Shown piece after piece: positions 1 through 64,000 of a DNA stretch of 64,000 bases. A model generated the notes under the pieces. It worked only from the letters and a program-made list of their open reading frames with translations. It was not told where the DNA came from and did no database searches. This DNA is from Morinoia aosen (lineage: Eukaryota; Arthropoda; Malacostraca; Amphipoda; Talitridae). The stretch covers positions 64,709,936-64,773,935 of the forward strand of contig CM059564.1 in assembly GCA_030386875.1 (NCBI GenBank). The letters are read 5' to 3'. Every line of letters starts with the position of its first letter. Position 1 is the stretch's first letter. The position numbers were made by a program, and so were the translations under genes.

Positions 1-336
1 TTTGAAGCAAATTGCTGAATTTATGTGTGTTTTCATGTTTGCATGCCTCGAAGGGGCCTCAATATTTTGATTATTTTGCGGTACAGCCGTTCTAATTTGT
101 GATCTCTGAATACCCGTTCTTATATTCTTCAACATTTGATCAGATGAGCAACTAGACAAAGATTCGCGATTGTATGCCATTCGTTTCAAAAATATTATGA
201 TGTCATTTGTTTGATTAGGAATTTCTCAACGTACGGTATGATGAACGTCAATATATTTCACTTTTCCATTCAGTTTTTGACGGAAATGTTGTTAAATGAT
301 CATCTGTTCAATACATTGAAGATATCTTTTTAATTT
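1..336. other. Intergenic, nothing recognised
   Basis: AT-rich sequence left of the first SINE-A copy. I see no exon, RNA gene or repeat here. The last eight bases (329-336, TTTAATTT) are the left target-site duplication of that copy. Confidence 0.5.
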
Positions 337-692
337 CCCCTCAGGGGGATACAACTATTGTATCTATGGGAATTAGCGCTCCCATGGGAAAAATGTGAGG
401 GCTCGAGCTGAAAGTTAGGTAGGCCTTCTTTTTGTTGAAATGAAATATTCTTTGTTATGTTAAGGATCACCTTTTTCGGTTCACTACTGTCCTGTTTTTC
501 AGTACCTCTGACTTTCTTCTTCAACTTTTATCTTATTTCATGAAATTCTTTCTCAACTTTACAGTTTCTATGCCCCTTCTGCATAGATTCCTCATTCTCT
601 TATTTCCATAAATGGTGCCTTCCTCTCTTCGATACGCTCTATTTTTGTAGCGGTTAGAGAGGCTTAAACTAACTTATAATCTAATCTAACTA
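337..692 (+). mobile_element. SINE-A copy 1 (TCTAA-tail subfamily), full length
   Basis: Retroposon of about 356 bp. It starts with the family head CCCCTCAGGGGGATAC and ends in a short TCTAA-type tail after GAGGCTTAAACTAACTTATAA. It is flanked by the direct repeat TTTAATTT (329-336 and 693-700), probably the target-site duplication, though this is short and AT-rich. The body shares long blocks with the copies at 25072, 25935, 32214 and 35933, for example TTTTTCGGTTCACTACTGTC and AATGGTGCCTTCCTC. It lacks the internal GGGAACACA block found in the copies at 23736 and 39272. It encodes no protein; open frames here are chance. Confidence 0.85.
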
Positions 693-3600
693 TTTAATTT
701 CTCTTCGATTAGCTTCCTGTAAGCCTCCCATCTCCTTCAGCATTCATAAAGGAAAGTACAGTAGGTAGGAAGAAGATTCTTGTAACGAGGGAGTGAAGCT
801 GTTGAAAATAATTCAATTTGCGCTTATAAACGATACGTCTTCTTCGCGCTGATGGAAAAGGGAGGCATTCTCATTTTGAAAAATCTCTTACTTTTTTTAA
901 CGGCACTTCGCCTTACTGAGGTGCTCCGACTGAACTTGTTGAAACGTCTTCATATTGGCAGTAATTTTGAAGTAAATTCAATCCGTTTATCAACTTCATC
1001 TTGTCCATTACGACACGTCCTCTCTTTGGTTCATATTCCATCTGGTATTTTGCTCATTTCTAGGTTTATAATTTTGAATTAATACGTATGCCTTTTCATC
1101 ACCAAGCATGTTAAGTACCTACCCTGTATGATCGTAAAGATCCATATTCCCAAGTATTGGTACGAACAACGCTACGCCCCAATCTTACTGCTCATTTCAC
1201 CGACGTTGAGCTGACTCTGAGTATGCCGTAAATTCTCACTTCATAGTTAGTACCTGGAAAGTTCTTAATGAAATGCTCGAAAGCGTTGCATTTGTGGGGA
1301 ATGTGCCAGTCCAAAATGATTGAACCTCAAGGTAGAGTCACGTGCCGAGAAGTTTTTTCAACACCCAACTCTTAAATCTGGACATCAGTACAAGTGGCGA
1401 GGAAAAATGACGTGCGCGGATCTCACGCCCATGTGTTGCTTGAATTAATTGAGCGCACTTGAGAGAAGGCTGAGAAACTGAGAGCTATCGCATCTTTTAA
1501 TCAAGTAACAGATGCCTAACACGCGCTCTGTAATCGAGCTGTGCCCTCGAGCTCGTCAGAAATTAGCTCGCAACAATAGCCTCGTATGATCATCATTGGT
1601 GTGGAAAGAGCCTCGCGGAGTGACATGGCACTTCTTGGGAGATTTACTTCTTTCTGTCATTACCTTTCACGGGTAATTTTTTCAAGGAAGAAACTTTAAA
1701 CCTTTAAATCCTTGCACGATTGATGGGATGATTCATCAAAATCATAATTCAAGTGTAACAGCGCAGAACTAGACAGATTAAAACTCAGTCGAAAAGTAGT
1801 TCAAATGAAAAACTCAGAACTGAGAAGCAGTGTAACTAATTTATCAGCAAATATAAAGAAACAAAGTGGGCAGAACTTTTCAAATGCGTTATATATTGCG
1901 CGGTAAGATTGCTAATAAAATAACATATTTCAAAATCGAACGGCATCTTCTTATTGTAGACGTTTTCCGGAAAGTAAATTGTGAATGCAAATTGAAATAT
2001 TTAAAAACGTTCTGCTTTTGTTTTTAACCTCGGTTGCCTGGCTTAGAAGTTTTATTGCTGAAATAAATGTGGATGGTTATTTCAATCAATATTAAAGTGG
2101 AAATAACTTCTTTAAGGTGTTAGTGCATTTTTATTTGATGCATAATATGTAATAATTAATCTAAAATGTATAATGCTAAAATAAAGAGGAAAATTCCGAG
2201 CATTCGATGCTCAAAATAGTTCATAGGATTTTTGTAACATTCTCCCGTAGTCAGCCAATGAGACTCTCATTTGATACTCGATTTTTCCTCTACTTCATGT
2301 CTCTTGTACTTGCCAAATTCAAAAGTACAAACGCAATATTAGTAGAAAAAAATTTAATTTGCTACCAAAATTCAACGCTTTGTTCTGGTCATACTGCTAC
2401 GCTATCCTGAGCATTCTGGCTAATGGTTGTTTTTTTAAAGGAATACCTGATACCGTCGATATTTTTTGCTCTACGTTTTTAGCGATGATTTGAAGGGCGG
2501 TTGCGCAGAACGAGGGTGTGCGCAATGCAGGGCTTTCTTTACGGACCGACACGCTTGTTTTTCTCGCGTAGAAGATCAAGGAAGGTCGCACATCTGCTGC
2601 TCTGACACGATGACCGTCAATCCCGACCGTCGGGTCGTTCTGAGGTAATTATTATTCCGAGTTGTTAAAGAGCAACCACTTTCGACCAGCTTTGGCGCAG
2701 GTCCCATTCAAAATTGTGCGCAAATTGAGTGTTCGTCGCTGATGTCATGGTCAAGTTTTTGGTACTCCTGTCAAACTCGATCGGGGCGTAAGGTGTTTTT
2801 TTGAACTAATATGGTGCTATTAGTTGGGAAAAATGTTGCCGCGATTGAAACCTGTGAACTTTCAAAAATTTTCTCCTTTCGATACGAGTTCAATCTAATT
2901 TTTGATTATACCATTATAACTCCCAAAAATGATGGGTTCGTTATACACGTGGTTACTATTTGAGCTTCTCTAGTTCTAGGATGCATCGCTAATGCGAACA
3001 CATCATAGAACTCAATTCGATGGAATACCTTCAGGGAGGACTGGATGAAGGCTGCTAGATTAGATTTTTTCTGGTGAGAATTCACAAAATATATGCTCGT
3101 ATATCGTTTACCACCCAGCAACCCGGTAAATTATTTATACGGGGAATGCTGAATTATTAAACGCTGAATTATTCATGGCAGGACATTTTATTGAAAAACC
3201 AAATTTGGTAAGTTTAGCCAGAAAAAATGGAATCAGGCAACCCTGAACTGGAGTAACCACAGCGGAACTTGGATGCGCCTGAGAATGTAACCAGACGTGT
3301 AGCATGAAACGCTGACTTACGAGTAGCTGTTAGGTTCCCACGCTGTGCCATCCCAGCCAGTCTGAACAGAATGCCGCATGCGACATTTTCTTGTATTTTT
3401 CCTAGAATAACAATGCTGTCTCTGTGTTTATATTACCAAGCCAAGGTCTAAAATGAAACATGTCTTCTATTCATTTATATCAGATTGTTTTACCAAGGTT
3501 TTTTTGTGATTCAATGTAGTTTTAATGGGAGTGTTCATGCCCCCAAAAATTCTACCGCTATTCGAAGTAGTACAAGTATTGGGATCATATAGTAGCGTAC

Positions 3601-6600
3601 AAAAATCAGCACAATCCATGTGAAATTCATGACAAACTGGCTGTCTCTGAGGATGTTCATTGCGTTAGCAGCGTTAATTTGGGCGAAACTGCATTCAGGA
3701 ATTTCGAGCCGTTCTGTTTTTTGACTTTGAAACACTTTCAAGGCCTCTTCGGCGGCGTCCGATCAGGGTTTGGTATGAATCACTTAAGGAAATGAAGCAA
3801 ATATAAGGCGTTAGGTCACTTGGTTTCTTGCTAACAAAAATTTTTTGAAATTAACCCTCGCTTTTACGCTCTGTGGAAGAGTTCGTGCGTGGATATTTCA
3901 CAGCTGCACACGAGCTATGCCTTAACGTGACCGTCGGGACCGTGTCTTGTAACGTACTTTACGTCGCCTGTAAACCTCTTTCACGGTAAAAATTTTCCAA
4001 ACCTGAAATTTCGAGCGGGAAAGCGCGCATACAAATTTATTACCTCAAAGGGCAATTCTTTACCGAGGTTCATTTGCTCATTCAGGGTCAGTTTTGCTAG
4101 ACTGGAAAATCGATTCACAAATTCTGAGCATATAGGTGGGTCCTTATTTCAACTGCATTTTTTAAATTCTACCCATACCACATAATCGAGTGCCTTGCGT
4201 TCTCCTCCACGAGCTCACAGACTAGTTAGATTTTTGTCAAGTGATTCGATAGCAATGGAGATGCATTCTTTCGTTTCATTGTGTGAGCTTCACGTAACTC
4301 CCGCAATGTTATCCGAATGATATAGGTACAGTAGATGGAAAGGACTTCTTTTGGCATTTATATCCACTTACCCTGTGTTCAACGAGGGTCTGTAGGTGAC
4401 ATGTTCGAAAATTATGTTTGAAATCTAACGTCAAATGTTTGAAACATAAATGATTTCATGCATTTGTATCATGTCTCATCGACGGGGATTGGCGTAACTC
4501 TTGTAGGATGCTACTTGCAACACTCGTACCGTCACTTGGCTAAGGGTTTTGATTCCATCTCGGAATCAAAATTTTTCTTTTCAAATTCTGTTTGCCAAGC
4601 TTTCGAAATGTTGCGATTCTGCTCGAAAATTTTGCGTTTAATATCTTCAATGAATAAATTATGCCAGTTTTTCATTGTCAATGATCTAATAATAATGAGC
4701 TTGTAACTCTCAAAACGTGACATCATCTGTAATTTCCAAACTATATTGTTCAAGTGAAAATTGAATGAAGTTAGTTACAGCATTTGTGTGATCTCTCACT
4801 GCCGCCTAACTCGACATTAATTTGCCATCACTATTTTTATCCAGATATATAATAATAGCTCCTCCATTTTTCTACTTAGCCTAGTTTTGAATGTTGAAGG
4901 CCGAATCTACCTCATCTTCGTCATTTCACGTTGGCATTCACGCGGTCATTGTTAATTTTGTTATTTTGTGAGCTTTTTCTATTATAATTATCGTCTTTGC
5001 TCGCTCTTTTTCGGTGTTTTATTGCCGAAATGTGATTGACTTTTTCTTAGTGTAAAAAGAATTTTTTCATATTATTCCGTTCAATCAAATATTAGCTTCG
5101 TTCATTCATTATCACTGAAGTTCTCCATTTTTTAAATGATCGTGACTCGTTCTCATACTCGTTCATACTGAAATTAGAATTTGGTTTCAGTTCAAGTTAG
5201 GTTCGTTTTTTCATTGTCGTGAAAAATCAGCGCCAAATTAAATTGATTCAATGATAAATATAGCACAAAAATAATAACAGGTAGAAAGCAAAGAAGATCG
5301 ATACATTTTCTGACTAGATTATCAAATAATTCTTTTCTATGTAGATTGACTTTGGAGATGCATTTAAAAAACACGTAAGCTCGTATAATATGTATGTATG
5401 CACAAGTATTGGAGTTCTTTTCAGTATACAACCACTTATGAATTCATCTCCGTATCGTTTTGCAATGCTTTAAGTTGGCGAGCGCACAAGTTCATTACCA
5501 AATCTACCAAGTATTGGCACGAAGTGCACGTTCCCCTGACGCAGATCTCAGATCATGATCAAGGTCGTCGAGCTGCAAGAGGGGCCACAAAGGTTATACC
5601 AGAATTTCACGAGTCGAACTCTGCGTAAGGATTGTGTTCCCACAGCTCGGCTCGCTGTGGGCAGCGAGGATCCTTAGTGTTTCTCAGGGTCCTTAATGAG
5701 GGAATCGTTCACACGCAATGAATGCCAAAGTCAGGCATTTTTGGGACTCAACTTGAGTAACTCCAGTGGGTGATCATTTTTGTGCTCTTCGGCAAATTGA
5801 ATTTTTAACAGATCCTCATGCAAAAAGAAATTTCGCGAATGAAAAGTGGGAGAACGTGATTTTTTAAATCTTCATTGGCTGAAATACTGATATATATAAA
5901 TGGTTATTCACGGACTGAAATACCCTTGGATTAAGTCTACACTCAGTGGGTCAACATCCTACAGGTATTGTTCTCAAGGCACTTTCCAGTTTGCGAGTTG
6001 TTTGGCCACACGATCTGCCTTTCTTGAACCATTTGTGGTCCCTGTACAACGTAAGCGATTGATGTAACGGTTACGCTCGTGAATGTCAGGTATTACACAC
6101 CCAACTCGAAATTCAGAGCTATATTTTCTATGCGCCAATTTGCCTTTGAAATAATCCTTCAGAATTTGTTGTTCACGAAAAAGGTGACGGAAGAAAGCAA
6201 GTCATCTGTGAAGAATGAGTGCGCTATCGAACACCGTATTTATAGTCAGTCAGATAACTTTGAATAAAGGGATTTATGCAAGGGATGCAATTTGTGTAAG
6301 AAAAAAGCGTAGTCTTTCCAGTTCATCTCACTGACCGTTCTTCGAGATGAGGTTTCGTAATTGGAAAGACATTGTATAGCGAAAAATTTTCATACTAGTC
6401 TATCTTACATTGGAGCATGGCTTAATGATTTTTAAGAGGAAGGTAAATTATCAGTCATATTTGAACGAAAGCTTTTCGGCCGGTCTAAGTTCTGTCGTAA
6501 AGCTTTGAAGTTATATTCAGTTTATAGTACCTAAGAAACCCCAATTTGCATGATCTTTCCAATCATGTCATTATTGATGATCCATTTTTCGACGATCACG

Positions 6601-7719
6601 AACGAGACCAGTTTGCATGCATGAATTTTAATGCGAACCGAATGTGAGCTCAGCATCTGCGCATTTTGGCGAATGATACACGCACTTGGAGGTGATCGTT
6701 AAGTGTCAGATGTATGAGCAGTTTTCAGCTAAATGTACGGTCACCCCAAATTTTGTGAGCCACATTTCGACGTCGCTATACTCAGTACGAACATGCGCAG
6801 TGCGCAGCCTCATTTAGGGTTAAAGAGTCAGATTTTAGTTATTGATGTTGAACGTCGTTGTTCCCGAGTTACTTCGTTGGGATGAGGTCCTCACAATTAT
6901 TTGCACATGCAGAAACACTTGCATGGTAGTCTCGGTATTGGAAACCGTAATCTTGATCTCGTTTGGTGATGCACGCACTGCTCTCCACTTCGTGGTGAGG
7001 GATGCTCTCATCGCAACAAGTTCGTCATCATGCCATAATTTTCGTGCTCCTCAATGTCTCAGCGATAAAAAATAGAAGTTTTCTTGAAATGCATTGCAAA
7101 TTTCATAATTTCTTACGCGAGCGGCATGAGCTAAACGTCAAAATGCTTTGGATTAAGACATTAGAGTTGAAAGTTGCCGGTGATCTCAACGAGTTCATCA
7201 ATCATAAAACAGAACCCTTTATACCCCTCTGACCCTGAAGTTCGAGGTTAAAAACTATTCATTCTGAGACTTGATCGTCTCGTCACTCTCGAGGAGGGTC
7301 GATTTTGAACTTGTACATTATCATATTTCAGGAAATGGCATGAACTTGTATACAAAATTACACATGCCATCTCATAAAATTCCACGAACTTGCTCACAAA
7401 TTAATTTGCTAAATTGTGATATATGTGATATATGGCAGAAATTATGTATTGTAGCTGATCTTGAATCTTGATTCAAGAATCTTGATTCAGGTTGAATGAA
7501 TTGAATCTTAATTCAGCTTTTAGTTGGTGTCATAATGCATTGAATACCAAAAATTAAGCCTTTTTTTTGGTCAGAAACTGAATTTATGTAAACTCTAGAA
7601 GTTTTAAAAATGTGTGGGACCAAAATCCAATTATTATGAATGAAAACTTGCATTTATAATTGTTTTGTTGTTGATGTATAAATATGTGAAGAAATTGAAG
7701 TTTACATTTTGTTTTACAG
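693..7719. other. 7-kb upstream region of the secreted-protein gene, no exon identified
   Basis: No coding exon can be supported. The missing first exon of the gene at 7720 (5' UTR, start ATG and perhaps one or two codons) should lie here or further left. I looked for an ATG followed within a few codons by a good phase-0 donor (GTAAGT or GTGAGT type) and found no convincing one. A TATATATAAA string at about 5890 could be a TATA box but has no initiator at the right distance. At 7459-7510 there is a small cluster of repeated AATCTTGATTCA-like words. Confidence 0.45.
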
Positions 7720-7773
7720 ATCTTCGTAGTGTTGGCAGCAGTGGGCGCCACCACCGCCCAGTTTGGTGGCAAC
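7720..7773 (+). CDS. Secreted S-x-E repeat protein, signal-peptide exon (exon 2)
   Basis: Eighteen codons between an acceptor (TTTTACAG, AG at 7718-7719) and a consensus donor (AAC|GTAAGTA at 7774). The translation IFVVLAAVGATTAQFGGN is the hydrophobic core and cleavage region of a secretory signal peptide, with likely cleavage after ATTA and before QFGG. Both flanking introns are phase 0. The initiator Met and a few residues (typically MK in insect cuticular and other secreted genes) must sit on an upstream exon that I could not locate. The 200-bp intron 7774-7973 leads in frame to the long repeat exon. The exon is too short to stand out as an open frame, but signal peptide, splice sites and phase agree, so I consider it real. 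Confidence 0.8.
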
Positions 7774-7973
7774 GTAAGTAGGCAACTCAAGTGCTCTAAA
7801 ATAATTCAGTGAAAAAATGTTTTCGATGCATCATAATTTCGATTTTTTTGCATCAGACTATATGTTTTTTGCTTTAGTTCCTCATGAATGTATCATGAGA
7901 AAAATATTGTGTGAGTATTTAATTTCCTCATGTTGATCCCGTTATTAAAATTATCTCAATTCGCACCTTTCAG

Positions 7974-9274
7974 ATCCGGCGCAACCGATTCGACTCAGAT
8001 GAGTTCGACAACGACTTCGACGACTTCGACAGAAGTCGAGAACGTATTAGTATAGAAAGAGACAGCATTGAAATAGGCGCCTTCAGAAGAAACAACAACG
8101 CTGCTCGCAACATCGTTAACAACCGCAATCTGAACAACTTGAGGCTACGAAACAGTGACGAATTTAACAGCATCGAAGTCGAAGTACCGATTCGCTCCAG
8201 GCCCGGAAACAACAACTTTCGATTCCGAGACAGCATCGAAACGAACAGCATTGAAGTGCTGCGAGCAGCCAATGTTGCTGGAAACTTTGGTGCCAGGATC
8301 CAAGGCAACACTGGAACCAGCAACACTCTCACGAACAGCGTCCGTGCTCCTGCTCGCACCAATGCCTTCCCTTTCAGAAGAGATAGCATAGAGAGAGACA
8401 GTTTTGAAATCAGAGTACCGATCACTAATACCGGTCGTGCGCCCGTGTCAGTTAACACTAACCCGTTCACGAATGCCAATAACCAACGTACTCCAACTTC
8501 CAACAACTTTAACGCTTTCAGGACGATAAGCGTTGAAGTCGACAGCCGTGAAGTCCGCAACCCATTCACAAATGCCGTGGTGAACAACGCCGTATCGTCT
8601 GCGAGGAACAGGAACAATTTCAGGAGAGGCAGCTTCGAGAGAGACAGCATCGAAATCAGAGTACCAGTCAACAACGTACGCAGCAATATTGGGAACAACA
8701 GGAACGCTTTTAGGAGAGACAGTATCGAAACCAACAGCATTGAAATCGTTAACCCATTCCTCACTGCCAGTCGCAACCAAGTTCGCAACAACAACGCTTT
8801 CAGACGCAATAGCATTGAAGACAGTTTTGAGGTCAGGATTCCTTTCAGAGGTACGAGCCGCACTGTAAACAGAAATACTGCCAGACCAGCCCAAAATGTC
8901 AATTTGTTGAGGAATATTGGTTTCGACAGAGATAGTCGAGAACGCGATAGCATTGAAATTAGACTGTCCCGACCTCCTGCTGCGACATCAAGCCCTCGCA
9001 CCAACGCCAACAACGCTGCTCGTAACCATTTCACAATCGTGAGAGACAGTCTGGAGCGCGACAGCGATGAGTTCGTCACTCCCTTCAGAAGAGGAAACAA
9101 CAGGAACCGAAACACTGTCCAAGCTTCACCCAACACTTTCACGGCTTTCAGGAGAGATAGCATCGAGCGTAATTCTGTCGAAGATCTTTTCGATGATCTC
9201 TTCGATGACGATGCTGATGATAGAGCTCGGGCTCGACTTGCGCTTCAAAACCTTGGCCGTTTGGGCCAAACAAG
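7974..9274 (+). CDS. Secreted S-x-E repeat protein, main repeat exon (exon 3)
   Basis: This exon encodes residues 19-451 of the visible protein plus two bases of residue 452. The acceptor is CACCTTTCAG|ATC (AG at 7972-7973). The donor is CAAG|GTATGT at 9275, phase 2. No internal ATG is needed; the frame opens from the acceptor. The protein is very rich in Asn, Arg, Ser, Asp and Glu, has no Cys and looks disordered. It holds eleven degenerate copies of a unit built on FRRDSIERDSIEIRVP, spaced about 25-45 residues apart. Serines repeatedly sit in S-x-E (SIE, SFE, SRE, SDE, SVE, SLE), about 24 in all. S-x-E is the known target of Fam20C-type secretory-pathway kinases, so heavy phosphorylation outside the cell is an inference. 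Three NPF motifs link it to exon 4. The exon ends in an acidic run, DLFDDLFDDDADD. A structural or adhesive matrix role (cuticle, egg shell, silk or glue) is possible, but no family is recognised. Confidence 0.85.
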
Positions 9275-9311
9275 GTATGTGAATGTGAAAAAGGCTTCAG
9301 CTAAATCTTGA
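9275..9311 (+). CDS. Alternative C-terminal extension of exon 3 (read-through form)
   Basis: If the donor at 9275 is not used, the frame continues for 12 codons (RYVNVKKASAKS, counting the split codon read as AGG) to a TGA at 9309-9311. The result is a protein of about 463 visible residues with a short basic tail instead of the proline-rich exon 4. An AATAAA at 9457 supports use of this end. Whether the form exists is not shown by DNA alone; the strong donor consensus says splicing is also expected. Confidence 0.5.
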
Positions 9312-9456
9312 CCTGTAATTGTTTAATTTCAAGCTTGAGAAAGTTTTTAGATTTCAGGCCAATGTAAATTATTGTTCTGCATTCGCGGTAGCAGGTCGTT
9401 TACATCCTGCATCGAAGGTGTGTCGAACATTGTTGCTGCATTACGCTGGTTACATT

Positions 9457-9462
9457 AATAAA
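9457..9462 (+). promoter_or_regulatory. Candidate intronic poly(A) signal
   Basis: A canonical AATAAA lies 146 bp past the read-through stop at 9311, inside the intron between exons 3 and 4. Its position fits a short 3' UTR for the truncated isoform. The downstream sequence is T-rich but not strikingly GT-rich. Confidence 0.5.
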
Positions 9463-10245
9463 ACATCGGCCAATTGAAACTTAACGTCATATTTTATGTT
9501 CCATTCTACGACTTGGTAAACGAAATATGTCCAAAAAGAGTACATGATCACGAGTGCCGTAGTTCATTTCGATATTGAAACATCTCTAAAAACCTATTTA
9601 GAATTAAATTCTAAATCCTTACACATTTTTGAGCATTTCTATTCCTTGGTTCACCTCGCAGGCGTTCGGCATAAAGAAGTAATTCATATCATACGATCTC
9701 GTGTATATTTCGCAGATTTTTATAAAGGTTTTAAGTTAGTTCAAAAATATATAGTAGCTAAAGTGAGCCGTTTCTCTAGATTGATAAACTCGTGTTGCAC
9801 TACCTACGGTATTCCGTGTGATATACTATCACATGTGAATTTTTTACCTTACCTAAAAATCCGAAAGAAAACTCCCAACTCAGCTGCAATATTTGTCCAG
9901 CATGCGCCGGGGCAGCTTCTTATCATTATACTGCAGGTTGCGACTGCCAGAAATACTGTAAATGTTGTAGTAATAAGACACACAATTTCTGCCATACATT
10001 ATTGTGAAGTTTGCCGCGTGAAATTGTTCATATCATTTCAGGTTGATCTTAAGGATAAAATTTCAAAACATAAACCAATCATAGTGCTCCGTTTTGTAGA
10101 TGTGTCTTTTTAAATTATTTCAATCTACTGTCCCAAAAGGGCAGTTTCATTTTAAGGCTAATTGCTATTGAGTGGAGCATATACAAACAAATAATGAAGT
10201 TGTTGATAAACGTTTTAGTTTCTACTGTTTTTCTTTTTTTCACAG

Positions 10246-11302
10246 CAGCTCGAGGGGGCAGCAAAATCCATTCACAAGCAACACTGTTGGACGACCGCTT
10301 TCAGCAACCAATGCCCGTGTGAACACGAATACTTTCTCGACCGCCAACGCAGGATCACAAATAGCCAGCATACCTGCCAGTGTTGGGCGCCCTCTACCTG
10401 CGACCAACACCCTCACTTCTACTAACGCTGTTGCTGCTACTTCAAGACAGCCAAACCCCTTCCTGGGACGTCCTCTGCCCGCCTCAGACAACCGCAACAC
10501 TTTCAGCACCGGCTCCAGGCCGGCCTCGACACCCGCACAGCCTGCAGCGCCAGCTGGTCGTCCCTTGTCGGCAACCAGGAGTCAGTCTCAAGGGGCAAGA
10601 TTCCCTCCTGCTCCTCCAGTGGCACCTGTTCGTCCTGTGACTCCTGCTCGCCCTGTCGCTCCTGCTCGTCCTGCGGCACCTGCTAGCCCTGTGGCACCTG
10701 CTCGCCCTGTGACACCTGCTCCTTCAGTGGCACCTGCTCGCCCTGTGACTCCTGCTCGCCCTGCGACTCCTGCTAGACCAGCGGCTCAGAGCAATCCTTT
10801 CCTCTTCAGACCTGTAAGTAACCAGAATGCCATCCAGAGAACGAACACAGTCTTCACACCCATCGCCAATAACAACGTTGGGCGACCGCTACCAGTATTC
10901 TCGAGCCCTCAACGCCCTGCACCTCGTACAACTCCACGACCTCCCGTAACTACAACTACTACTCCTCCTCCCCGGCGAACTTCTGTTACAGCACCAAGAC
11001 AGCCTTCCTTCAACAATCAGAATGAGTTATTATCTCAAGGTAATCCCTTCCTCTCTGCTGCCCGACTTAATGACGCTGCAAGACCTGCCTCCTCCAAGCC
11101 ATCTAGCAATCCATTCATCAGGCAAAACTCGATCTCGACTGCGTCACAGAAGAAGACCTCGACCAGAAAGAAGAGCGGCAGGAAACCAATACCTGTACGA
11201 GTTCCGGAAGGTTTTGAATGGCCTGGTGGTAATGGCTACTACTTCAGAATGAGCACAGGCAACTCCAAGCCCATTCAATATTTCATAAGTTACGACGACT
11301 GA
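10246..11302 (+). CDS. Secreted S-x-E repeat protein, proline-rich terminal exon (exon 4)
   Basis: The acceptor follows a long T tract (TTTTTTTCACAG, AG at 10244-10245) and enters in phase 2, exactly matching the exon 3 donor. The joined codon is AG|C, giving GQT-S-SSRG. The exon encodes residues 453-803 and stops at TGA 11300-11302. Features are five GRPL motifs (VGRPLSATN type), five NPF motifs, a block of about nine P-V/A-x-P-A-R units near 10619-10789, a TTTTTPPP run, a basic stretch (KKTSTRKKSGRKP) and the end PVRVPEGFEWPGGNGYYF followed by a short YISYDD-like tail. That aromatic end has the only Trp seen and may be a small folded or binding module. There is no Cys and no S-x-E. Joining exons 2-4 gives 2,412 nt, an exact multiple of three. 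Family unknown. Confidence 0.82.
10619..10789 (+). repeat. 18-bp coding minisatellite in exon 4
   Basis: About nine imperfect head-to-tail units of CCTGTGACTCCTGCTCGC encode P-V-T-P-A-R or close variants. The array lies wholly in frame, so unit gain or loss would change protein length without breaking the frame. Confidence 0.8.
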
Positions 11303-11628
11303 TGTTACTAGAAAATTGAATCGAAAGTAATTTCTCGAAATACGCGTTTGTTTTCACTAATTGGAACGCGTTTGTGTACATATGTATAACTTTAGAATCC
11401 AATGTATCATCACAAATGACTAAAGATTATTGGTGAGAATAATCACCTTGGATTATTAGAGATTTATATTTCATATTTTTTTCACGCTAGTAAACAACCT
11501 CATTAGTGATTTCTTTTGTCGTATGAAACCTGTTTTCCATGCGGTAGTAAGATCCTGCAGAAAAAAATCTCCTGCGTTATAAAATAACTGTGCATCGATG
11601 TATGGTATTACAAAAATAGTGGTTGTTT

Positions 11629-11634
11629 ATTAAA
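11629..11634 (+). promoter_or_regulatory. Possible variant poly(A) signal (ATTAAA)
   Basis: ATTAAA lies 327 bp after the exon 4 stop. It is a common variant signal but AT-rich DNA gives many by chance. Confidence 0.2.
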
Positions 11635-12171
11635 TGATGTTCAACGTAGGCGAAATTTATTTACTCACTATTGACCAGGCAGTGCATCACTGTTGATAGC
11701 GTTTCGTTTGGTCACTAGTGTCTCAATGCGCCTTCTTCACTTTCTTCACACGAGCTCGTGCGGCGGGCAGTTGCCAGCCGTGCACATTTTTCGCTTTGTT
11801 CCATCATCTTCCTTGTTACTTGCTTCTTTTGCCGCTTGACATGCGTACGCTTGCTTCAAAGTTTTAGCTTCGGTATCAGGTATTCTTAGCCTATATGTAC
11901 TGTAGCTTTGAATTACTTCTTTGAACAATATTCCATACCAAAATGTCTGTGTTAACGAACAATTTTTGAAATTGAACAACGAACTACATGTTTTCAGTGA
12001 ATGTCTTGTGTACAACAACATAACTCCGTTGAACGGCGGCTGCCGTGGCTTATAGTTATTCGTTTGCTCATTTCCTAAAATTGGTCGCGTTGTTTGTGTT
12101 TTTTCTTTCTAATTTATATTCAACTTTGTGAGTGAACCTTCAGAAACTTTGACGCGTAGTGAGAAGCTTCA

Positions 12172-12177
12172 AATAAA
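12172..12177 (+). promoter_or_regulatory. Candidate poly(A) signal of the long isoform
   Basis: AATAAA is followed directly by a GT-rich stretch (GAGGGTTGTTCTGTGTGGC), the usual arrangement of a cleavage/polyadenylation site. It would give exon 4 a 3' UTR of about 0.9 kb. Confidence 0.4.
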
Positions 12178-12810
12178 ACTTGAGGGTTGTTCTGTGTGGC
12201 TTATTGTCCTATTTCATTTGTAGTTCAACGCGTGCAAAACACGTTCATTAAAGTGAACGGATAATGAGTGCAATTATGATTTTTTGTTGTGAAAATTTAC
12301 TGCGTTGGTCAATTTGAAAAATTTCCGCATAACTAAATTCATTGCGATCAATGGTACAAATTTTTGGTGCAATTGATGCTTGTGAAAAAATATTTCTTGA
12401 CGTTACGAAAATCAGGTGTAACGAAAACTGAAATTTTGTGATTGAAGTTCTATGTACGTTTTTTCATAATTGCTATGCTGCTTATGTTATAAATAGTCGA
12501 TATTTTTCCCTGCTTACATCATTGAATACTTTTAAATCTCTAAGAATTCATCAATATCGTATGCCCGAATAATTCAAGAAATAACTGGAAAAAACGCGAA
12601 TTTTCATACCGTTATTAAATCAAAGACAATCGTCTGTTTTAATGTCCACGTTCAGTAATTAAGTGTTCTTTAAGTAATGTTGAATGTGAGATAAAGACAC
12701 GCTGAAAGAACCCTACCAAATTTAGAGCTACCTGATGTAATTGCGATGCTATTAAGCATGCGTCCGTCCCACTTAGGCAGGATTATGATTCAGGGATTTA
12801 AACAATGTAA

Positions 12811-12948
12811 ACAATTTAAACAATTTATTTACCACAGGTGATACAGAGGTAGAATGTTTCTTAAGTCTAGTACAATTGTCAAATTTGAGTATAGCAACCT
12901 GTGGGCCCGAATAAGTTCAGCGACTTCTAGGGTATCCTAACAAGATGC
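12811..12948 (+). repeat. R4 dispersed repeat, copy 1
   Basis: About 130 bp resembling 24601-24729. Shared words include TTTACCACA, a GAGTATAGC / GAGTGTAGC block, GGGCCCGAATAAGTTCAG versus GGGCCCAAATAAGTTCAG, and ACTTCTA with ATCCTA at the end. The family is unknown and neither copy encodes a protein. Confidence 0.65.
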
Positions 12949-12973
12949 ATCCTAACAAGATGCATCCTAAAAA
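12934..12973 (+). repeat. Short 15-bp tandem repeat
   Basis: Two exact copies and one partial copy of ATCCTAACAAGATGC sit at the right edge of the R4 copy. The other R4 copy at 24.7 kb has a single ATCCTA here, so the tandem arose locally. Confidence 0.8.
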
Positions 12974-15837
12974 AATCTGTGTATCCACCATCTAATTTCA
13001 GTTTTGTGCCGAGTGATTGATTAGTGCCGTTGCCATCAAATGTTCAATGTGATCATAGCTCGTCAAGACAAAATAAGCAAAATTTAGGGTAGCTAATATT
13101 CTTGAATCGTAGGAACGACACTTGAGTGCTCGAGTACGACACTTGAGTACCGAATGTTTAAGTATTATTTTGGTAAAAATTAAAGCCACAGGTAGATGTT
13201 CCTATGTTCATAATTGAACAAATAGAAGCAAGTTTTTCATATAAAAATTTTTGTTCATGAATATTTCATTTTTATTTTAGAGGTTAGGGAAAATACAGAA
13301 TTTGGGAGAATTGTGAGGAGTGCGCGGCTGCACTTAGCACTTCGGTGTGTCATTCCGGTGAAAGAGAGAAATTTTCGGCCGAAAATATTTGCAGTATTTA
13401 TACTCCATAATTATTCAAAAAGATGGTGTATGGATAGAGAAGTACAGTATAAAGATTTCACACGGTCAACAATTACTAAAAAGATTTCTTAAAAATTTAG
13501 AATTAGTTTTCATATTATTAATGAAGTTTTGAATTGAATCCAAGTATAAAAAATTTAGAAAGGGCTTTCAAAGCGCATGATTTAGACGTTTTCAGCTCGG
13601 AGCGATGTCCAGCAAATCTGTTAAAGGTGATATGAGTTCATTTATAGTACGGTGCACTGCTATACAAAAGATGAATGACGGTTGCAACGCTACTTTCTCC
13701 TCAATGCGCCATATTGAAGATCTTCATTCAACGCTCGTCAAAAATGAGATGAACTCTATAAACTGAGCATTGAAGTTTGAAAACAGCTTAACGCTGATTT
13801 CTGAACAGACACGCATAACGCTTGGAGTACCTAATCGTGCATTGTGCTAGATGTGTAAAGATCGATTCTGTCTTCTGAGTCGCAATTAAAAGCCACTCAA
13901 ATTTTACAGGTACTATTCCACTACTATATAACGTTCCTAGTTAAGGAACGTTCATTAGTTCTTTAACACACGTACTCTTCTAGCGTTCTTTTCCGAATTT
14001 TCGCGCTAAAACATGTAGGTGAAAAAATAATCTGCTGCATTCTTACTTCATATCCCATTTTAAGACCATAAAATTCCATAGGCAAAATATAGTTAGTTTT
14101 ACGCTCTGTCTGCATTTTTTGATTGCTTATGAAAAGCTGAAAGCTATACCCAACAATTGAGAAGTCTGCTCGTAACAACCACACAAAACAAACCCTCCGT
14201 AAAATTTGCGTTGCTGGGCTCACTGTGATGAGGACCGATAACACTGAGCGCTGGAAGAAATTTTCAGAAGGCATATTTGAACAGAATACTAACATGCAAT
14301 ACGATTTCTTGAGTACTTTCAATATCCAGCACAAAAAGAGATAGAAGGATCGTGCAGATTATACTATGCGATTATTGTTTGATCCCCCACGAGCGTATAA
14401 TTCAGTGAGTTAGTCTGTTGTTAACAGAAAAGTAAGAAAATGATAAAGAACATTGATACCTGAACATATATGTCCATACCGGCCTCTCCCGCCTGATTGT
14501 ATCTCATTCCTTAATTCATACGTTCCAATAACACGCATACACACACATTCGTATTCCACACAATCGGATATCTCTCGCACCCATCATGGTATTTGCAATA
14601 CAGACGAGCATTGTCCGCTGCCTTTTAGAGCTTTCTTTCATGGACATGCTTTCATTTTGACAACAAATAAGAAATGTAAATCGACCGTTTAATTATTGTT
14701 GTATTTAGAATAAAATTACGATTCAAATTTGTACAGAGATATATTGCAATACTGCGGTAAGAGGTTAGGATATGCAAAATAATTTGGGTTGTATTAGGTG
14801 TCCATTGGTGCATGGACCAGAGATCATTTCAAGATTACAACCAAGCACTAGAGAGCCTCGAGTTTCGATTCATGAATTATTTTCTTCGTTAACGATACAG
14901 TTCTTGGCAAGTAGTCAGAGCAGTCACTTAATTTTTTTCCTTATACGATACGCTTCTCTCAGATACTGCTTGTTTTCTTAAAATGTTGAGAGGTGCCAGG
15001 CAGTCTCGCTCTTACTTTATTTAATAAATTAATCTCCTCTCATACAGGCAGTGACGCTGTTATTCGTACGCCAACTAGCGTTCAGAGAGCCGTTTTTTTT
15101 AGAATTTGATGATTGTATCTAGACAAAATTTTTACATGGTATTAAGTACACGCAGAAAAAACTTGAATTTAGTTTTAAAATACCTGAACTAATTTAACAG
15201 CTGGAGCAAGAACATTATGCTAGAAATTTAATAAAAATACTTGTATGTTAGAACAATGCACGATACCATCAAAATTATTACCATGAACGTTGATAACTTT
15301 CCCTCCATCACACGGATGTCGCGCTCCACACTCGAATGTGGACATTTTTGTCCGTGCCGGGCTACTTCGCCATTCGTCAACAGCTACATGTTCGAATTAA
15401 AGGAAGGTTTACCGAAGCCCTGTGCTCTATCTGAGCTTTTAGTTCTCGCGATACAATATAAATTTTTAAGAAGATTCCAGTTGAGATACGTCGAAAGCTA
15501 TAACAAAGCTGCACTTCCATTTTTTTGGAGCCAGACGGTCACAGATGTAGGCGTTCTTGTATGTTTGAGGTCATTGTCGCGTTGGTATAGATACCTCCGG
15601 ACGAGTCTAGAATTTTGCGGCGATAACTGGAGGTTTTCACTTAGGAAGTACCTCGATTTTGATTGAATAATTTGATAGAATAATCCTTCGATTGCACTTA
15701 AATTCTTAGTCCCACTTGAGTTACAGCTGCTGCAAAACTTCACAACCACCAAATAATGTTGTACAAGTGCATGGTACTTAGTTCATGAGAATAATAACCT
15801 CATCTTTCTTCGTCTTTCAATCTCACCGAAGGAGATG
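12974..15837. other. Intergenic, no supported gene
   Basis: AT-rich DNA with scattered short open frames, none with splice context, codon pattern or recognisable protein. I see no repeat of note. Confidence 0.45.
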
Positions 15838-16060
15838 CAAATTGTATCTATATAAGCACTCAAAGGAAATTATAAGGTCCTGATCAGAAAGTTGGAAAGG
15901 TCTTCCTTTTCTTGAAATGGGATCGAATGGGTTTTGTTTTGTTCAGGTTAGCTTACTTTCTCTTTTCGGTTAGCTGCTGCCTTTTTTCAGTATCCATTAC
16001 TTTCTTCCTCAACTTTTTTTCACAAACATCCCTTTAAACTCGCTGTTTCTATGCGCAAGA
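15838..16060 (+). mobile_element. SINE-A copy 2, old and degenerate, 3' end lost
   Basis: Recognised by TTGTATCTAT near the start, a GGTC-TTCC-TTTTCTTGAAAT block, a TTTTCGGTTAGCTGCTGCC block and ACTTTCTTCCTCAACTTTTT, in the family order. The tail and the AATGGTGCC block are missing. No target-site duplication is seen. Confidence 0.65.
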
Positions 16061-16478
16061 GTCATAATCAAATCTGATCAAACTCGAAATCTGGCTTAGG
16101 TAATCTTTCTACGTATCTAAATTTCGCTACGTCTCGCCATACTACTCGTTCCCAAAAACTATTTTTCAAAACAGATATCTGTCAAAATTCAAGGTCGCAA
16201 AAATTATACGCGTGAAAAGGTGTTCGTCGTGGTCTGAGTTTGAGGCATTTCTTTGTAAGCAGTGTTCAATGGTACGAGCATTTATGGATGTACCGCACGG
16301 ATTTGTGTATTTACCGTAAGTTTTGGGAGATGCATTTGTGCAGAACTTTTGAGTTCACCCCTCGCTACATGCTTGTGCGCATCTCTATAGTGAAAATTTC
16401 GACAGCACACCACGCCCAAGCCAAGTCGCTGTCTTACCAAACTCTTTACACTTCTGAAATTAGCACCAGACTCAGAAG

Positions 16479-16671
16479 GACTCAGAAGGAGCGTGAGTTT
16501 TCTTCGCACATCTTCAATTCATTGTTTTGTTGATATGCTGCGCACGCTTGCAGTATACGCACCTGCCTTGATCAAGAAAAGGGTCGTATATGGTGAAATG
16601 AGTACACAATGGTTGCCGTCCACCCAAGTAATATATTTCCACCGACACTTCAATCAAATATTTTGATGGAG
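16479..16671 (+). repeat. R5 dispersed repeat, copy 1
   Basis: About 190 bp alignable by eye with 20276-20468. Shared blocks include GACTCAGAAG-AGCGT, CTTCAATTCATTGTTTTGTT versus ATTCAACTCTTTATTTACT, ACACAATGGTTGCCG-CCAC, and a final GATGGA. The copies are clearly diverged. The family is unknown. A 10-bp duplication (ACTCAGAAGG twice) marks the left edge. Confidence 0.6.
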
Positions 16672-17837
16672 CTGAGCGGTATATCAAGAGGTATCCTATC
16701 CAAGTATTTTAAAATAGTTCTGCAACTACTGCCGAACTTATGAGATCCGATGATAATTTGATTTTAATCAATGTACTTTTTTCCTTGGGCATTTAGTGAT
16801 TAAAAGAGAGAATAATAATGATGCTGCCTATTGCAACACGTTATGCTCGCTGTTGGAACTGGCTAAAATAGTTTGGTTAAAAAATATAATATGAAGCTCT
16901 GCACATATCTAAGTAAATTTTTTACAATGCCATAAATCGATGCCATTCAAGGGTAGTTTTTTATTGAATATTTGCGTCAATTCCTAGTTTGATCCCACTT
17001 TAAGTTTTTCACCGAATCATTTGAAGTTTCATGTGCCTAAAGTACTGTCTTTGCACTAGTCGATAATATTATAGATGCTCCACCGAAAACGGTGAACGAG
17101 ATAATGCTCTTGGTAAACATTTTGGCAACCTGAAATATAAACTAAACATGTCGGCTGAAAAACTGCTGTTTAAATTCATGTTCTAAAACATTCCCCGGGT
17201 GTGTTATAATGTTATTAAATTAAAATTTTGCAAAATACGCAGTAACAGTTATTGCTCAATGATTTATCTCAACAAATATCTACCACATAATTTAACTTGT
17301 ATAAAGACGCAGCGTTGTCCCCCTAGAAGCATATGGATGTATAAAATATTAGCATGGTGTTAAAGCTCTCGTTATTCTACTCTGATAAATTTTAAAAGCG
17401 GTCACAAGGCTTCATGCAGTTTGAGGCTGTGGTTTGGACACTCAAATTTTTCAAATAGTTAACGTTCATTTGACTTAGATTAGTCACGGAAACTCTTTAG
17501 TGACAAGCTCGTAATATTTTGACTAAACGAAAAGTTATTAATTTTTCCTACATTTTTCATTTCTCTGTCTTCATTGGTAAAACCTGCTCATTCTCTAGAC
17601 AATGGTGCGCTAACCCGAAGGCTGCTAAATGAAATTCCAACGAGATTCCTGTTTAATTTATGTCTAGCCATTTCATTCAAATATTACAGTAGCAGATTAA
17701 CTCTTTAATGGATGAATATAAAAACTTATCATGGGAAATTTGAAAAATTTAATGAAACGTGTTGACTTTGCTAATTCCAATTATTATTCACGACTGACAC
17801 CCACTCGTTAGCGGATTGATGGGTTCTCGACGCTGGT
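16672..17837. other. Intergenic, nothing recognised
   Basis: AT-rich DNA without supported exon, repeat or RNA gene. Confidence 0.45.
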
Positions 17838-18128
17838 GCTCGTCATAGCCTTGTACTTTAAGGACCTGCCTCCGTGCGGGCATCGAGGGTTCGAATCCCG
17901 GCGCTGGGTGGCGATTTTCTCCGTTGGGTATTTGGAAAAAAATCTAAGCACAATACCCCACTCTACCCAGGTGTCTGAAATGGGTACTGGTCTTGACCGG
18001 GGAAAAGCGTCATGGCTCCCTGAAGTTAGTAATAAGGCATTTGAAAAACCAATGTACAAGGTGATATGTATCAGGCTTGAATTGGAAATAAAGCATCCGT
18101 AGATGCCTATGGTTGTTTGTTTGTTTGC
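17838..18128 (+). mobile_element. SINE-T copy 1 (tRNA-headed SINE)
   Basis: The head has a pol III A-box-like CATAGCCTTGTAC and a B box in GAGGGTTCGAATCCCGG, as in tRNA-derived SINEs. The body (GTGGCGATTTTCTCCGTTGGG, then ACCCCACTCTACCCAGG, GGTCTTGACCGGGG, AAGCATCCGTAGATGCC) matches the copy at 35544 over about 270 bp. The tail is a GTTT repeat (18110-18128). It is not a functional tRNA gene: the head does not fold into a full cloverleaf by eye and continues straight into the body. No clear target-site duplication is seen. Confidence 0.85.
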
Positions 18129-20275
18129 AGGGTGGGGATACAAATATTTCTTGTTTCTTAAATAATATTTTTAAGCGATCGCCAAAATAAGAGTGAGGCT
18201 AAAGGCTTTTTTGATTTCATATAGCACCTAAACTAGGGAGCTTATCGGTCCATTTTCTACTCAGAAGAACGCTCCTTTCAAAGCTTCCATTCTTTTGAAT
18301 TACAAGGAAAATACAGGGTGGCGCAAAAAGAACGCATGAATTTGACCGTTTTTTTCGCCACGCTTTGCAATCGCTTATGAGGTAAAACAAATTCCTCGCT
18401 GCCAGTGTTTACTTATGCAATTCTTGCGTTCAGGTAAGCAACAGAATATTCTACCTGCAGCTCAGAGTTTTGAAAGCGGAAATATTAGATAACAAGTTAG
18501 TTTAAGCCTCTTTTACTAAGACGGCCAGAGTGGAGCAAAAAAATTCATGCATTCTTGTTTCACGACCTTTTATTTGTGTATTATAGCATTTTCCTTTTCC
18601 TTTCCATTTTCAATGTGTTTCTGCGGTTGATAACGGTTGGTTTGGTTAGGTTGTAAATAGCAAAATTAAGAAATCGACTTTACTGCTCGAATACATATCT
18701 ACCCTTCCCAAGAAATATGAATGATACAATTGCACGATAGAATTTCAACTCGTGTGGTAAGTTATTCATTTAAGAGGTCGTGAAACATGAAATGTCATTG
18801 ATTTATATACGTACGTGAATTAGAAATTTACCGATTGGGACACATACAGCCCAATACGCGGGGAACGTGTTAAATATTATGCTCCGCAGACACGACCAAA
18901 TACTTCAAACCTCAATTTTCGCTGACTTTTTAGGGCATATTTTGTAGAAAAACTGACTTCGTTTTTTGACTTTTATTGAGGAATTATAGGAAACTCTCGA
19001 TGAGAATCTAAGGTGTTGCATGAGTTCGTTAATTCACGTAAGGCACGAACTTGAGAAACGCATTACAGATTCTTCGCTCAAGAGAATCCAGGTAAAAACT
19101 AAATACGTTTTCCAGTGTCGTTTGTTAACTCAAACCTGTCATCATTTTCAAGCGCAAGTCAATGTGACGGATGAACGAAGAAGTTTTGTAAAGTTTATCG
19201 AGCATGTAGGTGTCAACTATTGTTAGTTTCATTAACGTGCCTCGTACGCTTTCGAGCTTGAAAATATGGCATATTTGCCCCTGCGCTTGATCAGTTTGGG
19301 CAAGAAAATCACGGTAAAAGCTTCTTAGAATGTAAATTATTTCTGTGGTTGCATACTGACACACATTCCAATAAAATTTAATTCCTCGTTCTTGGTTTCA
19401 ATTCGGATGTTGATATCTTGGATAGACATGACAAGTTTCAACTTCCGTCGGGCAAATTATGGGCGCCGTAATTACAGGAAGTATTAAAGCGTGAAGAAAA
19501 TAAGACGAGGCAGTTTTGGCATTCCAGAGCAGGAATGTATCAAATGAAGCTTCCTCACTTGTATGTTTAACTCCGTCAATTTTTACCAAATAATGAGATA
19601 TTTTTGAAGCTGAATGTCTTTTGGTTAATGCGGAATATCATTTTATGCCGTCTAACTTAAGCACAGCTTAATCGAAAGTTTCAAACTGAAATGATTTTTC
19701 CTTGCTCATTTTTTCAGCATTAAGAATTTAAAAAACATTCTTTTTTCTTTTTTTTTTCTTTGACATACTTGACAACTTTCAATTTTACATGAAAGCTGTG
19801 CGACTAGATTTAGAGCTCTCATTCTCAGCTGAAGAATACACACTTCAAACAAAACACAAACCATTGAATGGAATTGTTATTGCAATACCGTAACGTTGGT
19901 TGTTAAAGACGTACTTCGAAAACACGGCTAAAATTTACACCGGAGGTTATCCTTGTTTCTGTCGAAGTTTTGTACTCAATCCTTTCGGCCTTCGCATTCC
20001 TGATCAAAAGATTAAGGTATGACACAGAATGAGCAAGTATTTCACGATGCCTTTCGATAACGAACCAAGCGTTTGCAAATTTCTACCCAAATCGAAGATT
20101 CGAAAATTGCCCTCCATTGAAGTCCTGTGGAATAACATTGAGGCCGAGCCACCTCATTTGGTTTTACACTCAAGGACAATGCAGTGTTTGAAAATATCGT
20201 TCACGATTCGCTGAAGACGCAGAAATTTTCATGTTCTTTCCCATCTTAAATTCGTTGAGCATGCAGCTCAGTATG
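18129..20275. other. Intergenic, no supported gene
   Basis: No exon can be defended. An ACAGGGTGGCGCAAAAAG string at about 18312 looks like the end of some DNA transposons, but no partner end was confirmed. The rest shows no repeat. Confidence 0.4.
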
Positions 20276-20468
20276 ACTCAGAAGAAGCGTACGTTTCTCT
20301 TGCACTTATTCAACTCTTTATTTACTGGAAATGTTGCAGTCGCTTTACTCGAGAAACGCACCTGTGTCTTTATCAACAAAAGAGACTTAGGGAATGTGCG
20401 AACACAATGGTTGCCGCCCACTTAAGTGGTATGTGTCCAGCGATGCTTTAATCGTACATCTGGATGGA
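20276..20468 (+). repeat. R5 dispersed repeat, copy 2
   Basis: Partner of 16479-16671 in the same orientation, with GACTCAGAAGAAGCGT on the left and ACACAATGGTTGCCGCCCAC in the middle. Confidence 0.6.
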
Positions 20469-23400
20469 AGATGAGCAATAATAAGTGATTGTAATACTTG
20501 GCGTGTTACTGGAGACGAGGGAACCTCACTCGATACCAGCTCGTGTTCGCCAAGTTTGGGGTGGCTCCGTGGACTGCAAAATGTGTCGATAGTTTTTAGG
20601 GAACATCTGGCGTTGCTTACGAGATACAGCACTTGTTGTATTTACACAACAGATGCGCTAGCGATTGCAACTTGGCTGTAAATTCGTGCGTTCCTAGCCG
20701 AGATAATGCAAGGAAATCACTGAAATTGTTTGCTAATCTAGGTTCTCCAATGCGATATTTCTGGAAAAATTTTTTTAGAACCGAAATAATTTTTTGGCTC
20801 AAATGATTTGAAAATACATACTTGGAGAAGTGCATCTTTTTCAGTTATAGAACTGAAGAATAGTCATAAAAGACCTGGTCAATATCACCGGCTCACTGGG
20901 AAGTTAGTTGCAGCAATATTAAATCGAACCTAAACATTAATTCGTACAAGCCTTTATGTAAAAAATGATATAACTTGAATCTGATATTTCTTGAATTCTG
21001 TTGATTGAGATGATGATAAATCAGTCATGATCTACTTAGATAATTTGAATCATTTCTTGACGCTGTTATTTGTTACATTTCTAAATTACAGTAATAGTTG
21101 AATCATTTATTTACGCTCTTATTTTCTGCATATCTAAATTAATAGTTGATGACCGAATTGTTTCTTCCCAATAGGCTGGATGAAAAAAACTATTATCAGA
21201 GACTAATCACAAGTAAATTCTCAACTGTTGTTTAGTTCACAGTTTTCCGCTAATGGTTCTTAGAGGTCAAAGTTTATCCTTAAACTGAGAATGCACATCC
21301 TTGAACTAGGCAGGGACGTAAAAGCTTTGCCGATTTTCCAATTCAGGTTTCAAGGCTGGCAGGCATTAGGCCAATAACTCTCTCCTAAATAATTCGCCAA
21401 GTTTATAACGGTGAACTTTGCAAGCTTGAGAGGATGAGAAAATTAGCAAGTATTGTTGATGTTAATTTGAGGCGTTGCAAGAGAGGTGTTGGGCGTAGCA
21501 TCATCGGGCACCGGTCGTTTGCTGCTCAAAACAAAGGATTCTTCTCTTGATTCTATCTGCGTGAAACAAAGCCGCAGTCCAGAAGATGAGTCGAGCGGCG
21601 TTTTCTTTTCGCGATGTTGAGATGCAGAAATTTACGATGCCCTCTTCGTGAGGGAAACTGCCCGGGCGGCAGCGGAGGTGGAGGCTGCCTCTCTGTTCGC
21701 TGGCATTTGCGACAAGCTGCGTCCTGCTCCGGAGACGCCATGCACTCACGAGCCTCGCGTACTCTTAACTCTTGTTGACTCGTTAAAAAGTGTCATTGCA
21801 TCTCATATATATGTCATTGCATTTTGCTATCACGGGGCATTAACGTCAGAGAAACGCGTGTGTTAGAAAGCAGGAATGGTTAGTCAACAATGATGCTCGT
21901 CTGTGGACACCGCAGACATTGACGGGGCGAGGAAAAAATGACTGCGATGAGATGAGTGCGCGCGAGAGACAGATCTGAGGTCAAGGTGAGGGTGATCTTA
22001 TTTCTGGCGATCGTGATCTCCTTATGAATGAAAGCCCTGTTTCTTCCTAAGTTACTGTACTTCATCGTGCTGTGTACGAAAGGAGTTTACTTGAGAGGCA
22101 TAATAGAAATACCGCGTGCATTGTGAATGCTCCCACAACTTCAAATTCAATGTAGAGTTTGAATTTGTTTGAATGATTTTCTTACAACTAATTTTTGTCA
22201 AAGAGAAGAGAGTAAAGTTTTGAACGTTACTTAAGTTTCTAGAGTTCATTCAACCCTGATAAAAGCTTTTTGGTTCTCTCATGCGCTCAAATTCAAAATT
22301 GGATTTTATGAAGAGATATCGAGGCTCAAACATACTTTTTAATTTTTTTTAGTGAACTGCAGTATACATATGCTGTCATATTTGATCGTATCACGAAGTT
22401 ACCATTTTCTCTAATCCTGTGTAGAATTTAGTCTAAGTCTATGTTATGGATAAAAGCTAGAGTATATTTATACATTCATTTCCCTCTATATTATTTATTT
22501 TTTATCTTATTCTTATTTCATGTCCTTCTATGACACCAAATTACGGTAAAAATTGTCCTAATAATTTCACATACTGTAAATTGCGAGTAAACTGTGCATA
22601 ATAACTGTAAAATTTGTGTTTTGAATTGTTTTTTACACCAATTGGATTTCCATCGTCTTTTTGCGGCATATATTAGTTGAGAGCAGGAAAGGATTTACGT
22701 GTTGTATAGATGGATCATTATCAAATGCTATTATTTTTGGAGAGCTATGTACACGAGCTTGCGTTGTTTGACTCCTTTTCTTTCACACTCGTATTTAATT
22801 ATTTGAAAAATCTGCAAGATTAGGTTTGTAGCACATGTGTGCGATTGAGCTATTGTGCTTGGAAGCGACGTTTGATAATACATACCTCTGTCATTGTCAT
22901 TGCACCGCTCACGGGTCACGAGTAATGTCAACGCGTACTCTGTTAGGATCAGAATGAATCAGAAAATCAAATATGGATCGAAATGCACATTATAATTTGC
23001 GTAGTCAGACAGTAATGATTGTGTTACTTCATAAAATGACGCACATGCTTCTTCAAATAATTGTCAAATGTTATGTCTCTACACCGTCAGAAAATACGTT
23101 TTGTTTAATTCTAGAGTCTTATTCACGAGTGAAATGTGTTTGTATGAGTAGACGAAGCAGCCTTAGACTTTGTATCTATGTATTGTGCCAGTATAAGGTA
23201 GTTGAGTCTTGTATCTGCTGTGCAGAACTGATCTTATCATGTTTTCAATGCGTGACGAATGGTGGGACCAGAGAATTGTGCCTCTTTAGGTATAGGAAGG
23301 ACAGACGAGGCTCTATTCACATTTCGGAGTAGATTAATTTTGAGATAACTTGGTCTCTGCAACGCCAAGTTCCGTGTTCGCATCTGAATAAGGGGTATGT

Positions 23401-23735
23401 AACACAAAGGGAAAGCTTTTCCACACGAGTGTAACGATAAAACAAACTGATGCAGTTCAGGTACGTAAATGACGTCATTTTAGAGGCCTTGGGAAATCAT
23501 AGTGAGCAACAAATTTGCTGTACATTTTCGATGGCTGAACTGTGTAAAAATGAGATTCATTACACCTGCGATTTGATCTGTCGCTATTCCTATTTACTTG
23601 CAAAGTACATTTGCGGTCCTTTGCATTCTTGCAGCACGGTTTGTTCTAGCTTCAAGATCCTTGTACTCGGGTGTTAACATTTTAATAGCATCAGGTACAT
23701 GTAAGAATGAATTATTTACTTGACTGAAATATCTT
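20469..23735. other. Intergenic, no supported gene
   Basis: Mostly AT-rich. A patch at about 21,580-21,760 is clearly richer in G+C and CpG but carries no exon with splice signals that I can support. No repeat recognised. Confidence 0.4.
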
Positions 23736-24111
23736 CCTCAGAATGAGGCAACTAATTGTATCTATGGAAACGGGAACTTCCAGAAGGAAGATGCGAGGTT
23801 CCGAGCTGAATGTCTGGTAGGCCTTTCTTTTGTTGAAAGCATAAGCTTTTGATTTGTTGCAGAACACTTTTTTTTTGGTTCACTGTTGTCCTTTTTTCAG
23901 CACGTCCGACTTTCTTCTTCAACTTTTATCTTGTTTTATAAACTTCTATTTTCACTTACTGTATCTCGTGTGGATCTTGTGTGGGAACACACTTTGTTCA
24001 TAGTTTCCGTTCCCTAAATTCTATGCTAAATGGTGCCTTCCTCCCTGGTTTCACTGGAATACCTTTGTTTTGGTTAGAGAGCCTCAAACCAACTGATCTC
24101 ATTTAATCTAG
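23736..24111 (+). mobile_element. SINE-A copy 3 (older subfamily with GGGAACACA block)
   Basis: Full-length but diverged copy. It has TTGTATCTATGG, GAGGTTCCGAGCTGAATG, CTTTCTTCTTCAACTTTTATC, then the extra block GTGTGGGAACACAC absent from the youngest copies, then AATGGTGCCTTCCTCC. The tail is reduced to ATCTCATTTAATCTAG. No target-site duplication is visible. Confidence 0.8.
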
Positions 24112-24344
24112 ATCAAATGCCTACACGATATGTGTCTCAAATTTCTTTACTCTCGCATGCTTTCAATAATTATACCACACCATATATGCTTAGTTTTTAT
24201 TTATCTATTCCAGCATTCTATAGATTGTGGTCATAATTCTTAACCTAAAAGTCACTAAATAACATCTTGGAGAGGAGAATTTTCTCTTTCAGTCATCGTG
24301 TTCTAACACGAGTGCACGAGTGAATTTCTTTGTTTCGTGGAAAA

Positions 24345-24378
24345 GCAACCTTCGCAGCAATAGGGCTGCGAAGGTTGC
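24345..24378. other. Perfect hairpin, 14-bp stem and 6-nt loop
   Basis: The left arm GCAACCTTCGCAGC (24345-24358) and right arm GCTGCGAAGGTTGC (24365-24378) are exact reverse complements around AATAGG. It is GC-rich against AT-rich surroundings. It is not part of any repeat copy I see. Function unknown. Confidence 0.75.
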
Positions 24379-24600
24379 CGCGTGTCTGGTGCAGCTCTGC
24401 GAGTATATAGTGACGCGAAACATGTATTTGAACAAAAAAAAACATTCATTTTAAATATTTATTGACGACACAGAACTATGAAGGCCTTACAAAATGGGCG
24501 AACTGCACCAAAAAATAAAAAAATCAGAAATAGAATATTAATTTTGTTACGATTAGGAGAATTTGTCTGTAATTTATAATACGTAGTTGAAAAGGTATTT

Positions 24601-24729
24601 TAAACCATTTCAACAATTTGTTTACCACAAGCGATATAGCAGTAGAGTATTTGTTGAGGACAATGGACACATCTGAGTGTAGCGATATGCGGGCCCAAAT
24701 AAGTTCAGAAACTTCTAAAGCATCCTATT
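24601..24729 (+). repeat. R4 dispersed repeat, copy 2
   Basis: Partner of 12811-12948 in the same orientation, with GTTTACCACAAGCGATA, GAGTGTAGCGATA and GGGCCCAAATAAGTTCAG in order. Confidence 0.65.
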
Positions 24730-25071
24730 ATCAACGCTATTTAAAGGTGTACGTTTATGTTTAATCCAATTCACTTCCTAGGTGCACACTACACTGATCA
24801 CTAAATTGGTTCTCTAAAGATTCGACGGTTAATTTTAAAAAGAAGTTTAGATTGGCTAGATGTGGACATTGTATTCTGGAACAGATTAAGGTCAGATTTA
24901 AGACCTGTCATTAATCATGTCAAATTATCCTATCAAGATGAGTCATATCGCAGAAGAAACTTGACTTGATTACCGTATGTAATTATTATCCCAATATAAA
25001 GAGGGATTCAGGATTAGATCACTTTGAAAGCTGTGTACGTATTTTTTTCACAGATCACAGCAGGGATCCAA

Positions 25072-25437
25072 CCCCTCACGGGGATACAGGTATTGTATCT
25101 ATGGGAATTAGCGCTCCCAGGGAGACTAAATGAGGGCCCGAGCTAAAGGTTTGGTAGGCTTCCTTTTGTTGAAATAGAATAGATTTTTGTTTTGTTACGG
25201 ACCATCTTTTTTTCGGTTCACTGCTGTCCTGTTTTTCAGCACCTACTACTTTCTTCTTCAACTTTTTCTTGTTTCATGAACTTCTTTCTTAGCTTCCTGT
25301 TTCTGTGCACCTTGTGCATAGATTCCGCGTTCCCTCAACTCCATACTAAATGGTGCCTTCCTCCTTCCTCTCTTAGAACATCTTTGTCGTGCAATTAAGG
25401 GAGGCTAAAACTTTCTTATATAATAATAATAATAATA
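25072..25437 (+). mobile_element. SINE-A copy 4 (TAA-tail subfamily) with 13-bp duplication
   Basis: Young full-length copy of 366 bp. It begins CCCCTCACGGGGATAC and ends in a (TAA)n tail. It is flanked by the exact direct repeat AGCAGGGATCCAA at 25059-25071 and 25438-25450, the signature of target-primed retroposition. It is very close in sequence to the copies at 25935 and 32214 and lacks the GGGAACACA block. Non-coding. Confidence 0.93.
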
Positions 25438-25934
25438 AGCAGGGATCCAATTTTAAGGCTATAGTTCTAATGAAGAGGATACTGTGCTGTGACTGTGCTG
25501 CTGAATGATAAGAAAGTATGAAGTTACTTCCATTTCGGGTTAAATGATCATGATGGCCAGTTTGTGCAGTTAATAATTGTTTGAGGTGTTTGCTTCCCTC
25601 ATTAATCAGTGTTTTATGTATTGTAAATTATATGTGAAGAGCGTGTAGAGATCCAGAAGCACAAGTATTTTAAACTTTTGAATGAGTCGTTTATGTGGCC
25701 AATTCAGTGATTACCTCTTCAATGGCTCTTTTTTGCAGCGCAAGAGCCAAATTAGTTTTACTTCTATCATTTTCGTGCATTGCTTCTATTAAGTATTGTA
25801 AATATAGTGAAATGAGCGCTCAAAACAGTATATTTAATGCTTCTACAGGCAATATATTTTTCACTTTATTAATGATTCAAACGAATTTTAATAATTTAAA
25901 ACTGATAAGTGCTATATGCTCTTCGAAGGTCCAA

Positions 25935-26304
25935 CCCCTCAGGGGGATACAGGTATTGTATCTATGGGAATTAGCGCTCCCATGGGGGACTATGTGAGGG
26001 CTTGAGCTAAAGGTTAGGTAGGCTTCCTTTTGTTGAAATAGAGTAGGTTTTTGTTTTGTTACGGACCATCTTTTTTCGGTTCACTGCTGTCCTGTTTTTC
26101 AGCACCTACTACTTTCTTCTTCAACTTTTTCTTATTTCATGAACTTCTTTTTTAGCTTCCTGTTTCTGTGCACCTTGTGCATAGATTCTGCGTTCCCTCA
26201 ACTCCATACTAAATGGTGCCTTCCTCTTTCCTCTCTTAGAACATCTTTGTCGTGCAATTAAGGGAGGCTAAAACGTTCTTATATAATAATAATAATAATA
26301 ATTA
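25935..26304 (+). mobile_element. SINE-A copy 5 (TAA-tail subfamily) with 10-bp duplication
   Basis: Full-length copy only about 500 bp from copy 4 and nearly identical to it, including the shared CAGGTATT loop variant. The tail is (TAA)n. The direct repeat GAAGGTCCAA flanks it at 25925-25934 and 26305-26314, different from that of copy 4, so this is an independent insertion and not a tandem duplication. Confidence 0.92.
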
Positions 26305-26314
26305 GAAGGTCCAA

Positions 26315-29300
26315 TGTGTCTCCATTATAATGCCAAGGAACTTACAGGAGTTGGTTTCTTCTTATTCGCCATCCCCAATCTTAAACACTCATGGCTCTTG
26401 TGAAGCTCCACTCGAGGCCTTTATACGTGAGCCTGCGACAAAATGTATACCAGTGTAAACAGGGCTTTACTCAGGCGGTTTTTTGTAACTCATTTTCATA
26501 AATTGTGCCAATATTTTTCTTCATCGATAGTTCCTTCTATATTATTCCCAATTGTGGTGTGTCATTGCATGAACGCAAAGCAACCCCATATCCTCACTGC
26601 TCCGTGCGTTGCGTATTTGCTCTTCTCAGGCACAGGATAAACAGTAAGTTTATGTTTGTTAGGCCTGTGCATACTGTGCAGTACGGATTAGCTGACGGCA
26701 TCATACGCGGGGGAGATGCTGCTTGGTGACGTGACTTATAAATCGACTTTAGGGACTTCTATATTTCGTGTCCGCTATGTTTATCCTTACCTTCATCGCT
26801 ATCTCTTAGTGTTTTTTTTCCTCTTCCATCATAACTTGCCGTTTCTATGCGCATAGTTTTTCCTTGTTATACTGTCTTCTCTTCTTTCTCTTAAGACCGT
26901 AATTGCGTCTTAACTAATCATTATAAATAAATGTTCTACGTTTGGGGAGATGTTCTTCTCGGTGAAGGCTGCGCCATCTTCTCTGTGAACCTGACATCAT
27001 TATGGCTCTAACGCTCTCTTTTTCTTCCTTCAAACCGTACAGTTTGTTTTAAAAAAACAATTATCTGGCTTCAAACTTACTGTTGTATTCTGAAGTCTGG
27101 ATTTTAAATGACGTTTTTGCAGCTATGGAATCTTGCTTGACAGGGAAATAATTTTCAAGTTCATCTCTTTCATGAACGGATTAGTTTTAATCATACTTCA
27201 GACTTTTCATGAACTTATTATTGAAATCTTTCGGGGTACTCAAAATCTAACCCAACTAACCGTGGCGCCAATCATCATTAATTTCTTCACCATGTCGCCC
27301 ACAGCGTTAAAATAGAGGTTTGTATTTTGAGTATTATTCCGAAGGCTCTCTTCTGAACTACCCGCAGAATTAATACGATCGTTCCCAGATTTTGACAACT
27401 CTCTTTGCTTGAACATCGTGTAGTGCTTTTAAACATGCTGATGTAAAATAACCCTAAAACACCCTGGTAACCCAACATCACTTACCATTTAAGTTCCCAC
27501 TTTTAAGTTCCCAAAAAATTTTAGCCTATCTAGCATTCGAAATTGGTAAAAAATATATACCAGAGTGTTCAAAACCTTTTTCTCATTATTTATTTTATGC
27601 AATAGCCATCAACTTGATCATTTAAAGAAATATAATTATGATGCTGAGTGCTGTGGCTGCTGCAGCTGGTGTGTGGTGCTTCTGAATGTTCACCCTGCAG
27701 GTGCACAGGGATGGAAATGATGATCCGTTTCCTACGTCACGTCTGAGGTTATGAGTGCCTTCGATGCCGTTTGAATAACGCTAGATGCTATGTTTGATGC
27801 CATAGCCGCTATCCTAGGGCTTAGTACCTTAACAGATGTGCTTTGTGTCTGTGTCTGTCGTTAAATTTTATGGCCGATGAAATTCATTTGTTTTGCCGAT
27901 GTAATTCATTCCATTATTTTCAACATCAGCGATTTGTTTACTTCTCTCCAGTTGACGGGCCAACTTCAACAATACATCAGCTTGTTTCAAAACGACAATT
28001 AATTGTTTCCATTTTCTTACTAGTGTGTTGATGGCGGATTTTTCTAAAAGTCTGAGACCACAAATGCTGGATCAGAGTTTTGAGCCAGCAATAGTGGTAT
28101 TTTCAGGCTAATAGTGATTGTGCTAGTTAAATCAAAACCAGATAACCAAGCCGAAGATCAGATTTATATAGCGAAAATTATCCTTTAGTATTATACTGAA
28201 ATTTAAGGATTCAGGAAGTACTGTAGATGCTGTAGTTGTTCATGTACGGAGATGACGATCCCTGATAATTTACACGTCATTGCAACACGCCGACTTCCTC
28301 ACGGAGCTAATCACTCGCAATCAATTGTTGGCTGCATCGCGCCCTCACTGCGGCGTATATGGCGTCCGATCGACCGCCGCCCGCCCTCCGGCCTGCCCTG
28401 CAATGGTGCTTGTGCTCAAGTGCTCACTGGGGAGAATTTCCTTGAGGCACTGATGCATAACGTGCGACTTATGTGTTGAATCTATGGATTTATGCTTCTT
28501 TACTGTGTTCAGGTGTAGGTAGGGTTCAAATAGGCCCCGATATGAAAGAGGCTAAATAAAAATTAGTTTGAAATCCGCATCTTGTTGGTGTCGTATGGCC
28601 ATGGAATATGTGATCTAGGCTGAGAAAGCACACCTGCGCTTGCACTCACATAACTATACCTACTCGACTTCACTATATCGTCATTTGGCTGATATGCTCA
28701 TGAATCGGGAACTGCCGTAGCTCTCAGTGAGACCAGCAGTCATTAACAATTTCTCCAGTTTCCTTAATAAGAGTTTTACATAAAAACTCGAATACATTAC
28801 TGAACTGAAATTTCACAACCGTGAACTGACTTGACCCTAAGAAGGCGAACTAGCATCAGGAATTTGACGCGTGAACTTAATTGCTGTTTTCGAGGCCCTG
28901 AAGACGCCCATGACTGAGAACATCGCACCTGCATTAATGGCGCGTCATTAGGTGCTCCTTCGCTTTCTTGATTAACTCAGACTTGCCTCCCGTGTTACCG
29001 CCGAACTTTCATGCTGCATCCATTATTGAGGCAGTCGTCTGGCCAAAACATGTCATGCAGCGCTTCTATTCGGGAGCAGCATTGTTTTCCTGCGCTAAAT
29101 ACGTGTGATGGGCTTTTGAATACATTAGTGTTCGTTCAGCGTGCGTTTAAATACATCATTTTAACTATGATGTGACCCACCGGTGGTTACCGAGGGGATC
29201 TTCGTAATGCAATAATGCTCCGACCAACCTGCAGCCTCAAACTCAATTTTTGTAAATTCTTTATGAAAACTAGATGAAAGAACGATTTATTTAATATTCG

Positions 29301-31134
29301 TTATTTTCAAAATTCCTCTCTAAAATTGACTCTAATTTGAATTAAATATTTAACTTTAGTTTAACTCGCCGCAGTTAACGTGGTTTGCTCGGTAGAAACT
29401 GATGCATATGGTTTTTGAGCTGCATAAACTACTACAGCGATTGAGCACGTTGTTAACCTTTCAATTGAACCTCTAATTTGCAATTATTAAAAAACTAGCA
29501 CTCCCATGCCGTCACTAACGACACCGTAATTTTAGACATTTGCGTTTGGTCACTTATTTTCGCCTTATCTCATGTATGCTATCTTTTTAGTTTTACTCTA
29601 CACCAGTGCTGCCTTTTTTCATGCCGGCCTTTCGTCTGTCAGATTGATCATGGGTTTCATTTGGTATCTTCTCGCAAATCTTTCTCGTTCCAGCTGCGGT
29701 CTGCTCTTCTGTTACATTTTTCCCCGATGAGAATACTTCATCATGGCTCGTCGTTTTATCTTTCCATTTCTTCATTATGATGCCCTCAGATACCTTCACT
29801 TATCATGCGATCATTTGAGCTAGTTTTGGGATAGAATCCACCGTCGTTGTCTCTCATTCTCTTTCCTCTTTACATCGGAGATTCTATGCTGAGGTAGGGC
29901 TTTAAGTAGCTACCTTCGCTGCTTAGGAAATGTCGCAATGAGCTAATAACTTAAAAATTCTGATGTTTTCCAAAGATGTAGATGGCGGTGTTATAGTGAG
30001 TCTTTCAACTTCTTATTTAATGACGAAACATCAGCTGCGCGTGCTTTAAGTGATTGCCCTTCACCTCATATTGGGGGACTTGCCACTCCTCGACGATATG
30101 TAACATACCTGATGTTACACTCAGGGAGGTTATGCAGATAGTGTCTGTCTTCGTCAGTGTATTTCGGCGAAGTAGCGCTACTCAGCAGCTGCCCAAGCTT
30201 CTCACCACAAAATGAGCGATTCTTGTTGCGAGAGTCTGTTGTTATTGTTAGGTGAGCCTTACCTTCATTATTTACTTCTCTGGCTCTCCCGGGAGAGGCC
30301 GGTCTACCGTGCAATTGACCTCCTACACGACTGTCTTCGGTCGTTATTCTTCACTCTCATTCATCATTTCGTTTCATTGAGATGCGCATTCTTTTTCTAA
30401 TGGAGCGAGCTGTGGGTTGACTTGTATGATTACTCGACTTCTCAGCAGTGCAAGTGACTCTACAATATGCGTATTTGGAGCGTAATAGAAAGAAATGCTG
30501 ATGCACTAGTTAATATTTATCACTCTACTAACTTGTTTTAGGATGATCCGCATCAGTAAAATCCCTAGTTGGCCTACTAGATCCGAAGTTAAAGGTATTT
30601 GTAAAAGTTCTTTGGAAAGCGAAATTCAATCTTTGTGAGCCTAAAAATGGTTATAAATGCGCATCTGCCTGATAGGAAATAATCATTTCTGAAGTTCTAC
30701 CGGGTTAGTAGGATCGATTCTGTGAGTTAATTGTCATTACGCATCCCTCCTAATATAATGCTTGACTGTATGCGGCTAAAATACTCGAATATAAATATTT
30801 TGCATATAGCAGGGGCAAATAAAGCCGTTCTTTGGGACATTTTTTGAAAAGGACGCAGTTTTTTTAAATGCCGTTCTGCATTTTTATTTGTGTGTTGAGC
30901 TTTACATGGAATCAGGGCAGACACTGCGAATTTTACCAACATAGTACTGAATGTTGACCTGGACGTGCCGCTCTCCTCACGCAGTTGTGAGTGCAGAGCT
31001 ACTGCTGTGCTTTACCTCAAATTTCAAGTGCGATGGCCTCTTCAGTAATGCTAATTGGCACTTGGGAAACTTTGTGATAGACTTCAGCTCGACAAATAAA
31101 ACATCTCCCTTTATGCGACTTTAGATTTTATAAG
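26315..31134. other. Intergenic, no supported gene
   Basis: Nearly 5 kb without a gene I can support. A weak middle fragment of SINE-A may lie at about 26,810-26,870 (TTGCCGTTTCTATGCGCATAG). A G+C-richer patch at 28,330-28,430 has short open frames only. Confidence 0.4.
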
Positions 31135-31151
31135 ACTTCAGTCTACATTGT

Positions 31152-31218
31152 ATGGAACTTCAAACTTCACTCTAATGGACTTCAGACTTCACTCTACGGA
31201 CCTTCAGACTTCACTCTG
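31152..31218 (+). repeat. 22-23-bp tandem repeat, three units
   Basis: Units at 31152-31174, 31175-31196 and 31197-31218 follow the pattern ATGGACTTCAGACTTCACTC with one to three changes each. Partial units continue on both sides (31130-31151 and 31219-31260). Confidence 0.85.
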
Positions 31219-31260
31219 TAAGAATTCAAACTTTAACGAACTAGACTTCATACTTTACCT

Positions 31261-32200
31261 ATTTGCACTTCTTATTTCTTTTATGACTTCTGCGGGAAGT
31301 GCGGCAGGCTTCCCAGAGACAGTACCAGCGCGCTTAGAATGCCTGCTGAACAGTTCACCTCAGGATAATAAGAAGGAAGATCGAACTTTCGAGCGTGATC
31401 GAATGCCGCGACGAATTCCCGGGACTGTTGCTTTCTCAAGTGTTGGTGTCATCGATCATTCCAGCCCGCGTGGTTCTCGACCACGACTCAGCCATCTTTA
31501 TTTTGTAAGCCGTCATTGCTGGACACGATGCAGTTCCTCATGGAATTTGAGTGGGATGAAGAAAGTTGTTCGGGCGCAGGCCGGGGGCAGTGACACGCTT
31601 CACCGCTGCTTGCACAAGAAAACAGTTCAAATGATTGTCCACATTGAGAAGTGAGGATATAGGGGAGACTTGAAGCGATGAACGGGGTCTCCTTTGCTTC
31701 TTTAATTTTTTTTTCCTTCGTATGAAATTAGGTCAAATGTGCTTGGGTTTGCGAAGGGCAAGTTGGGATTATGGCAGGTAAAATGTTTTCGCAATTGATA
31801 ATGGTAAATCTTAGAAGTAAAACTTTGCATTTTCTTGCACTCAAATTATGTTTCATTGAATCGACAAGATTTGATATTTAAATGTCGATAATTCCAATCA
31901 AAATTCAATAATATTGCTATTTGTTTCAGTGAGGATTGTTAAAATGATATTTACTCGGATGTGGTCATCAATACTAGGGCGGAAAGCAACAAGGACGGTT
32001 TAAACGTTTAGCCGTTTATCATTGGCCCTCCTTGCGAATGTTTTCTGCGACTTTGTTCCTCTCATGCTACAGTACTTCACCAAGAACTCGGCTGGCATCT
32101 ATCAGCTCTATAGCAAAGAAGGGACACTTTCAAGCTGAAGTGTAATAGTTTGGAGTTATGGAATCTCGTAGACTTTACAGCCTCGACAACGCTCATCGAC
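31261..32200. other. Intergenic, no supported gene
   Basis: A G+C-richer stretch at 31,300-31,620 keeps one frame open (31148-31654, 168 codons) but shows no domain, no repeat and no clear splice context. The rest is AT-rich. Confidence 0.4.
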
Positions 32201-32213
32201 TCTCAGCCGGAAA

Positions 32214-32557
32214 CCCCTCAGGGGGATACAACTATTGTATCTATGGGAATTAGCGCTCCCAGGGGAACCATGTGAGGGCCCGAGCTAAAGGTTAGGTAGG
32301 CTTCCTTTTTGTTGTAATAAAATAGGTTTTCGTTTTGTTACGGACCATCTTTTTTCGGTTCACTGCTGTCCTGTTTTTCAGCACCTACTACTTTCTTCTT
32401 CAACTTTTTTCTTGTTTCATGAACTTCTTTCCTAGCTTAGTGTTTCTGTGCACCTTGTTCATAGATTCCGCGTTCCCTCAACTCCATACTAAATGGTGCC
32501 TTCCTCTTTCCTCTCTTGGAACATCTTTGTCGTGGTTAAGGGAGGCTAAAACTTTCT

Positions 32558-32597
<40 letters not shown>

Positions 32598-32603
32598 TAA
32601 TAA
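32214..32603 (+). mobile_element. SINE-A copy 6 (TAA-tail subfamily) with 13-bp duplication
   Basis: Full-length copy, head CCCCTCAGGGGGATACAAC, body as in copies 4 and 5, and the longest tail of the group (about 12 TAA units with one TGA change). The direct repeat TCTCAGCCGGAAA lies at 32201-32213 and 32604-32616. Confidence 0.92.
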
Positions 32604-32616
32604 TCTCAGCCGGAAA

Positions 32617-35543
32617 AATGCCTTCTGATAATGCGTGGGTCACACAAACCAACCAGGATTTACATTTACTTTTGGTATTGAGCTTTGCTCACTGCGTGCC
32701 CACAGCGTGTGCTGAGTTACGATCCTCACAAATTTATCGCTTCTATCCTAATTACGAAGGAGGGCTGAACAAAACAATGCGTTTTAACGCGAACATCATT
32801 CTGTCCCTGCCGCGTCTGGGAGGCGAGTTACGAGTATCTGGCAGAAGTACAAGCATCTCGTGGCCAAATTTAATGAGATTTACGCTTTGCTCATAAGTCC
32901 CACTGAGGAAAATGTTCTGACACCTCGCCATAGAAAATTGGGCATCACGATGCACTAATTGGTTGTCTCGGCGCAATGAACCATTAAGGCCCACGAGATA
33001 ATGTCAGTTATTCATATGGCGACCGGTGCTAAGGACACTGCAGTGTTTTTGTAACTCAGCTCTCCTACGCCTGTAATTGTGTTCGTGCTCGATAGTCATG
33101 TGTGATAAACGTGAACTGTTTACGGCAAAAAAGATGAAACAAGCATGTTTTTTAACTAAAAATATTTGGGTTTTAGCTAGCCTACGTTCTCCAAAATATT
33201 CATCTATTTGTGTTCGTTTTGTGCAACACGTTCAGGAAAAGACCTTCGAGATGCTGCATGCGACAGGTTATATCCTGCATGTCTGGTCAGCGACCGACCC
33301 TCAGGGAATAACATTCTGCACTCTCGCGCATTTATCACAACCAAAACTCAAATCTAAGGTTGTCAAGTGTTGCACAACCTGATTCATGGCGCTCCACCCA
33401 CCGAACATTCTGTGGCTGGCATGCAAGTTGTGAATCATAAGTTTCGAATTCTATTTTTTATCGGGAGAATTTCAAAGACACTATTTTTCTGATGATTGGA
33501 AAACTCGGCGTTATTGATTCGAAATTTCAAATAAACACTTTGGCGACCATTTCGTCAACGCACGCGAGGTTGAAAACTGCATAATTTGGTTAAGCCCGTC
33601 GAATGCCACATGCCCTTTTTCCGTCGGGGCGAATGTAAGATATTGGTATAAATTTCGTTGAGTGAACGCATACAATTATATTCTCGTACTTTCGAGAGCG
33701 TAATGCTGAGAGGTATGGAGAAGTTTATGCTAGGGACCTAAGAATTTTGCTTCTTTTTATAATGTATTACACAAAGAGCAATAACTGAATGTAAAATGGA
33801 ATAACTTGGAATTTTCTGAGAATGACCGATGCGAGGAGGCTTGTGAGTAAGGCTAACCATGCAGATAAAAACTGTTCCACCGACTCCTAGTCAATGCATC
33901 CTGCATTTTAGGGCCACAGTCCCTCTTGCTAACTTTAACAGCATGACCCGGCAGTTCTGACCGGTGTGCCTAGCTGTATCGTGTCGTCGCAGGAGTTCCT
34001 CTCTCTTTCTCTGCTCTGGGGATGAATTTTCAAACAAGTAACGTTGTTGTAGCGAGGCAGCCGGCAGCGAAAGTTCTCCCGTTCATTTGGCTATACCACA
34101 TGCTATTTTTTGGGCCAAAATTTTCTAGCATGATACTTTTTCAATTAAAATTTGAGTGCTGAACATCTGTTAACTTCGCAGTCCTCAAGATAAAAGACCA
34201 GTCTACGATTACGATTGACTGGCTCACTAGCTCCAATTGTTTTCGGTTTCTTGTAAGCATTCTGGTATCTTGGGTCTTATTATCCTGCTCTTCCCTCACT
34301 CACTGTACCCTTGCAATAATTGGAGTGAAATTAAATTTCAAATTATTTTCTCAAGCTAAACTTCATTATTCGCAACACGTGCTATTCATAAATTTTTATT
34401 TTCTACTAGCTTTCAATTAAATCAAGTTGGGAACTATCTATCACCACTACAATATTTCTTTGCTTTTAATTACTTACGCCACCGGGTAATTTCAAATGGA
34501 TTTCTCAATCGCATCTTTGACAAACGTTTGCAAACACATTCATTTATTAATCCTTTCTTTGTTACAATCTTACATCGTACAGCTTCTATGCTTTAGAATT
34601 TAAATTGGAAAATGCATTCACTTTCTCAGTTCTTTGTCACACTCATGGCAGCTCTGCACTCTTCATAGGGCATGAGTCGTATTTGAAACTAATGATGAGT
34701 TCAACTTTACTCATCCTACTAGGTTTAGTGATATTCTTTCGAAATAGTTATCCTTTACATCCTGTTCATTCTGATATCTCAACGTCTTTTAATGTTACTC
34801 CACATTATTTCCATCACTGCCATTAGTTTTCTTTAAGCAGAGCATCGCTCTTTATATTAAACAAGGAGAGGTTTTCATTCTGATTCACCGTCTTCTTCAT
34901 TAATATTTGTATGATAGGGGATGCGCAAAAAGTAGTGACAAGGGAGACTCCTACGCCAACACGTATTTTTGTGCTACAATTGAAATGACAAAAACTGATT
35001 GTAAGGCTTGAGGCTCGACTTTTCTACACAGATGAGCCCTGAATTATTGTTGGGTTGTTCACAATATTCATCGTGAGTTTTTTGTATTTGTAATTTGCTG
35101 ACTAGAAAAAACTGGAAAACTCATTCGGATTATATACAATTGGAAATTTTAACCTGTTCAGACACATAATATCATAAAAAAATACTGCTCTTCATCATGC
35201 ATCTCAGAGACTTGCCTCTCTTTGAAGATATGTAGGCCAAAATCCCGAGGGTCTCTTATTCGTGGGAGGGGTGCCAATAATTCATGCTCTCGTTAGCTTT
35301 CAAAGAAAAATTTACGTTATCCAAACATCCTTTGCTGCCTGTTGCCGCTGAAAAAGTCGCAAGTGCTAAAATTTGTGAATTGTTATTTTCCTGTTAGCCT
35401 TATTTTTCCAATTCGTATTGTTGAACCGAGGGAGGGGCCGAGTTATCGGTTCAGGGAACTTCACCTCGAGCGAAACTGTAGGTTGTATTTTTCCAGCTCT
35501 GAAGATTTTTTGTTTGTACGTTGCTTTTATAGTACGTTGCGTT
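32617..35543. other. Intergenic, no supported gene
   Basis: Non-repetitive AT-rich DNA with short open frames only. No exon, RNA gene or mobile element recognised. Confidence 0.4.
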
Positions 35544-35850
35544 GCTCGCCATAGCCATGTGCTAGAGGCTCTGCCGCCGTGCGGCGGAGACCCGGGTTCG
35601 AAACTCGGCGCGGGCGGTGGCGATTTTCCCTGTTGGGTATAAGAGAAAAATTCCAAGCACAATACCCCACTCTACCCAGGTGTCTGAAATGGGTACCGGT
35701 CTTGACCGGGGGAAAGCGTCATGGCGTCCTGGCGTTAGTTATAAGGCATTTAAAAATCCAATGTACAAGGTGATATGTATCAGGCTTGATTGGAAATAAA
35801 GCATCCGTAGATGCCTTCATTATTATCATTATTATTATTCATTATTATTT
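35544..35850 (+). mobile_element. SINE-T copy 2 (tRNA-headed SINE)
   Basis: Head GCTCGCCATAGCCATGTGC (A-box region) and CCGGGTTCGAAACTCGG (B-box region), followed by the same body as the copy at 17838 and ending GCATCCGTAGATGCC. The tail is ATT/ATC-rich (ATTATTATC repeats), unlike the GTTT tail of copy 1. The head differs from copy 1 mainly in the anticodon-arm area. No clear target-site duplication is seen. Confidence 0.87.
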
Positions 35851-35932
35851 AATTCGGGTTCGGATGCGTTCAAGCCATCAATGTTGAAGATAGTGATACT
35901 AATAGCTAATTCACCAAGCTCAATGAGGAAGT

Positions 35933-36299
35933 CCCCTCAGGGGGATACAACTATTGTATCTATGGGAATTAGCGCTCCCAGGGGAAAAATGTGAGGGCCC
36001 GAGCTGAGAGTTAGGTAGGCCTTCTTTTTGTTGAAATAAAATGTTTTTTGTTATGTTAAGGACCACCTTTTTTCGGTTCACTACTGTCCTGTTTTTCAGC
36101 ACATCTGACTTTCTTCTTCAACTTTTATCTTGTTTCATGAACTTCTTTCCCATCTTACTGTTTCTATGCCCTTTCTGCATAGATTCATCATTTTCTTATC
36201 TCCATACTAAATGGTGCCTTCCTCCTTCCTCTCTTCGATACGCTCTATTTGGCAGTGGTTAGGGAGGCTTAAACTAACTTATAATCTAATCTAATCTAA
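35933..36299 (+). mobile_element. SINE-A copy 7 (TCTAA-tail subfamily) with 13-bp duplication
   Basis: Full-length copy of 367 bp with three TCTAA units as tail. The direct repeat TCAATGAGGAAGT lies at 35920-35932 and 36300-36312. It is closest to copy 1 (GAGGCTTAAACTAACTTATAA before the tail). Confidence 0.93.
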
Positions 36300-36519
36300 T
36301 CAATGAGGAAGTGCATTAAAATTAATCATATTCCTCAAACATGCATTTTATAGAGGGGTTTACGAGTAATGCATGTGCATTTTATACTTGTTTTCTGAAT
36401 GTATTAGTATCTAAGAGATTCAGTGTCCCATCAAACAAATGACCGCAGCTCACAGAGATAGCACTTCGTTTGGAGTCTTTTTCGGGTTCATGAATTACTG
36501 TAGTTCTGAAGGACGCAGT

Positions 36520-36829
36520 GCCGAGCTGAGGGTTAGGTAGGCCTTTTTTGTTGAAATTAAATGTTTTTTGTTTTTAAGAGACATATTTTTTTCGGCTTAT
36601 TGCTGTCCTGTTTTCCAACAACTCTACCTTCTTCGACTTTTATCTCGTTTCACAACCTTTCTTCCTAACATACTCTTTCTATGTGCGAATATCTAATGTG
36701 GGAACACACGTGTGCAGATTACCTGTTTCCTCAACTACATACCAAATGGTGCCTTCATCATTTTTATCGTTGGAACGCTTTTGTTTTGGCTAGGGAGGCT
36801 TAAACTAACTTTCCTAATTTAATCTAACG
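36520..36829 (+). mobile_element. SINE-A copy 8, 5'-truncated, with 13-bp duplication
   Basis: Starts inside the family at GCCGAGCTGAGGGTTAGG, so about 75 bp of the hairpin head are missing, and ends TCCTAATTTAATCTAACG. It is flanked by TGAAGGACGCAGT (36507-36519) and TGAAGGACGCGGT (36830-36842), one mismatch in 13. Truncation at the 5' end inside intact flanks is typical of target-primed reverse transcription. It has the GGGAACACA block of the older subfamily. Confidence 0.9.
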
Positions 36830-37067
36830 TGAAGGACGCGGTATTTTATCTTTTATTGAGAAGTGCTATGTGCGACTCGCATCAACCCTGATACACTTAT
36901 ATGTCTTATAATTCCGTTTTACTTAACATCGAATTGTTCCAGGCAATGTGGAAACACTTTTCGTGCTATACGAGTAGTCTTTTGAACTGTGCGATCTAAT
37001 GGGAGTTACATATTATAATTGAAGTTTAATTGCTTATATTTTCGGTAATAAAAATAATGTTCTGTTC

Positions 37068-37583
37068 TCATCAGAGGAATACAACTATTACAACTAATTG
37101 AATTAGCGCTCCCAGGGGAAAGATATGAGGCCCCAAGCTGGAAGTTGGGAAAACCTTCCATTTGTTGAAATGACACAGATTTTATTTTGTTATATTGCTG
37201 TCCCTATTTTCGGGTTCGCTGCCGTCTTTTTTTCGCTACTCGATCATTACATGCACGAAATCACGGAGTACTAATGTCGCAAGTCTGTTCACTATGGAAT
37301 GTTAAAACAGTGAAATATTTTTCACTTCTGAAGAGATCTATTTCAGAGAACTAGAACGACTAGAAGTGATGAAATTTTACCCTTACTTCCTTCTTCATGT
37401 TTGATTCTGTTTCATGAACTTTAAAAATGTTTTTGCTTCTATTAGCAATAATTACGACGTGGCAACTCGATTGTGCATAGATTTCCGTTCCCTTAATTAG
37501 TTACCAATTGGGGCCTTGGTTTTCTCCATTTTGGGACGCATATGTTTGAGAAGCATTAAACTAACTTATCTAATCTAATTTTT
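37068..37583 (+). mobile_element. SINE-A copy 9, old, split by an R2 insertion
   Basis: The left part (37068-37241) has GAGGAATACAACTATT, TTAGCGCTCCCAGGGG and the TTTTCGGGTTCGCTGCCGTC block. The right part (37384-37583) resumes with ACTTCCTTCTTCATG and runs to CTAACTTATCTAATCTAAT. The two parts are in order and orientation, and the roughly 140 bp between them matches DNA at 44155. Confidence 0.8.
37242..37383 (+). repeat. R2 repeat, copy 1, inside SINE-A copy 9
   Basis: About 140 bp with GAGTACTAATGTCGCAAGTCTGTTC and AACAGTGAAATATTTTT blocks that recur at 44155-44286 (GAGTACTTATGCCGCAAGTC, GAGCAGTGAAATATTTTT). It interrupts an otherwise collinear SINE-A copy, so it is younger than that copy. 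No terminal repeats were resolved. Confidence 0.7.
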
Positions 37584-39271
37584 CTCAATATTTTACTGAA
37601 TGGCAGAGGTAATTATTCATCACTTACATCATTGTAATCCACGTACTCGTATATTTTGTTTAAAACTTTTTAAATTTGCAGGTTTTTCTAGACCAGCCTG
37701 AACAGCTGTTCATTATCATGGACTAGATCAAGCTTTGAAGATATTACACAAGATTACGCTAAGGGAAAGAATTTCTGTACTGGAAGGTGGCGTTCATTAG
37801 CTAGAATCCCGAACCCCTGAGTATACAAAGTACGCTATTTCGATCATCAGCTACTCTGTTCATTGATTGTAAATTCAGCACTCTATTCGTTGTGTTTACA
37901 TACCCGCTTGACGATTTTAATATATTTTTTTAACTGCCTAACCTCAGAAACGTTGGGAAATTCGAGCCCTCCTGTGAGATTCCATCCAAATTTCACTCTA
38001 AGATTTTTCTTAATCCGTAAGCTGGGGGTTGTTTACAAGCGAGTGGCCTGCACCCTGCGACACTAAGGAGCCTATAAGCTGCTGCGCCCTGACACTCCTG
38101 CATAATGGTGCGCCTTCTTGTTCTGGCGCGCTTCTGCACGCTCATCGTTGCGTAATGCTTTCGCTTAAGTTAAACCTTACGTTGTTTGGCACCCTATTTC
38201 ATATTCCGGAGACTGGAAGCGATTTTCAGTTTGCTTGTGTGTATTTTCCGTGTAACTTTCAAATCATTTGTGAACGGATGATCCCTGTACTTAAAACGAA
38301 CAGGTTTCTTTAGAAAATATGCTGCATGTTTTTGTACGTTATTTCTTATTCTCCAATGAGATCTTGTAAACGTCCGAAGTTTTTACTGGTGAATTTGCAA
38401 TTCCATAGGGGAATATTTTCCCTGCACGACTGTGAAATGATGTTCGCTGAATTATATAAAACATTTCACATTCGGGCAGCAGTTAGGGTCTAGATGCTAC
38501 AAAAACTGCCTTTGGAAGTCCTGTCATTTAAATAGTTCCTACATCAATAAAAAAGCCACGCACTCACGAACGTGACACTCCTGCAGAAATGTGTGCGAAC
38601 TTTCACAAATGTGCAAAATTAGTGATAGTAAATACAGAACACGAAAGTTGAGATTTTTTGAAGGGCTACGCTTGATGTTCCAAAGAAATATCCATTTTAG
38701 CAGTAAAGTGAACTGCGAACCTGAATACGCGAGACTCTGAAGCTATGAAGTCACAAAGACCTTCAACTTATTTCGGATAAATTTGAAAAGTTTCCCTCGT
38801 AAGTTTAATAGGTGAAAGTAAGAGCATGCCGTCAAGGCTCCTCGAATCGCCTCAGTTGTAGCATGTGCGATGAATAGGACGTGTTGTGATTTTGAAGACT
38901 CGACCTCATTTTACTACTCCCGTTGCACCATTTGTCTCTTTCGAGCGAGGTTATTGCCTTTGATTTATCATTCCTTGATGGCTCAGGCGCGCATTTTATC
39001 CTCTCTTAATTCTGGCATGTGTCGTGTCCCAATCGCTGATCCAGATGTTACAATGTAGCGGCGCTGCAATGAGTATCTCGGTGAAAATAAATTGGAGACA
39101 CAAGCAGTTGCTAGATCCATACAGGTGGGATTACATTATCTGGTAGAGAAGGTGGATGAATAAAGAATTACTTTGTTAGCGTTTTTGATAGAGAAATACT
39201 TCATTTCTTCGGCTGATGAAATTTGAACACGTTGGAAACCTTTATCTAAGAAGTTTAAGGGCTTGGTTATA
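37584..39271. other. Intergenic, nothing recognised
   Basis: AT-rich DNA without supported exon or repeat. Confidence 0.4.
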
Positions 39272-39655
39272 CCCCTCAGAGGAGGACAACTACTGTATCC
39301 ATGGGTATTAGCACTCCCATGGAAAAATTTGAGGTCCCGAGCTGAGAGTTTGGTAGACATTTTTTTTGTTGAATTGAAATGTGTTCTAATTTGGTTCTTT
39401 TGTTATTAATGGCCGTCATTTTTCGGTTCACTACCCTCCTGTTTTTCAGCATGTTTGAGTTCTTCCACTTTGATCTTGTTTCATAACCTTCCTTCTCAAC
39501 ACACTGCTTCTATGCGCAAAGGATCCTGTGCGGGAACACACCATTTGTATATATTCCACGTTTCTTTAACTCCATACTCAATGGTGCCTTCATCCTTCCT
39601 CTCTTTGAACATCTTTATTCTGTTACGCGAGGCTGAAACTAACTTATATTCAATT
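39272..39655 (+). mobile_element. SINE-A copy 10 (older subfamily with GGGAACACA block)
   Basis: Full-length copy from CCCCTCAGAGGAGGACAAC to AAACTAACTTATATTCAAT. It contains GTGCGGGAACACACC. The third head hairpin is well preserved (CCATGGG and CCCATGG arms). No convincing target-site duplication. Confidence 0.82.
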
Positions 39656-41785
39656 AACTTGGGCTGGCAGTTTACTAACTTTACTGAGATTTTTCGTGTT
39701 GTGCTTGTAAATTTGTAGCACAATAATTACGTCTTTGTGAAAATATTTATGAAATTCTTGTACACTTTTAAATGAGCCTCTATGTCAGACAACAGGCGTG
39801 TTCTCCCCTGAATCGCTAAGTACTGCCGACGCGTCTACGGCAACGCTATCATGGAGTTAACGCTATCATGTGATTTGAGGCCCGCAGTAATGCGTTCAGC
39901 AGCGGTTTTTTTATTTGGTAAACTCATCGAATTTCTAGAGCGTTTCCTGCGCTCCAGTTTGTTATGGTTTCGCACGGTCGAACTGACCAAGAACGTAATA
40001 TTTCATCACTTAAGAGCTGATCAGTAGTTGAAGCTTAGGTTCATTATTTTATGTTTAGATGTGATGTTGAAAATACACTCCTTTTGTGGTAATCTTTCAA
40101 ATTATCGTTGGCTTCCATTTTTGCATATCTCTTGAGCGATCAGGGGTGCTTAGTATTGATTAGTCTTGTGAATTGTGCATTTTCGGAAATAGTGTAGTGA
40201 CAACGATCTTAGCAATAAATCCAGTAAAGGTTACATTAAAAAAAACAGTGGCAGTTCATACTCAGAGATACCCTTATTAGTAAACCAAAATTACATAGAA
40301 GTATTCTAACTTGTCTCACTGCAATGCAAATTAAAACAGAGCTTCCCAGCCGATACCAACTCGCCGCCTTGAAATATTGCACCGTGAACTGCTGCTAATT
40401 ACTGGATTGCCGCAACTCAAGTCACACCTCACTGGCTGCCACCACGAGCAACTTTAAAATAAATTAATAGTCTCAAGGGTAGAGTCGAAACCACGCCACT
40501 TGAACGATAGGTGTGAATGACGGTTCATGACGTTGGCGAATGGCAGCTTGTTAAGCGATAACAATAGGAACCTTGTTTGGATGTACGACTTATTTCATTC
40601 GAAGGTCGGTCCCACTGCAAAATTCTCGGTCGTGAGAACTGTGAGCAACTCAGGAGGACATGGATGAGAATACAGCTACCTGATGAGCAGTTAGCTCTAA
40701 TTCTTGGCTCAATTAATTATCATTTTATTTCTAGGATAACTTTTCATTTTTCAGTCGTTCTCAAGTTGTACACTAAAGACTAAAATGCTTATAAAACAAT
40801 AATAAACCTATATTTTAAAATAAATTTTATGACATATTATGTGTCAATGTTATTGGAAGGACTGTTTTATTTCTGTCTTTCAGGATCTTCAACGATTTGT
40901 GAGAGTCTGTCGAAAATGTCTCACAAAAGTATACTTTAACACAGTTCGACAGAAGCCTAGTTATGAACCTTAAAACTACCATTTTTTTGCGCACTGAATG
41001 CACTGGTGTAGGCTACTCTCAGTTTCCTTTGAAATTTCACGACCGACCAATTTCTCATTGCTTTGCATTTTAATTCAGCAAAGGCTCAATAAATACTAGG
41101 AAACAGCTGATGATGCGGGCGCCAAGGAATAAAATACGAGCAATGAATCTCAGACTTCAACACACTTCATGAATATCCGCATCTGTGCACTGGTTCTAGT
41201 TTGCTTCCTGTTAATCAAATATTAACTTCATTAAAATCTTTCCCCTACATCACCAAAGAAAGAACAAATTATCTTGGTGTCTGAAAAGTCAAAAGCTAAA
41301 GTTTATTTTTTTACATCTACGGTGATATGCAGAGGCTTCATAACATATATAGCTCATATATATCAGATTTACGCTGGAGACAATAATGCTGCCTAATGAT
41401 AGACTGTACGTATATGATTTGCTTAAGAAAGTAAGTCATTGGGTTAAGTACACTGTAATCAATGTTCGAAGGGCAGACTACTTTTGAATTGATGCAATAT
41501 CAGATGGTGAAGTACTGAAATATTTTGAAGTTTCAAATGTTCTTTTTTGCAATTATTCTAACAAAAATTACACCCCTAATGACTTATTTATCTATTTTCA
41601 TTGCTATTTGTTAGAATTTGTTGGTTTATAAACGTGTTACACTCAATATTTATATTAAAAACTAACGATTCTGTATTCACTCTAAATTCGAAATGTTCAC
41701 AGGAATGAACTAACGACTCGTTAGCCTTGTCAGTTTCGGAGAAGTTCATTCAGCAAGGATTTAAATCTTCGTACTTATTTTGTAT
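39656..41785. other. Intergenic, nothing recognised
   Basis: AT-rich DNA; no exon or repeat that I can support. Confidence 0.4.
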
Positions 41786-42160
41786 CCCATTCAAGGGGAT
41801 ACAACTATTGTATCCATGAGAATTAGCGCAGCCAGGGGGAAAATGTGAAGTCTAAAGCTGAGAGTTCGGTAAGTCTTCTTTTTGTTAAAATAAGTTATGT
41901 TTTTTGTTTAGTTAAGGACCATTTTATTTTGATTCTCTTCTGTCCTCTTTTCAACACCACTGACCTTCTTCAAGTTTTGTCTTGTTTCATCACATTCTTT
42001 CTCGACTTGCTAATTTGATGTGTCGGAGATCTTGTGAGGGAACACATCTTGTGCATAGGTTTTGCGTTTGCTTAACTCCCTACTAAATGGCGCCTTCATC
42101 TTTCCTCGCTTTGATTATCTTTGTTGTGGTAAGGAAGGCTGAGACTAAATTATAATGTCA
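41786..42160 (+). mobile_element. SINE-A copy 11 (older subfamily)
   Basis: Diverged full-length copy: CCCATTCAAGGGGATACAAC, AATTAGCGCAGCCAGGG, GAGGGAACACATCTTGTGC, AAATGGCGCCTTCATC, ending near GAGACTAAATTATAATG. The tail is gone and no duplication is visible. Confidence 0.8.
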
Positions 42161-42252
42161 CTCATTTTCTACAAGCTTTCTCACCTGAAATTTCATGTAC
42201 TGCAAACTACAGGAGTCGGAGCCGCTGCCACCCCTTTTTGAGAGTTTTTGTA

Positions 42253-42475
42253 CTTTTTGTTTCACGTCACTGCTGTCCTGTTTTATAGCACCTACTACTT
42301 CCTTCTTTAACTTTTATCTAGTTTCATAAACTTCTTTCTCAACTTACTGTTTCTATGCCTCTTCTGCATAGATTCCGAGCTCCCTTATCTCCATGCTAAA
42401 TAATGCCTTCTTCCTTCCTCTCTTTGGATCGCCTTTGCGGTGGATAGGGGGGCTTAAACTGAGTAATAATCTAAT
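42253..42475 (+). mobile_element. SINE-A copy 12, 5'-truncated
   Basis: Lacks the first about 140 bp. It begins near TTTTTGTTTCACGTCACTGC and runs through GCACCTACTACTTCCTTC, GCTAAATAATGCCTTC and GGGGGGCTTAAACTGAGTA to ATCTAATTTTTT. It lies only about 90 bp after copy 11. It lacks the GGGAACACA block, so it is a separate insertion of a younger type. Confidence 0.8.
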
Positions 42476-43921
42476 TTTTTGTTTCTCGTAATTACTGTAC
42501 CTATTGTTCCATTATGCATAATTTTCAACTCGTATTTCGGTAATAGAAGGTATTTTTAATAAACATGGAATAGGGAGGAAAATAAATGATGAAGTCATGG
42601 AAGGGTTAAGTAAATTTACAACCTTCGACCATAGCCATTCAGATTTCAAAGCTTAATTTGAATGCGAGTTTTCTATCTACGCTATGAGTACCATATGAGG
42701 CATACTAACAGCTGCCATGTACCCTGAGCGATGTACATTTTGCAGAAATTACACCTTATGGCCCTCGGGACTGACACCGTGTTAGGGTGACACGCCTTCG
42801 GTGCGCGAAGAAAAATCGAATGTGCGAGTTTATTCAGGGCTTCTGCATCAAAAGCTGGCCCAATTTCTTTTGTTTGGTAATCTGCTTTCGTCAGCTCGCC
42901 TCGATACTGCAGCCCGATTTGGGTCGAGGGATTTTCTTTGTCCTATGTATGTTGTCTCAGGCTTCTGTGCAGCGAAGTTAGGCTGACAAAACTGAACACA
43001 GAGTAGACATTGAGGGAAGTCGGAGGCAGAAATCCCATCATTGCAGCAGAATATCCCTGTATAAGGAACTAAAAAAATACCCTATCGTGTGTTCAGCAAG
43101 CGGGGACCTGGAAAATCATATAGAATTTTGACTTGTATCCAGATTTCAGAGTCCATGTTTGGTCATTCTATTATTCGGGTTCAGCTTGACATATCTCCCA
43201 ACTGTGCTCTCAAAGATCAGTATCAAAAGCGACGCGTGTCTCACTCACTTGCTTTACTGAAGGAAAATACGTCAGAAACGAAATTGATAGTCCTGACAAT
43301 TCCAAACATGAACTCGAGGGAAAGCTAGACTCGTTACTCCTGAATGTTCTCATTAACGGTGCCCGAAAGCAGACTGGGTAAGTTGCTTAGCGCCCTGCTG
43401 GCCTAGATTTGCGACTTAATGGCGCAATAAACGGTTTTCAAACTGGACTTAAATACCGCTCAGAAATTTTTTCATGAATTCTCCCAGGGAAGAGCGCATT
43501 CCTAGCGTGACTTGCCGTAATAGCTGGTGCACGACTTTCTCAGCTTCAATGCGATTACGTTTGTTTCATTTCTGTCGTTTTCTGGTGTACTCAAGTTCTG
43601 CCACGGTAATCCAGCGCTCGTGTTTCTGGGAGATAGTTTCATGTCACGACTCCAGCTAGGCCCACTAGAGTAAAGATTCGCTTCGATTTATGATGTTCAT
43701 GCTGCAGCCGGGTCGAGCATCCGGCCTGCTGCGGTGCGTTAACGCGAGCCTTCATCTTGCGTCGGAACATCTACTCGCGGGAAAGCCCTCATTTCTGTAC
43801 TCTTTCAATTACTGGTCTCGGGAGCTCTAACGACTGGGCAACATTCGGCTGCTTCTTCTTTAACTTTCATTCGCAGCCCCACCGAAAAACTTGTTTTCTG
43901 GTAGAATAAGTGATATTATAT
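42476..43921. other. Intergenic, no supported gene
   Basis: Somewhat mixed base composition; short open frames only. No repeat recognised. Confidence 0.4.
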
Positions 43922-44140
43922 TTAAGCATAAAATGAAAGCAGCTCTGTCATAGCCGTAGCAAACAATATGTTTTCATGTAAAATAAACGAAATAATACTT
44001 GAACATTGAATAAAAGCAGTGCTCTCATAGCTGGAGAAAAAAGTGTTTTCTTGTGGGACGAGGGAAAATATATTTAGGCCTAAAATTAAAGTAGCTGTGT
44101 AAAAACTGGCCCATACGCATAGCGATATAAGCAAAATTAT
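43922..44140 (+). repeat. Degenerate tandem repeat, about 80-bp period
   Basis: Three decayed units start near 43929, 44009 and 44090. They share AAA-T-AAAGCAG, a CTCATAGC / GTCATAGC block and a GTTTTC-TG block. Divergence is high. Confidence 0.5.
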
Positions 44141-44154
44141 TTTTTCAAAGCGTG

Positions 44155-44286
44155 TGCAAAATAATAGAGTACTTATGCCGCAAGTCTGTTTACTCGCAAT
44201 GTTTGAGCAGTGAAATATTTTTTTTTCAGTTGAAGAGGTGTACTTTAGAGAACAGTTACAAAAAAGATCGGACGCAATGAAATGTT
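44155..44286 (+). repeat. R2 repeat, copy 2
   Basis: Partner of the insertion at 37242-37383, in the same orientation. It directly follows the decayed tandem array and lies about 100 bp before an R3 copy. Confidence 0.7.
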
Positions 44287-44390
44287 AGCAGTGCAATTCT
44301 GGTTCACTATTACGAACTGTCAGGGAATTTTATTCTACGTTTACACGAGCAGTTATTTCATTACGAAATAATGTTTCATTTGTAAATTTT

Positions 44391-44710
44391 GTTTAATTAG
44401 CGATGGTTAAGCAACTGGGTTGAAAGTTTAGCAAATTATCATCTATTTACTGTGCATGTGTAAAAATGCCTTGTTTTACGTTACCTCAAAAAACCTGAAA
44501 GATGTACGGTGTCATCCGACTCAGACTACTCTCAATAGTGTTGGGATTCAGTAAACACGCATTCGATATAGGTTTTGGGTCCAATGTTTATGAATATTTT
44601 TATACGGAGTGTGGGTAGAGTCTCGATATTGATTTTTATCCTAAAATGTATAGAGTGACTTATGTCTGAGGTCCTATCTCTGATGTTTTCATAAAATATC
44701 GAATTATGTT
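44391..44710 (+). repeat. R3 repeat, copy 1
   Basis: About 320 bp highly similar to 48397-48705. Long shared runs include TGAAAGATGTACGGTGTCAT, CAGTAAACACGCATTCGAT, GGGTAGAGTCTCGAT and CATAAAATATCGAATTATGT. Similarity stops sharply after ATTATGTT. Mobile element or local duplication; no terminal repeat seen. Confidence 0.85.
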
Positions 44711-45678
44711 ATGTTTCATTTCATTAGCAGTTATTTCTGGCAGTATTCGTTTAACCTATAACGAAACAATGCTTTTTCTCAAGGGTATCCGACATCTTCA
44801 ATTGAAGGCTCTAAGCGAATCTTCGGTTTACCCGCGCTTCATTACACCAACATGTGAGCGTCCAAGAATCAAAACAATGAGTATTCGCTCTGTTAGACTA
44901 GATTCGTTTTTAGAAGATCCCTTCAGCTTGATACAAAACTGTTTAGCCGCCTGTGCTCCTTCTGCAGCGTTCGTCTGAGAATTTGCTAAAGCCGATAATT
45001 GCCAGGCTGCCGTCAGATCGTGATCGACATTCTTGATTTTCTCCACCCGGTAAATTTTTTCCGTTGACTTGTGATGAGTGACGCGCTGGCGGTCACGATT
45101 GTGTACCTGGTTAGAGTTCTTTAGTGTTCGAATTTTCGTCGGAGTACTTTATATAGATATAAACTGTTGTAGGAGGTCAGCCCCTCAGCTGTGAAAGACA
45201 TTCAATGCAGCACCGAACCTCAGAGGAGTCAAAAGTCCGCTAAGCTTTTAATTTTTTTTGTGTTCTGAAATCACAGCAGCAGTGCTTGCATTTAGACACC
45301 AAATAATCCCTAGTGATCTCTTCACCAGATTAAGATTTTAGAACGAAAAAACTTTTTTTACACTTCTCACCAGATGCAACTGCAATTCATTTTTCAATTA
45401 ATTTCTTTTTGTATTGCAACCGCCGGGCAATTGCGATTCCTTATGGCTTGGAAATACTGTACGACCCTTGCAATAATTGAAAGGTTTTCGTTGCACGCCA
45501 TTCCTGTACTATCTTATTTATTATATGATCTAGAATGATGTCGGCAATGAACGAGAGATCGCATCCTACTAGTCCGCTGAAATCTTCAAATGAATCTGAC
45601 GAAATGAGCCATTGTGCTGACAAAACTATCATTAAAACTGCTCCATGAGTTATTGATGTTTGTAAAGGAATTAGGCCA

Positions 45679-45679
<1 letters not shown>
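44711..45679. other. Intergenic, nothing recognised
   Basis: No supported exon or repeat between R3 copy 1 and the TA tract. Confidence 0.4.

Positions 45680-45738
<59 letters not shown>
45680..45738. repeat. (TA)29 microsatellite
   Basis: An uninterrupted TA run of 59 bp. It causes the apparent IYIYIY open frames on both strands, which are not genes. Likely length-polymorphic. Confidence 0.98.
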
Positions 45739-45740
<2 letters not shown>

Positions 45741-48396
45741 CTTTAGCTTGGGCTTCGTTCGCTGCGATAATATTTTTATATACTTCACTGTTTAATGTAC
45801 AGCCCCGAGACTCGAAAATAAAATGCGGTACCAAAATTTCACATCGTGGTTCAGATTTTTTGGGCCAGCTAGAGAGAACAGAATCGACATTTCTCCCATT
45901 CATATAAAGGCTTTTCATAAAAGTACAGCTAATTTCAGTGACGTACGCTGTTATTCTCGTATACAATTTGTTCCGAACCAAACTCGAAAATCAAAATTTG
46001 TATTGAACCTGTAAGGGTCTTTAACATAAGTTTTTACTTTAACTTTTTATTTATGATGCAATTAATTGAACTACATTATGCGTTCAAAGTTTTACGCACA
46101 GCTACGTTTATTATTGGACAGAGATAAATATTGATCATGAATTAACGGCAAATATAAAAGAAACGTTCATCGTTTGCAATTTATTTTCTCATTTCTGGAA
46201 ATACTAGGCCAAACAGTTTCCTTTAATAAACAATTATTTAAAAATGCCATTCATTTATCAATGGAAATAATTTTCCTTCAGTTTAATTATATGAGGTAAC
46301 ATCTTGAGCTCTTGTGAAAAAATCAGTCACCCAACATTCCTTCAGTAACGTATTGGATAGAATTTACAACACGCTAACACAAGATAGAACTTCAGGTCAT
46401 AGTTCGGCCAATAGTAAATCGATTCGACAAGCCCAAAACTGCTTCTTTGTCCCTCGGTTGACATTAACGGGCAATTTGGAATTTATCTATCCCCGAGCTC
46501 GCTTTCAGGTTCTTACTTTCACTCGACCAATTTCCATCACTGCGATCCTGACGGCCAGGACAGACTTCGACTTCATGGCTTCCTCAGGACAAGAGCTCAC
46601 TGTTATCGGTCTTGTGTTATATCTCATTAAATATAAATGACCTGATTTACTGTATAACGAAGCAGTCAATTTAGTACAATTCTTTTTCGAATTTGGCTAT
46701 CGCCGACTGATTGCTCGTAAATTTGAACTCGAATGTAGCTTTCGTGGCCGAGTTCGTATTGAAGTCCATAGCGCGCTGTGCAGGGCCTCGCCTCTTGCTG
46801 AACTTTATTTGAAACCTGCTGCCACCCTTCTCGCAGCGCTCTATGTAAATAGCTGAAATCATTCGGGTTCATTATCTTAATCGGGAACAATCCTCGGTTG
46901 AAGAAAGTTAGTTTTGTTTCGTCTGATATTAAATAACCTTTGCCCAGACAAGAATATCCTGTCACGATGCTAAATTATGAACCTAAGCCCAAAGATACCT
47001 TCATGTACGTTGAAAGGACAATTTCATTAACAAGGAGCCAAACCGCAACTCTCTCTAAAAGGTCAACTCGGAAACTTAAACTCAATTGAGAAATATTTTT
47101 GACCTCTTTCCATTTGTGTTTTATCTCGTCTCTATGCTCGAATTCTCAGGCAACAAATTCAGGTCGTGTATTTCGGTCGCTACGTGATAAGTTCATATGG
47201 GCCCTGATAAGATGAGAAGGCTCGGGCTGGTCACCCCAGCAGGTATCGCTGGTCTGAAACGCAGGCACAATACAGGTAGGTTGCAAAGGCCCGCTTGTAT
47301 CTGCAACAAAAAGACCCGAAATTTGAAAAATATTAGAAGCACTGAAGTCTAATTACAAGGCTGTATGCATTTTTTCAAATAAAATGATGTGAGGTCTATT
47401 TCGGATTGTATCTCGGTACTAAATTTTTTTGTTTTTGAAACCTTACAAATGCTAACTTTATTAATTTACTGATGCTATTAAATGTAATTTTTCGTAGCAA
47501 TATTATATTGTTTTACGACGAGCTTAATCATCCATAATTTGAAGTCCCTGAGAGCTATAATAATGGCAAATGCAGTGAAGTCATCTCAAATCAGTCGACT
47601 TCTCTTTCATTAACTTTCATTCACCTGTTAGAAGTCCATATTTGTGGTATCAGTTTGAAGGTTTCATTTACAAGTTCTTTAGCCGCAGCGTGATGGATCT
47701 AATATTGGCGTTGATGAATATGTTTTCTCCAATTGTTTGCTCACGGAATGAATTCACATTCTGTTTGTCCTTTGTGGGATATCGCAGCGCACGATGTTTA
47801 CGTGTGAATGCTCGAATATAAAACAAATAAAATATCCTGACCCGTCCCCACCTTCTGCACACAAAGTTAGCTGCGTTCAAATGAAACTGTGACGCGTGAT
47901 TTCTAAAACTGAGGGCAAAAGGTAAGAAAGTATGAGACTAATTTTGTTATAGGTGCCTGAAGCAAGGCCAAACTTGTTCGTTCATGAGACACAGACATCA
48001 CGGTCGAACGTGCTTCGCTTTGTCAAGGTAGGGAGGAGCTCTTTGAGGGACTCTCCTTGTGTCGGCTTCCGAAGGGTGTGGCCATCCATTAGCATTATAA
48101 CGATACGAAGACAATGTAAGCATCTTATGAGATATGTGCGGGAAATTAGAGCAAAGTAGCCGCCCGACCTCAGGTTCAGGGTAAAGACACAACCTCGCAC
48201 AGGGTGAAAGATCTCGTCTCTGTCCCTTTGGGTTCCTGAACTCACTTGTTAGGATTGTAATCTGTGGAGGAAGCGAATTTCGCTTGTTATAATCGATGTC
48301 ACCTTGTATCTTAGATCTTCGTAGATTAGGATGAAGAACTTGAAATATCTCAACCCGTTTCTTGTCCTATTAATGCTTTAACATGTTAGTTTATTT
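45739..48396. other. Intergenic, no supported gene
   Basis: Open frames of up to 108 codons occur without splice context or recognisable motifs. No repeat recognised. Confidence 0.4.
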
Positions 48397-48705
48397 CGTT
48401 TAATTAGCGGTAGTTAAACAACGGAGTTGAAAGTTTGAAAAGTTACCATCAATTCAATGTGCAAGTGTAAAAATGCCTACCTTAAAAACCCTGAAAGATG
48501 TACGGTGTCATCCGACTCGGACTACTCTCAATAGTGTTACAATTCAGTAAACACGCATTCGATGTAGGTTTCGGGTCCAATATTTATGAATATTTTTATA
48601 CGGATTGTGGGTAGAGTCTCGATGTTCATTTTATCCTAAAATGTATAGAGCGACGCATGTCTGAGATCCTATCTCTGATGTTTTCATAAAATATCGAATT
48701 ATGTT
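48397..48705 (+). repeat. R3 repeat, copy 2
   Basis: Partner of 44391-44710, same orientation, about 4.0 kb to the right. It starts TTTAATTAGCGG and ends ATCGAATTATGTT. It differs by scattered substitutions and small indels, including loss of about 10 bp near 48480. Confidence 0.85.
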
Positions 48706-51700
48706 GTCAAGATGCCAGCTTTGTATTGAGGCTTTCGAGGTTACTGTTCCTGAAATATCGTGCGAGTGATGAGAAAAAGGTTATAACAGAAACATGACTA
48801 AATGTAAATGATACCGGCGCTCACAACTAGCCAAGTTTGAAACACTTGAAACATAGATTTTGAATATTCTGAGATATCATGTTGTCGCCATTCATTTTCA
48901 TGATTTGAACGGCTGACAATCCCGTTTCAAATTTGATATACTTTTTGTTGATGGAAATTGTGCATTAGTGTCGTGCATGTCGCATGCAGAAGTCTGAAAT
49001 AAATAAGCGTGCCCCTTACCAAGCTCAGAACTGTCAAGATGAATTAAAAGCACGAGTATGGCATGTGATGCACAAAACAACCCAAAAATAGCCCACAGAT
49101 TAATTTTTGTAAACAGAATTGCTTTCATTAATATTTACGAGCAAAGTTACTTTCATCATGTTGAAAGTTTCCTTTTATCGTACACATCAGTTTCTTGATT
49201 CCATTGCAAGGTTTCGAAGCTAAATTTTGACAGAGCGAGAAAAAAGATTTTCCAGAATTAAACCTTCATATTTTCTTGGTTATGGCTACGTTATTTATTA
49301 GTTTACCTAGCCTCTGCACCAATTGTTAGCTCGTGCTTGTGAACATTTTTAACAACTTCTAAAGGCATTTTTAATATCAAGGTTCGCTTGATTTAGAAGT
49401 CAATATATAATTGAGTGCAGTCGTTTTCAACAAGAACGCGTTTCGTGGCGAATTTTATGATTTATATCGGTTTCAGATGATAGATTTCTTGATCGCCTGA
49501 CGCTGATTGGGAGTTATCGTACACAATTTTATTAATTTTTCTTGCCAGAAACTAGGTAAAGAAAAGTTCTTTCCAAAAAAGTTGTTCCTAAAGAAGTTGT
49601 TCGTATCAAGAAATGTGGATTGAAGCCTGAATCACAGTAACATTTCGGTAAAACTAATCAAGAAAGAGCCTAAAAATGCTGGGTTGCAAAATCTGAAAGA
49701 AATTGATGAAGATGCAGTTCACTATTTGCTTCCTCCGGAACCCCTTTCTTCAGAGATACAGAGTGTTAGTCACGAACAAATGTCGACAAGGTTCACACTT
49801 TCCCTTCCAGACGCCATTCTGATATCAGGTGATGCATTTTCCAGCGATCAGTGGGAGAAATACAGCCACTTGTGCGCTGTTCTTTGTTGCCGAGACATAT
49901 AACGTGCACCGACAGGGTCATGCGCAGCTGTTGAAATGCCACACGGCGGGACATACAAAAGCCCTTCCAGTTCAGGGATGATGTTCACACAAACCAGAGG
50001 TGTTGCAGTCGTGATCACCGAAATGTCTTCGGCATTTAAATTCGTGCGGATTCCGTCGAATAGGGCAAGAGTAAATCTCTATAAAACCAAGTTGCTCTTC
50101 CAAACTTTAGGCATCAGGTTCTCCTGCACAAGTATGCTGTTTGAAAACCTGTGGGTTTTGGGCCGCGAAAGCTGTTTCAGCAGACAATTAATACTTTGAG
50201 AACTGACTTTCTTGATAGCTTCGATTAACCTGAATGCAAGGTACGAGGGGAGAACTGGGCATTATGATGAAATTCGCTGATAAATGTTAGGCGCGCTTTT
50301 GCGTGTTTTATCTTGACGGAGAAGACATGAACAATAGAATACGAAATGAGTTGTACGGCAGAAAAAAGAGAAGTTCAAATCTTCACGATATCTGCGCGAG
50401 GTTATGTTTTATTGAGAAAGTACCCACCATTCTCATTCGGGGAAGACAAAACTATAGAAAATTGTCTCGTTGATTGAATACAGCTAAAAGTCAAGCAATA
50501 TCAGGACGACCGGACAGAAAATTTTTGTTCCTCGTCTTGATATTGCTTGAATAAAAAATTTCTGATGCGAGGAAGCAAATGATCAAATTTATTACTACTA
50601 CTATTTCTTACTACAACATTTAAGCGCTTCTTGATTTGTTAGTGTAGGTACGTGAGCGTACATTAATTAATGTTGTAGAGCGAACGCTTTATGTGGCTCT
50701 TCCATTACGAGCTCTAAGTTCTGCTCCTCACGCCACAGGCTCAGCGGAAGTAGACGCTTCCAACACTGAAAAACTTTCTCTTCTGTAGTGAGAGCCGAGT
50801 ATTCAAGTCTTCATTGAGTGTAAATCATTTGGCAATAAATCCCTGGTCGTACAAACTCCTTGTAACCTCTGTGCTTGGAAAAGACTTCGCTGGAATACTC
50901 GCTGCGTAAGCTAATGAAGTAACTCAGGGGGCACGAACCTCTTGAGTCACTGAAATTTACTGCTTTCTGGACCTGAACAACGATTAACGTGTAACTGAAT
51001 ACCGCTCCGTGTAGCTTCATTTGGCAGGGGACAGCGAATGAAATTTCAGCATTGTCAGTTGGTCAGGTCTGATGCTTCATGACTCTAGCCAGGGTGATAC
51101 GATCTACATCGTTGCAAACGCGCCCACGTTGGCTTCTCTTTAGGTTTCCTTGTTTTTCCGATTAGCGAGAAAATTCCAGTGGAGTCAACACGCTCATTTT
51201 AAATTTTAATGTTTAGCTAATCTTAACGTGGGTAAAACCGGAAGAAACTTGCTGAAGTGTCGGTGAATATTTTCCAAATGGCAGTAATTGTACGCTATGG
51301 AGAAGCCTCGCCAGAGTTCTTCATTGCAAGGAAAATAAAGTATTTCCTTGCTCCGAAGAAAAAATGTTTCATAAATAAAAGAATAGATTCGGGACGAAAG
51401 CGACGGAAGAGCACGACTGCTGTCCGGCTGGTCAAGAAGAACATGAGCACTCCATACTTTCCCTTTGGTAGCCCAGCCCCTCCCGCACTTCACAACAGAT
51501 ACTTGAATTGTCCGCTTTGCAAATGCATTTCACTCGCTCCTCTTATGTTGTCGGACGACGAGATGAAGGCGTTGGCTCTTCCTCAAAACTCGCTTACTAA
51601 CTGAAAATATCAGGCCTTCTATGTCCATCATATCTTAAACGTGAACGGAACTGACGTTCACGAAAGTTCAGCAGCATGCATGCACGCTTTTTTGACGTTG

Positions 51701-51772
51701 ATTTTTCAAATTCCGAAACTTAGGTAAATTTTTTTGAAGTTCGAAACACCTGAACTGGCTTTGTGGACTCGT
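48706..51772. other. Intergenic, no supported gene
   Basis: Short open frames only (for example 49684-49902, 51257-51604), none with recognisable protein features. Confidence 0.4.
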
Positions 51773-51796
51773 TTAATTATAGGTACCTATAATTAA
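51773..51796. repeat. 24-bp perfect palindrome
   Basis: The half-site TTAATTATAGGT is followed at once by its reverse complement, centred on the KpnI-type core GGTACC. It has no spacer. It lies 163 bp from a second perfect palindrome. Confidence 0.85.
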
Positions 51797-51959
51797 CTAT
51801 AGCTGGATACTGAAGTCCATTTTCATGCCGTTCATTAATCCGTCGCTTATCCATCAAGTGCTCTACTTGCTTAATACTTTAGACCAATTGCACTTGAGAA
51901 AGCTTTGAAACCAGAGTATATCAATTTCGCGATATCAGATTCCACAAACTTTACGCTTC

Positions 51960-51987
51960 GTTTGGCATAACTATAGTTATGCCAAAC
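51960..51987. repeat. 28-bp perfect palindrome
   Basis: The half-site GTTTGGCATAACTA is followed by its exact reverse complement with no loop. The chance of one such 28-bp palindrome in a 64-kb window is low. Function unknown: dyad protein site, cruciform or relic of a small inverted-repeat element. Confidence 0.9.
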
Positions 51988-54900
51988 TAAAAACGTCGGG
52001 AACGTCGAGACCATTTATCTTCACATAGTGTCCAATGGTGTAATCGATGATGCACTCGCGATGCTCAATTCATTTCTCTGGATCTCCCTAGACACGAATT
52101 TCCCTCTCAGCGTTGATATGACAAATAATTCTAATGCTTGACTTCGATGTCAGCAAGAAACATGTTTAAGATGCAGTGGATTGCGTCACGTTGTTATTAG
52201 TTCAAGTTCCTCAACGTTATCTAAAAATTATTTCACAGACCTGTGATCAGTATAGCTGCGCCGCACAGTAACACGGGAAATAAGCTACTAAATTGCGGCT
52301 TCTCATGCGCTATCTGTCGGTGATGATAGTCAGGAAAACGAAACATCCTCCTCCTTATTTGCCCATTAAGATAAGCAAGCAACCATGTTTGGTCGCCAAA
52401 TTACAGCTTTGCGTAAACAACGAGCCCGTTTCTCAATGATAGTAGCAGATTATGAAGCTTCCTTACATCAGTTTTGCAAACAGCGTAAATAATTCTAAAG
52501 CAATCTCGAAGTTTCTGAATCCACAGTTTCTTTTGTACGCGTATTACTCTAAATTATTACGCTTCGAGACAGCCTTGTGCAGTGAGGTTATTAACGATCA
52601 TCTCGCACCTCGAGAACCTTCAATTTTACCTCAGTAGCAGAGAATTCCGCTCGAGTGACCTCACGCGTTTGGATAATATTTAGAGCTCTTTCTGAGCGAG
52701 GGAATTTTGCTTCATTAGACTCCTACGAAGACAATCTGCGACCGGATGCGGAAGCGCTGCCAGTTGAGTGGCATTCCTTGCTTCCACTGATGACATGAGT
52801 AGAATTACTTAATGGAATATACCTCGCTTCGCTGCGCTCCTTCTCTACAGTCATCCTGCGAAAATTTATTTCTATTATCATTCAGAGAAATTAGAATTGA
52901 TTATGACTGAGCACTATGGCATGAGATGTATTCATCGTTATTTTGTTTGTTTTTCTCTTTTCAATATTCAAACTTTTAAAGATGGCCTTGTAACTGGTAA
53001 GCCTGTGCTGCGCATGGATTTTTATAGTGAAGTGTATTCGAAAAAAAACTAGTCAGATGACATTCATGCACAGAGCTAAGGCGGATGTTTTCCTTCTCAT
53101 CATCGCGGAAAGAAATGTGATAAAAATGGTTTCAGGCATCAAACACAACTTCAGTCTATACTGTATTTCAAATTAGGTTTTTCAGTATGAACACATTTTT
53201 TACACTGTGATACATGAACGAGTAAAAATTAAAAATTTCCCAGATTGGAACTATAAATAAGATACAAACAAAGTAATCAAATGAAGTATGTGAGATGTTT
53301 CATGGTGCGTTAGTATTTTCTAACTGACAAATCTTAGATTACGTAGTATCATGTGCCCCTATCATTCGTGACTGTAGCTACTTGAAAGAGTCTGGCATGA
53401 GACCTGAGGATAGCCAGCCCAAGTAAGAGTTTCTATACGCACATACCGTGACTCGAACTCCAATTGCAGACAACGTGGGAGAATCAAAACTAAAAGATCG
53501 GTATAAAATTCTGGTCATTATGAATTTCTTCACACCCCCAATCATCTCCTACATTTTAGAAGAGGAAACGTGACATGGGTGTGTAGGGTCTAAGCCACAC
53601 GCTACACATGTTGACTCTAACTTGAATGTGTCATTGTGTATCGACTGAATTTTAAGATGATTCGTAGACTTCAGCGAGCTGAATAACGTAAAGAGATGAG
53701 TCTATACAGCCCAATTGTAATATAAGACAAAAACCTACAGTTAAATTAAAATAAGGCAAAAAACATGGTCAACAGTTACTATATTTCATGCATTGTTCTC
53801 TCGTTACAATCTATAAGTCGCCGTAACATCAGGCACCTCGGTATTGAGAGAAGCAACATTGGAAATACGCAGTGCACTGCACAAACTTGCGTGCAGGGCC
53901 GTTGTAAATAACATGTCAAAGGATTTTGGAGGGTACCTTGGAAATGATGCACTTAGCGCATCAGTTTATATCTAACAAATGTCTGAGAAAAGGAATTCCA
54001 TTAAGCGATTTCGTTTTCTTCGCTCAACGAGTGTGAGAAGCAGGCGAATTTAAAGTGACGCGGTAGGTAGTGATGGCATTAGACTGTACTGCACTAAATT
54101 GTCAACGAATTGTACCATGCACCCAAATTCTCCAAACGTTCTTTAGAAGGCTAGTGCATTGAGTTTCGAACAAATAATGATTCAAAGCAATGTTCTGCTA
54201 GCAACTGCTGTAAATTTCTCTACACCAACCTTAAATTACAACAGCACCAACAATTTGACTCTTATTTCATGATTTATTAGCATGGTACTTTTTTTCAGGT
54301 CAGGGAACAAAAACTTTCAAGGTCTTTGTCACGCACGTTGGAAGCCGGCGTAGGGGTACCAGGGCCGCCTCTTTCTAGGCAAAAAAAATTAAAAAATCTC
54401 ATTTTGGGAAATTTCATTGGCTAAAAATCATTTTGAGAATTTTTGCTACAAAAATGACCGACCAATCTGGCAACCCCGAGTCTGCGGGCTCTTTCTAATG
54501 GCACATTCGTTGACTAGCAAGTGATTATGATCACTGGATGATCACTGTATATGATGATCGCTGGAGAACTGAACTAGGAGCTAAAATTTTATGACTGGAA
54601 CCCTTCAACGGGGACACCTCTATTACCGATAATATCTTGTACTTTTCAACAAGTGAACAATTGAGCCATGCTGAAAGTACTGAACTGCTGCTATTATTAC
54701 ACACTGTAGTAGTCAACTTGGTCACAAATTGTGGTGACTACTGAAAAGCATCAGATGCTCAGGCTAACTCTAAGCTCAACGTGAGAATTCTATACGTAAA
54801 CAATATTAGAATTTTCATTTTCAACATAAATACAGTTATATATTTTTTTAAATTAAATATTCTGATATGAGGATAAGCACAATTAAAATCTAACTCAGTA

Positions 54901-57900
54901 ATCAGTGTCGGAATTAAAACTGTGAAAGTATAGAACAAAGTGAACCATTAAATCAATCTTAAAACTTGAAATGCAGAATACAAATAGAATTGATACCATA
55001 CCAATAATCATAGTGAGACCGTCAAACATTACTCGCAGTACACTCAATATACGGTATATAATTCCTAGCGATAGATGTTAAATAATCTGTACAGTTTTAA
55101 ATTCCGATTACAATGAGAAATTCAGTTCTTGCCAATGCGAAACAATAGTTGAGCTAATACAGTTTATGAACTACGCATTAGGAACAGAGTTTGTCATTCA
55201 AATCGTAAGATTATGAACATTGGTCTTCGATTATATAAAGCTTATAATATTCCATGTAAATTAAATCTACCAAATGATGGCGTACGCGCGTCTGCTTTCC
55301 TGAAATTTCTTTCTACATATTGACTGACCCTTGAATGGATCTCTTGTTTTCTCACAAAAATTTCATGGCTCTCAAATCGCCTATTAAAGACATGTACTGT
55401 ATAGTAATCCCAATGTTATCAACCCATAAAATTTCATATTTTGTAAACATTTAAAGTTATTCTTCCAGTTCAAAAATCTGTTAGGAAATTGTGGAATCCG
55501 CAAAGTAACGCCATGCACCCACTTTTACACGCACACTCGCCCACAACACGTGGAAACAGTGAAGGAATGTTGGACGAGAGAGCTACGAGGCGCGCTGGCT
55601 CCCGAGCGTCATGCAGACGCACATGCCGCGCACCTCGCAGTGCTTGTACCCTGTAGCGTTCGCTCCAGCAATGCGCATATCATGACAAAAAGCCTAAAGT
55701 TATCACTACACGCACATAAGAAAAATGGAAAAATTATATACACCAAAATGCTACGAATGTTTCACATGAAATTAGTTGCATTAGAGATCCTTCAACACTC
55801 TCAAAACTAAAGCATTCACGCTAGATATAGATTTTTGAAATGTACAACAGCAAAATATAGCAGAATAACCTGAAGAAGATACCTGCAAAATCGGACCAGG
55901 CACATTCCTGCGAGAGAGTAGTGCCAATCAGTAAGCCCACATTTAGCCCACATTAAAATGCGTAGAACGAATTCAGTTGATCACAATAAATGAACTCTAG
56001 GTTTTTAAAAATTGAAAAGCAACGCTTCTGAAAAAATATCGTGAATATTATTGTACAACACCAGTACATTATGAGACGTTACAGCACTGTAAGAATGAGT
56101 AATTGCTAAGACGTACAGAGCCCCGTTCAAAAGTAATGCAGGCAGTAATAAAGTAATAAAATATGCACATAAAAAATGTGACTGAAAAAAATGTGTCAGT
56201 GACTAAAAGCACTGACAAAGATCATGAAAAAAATATTTTGGTCGCTGTAGTACCAGATCAAATTCCAGTTTAAAATTATGTCTGAAATGAACAAATTGCA
56301 ATTTTTGAATTTTTTTTAGTTCATTGCTCTGCAGGTTTCGTCTCACAAAATAATACCTGCTCGCGAAGCCAGTAGTTATATAGTACATGAGAACGTGCTC
56401 AGAAGTTCACATGCAGGAACTTAGGATGGAAGAAAAAACTTGGTCTGACAGTTACTCGAATGCAGGACGAACTTGTGAACACTCAAGTTCATACAACAAA
56501 ACTTAGAATTCAAGGGTAAAAGCAAGCTATATAGTGACATCGAATTATTTCAGTTGACGGAGCAAGGAAAACTGCTAGAAAGATGAGGCTCGACAACGGT
56601 ATGTCATATGTAAATGCAATCCATTGAACAAGATTACGATGAATCATACTTATGAAGTATATCCACGAGAACCAACAGTGTATCAGAATACTGAATGATC
56701 ATTAATTTGTAACTGATGTTACTTTAAATAAAATAAAAAGCATAACGTTGTAATCTTGTTCACGCTTTCTCTATTAATTTGATTTTGCTAAACTGGAATA
56801 TTTTTTACAAAAAAATAATGAATTCAGTTGCGTAAAATACTACAAAATAGGAGCTAATAAGGAACTTGTTCCGTGAATGTAGTAAATTTAAAATATTAAA
56901 AGATCGACGTTTTAACGAGTTTGGATTGACTTCACGTTTGATCAAGTGTATCACATTTGATAAGACAAGAAAGGAAAGTCTAACTCATTGTTCTCCATGA
57001 ATGCTGAAATTTTTGCTAAGAAAATCTTTGCAGTTAAAATACTCCTATATTAATATTAGCTCCCTTACGTAACAATACATGGATTAGTATATAAAATGCT
57101 TAATACATTTTGGCGCACGTGATAAGAAGGTTTAACATAATTGAAAATTTTTGTGAAAACCAAGCAGTTCTTATCTCAGGCACAAATAAACTACAGCTTT
57201 TGCCTAACAATAGAAAAAATTCTTCACATTTGTGTCACATACATCTGAACGCTTATTATAGTGAGCAATAAGAGATTTGATAAAACTATTCCCTAACCAT
57301 GAACGAATTTTACCATTCAAACATTTAACGTGCTAAAATTTGAAATAAATTTGAGCGCTAAGAAACGAAAGCACACATCTTGAAAGTGCAGAGAAAACCA
57401 CCGTAGTTGCCACCACCTGGTGGCGATGAAAAACCTCGTCATTGTTTACTGAGAACCATGAACTTGGGTCAATTGCATTAAACTTCACGCGTCTGTGCTC
57501 ATTTTTTAAATGAGTGTTTCTAAAACTCGGATGTATTTATTTAATCACTAATATGAAATTTGGAATTAATTTGTTACTTTCATTACAGTGCTCACAAGCC
57601 CTCACATTTTATTGCTTACCATAAATGAAGCAATCACGAAATTGCGGAGTGCACTCTCAAACTTTAACTAAAATGTTGTCTTCTAATAGTAATTATAAAG
57701 GCCGAGTTGAATTAAAAAATATGGAACCCGTTGATGTTTCGAACGGACCAATTACAGGCGTCGCTGCTGCTGAATAAGCTTAGATGCTGAAGAGACTAAG
57801 TGATACAACATCGGATTACTACAACAATGCTTTAAGGTTACAATTACTTTACTGAGTATAGCTTTCTGTATTGGTTTTCTTCTCTCTTAAACCTAAGAAG

Positions 57901-60689
57901 AAAAGAAACCATCGCCAAAGTACTCAGTGTTATCAGTAACCCATTGTAACATGAGTAAAAATTAATGGCACATGGTACGTCAGTACAATTGAACGTTTCA
58001 AGATACTGAGTTTCTATCACAGAATTTAAAGAAGGCACGGCAGAGAGCCAAAGCTTGGTAACTGCTCTCAGTGCCCAACAATGCGGAAGAACTGCTCCTA
58101 CACTTCAGTGCTTTAACGAGAAACTGATTTTCTGAGCCAATTGTGACAGGAAGTAATGCTCTGAAGCTGATATAGTGGTGACTCGAATTACATTTCCTAT
58201 AAAATTAATTTTATACGCCCAAGCCTCGAAAATGTTTTTACCACATTTGCGGAAAGAAATGCGCCGCGAGTAGTTATGTTAACGTGAGTATTTTCAAGTT
58301 CACTTACAGTATATAAAAGCAAAAATAAAATCTAAAGATGACGGTATCACAGTTTGCAGTCAAGGCAAGCTTACGTCGTAAAACAAATAGTCTTAGAAAA
58401 ATTTTAAATCACAGTTTGTTTATCCAGCGAAAATGATGAATTTAGTTGAATTTCACAACTTATACGCAAGTGGTCGTAACACATACCAAAGATTGTTGTG
58501 ACTGCCGTTCGAGCTGCAGATGACCTGGCGATTCAAATGTCGCTGTTGAATTGTATAAGTTAATTACTTGAGACGTCAACTGCATTCACGTCATTTGCAA
58601 GCGAATTAGAACCCGTTCGCTCAGACGTTCAAAATCCTTTTTGCAGAATAATGTTTGTTACTCTCACGCAGTTTTTATGCGATATCATTGATACGTTCGC
58701 ATTGTGCATTGTTAAACCTATTACAATTTTACTGCGTTATTACAAACTGGGATGCTTGACCAAAAATCTTGCTGAACTTTTTGTACTGTTAAGCATTAAA
58801 TTGAATACAAGGTTCGGTACATTTATTTATTTTTAACTTGAGCATACTGATAGAGCGCCACTGGAGGTGATGTCTTTTCCACTCCTCAGACTATGGTCTT
58901 AAGTTCATTCGTCTTCTTGTGTAATTTTAATTCGTTTTTGAATAAATCACGTCTTCGTAAGGTCAAGTGAAAGACGTTTGCGAGAATATTTCACAGACTT
59001 TGGAATAAACACGACTCTTAATGAAAAAGAAATGAATTAGTTGTTACCAAAGATATGTGGCGACTTGCTAACCTAACAAAAGATGATAACAGTGACATCA
59101 TGCATTGCTCATTAAATACAATGCAGCAAAAAAGCTAAGTGGTCAGACACAAGTTCTGTTCCTGCTCCATAATGCCGGTTCAAAGGGTCACAGTATTGCG
59201 CTTTCCATTTTATTATCGTTATTGATGGGTGTGTGTTTCGAAATTCTATTGTCTAATCGTTAAAAATTAATCCTACTCAAATGTATATTAAAAGAGCGAT
59301 ATTAATGACCGCGATACGTAGCACGTGTCCCGTACTATGCAGTGCTGTAGACACATATTTTGAGCTCCATGTCAGTAGCCTAGCCTGCGAAGCTCTTCAT
59401 TGCCCACTTGCTACTTGCATGTTAGAAAATTTAAAGATTTAGGAATTGATTTCCTGATGTACTGAGTGCATCTTCTAAGTTGGATTAAAGTAAAACACGA
59501 GGCTGGGCAGGCTCCAAATGTTTTTACGTAATCCTCGTAAATGAAATTTGTGTGCCACTTTGACAGATTGAGAGTAAAGATTGTAATATTTTCATTTTCT
59601 TCGTCTATTTTATCTGAACTGGCATTATTAATCATGATATTTTACCAAATTAAAAATGATATCGCCTACTCATATTTATTCTTGTTCTCCTATCAAACTT
59701 GAACTGAAATTTTCATGAGTTGTTAAGAGTTCACCATATCGCACGAACACAATTTTCGCATCAACCCTGTACTTTATGAATTGTATTACATTGTTTCTGT
59801 ACAATTAAGTCAAAATTAACTAGTTACAGCTCATAGATTTAAAATCCGCTCTACCTGGGTGTACCGCAACAAATACCGAGCTTGGTCTAACGCTAATATT
59901 GTTGAAGTAAGTAATATCAAGCTGTTTAACCCTGACCTTAGGAATGCAGACGTAAAATAGGAGAATAACTTTCCGAGACTGAACTATTTTGTGGGACTTC
60001 AATTTGAGTCCATTCGCTTCCCCTCTTCGGGAATTATTTCAACAGACAACTGGTCGCAAAACATGATTGATAATTATTTCAACAATCCCTTACTTGTTCT
60101 GGTCACCCCTGACTCTTTCTCGTCCATAGTGGCATTATGCTGGTGGAAACGCTTACATGAAAATTATATGATGTGGTTATAAAACTTTGATGAGGCCACT
60201 TGCTCACAACGAAATGTTGAAAAAAGAGTTTTAAATGCGAGTGGGTACAAATGGGGACCATATTGGCACATAAAGTCAATAATATCACTCAAGAAGATTT
60301 TGCTCTCGTCGACAAGCAGATGAAGTGGAAAGTTCATCATTCATTGCTTTACTCATTTTTACGTAAACTTCTAGAGGAAACTGTTCCCATTTTCCGAGTG
60401 AGCCCGAGCTTCTAAATGATCACTTGTCCACGGATGATTTCTACTTTTTTTAGTTTCATTTGTAACAAAACCCTATTTTTCTATCAATATTGGTTATCAT
60501 ATATTGCAGCAAATATTTTAATTATCGAAATTGTAGAGTATTATTTCACTGCAACTGTCGCATCGCTGCAGTTTTCTTCTTTAGGAAAATGGACTGAGAA
60601 GCTGCCGGTTTAATTAAGAAGCTAATCAACAAGTTAAAAATGTTCAGCTTATTTTACTCAGTGTATAAAATTAGCATGGAATGTTTACT
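51988..60689. other. 8.7-kb AT-rich gene desert
   Basis: No exon, repeat pair or RNA gene could be supported. One G+C- and CpG-richer patch at about 55,480-55,700 stands out from the surroundings but carries only a short open frame. Much of 53-60 kb is very AT-rich and lacks SINE copies. Confidence 0.4.
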
Positions 60690-60691
60690 TA

Positions 60692-61650
60692 CGAGGCCTG
60701 TCGAAAAAGTATCCGACCTTTGGCCAGAAAAAATACTTCAACAACCTGACGGGGTTGGGACCCTAATCCCCTTCAAAGTAGGCTCCTTGTGCTTCCACAC
60801 ACTTAGCCCACCGATCCTTCCACTGCCGGAAACACCTCTGGAAGTCTTCTTTTGGAATGGTGTTCAGCTCTGTCGTCGCGTTCCGCATTATCTCTTCTCT
60901 ACTCTCAAAACGGGATCCTTTCAGTGGTGTCTTCAATTTTGGAAACAACCAGAAGTCGCAAGGAGCCAGGTCTGGAGAGTAGGGAGGTTGGCGAACGGTC
61001 GTAATTCCATGTTTGGCCAAGAAATTGCGGATCAAATGGGATGAATGTGCGGGCGCGTTGTCGTGATGCAAGTGCCAGTTGTTCGCAGTCCACATGTCTG
61101 GTCTTTTGCGCCGAACTGCATCACGAAGTCGCCGGAGAACATCCTGATAGTACTCCTTTGTCACTGTTTGTCCTTCCGGTGCGTATTCGTGATGCACAAT
61201 TCCACGGACATCAAAGAAAACAGTCAGCATCACCTTGATTTTGCTTCGCACCTGCCGCGCTTTCTTCGGCCTTGGAGACTCGGGATGCTTCCATTGGGAT
61301 GACTGTCTTTTTGTTTCTGGGTCGTACCCGTACACCCATGACTCATCTCCAGTTATCACGGTGTTCAGAAACCCAGGATCAGTGTTGGCGGTGTCCAGAA
61401 GGTCCTGTGCAACGTCACGACGGAGGTCTTTTTGTTCCGGCGACAACAACTTGGGCACGAATTTGGACAAACACTTAGAACAGCACCTTACTTGGCGACC
61501 ACCAGCCAGTGACTGGCCCAAGTGAATGCGGTGAAAAAAGTCAAGCATGCGCATTAAGATTCCTCCTTCCACCGTGCACAGTGGCGCCGCCTTAGAATCA
61601 CTACTTTGCGCGGGAAAAATTAAGGTCGGATACTTTTTCGACAGGCCTCG
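60692..61650 (-). mobile_element. Mariner (Tc1/mariner superfamily) element, internally deleted
   Basis: Complete from end to end at 959 bp. The left end begins CGAGGCCTGTCGAAAAAGTA, and its first 29 bp (60692-60720) are the exact reverse complement of the last 29 bp (61622-61650). TA flanks both sides (60690-60691 and 61651-61652), the target duplication of this superfamily. Typical mariners are about 1.3 kb, so roughly 0.3-0.4 kb is missing, corresponding to the N-terminal half of the transposase. Perfect terminal repeats and an undamaged frame point to a recent insertion. It can no longer be autonomous but could be moved in trans. It lies about 440 bp downstream of the stop of the serine-rich gene, on the same strand. 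Confidence 0.96.
60763..61554 (-). pseudogene. Mariner transposase, catalytic domain only (N-terminal DNA-binding region deleted)
   Basis: Cut-and-paste transposase fragment. The frame is open without break from 61665 to the stop at 60763; the first ATG inside the element is at 61554, giving 263 residues. From that Met, the catalytic triad is D70 (ITGDESWVYGYDP), D165 (HHDNAPAHSS) and D200 (YSPDLAPCDFWLFPK). The last two are separated by 34 residues, the D,D34D signature of true mariners. The linker remnant KFVPKLLSPEQK is kept and the C terminus is normal (YFEGD). The paired helix-turn-helix that binds the terminal repeats, normally the first about 110 residues, is missing, replaced by leader-derived codons. 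An upstream ATG at 61663-61665 lies in host DNA. It is therefore probably inactive in binding although the catalytic core is intact. Confidence 0.93.
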
Positions 61651-61652
61651 TA

Positions 61653-62090
61653 GTAAGCAATCCATGCCACAACACTTACAATCTCATGTTAGCATTTCAG
61701 ACTTGTCTGAACATTCCATGGGATATTCCAATCACAATGTCCTCTATTTGTAGTTACAGATATGAATAAACTGAGGCAAAGGACCACTAGATGAAGTTCA
61801 GCAGTGCACTTCATCGTATATGTTCTATATTTAAATGGTTTCGAAAATGGGCTAATAAGGGCGACAATGTGATCAATTTTTTCCGCACACTCTGAACGAG
61901 CTCATTTCCTTTTTTTCACAAAACTTTTGAGCACGTTTTTGCACCAAAGTTGAATAATTCTTTTCCTAATATCGAATGGTAGAAGTTGTGGACGCAAAAC
62001 ACTGGAAAGTTTTAAATCGCTACCATGATAAATCAATCATTCCCACGACAAAAGAAGCGCAACTGTTTGCGCTGCTGAAAGAACCACGCA
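61653..62090. other. 3' flank (probable 3' UTR side) of the serine-rich gene
   Basis: On the minus strand this is the sequence after the stop at 62091. I see no AATAAA on that strand before the mariner, so the transcript end is not placed; it could run up to or through the mariner. Confidence 0.4.
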
Positions 62091-62594
62091 TCATACATGG
62101 GTCTCTCTTTCTGTGCTAGGGTGTGGCTTGGTGGGAGACAAGCATTCGTCAGTCGTACTGATGGTTGCATCATCCATAGTTTCTTTGTGATCTTCTTGGA
62201 CACAGGCAGGCGAGAAAGCCGCATTATTCATGTCAGCTCCCCATGATGGTGAAGTAATAACAAGTGGAGACGCCTCTGCTTCGTCGTCACTCAGCTTGTT
62301 TCTCAAGGAAGCGTTCGATCCTTCTTGAGGGTTTATAACTTTACGTATTTGATCCCGCAACTTTCGAACTGTCTCCATAGAAGACGAGGACAACTGCTGA
62401 GCAAAATTTGAACGAGCCGAAGAATGGTTGCTCTCGGTTGAAGTTAAATCTGACAGCGACGATATTTCTTTCATATGGAGTTCCCCATGAAATGAAGGGA
62501 AACTCCCCATGCTGTCAGAAGGACTTGTTAAGTTCAGTGACTTGGGCCGAGTGGGCCGAGCTTCAGAGGGACTCCTTAGTAAAGGGGAAGACAC
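62091..62594 (-). CDS. Serine-rich protein of unknown family, last coding exon
   Basis: The acceptor TTTAATTGTGCAG|GTGTCTTCC is phase 0 and matches the upstream exon. It encodes 167 residues and stops at TGA (62093-62091). The chain is rich in Ser, Thr, Pro, Asp and Glu with SP/TP sites (LLRSPSEA, SLNLTSPSDS, CLSPTKP), mostly disordered. One likely helix is METVRKLRDQIRKVINPQ (residues 73-90 of the exon). The last residues are STERETHV; E-T-H-V fits the class I PDZ ligand pattern S/T-x-hydrophobic at the very C terminus, so binding to a PDZ scaffold at a membrane or junction is an inference. I do not recognise the family. A weak alternative donor (CAT|GTATGA) overlaps the stop, so a further exon cannot be fully excluded. 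Confidence 0.72.
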   Translation of the reverse strand: MSSPLLRSPSEARPTRPKSLNLTSPSDSMGSFPSFHGELHMKEISSLSDLTSTESNHSSARSNFAQQLSSSSMETVRKLRDQIRKVINPQEGSNASLRNKLSDDEAEASPLVITSPSWGADMNNAAFSPACVQEDHKETMDDATISTTDECLSPTKPHPSTERETHV

Positions 62595-62743
62595 CTGCAC
62601 AATTAAAGCAAGAAAAAAATAATTTATATAAGTACTTGCACGGATAATAGAAGCATGAATAATAGAAAATGTCAAAATAAGGCTGATCATATTGGAATGA
62701 TACTCTCGCACCTTAAAGTAACACCAGAAACATCGACACTCAC

Positions 62744-63218
62744 CTCAGCATTTTTATCGTCAATTTCGTTGTCAGATACTTCAGTACTGTCAGCTGGTGG
62801 CGTCTTTCCGTTTTGTGCTGCTGCGATAATGGTGTCTTCACCGAAAGTTACGGTTGGGTAGATAGACTTAGCTTGGCTCCTGAACTTGTTTTCAGGGACA
62901 TTCGCTGCAGCCATCGCTCTCTGAGGGGAGCCCAGCGACGCCTTCTTCTCGGGCACTGGGCCTGCGGCGCGCACTCGCTCAGACGATATTTTGCGATCAG
63001 AGGACACCTTCCGTTCTGACGGATGTTCATTGATGTTCACGGGACTTTCGACGCTAAATTTTCTGCTGCCTCTGCTGTCTTTTCTGACATCAAACCGTGC
63101 ATCTCCTTGGCTCATAGCGCTGCTTTTGCGACTACTGGCATTGCTTTTGAGGTTTTCTTGCAAGCTTATTTTGGGAGACACGTTGGCTGAAACATCCGAG
63201 CGGACGACAGAAGATGTT
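62744..63218 (-). CDS. Serine-rich protein of unknown family, internal exon
   Basis: The acceptor AATTTTGTGCAG|A is phase 2 and the donor GCTGAG|GTGAGT is phase 0. It encodes 158 full codons plus the split Arg codon. Basic Ser-rich stretches dominate (NASSRKSSAMSQGDARF, VRKDSRGSRKFSVESP, SERKVSSDRKISSER), with repeated R/K-x-S sites typical of basophilic kinase targets such as PKA. The end turns acidic (STEVSDNEIDDKNAE). There is no membrane segment or Cys, so this looks like a regulated cytoplasmic tail or linker of a larger protein. Splice sites on both sides are good and the phases fit both neighbours. An 149-bp intron (62595-62743) separates it from the last exon. Confidence 0.78.
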
Positions 63219-63404
63219 CTGCACAAAATTAGGAATAACCTTGATTTTACTCCTGTATTTGGACTAGGAAGTAAAAGTATTGGTGAATAATAGGAAAAAT
63301 ATTGAATGTGTAGTTCAGCTATAAAAAAATGAGCAATCACATTTCGTAAAAAGAAAAAGCATTTCAAAGAGAAGAAATACCTGGGCGCAAGCAAGAAGTT
63401 ATAC

Positions 63405-63603
63405 CTTGAAATAGAAGCATCGTTGACGTTTCTGCTAGGGGAGAAACTAGAAGAAGCGAGCGAAGTGTTGTCTCCGTCGGGCATTTGGGTGATAACTCTG
63501 TGGGGCAGCAGAGGGGACGACTGCAGGTACACGACGTCGACCTCCTCACCGCCGAGAATTACGCCAATGCCCTTCTTGCCCTCAACGCCTTGTTGGAGGT
63601 CCT
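63405..63603 (-). CDS. Serine-rich protein of unknown family, first visible exon
   Basis: The acceptor ATGCTTCACAG|AG is phase 1, so earlier exons must exist, probably beyond 64000. The donor is TTTCAAG|GTATAA, phase 2. It encodes 65 codons: EDLQQGVEGKKGIGVILGGE, then VDVVYLQSSPLLPHRV, ITQMPDGDNTS and a Ser-rich run. The first half looks more ordered than the rest and is the best probe for naming the family. I do not recognise it. The 186-bp intron that follows (63219-63404) is a multiple of three and has no stop in frame, so its retention would be silent to the reading frame. Confidence 0.75.
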
Positions 63604-64000
63604 CTGTGAAGCATGTAGAATTTAACTTGAAAGTCTCATGGAAAGTACAGACAATGATTAAATAAACAATGCCCGCGAATAACAAGCAATAAAAATTAAA
63701 TATCATTAAGCAATGACAGCCATTGTGAGTTCAGGTCGGCAGTTTTTGTTGTTAGGTTCCAACTTGCACGAACAAGCTTCCGACTTATTATGGAGTAGCC
63801 ACCTGAAATAGCTAGGTTTTAAAATTAACCTCTTTACACAAAATTCTCCTTCCTAGTTCGCGTCTTGACCTCTGGCCTGTTCAATAGCTTCTGCCTTGAA
63901 TTAAGGTTTCAACTTCGTAGACTAGAAGAGAAAGCGTAAGGGTACCCGCACACGAGCAACTTTTTATTGTCAGTTGCCACAACTAAAAAATTGTCCAAAA
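63604..64000. other. Upstream intron of the serine-rich gene, no exon seen
   Basis: On the minus strand this should be intron before the first visible exon. The frame happens to stay open as far as 63706 but the translation is hydrophobic and AT-driven, typical of intron. No further exon is apparent before the window end. Confidence 0.45.

Follow-up and report, generated by a model that had tools for sequence, protein, structure and literature searches.

The 64,000-nucleotide stretch of DNA analysed here (the window) contains a gene whose third exon encodes 24 S-x-E triplets, and the codons of these triplets support the conclusion that selection maintains Ser with Glu at +2, the motif of Fam20C. 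This conclusion is drawn from three observations: change at the Ser and Glu codons is exclusively synonymous, no half-lost cores are present, and Thr or Asp variants of the motif are absent. The encoded protein is probably secreted, and we consider it slightly favoured that it is a largely disordered phosphoprotein, most likely of the calcifying cuticle or of a calcium store, and similar to orchestin.

Gene structure and secretion

The first-pass annotation had given the gene the span 7974..9274. These boundaries matched exon 3, but the protein continues into exon 4. Exon 3 (7974..9274, + strand) comprises the S-x-E repeat region and lies between consensus splice sites (acceptor TTTCAG, donor GTATGT). 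Its coding content amounts to 433 residues, with two bases left over for a split codon, which is completed by exon 4 (10246..11302, + strand; acceptor TTTCACAG). Exon 4 encodes a basic, Pro/Ala/Arg-rich half without any S-x-E and ends with a TGA stop codon at 11300-11302. Upstream, exon 2 (7720..7773, + strand; acceptor TTTTACAG, donor GTAAGT) joins exon 3 in phase and encodes a signal-peptide core with a cleavage-like end (IFVVLAAVGATTAQFGGN). Without exon 1, the joined protein of exons 2-4 has 803 residues, of which about 790 make up the mature chain after the signal peptide. A stop-free frame of 197 aa at 9520-10113 (+), within the intron that separates exon 3 from exon 4, may be due to chance, and an antisense open frame of 424 aa (7970-9244, -) opposite exon 3 most likely arises incidentally from the way the codons of the repeats are composed. 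A bacterial promoter scan upstream of the gene, which is not meaningful here, gave no signal above shuffles.

The protein had also been credited with a clear signal peptide. The hydrophobic core and the cleavage-like end are indeed present in exon 2 (IFVVLAAVGATTAQ), while the start codon lies in a proposed upstream exon; we therefore regard the signal peptide as well indicated and incomplete. Candidates for exon 1 were sought in the window and the 19.7 kb upstream of it, as ATG exons of at most 8 codons whose frame agrees with exon 2. Two of them scored 7 of 8 donor bases: 6425..6442 (+ strand; MIFKRK, donor AG/GTAAAT), which is the best-scoring short in-frame ATG exon inside the window and our tentative exon 1, and MFPESQHL, located ∼2.6 kb upstream of the window (donor TG/GTAAGT). 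Five further candidates reached 6 of 8 donor bases. At the other end of the protein, the stretch at 11183..11299 (+ strand; KPIPVRVPEGFEWPGGNGYYFRMSTGNSKPIQYFISYDD) contains all the Tyr, Trp and Met residues that exons 2-4 encode. Because these are confined to the last 27 positions, the C-terminus may form a small order-prone module.

The composition of exons 3-4 (7974-11299) is consistent with passage through the ER. No N-x-S/T sequon was found there, against 15.2 expected, and none of 20,000 shuffles was as low, although the shuffle overstates significance as the repeats share descent. Exon 3 alone gave 0 against 9.76 expected (0 of 20,000 shuffles as low) and exon 4 alone 0 against 4.71 (96 of 20,000). 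Control triplets were common in exons 3-4, with 13 [S/T]-x-N, 22 N-[S/T] and 19 N-x-x-[S/T]. Since Asn, Ser and Thr are all abundant, we take the absence of sequons to mean that N-glycosylation was selected against in a protein passing through the ER.

Selection on the Ser and Glu of S-x-E

Exon 3 had been described as eleven diverged units with about 24 S-x-E, mostly two per unit, and our count agreed: 24 S-x-E, made up of one lone motif, one triple and ten pairs, with eleven units carrying at least two. Of the 25 Glu residues in the exon, 24 lie inside an S-x-E. All motifs are on the + strand. The lone one, SDE, whose Ser codon is TCA, is at 7995..8003. It is followed by the triple of core 1 (SRERISIERDSIE, 8034..8072), core 2 (SDEFNSIE, 8154..8177), core 3 (SIETNSIE, 8232..8255), core 4 (SIERDSFE, 8385..8408), core 5 (SVEVDSRE, 8529..8552), core 6 (SFERDSIE, 8631..8654), core 7 (SIETNSIE, 8721..8744), core 8 (SIEDSFE, 8811..8831), whose spacing is one residue shorter, core 9 (SRERDSIE, 8934..8957), core 10 (SLERDSDE, 9048..9071) and core 11 (SIERNSVE, 9159..9182), in which the second Ser codon is TCT. 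The spacing SxExxSxE occurs at 11 places in exon 3 when the triple is counted twice. One core peptide of this region reads RRDSIERDSIEIRVP, and Asp/Phe-rich acidic patches flank the region on both sides (7992-8030, DSDEFDNDFDDFD; 9180-9221, EDLFDDLFDDDADD). Exon 4 has 39 Ser and not a single S-x-E; its Glu residues also number just 3.

In 20,000 shuffles of exon 3, S-x-E averaged 2.19 and never exceeded 9, versus the 24 observed, and SxExxSxE averaged 0.011 with at most 2, versus 11. On the basis of these shuffles, and of the lack of half-lost cores and of Thr or Asp substitutes described below, we rejected the idea that the motif is due to chance or to composition.

Codons were compared among the ten regularly spaced cores; the triple entered without its first S-x-E, and neither the lone motif nor the shorter core 8 was included. 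All four S/E columns showed 0 nonsynonymous differences in 45 pairs each, with 25, 24, 17 and 9 synonymous ones; 9 of the 17 stem from one TCT codon among AGY codons. Pooled over these columns, 75 of 180 codon pairs differed synonymously and the residue was never changed. In contrast, 24-35 of 45 pairs were nonsynonymous in the four columns between S and E, in line with the earlier remark that S and E are kept in variable surroundings. Upstream of the first Ser, column -2 (mostly Arg) had 9 of 45 nonsynonymous pairs and column -1 had 29 of 45.

Because S and E had served to choose the cores of this comparison, we added tests that do not depend on such a choice. One of them took all windows of regular spacing in which three or more of the four core residues are present; the shorter core is outside its scope. 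Eleven windows, all in exon 3, had the four residues and none had exactly three. S-x-D, T-x-E and T-x-D were all absent from exon 3, a joint absence seen in 21 of 20,000 shuffles, and Asp is commoner than Glu in this exon (31 vs 25). In a neutral simulation (star tree, K80), crude in that it ignores the unit tree and gene conversion, full retention of the forty residues was seen twice in 400 runs at 0.05 substitutions per site; at four higher rates (0.1 to 0.5) it was never seen, with 400 runs per rate. The claim of selection on the motif itself was thus borne out by the synonymous-only change at S/E, the lack of half-lost cores and the lack of Thr/Asp substitutes.

Repeats that arose by recent tandem duplication, or low-complexity drift, could in principle leave the same pattern as a by-product on which selection never acted. 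Exon 3 is a repeat region, the Ser of S-x-E is encoded by AGY in 22 of 24 cases, as shared descent would have it, and the last Glu column has just 9 synonymous differences in 45 pairs. The other 2 of 24 codons are TCN, more than one base change from AGY; the S/E columns carry 9-25 synonymous differences in 45 pairs and none that are nonsynonymous; the linkers vary in length and sequence; and Tandem Repeats Finder reports no array in exon 3. We consider this explanation scarcely credible, and recent tandem duplication as such was rejected on the 75 of 180 synonymously different S/E codon pairs without residue change and on the simulation. Elsewhere in the window, a 22-base unit is arrayed in about 4 copies (31134-31233) in otherwise unannotated DNA.

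Conservation around the motif is partial. Arg stands at -2 before 16 of the 24 Ser of S-x-E, and Asp or Asn at -1 before 20 of 24, which suggests that selection may act on more than the bare S-x-E. Two other explanations of the cores were weighed. In the first, the core, of the type RDSIERDSIE, would be a short unphosphorylated motif that binds ions or proteins, with the Ser-Glu pattern kept for direct contacts; a conservation that exceeds S and E fits it. A direct acidic ligand, however, should sometimes accept Asp in place of Glu or Thr in place of Ser, and neither is present, and the four positions between S and E are far more variable than S and E themselves. On balance we judge a role of this kind improbable. 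In the second, the intended reader would be a basophilic kinase, PKA-like kinases recognizing R-R-x-S, and the protein would reside outside the secretory lumen. Exon 3 contains five matches to R-[R/N]-x-S, but this motif is found at only 5 of the 24 sites and Glu at +2 is universal; the signal-peptide core of exon 2 and the absence of sequons also speak against it, so that we give it a very slim chance. Selection on Ser with Glu at +2 for phosphorylation by a Fam20C-type kinase remains the reading that we prefer.

The Fam20C-type kinase, the host genome and the search for relatives

The genome searched comprises 1.99 Gb in 29 contigs, with the gene on contig C9. The PF06702 (Fam20C) profile matched four stretches on contig C20. 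All four exceed the curated cut-off, and they are arranged as expected of one gene. The first stretch contains one TGA and the other three none; we take this TGA to fall past the exon end, since the open frame covers that domain without a stop. When the joined exons were compared with the PDB, the best matches were two Fam20C chains (245 and 244 bits), followed by Fam20A (204 and 202), H03A11.1 (184) and xylosylkinase (162). The gene retains DRHHYE and LDxGRGFG, which we take to be catalytic motifs. On the strength of its best match, then, a Fam20C-type kinase is encoded in this genome; a second kinase gene, such as Fam20B, was not among the matches listed in the PF06702 profile search. The earlier equation of S-x-E with the Fam20C consensus agrees with 24 S-x-E free of Asp or Thr variants and with the presence in this genome of a gene for a Fam20C-type kinase. 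Fam20C is reported to phosphorylate secreted proteins including SIBLING proteins and caseins (PMC3416761), in which S-x-E are its sites (PMC5824888). The Drosophila counterpart is described there as a Golgi protein that seems unconnected with mineral, its casein kinase activity being given as 'not shown' (PMC3416761), and knockdown of Fam20C in the pearl oyster is stated to disturb nacre (PMC5824888).

An arthropod origin, proposed earlier, was supported by the hemocyanins of the genome, which are closest to malacostracan ones among the few crustacean groups that the PDB covers; on this basis we assign the genome to a malacostracan crustacean. Among 17 hemocyanin-domain matches, one scored 441 bits against 1hc1 and 436-440 against 6l8s, with every other listed chain at 212 or below, and a second scored 439 bits against 1hc1. 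We take 1hc1 and 6l8s to be spiny lobster and shrimp hemocyanins and the other chains to be chelicerate and insect ones. The hemocyanin genes form two clusters, on contig C23 (∼9.01-9.06 Mb) and on contig C13 (∼64.80-64.90 Mb), and the central domain occupies a single open frame of at least 510 aa in 14 of the 15 copies listed. Near the end of the window, a 306-aa open frame (60763-61683, -) matched Transposase_1 (E 8e-20) and DDE_3 (E 3e-11) and is presumably mariner-like. Two Ser-rich open frames of 217 and 347 aa (62091-63730, -) resemble the exons of another gene and had no Pfam match above the cut-off.

It had been suggested that the protein may be undescribed, and the collections searched are consistent with this. 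Exons 2-4 had no Pfam match up to E = 1; in particular, they lack the Chitin_bind_4 (R&R) and Cuticle_1 domains, though the genome has both families, Cuticle_1 as three repeats in one frame. Six peptide strings of the protein were absent from the literature searched, and among the papers listed there no title or opening abstract line described a crustacean Fam20C substrate. Exon 3 had no match among viral contigs and exon 4 none among prokaryote genomes; two viral contigs matched exon 4, restricted to its Pro/Ala-rich residues 95-185. Among solved structures there was no credible match to exon 3 (E 0.45 and above) or to exon 4 (E 0.003 and above, the best two in the low-complexity part).

Searches of its own genome with exon 3, with the last 60 residues and with a double-SIE pattern yielded no credible paralogue. 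The one true match of exon 3 was itself. A weak second match on contig C16 (E 6e-4) has 8 stop codons; it corresponds to a short-unit DNA repeat (segment L004 1300-2200) with SIEGAPVQ- and SSEGTPVQ-like peptides and many stops. The last 60 residues gave two second matches at chance level (E 3.7 and 3.8), in frames of 28 residues. At the DNA level, SIE-x-[N/D]-SIE with AGY serines was found at 9 places genome-wide, 3 of them in the gene, against 8 for the reversed control; of the six places outside the gene, two overlapping ones fall in a simple tandem repeat and the others lie in frames of 12-79 residues, so that the pattern outside the gene is no more frequent than the control. Exon 4 matched at least 41 further genomic places among the best 116 of 6018 candidates scored, all within its Pro/Ala/Arg-rich residues 104-213.

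Proposed function and comparison with known systems

A matrix or adhesive role, as first suggested, is a reasonable guess. Under the reading that we prefer, the protein would enter the secretory pathway, where Fam20C would phosphorylate the Ser of the paired S-x-E cores. The phosphates would turn the Arg/Asn-rich, mildly basic repeat region strongly acidic, giving it the ability to bind calcium, newly forming mineral or basic partners, among them the protein's own basic C-terminal half. The likeliest setting would be a calcifying cuticle or a calcium store, where the protein would work like orchestin; phosphorylation, calcium binding and tissue are all predicted from the sequence. By simple arithmetic, with -2 per phosphate and every site filled, the charge of exon 3 would change from +14 to -34. 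With +34 for exon 4, the mature chain would pass from +48 to 0. By charge and hydropathy, exon 3 and exon 4 are each placed on the disordered side of the boundary.

Some observations count against this reading. In the repeat backbone, Arg and Asn are abundant rather than Asp and Glu, and in an invertebrate biomineral, the Lottia (limpet) shell, the phosphosites fit S-x-E just in part: 16 of 46 fit S-x-E or related motifs and 30 do not. The lack of an evident tie between Drosophila Fam20C and mineral also speaks against a mineral role. Of at least 115 R&R cuticle-domain matches in the genome, none was listed near the gene, the nearest on C9 being ∼21.7 Mb away, so that a cuticle role gains no backing from where the gene lies.

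The charge values invite two further proposals. The same phosphoprotein could serve as a component of an adhesive, a silk or a coacervate, with the acidic half, the basic half and calcium giving a cohesive phase. Full phosphorylation would indeed set -34 in exon 3 against +34 in exon 4, zero overall, and the C-terminal half is disordered, of low complexity and rich in Pro, Ala and Arg. This balance, however, is arithmetic that presumes all sites filled, and the only 4 Tyr of exons 2-4 are all C-terminal, which leaves little room for DOPA-type chemistry; we regard such a use as unlikely. Slightly more doubtful is a charge switch within a single chain, from basic (+48) to neutral, by which the acidic and basic halves would condense with calcium as an extracellular matrix or as a store of amorphous mineral. 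If true, this would amount to a crustacean design for phosphoprotein coacervation within one gene.

For the favoured role in a calcifying cuticle or calcium store, the closest system is orchestin of the amphipod Orchestia, which is also malacostracan and phosphorylated on serine. Calcium binding by orchestin is reported to require its phosphorylation (PMC4094399; title cited in PMC3335408). By analogy, a phosphate-dependent role as a calcium- or mineral-binding matrix protein is likely here. Orchestin differs in having been described from calcium stores, and its likeness to the present protein is one of description. CAP-1 of the crayfish Procambarus clarkii is likewise a crustacean exoskeleton protein, reported to be acidic and associated with calcification, with a calcium-binding C-terminal part (PMC9496343); the title of a paper cited for CAP-1/CAP-2 includes 'phosphorylated peptide'. 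It is a peptide by name, whereas the protein described here is about 790 residues long, matches no Pfam family and is basic until modified. For the proposed matrix role, CAP-1 and the pearl oyster Fam20C serve as precedents alongside orchestin.

Beyond crustaceans, the vertebrate SIBLING proteins and caseins are secreted and reported to be phosphorylated by Fam20C at S-x-E (PMC3416761, PMC5824888). In the present protein, by contrast, most S-x-E form fixed pairs along a repeat backbone rich in Arg and Asn, and comparison with the former through Pfam and PDB gave no credible match. cfMSP-1 of the scallop Chlamys farreri is a mineral protein in which repeated S-D-E have been proposed as Fam20C sites; unlike the present protein, it is a mollusc shell protein, extremely acidic, with eight motifs (PMC5824888). 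The 24 selected S-x-E and the Fam20C-type kinase provide evidence, at the level of sequence, of the same recognition rule in a crustacean, and the protein of exon 3 is a ready substrate for testing Fam20C recognition in crustaceans. Phosphorylated extracellular proteins are a known kind in bone, in milk and in one crustacean calcium-store protein, and the present protein probably belongs with them.
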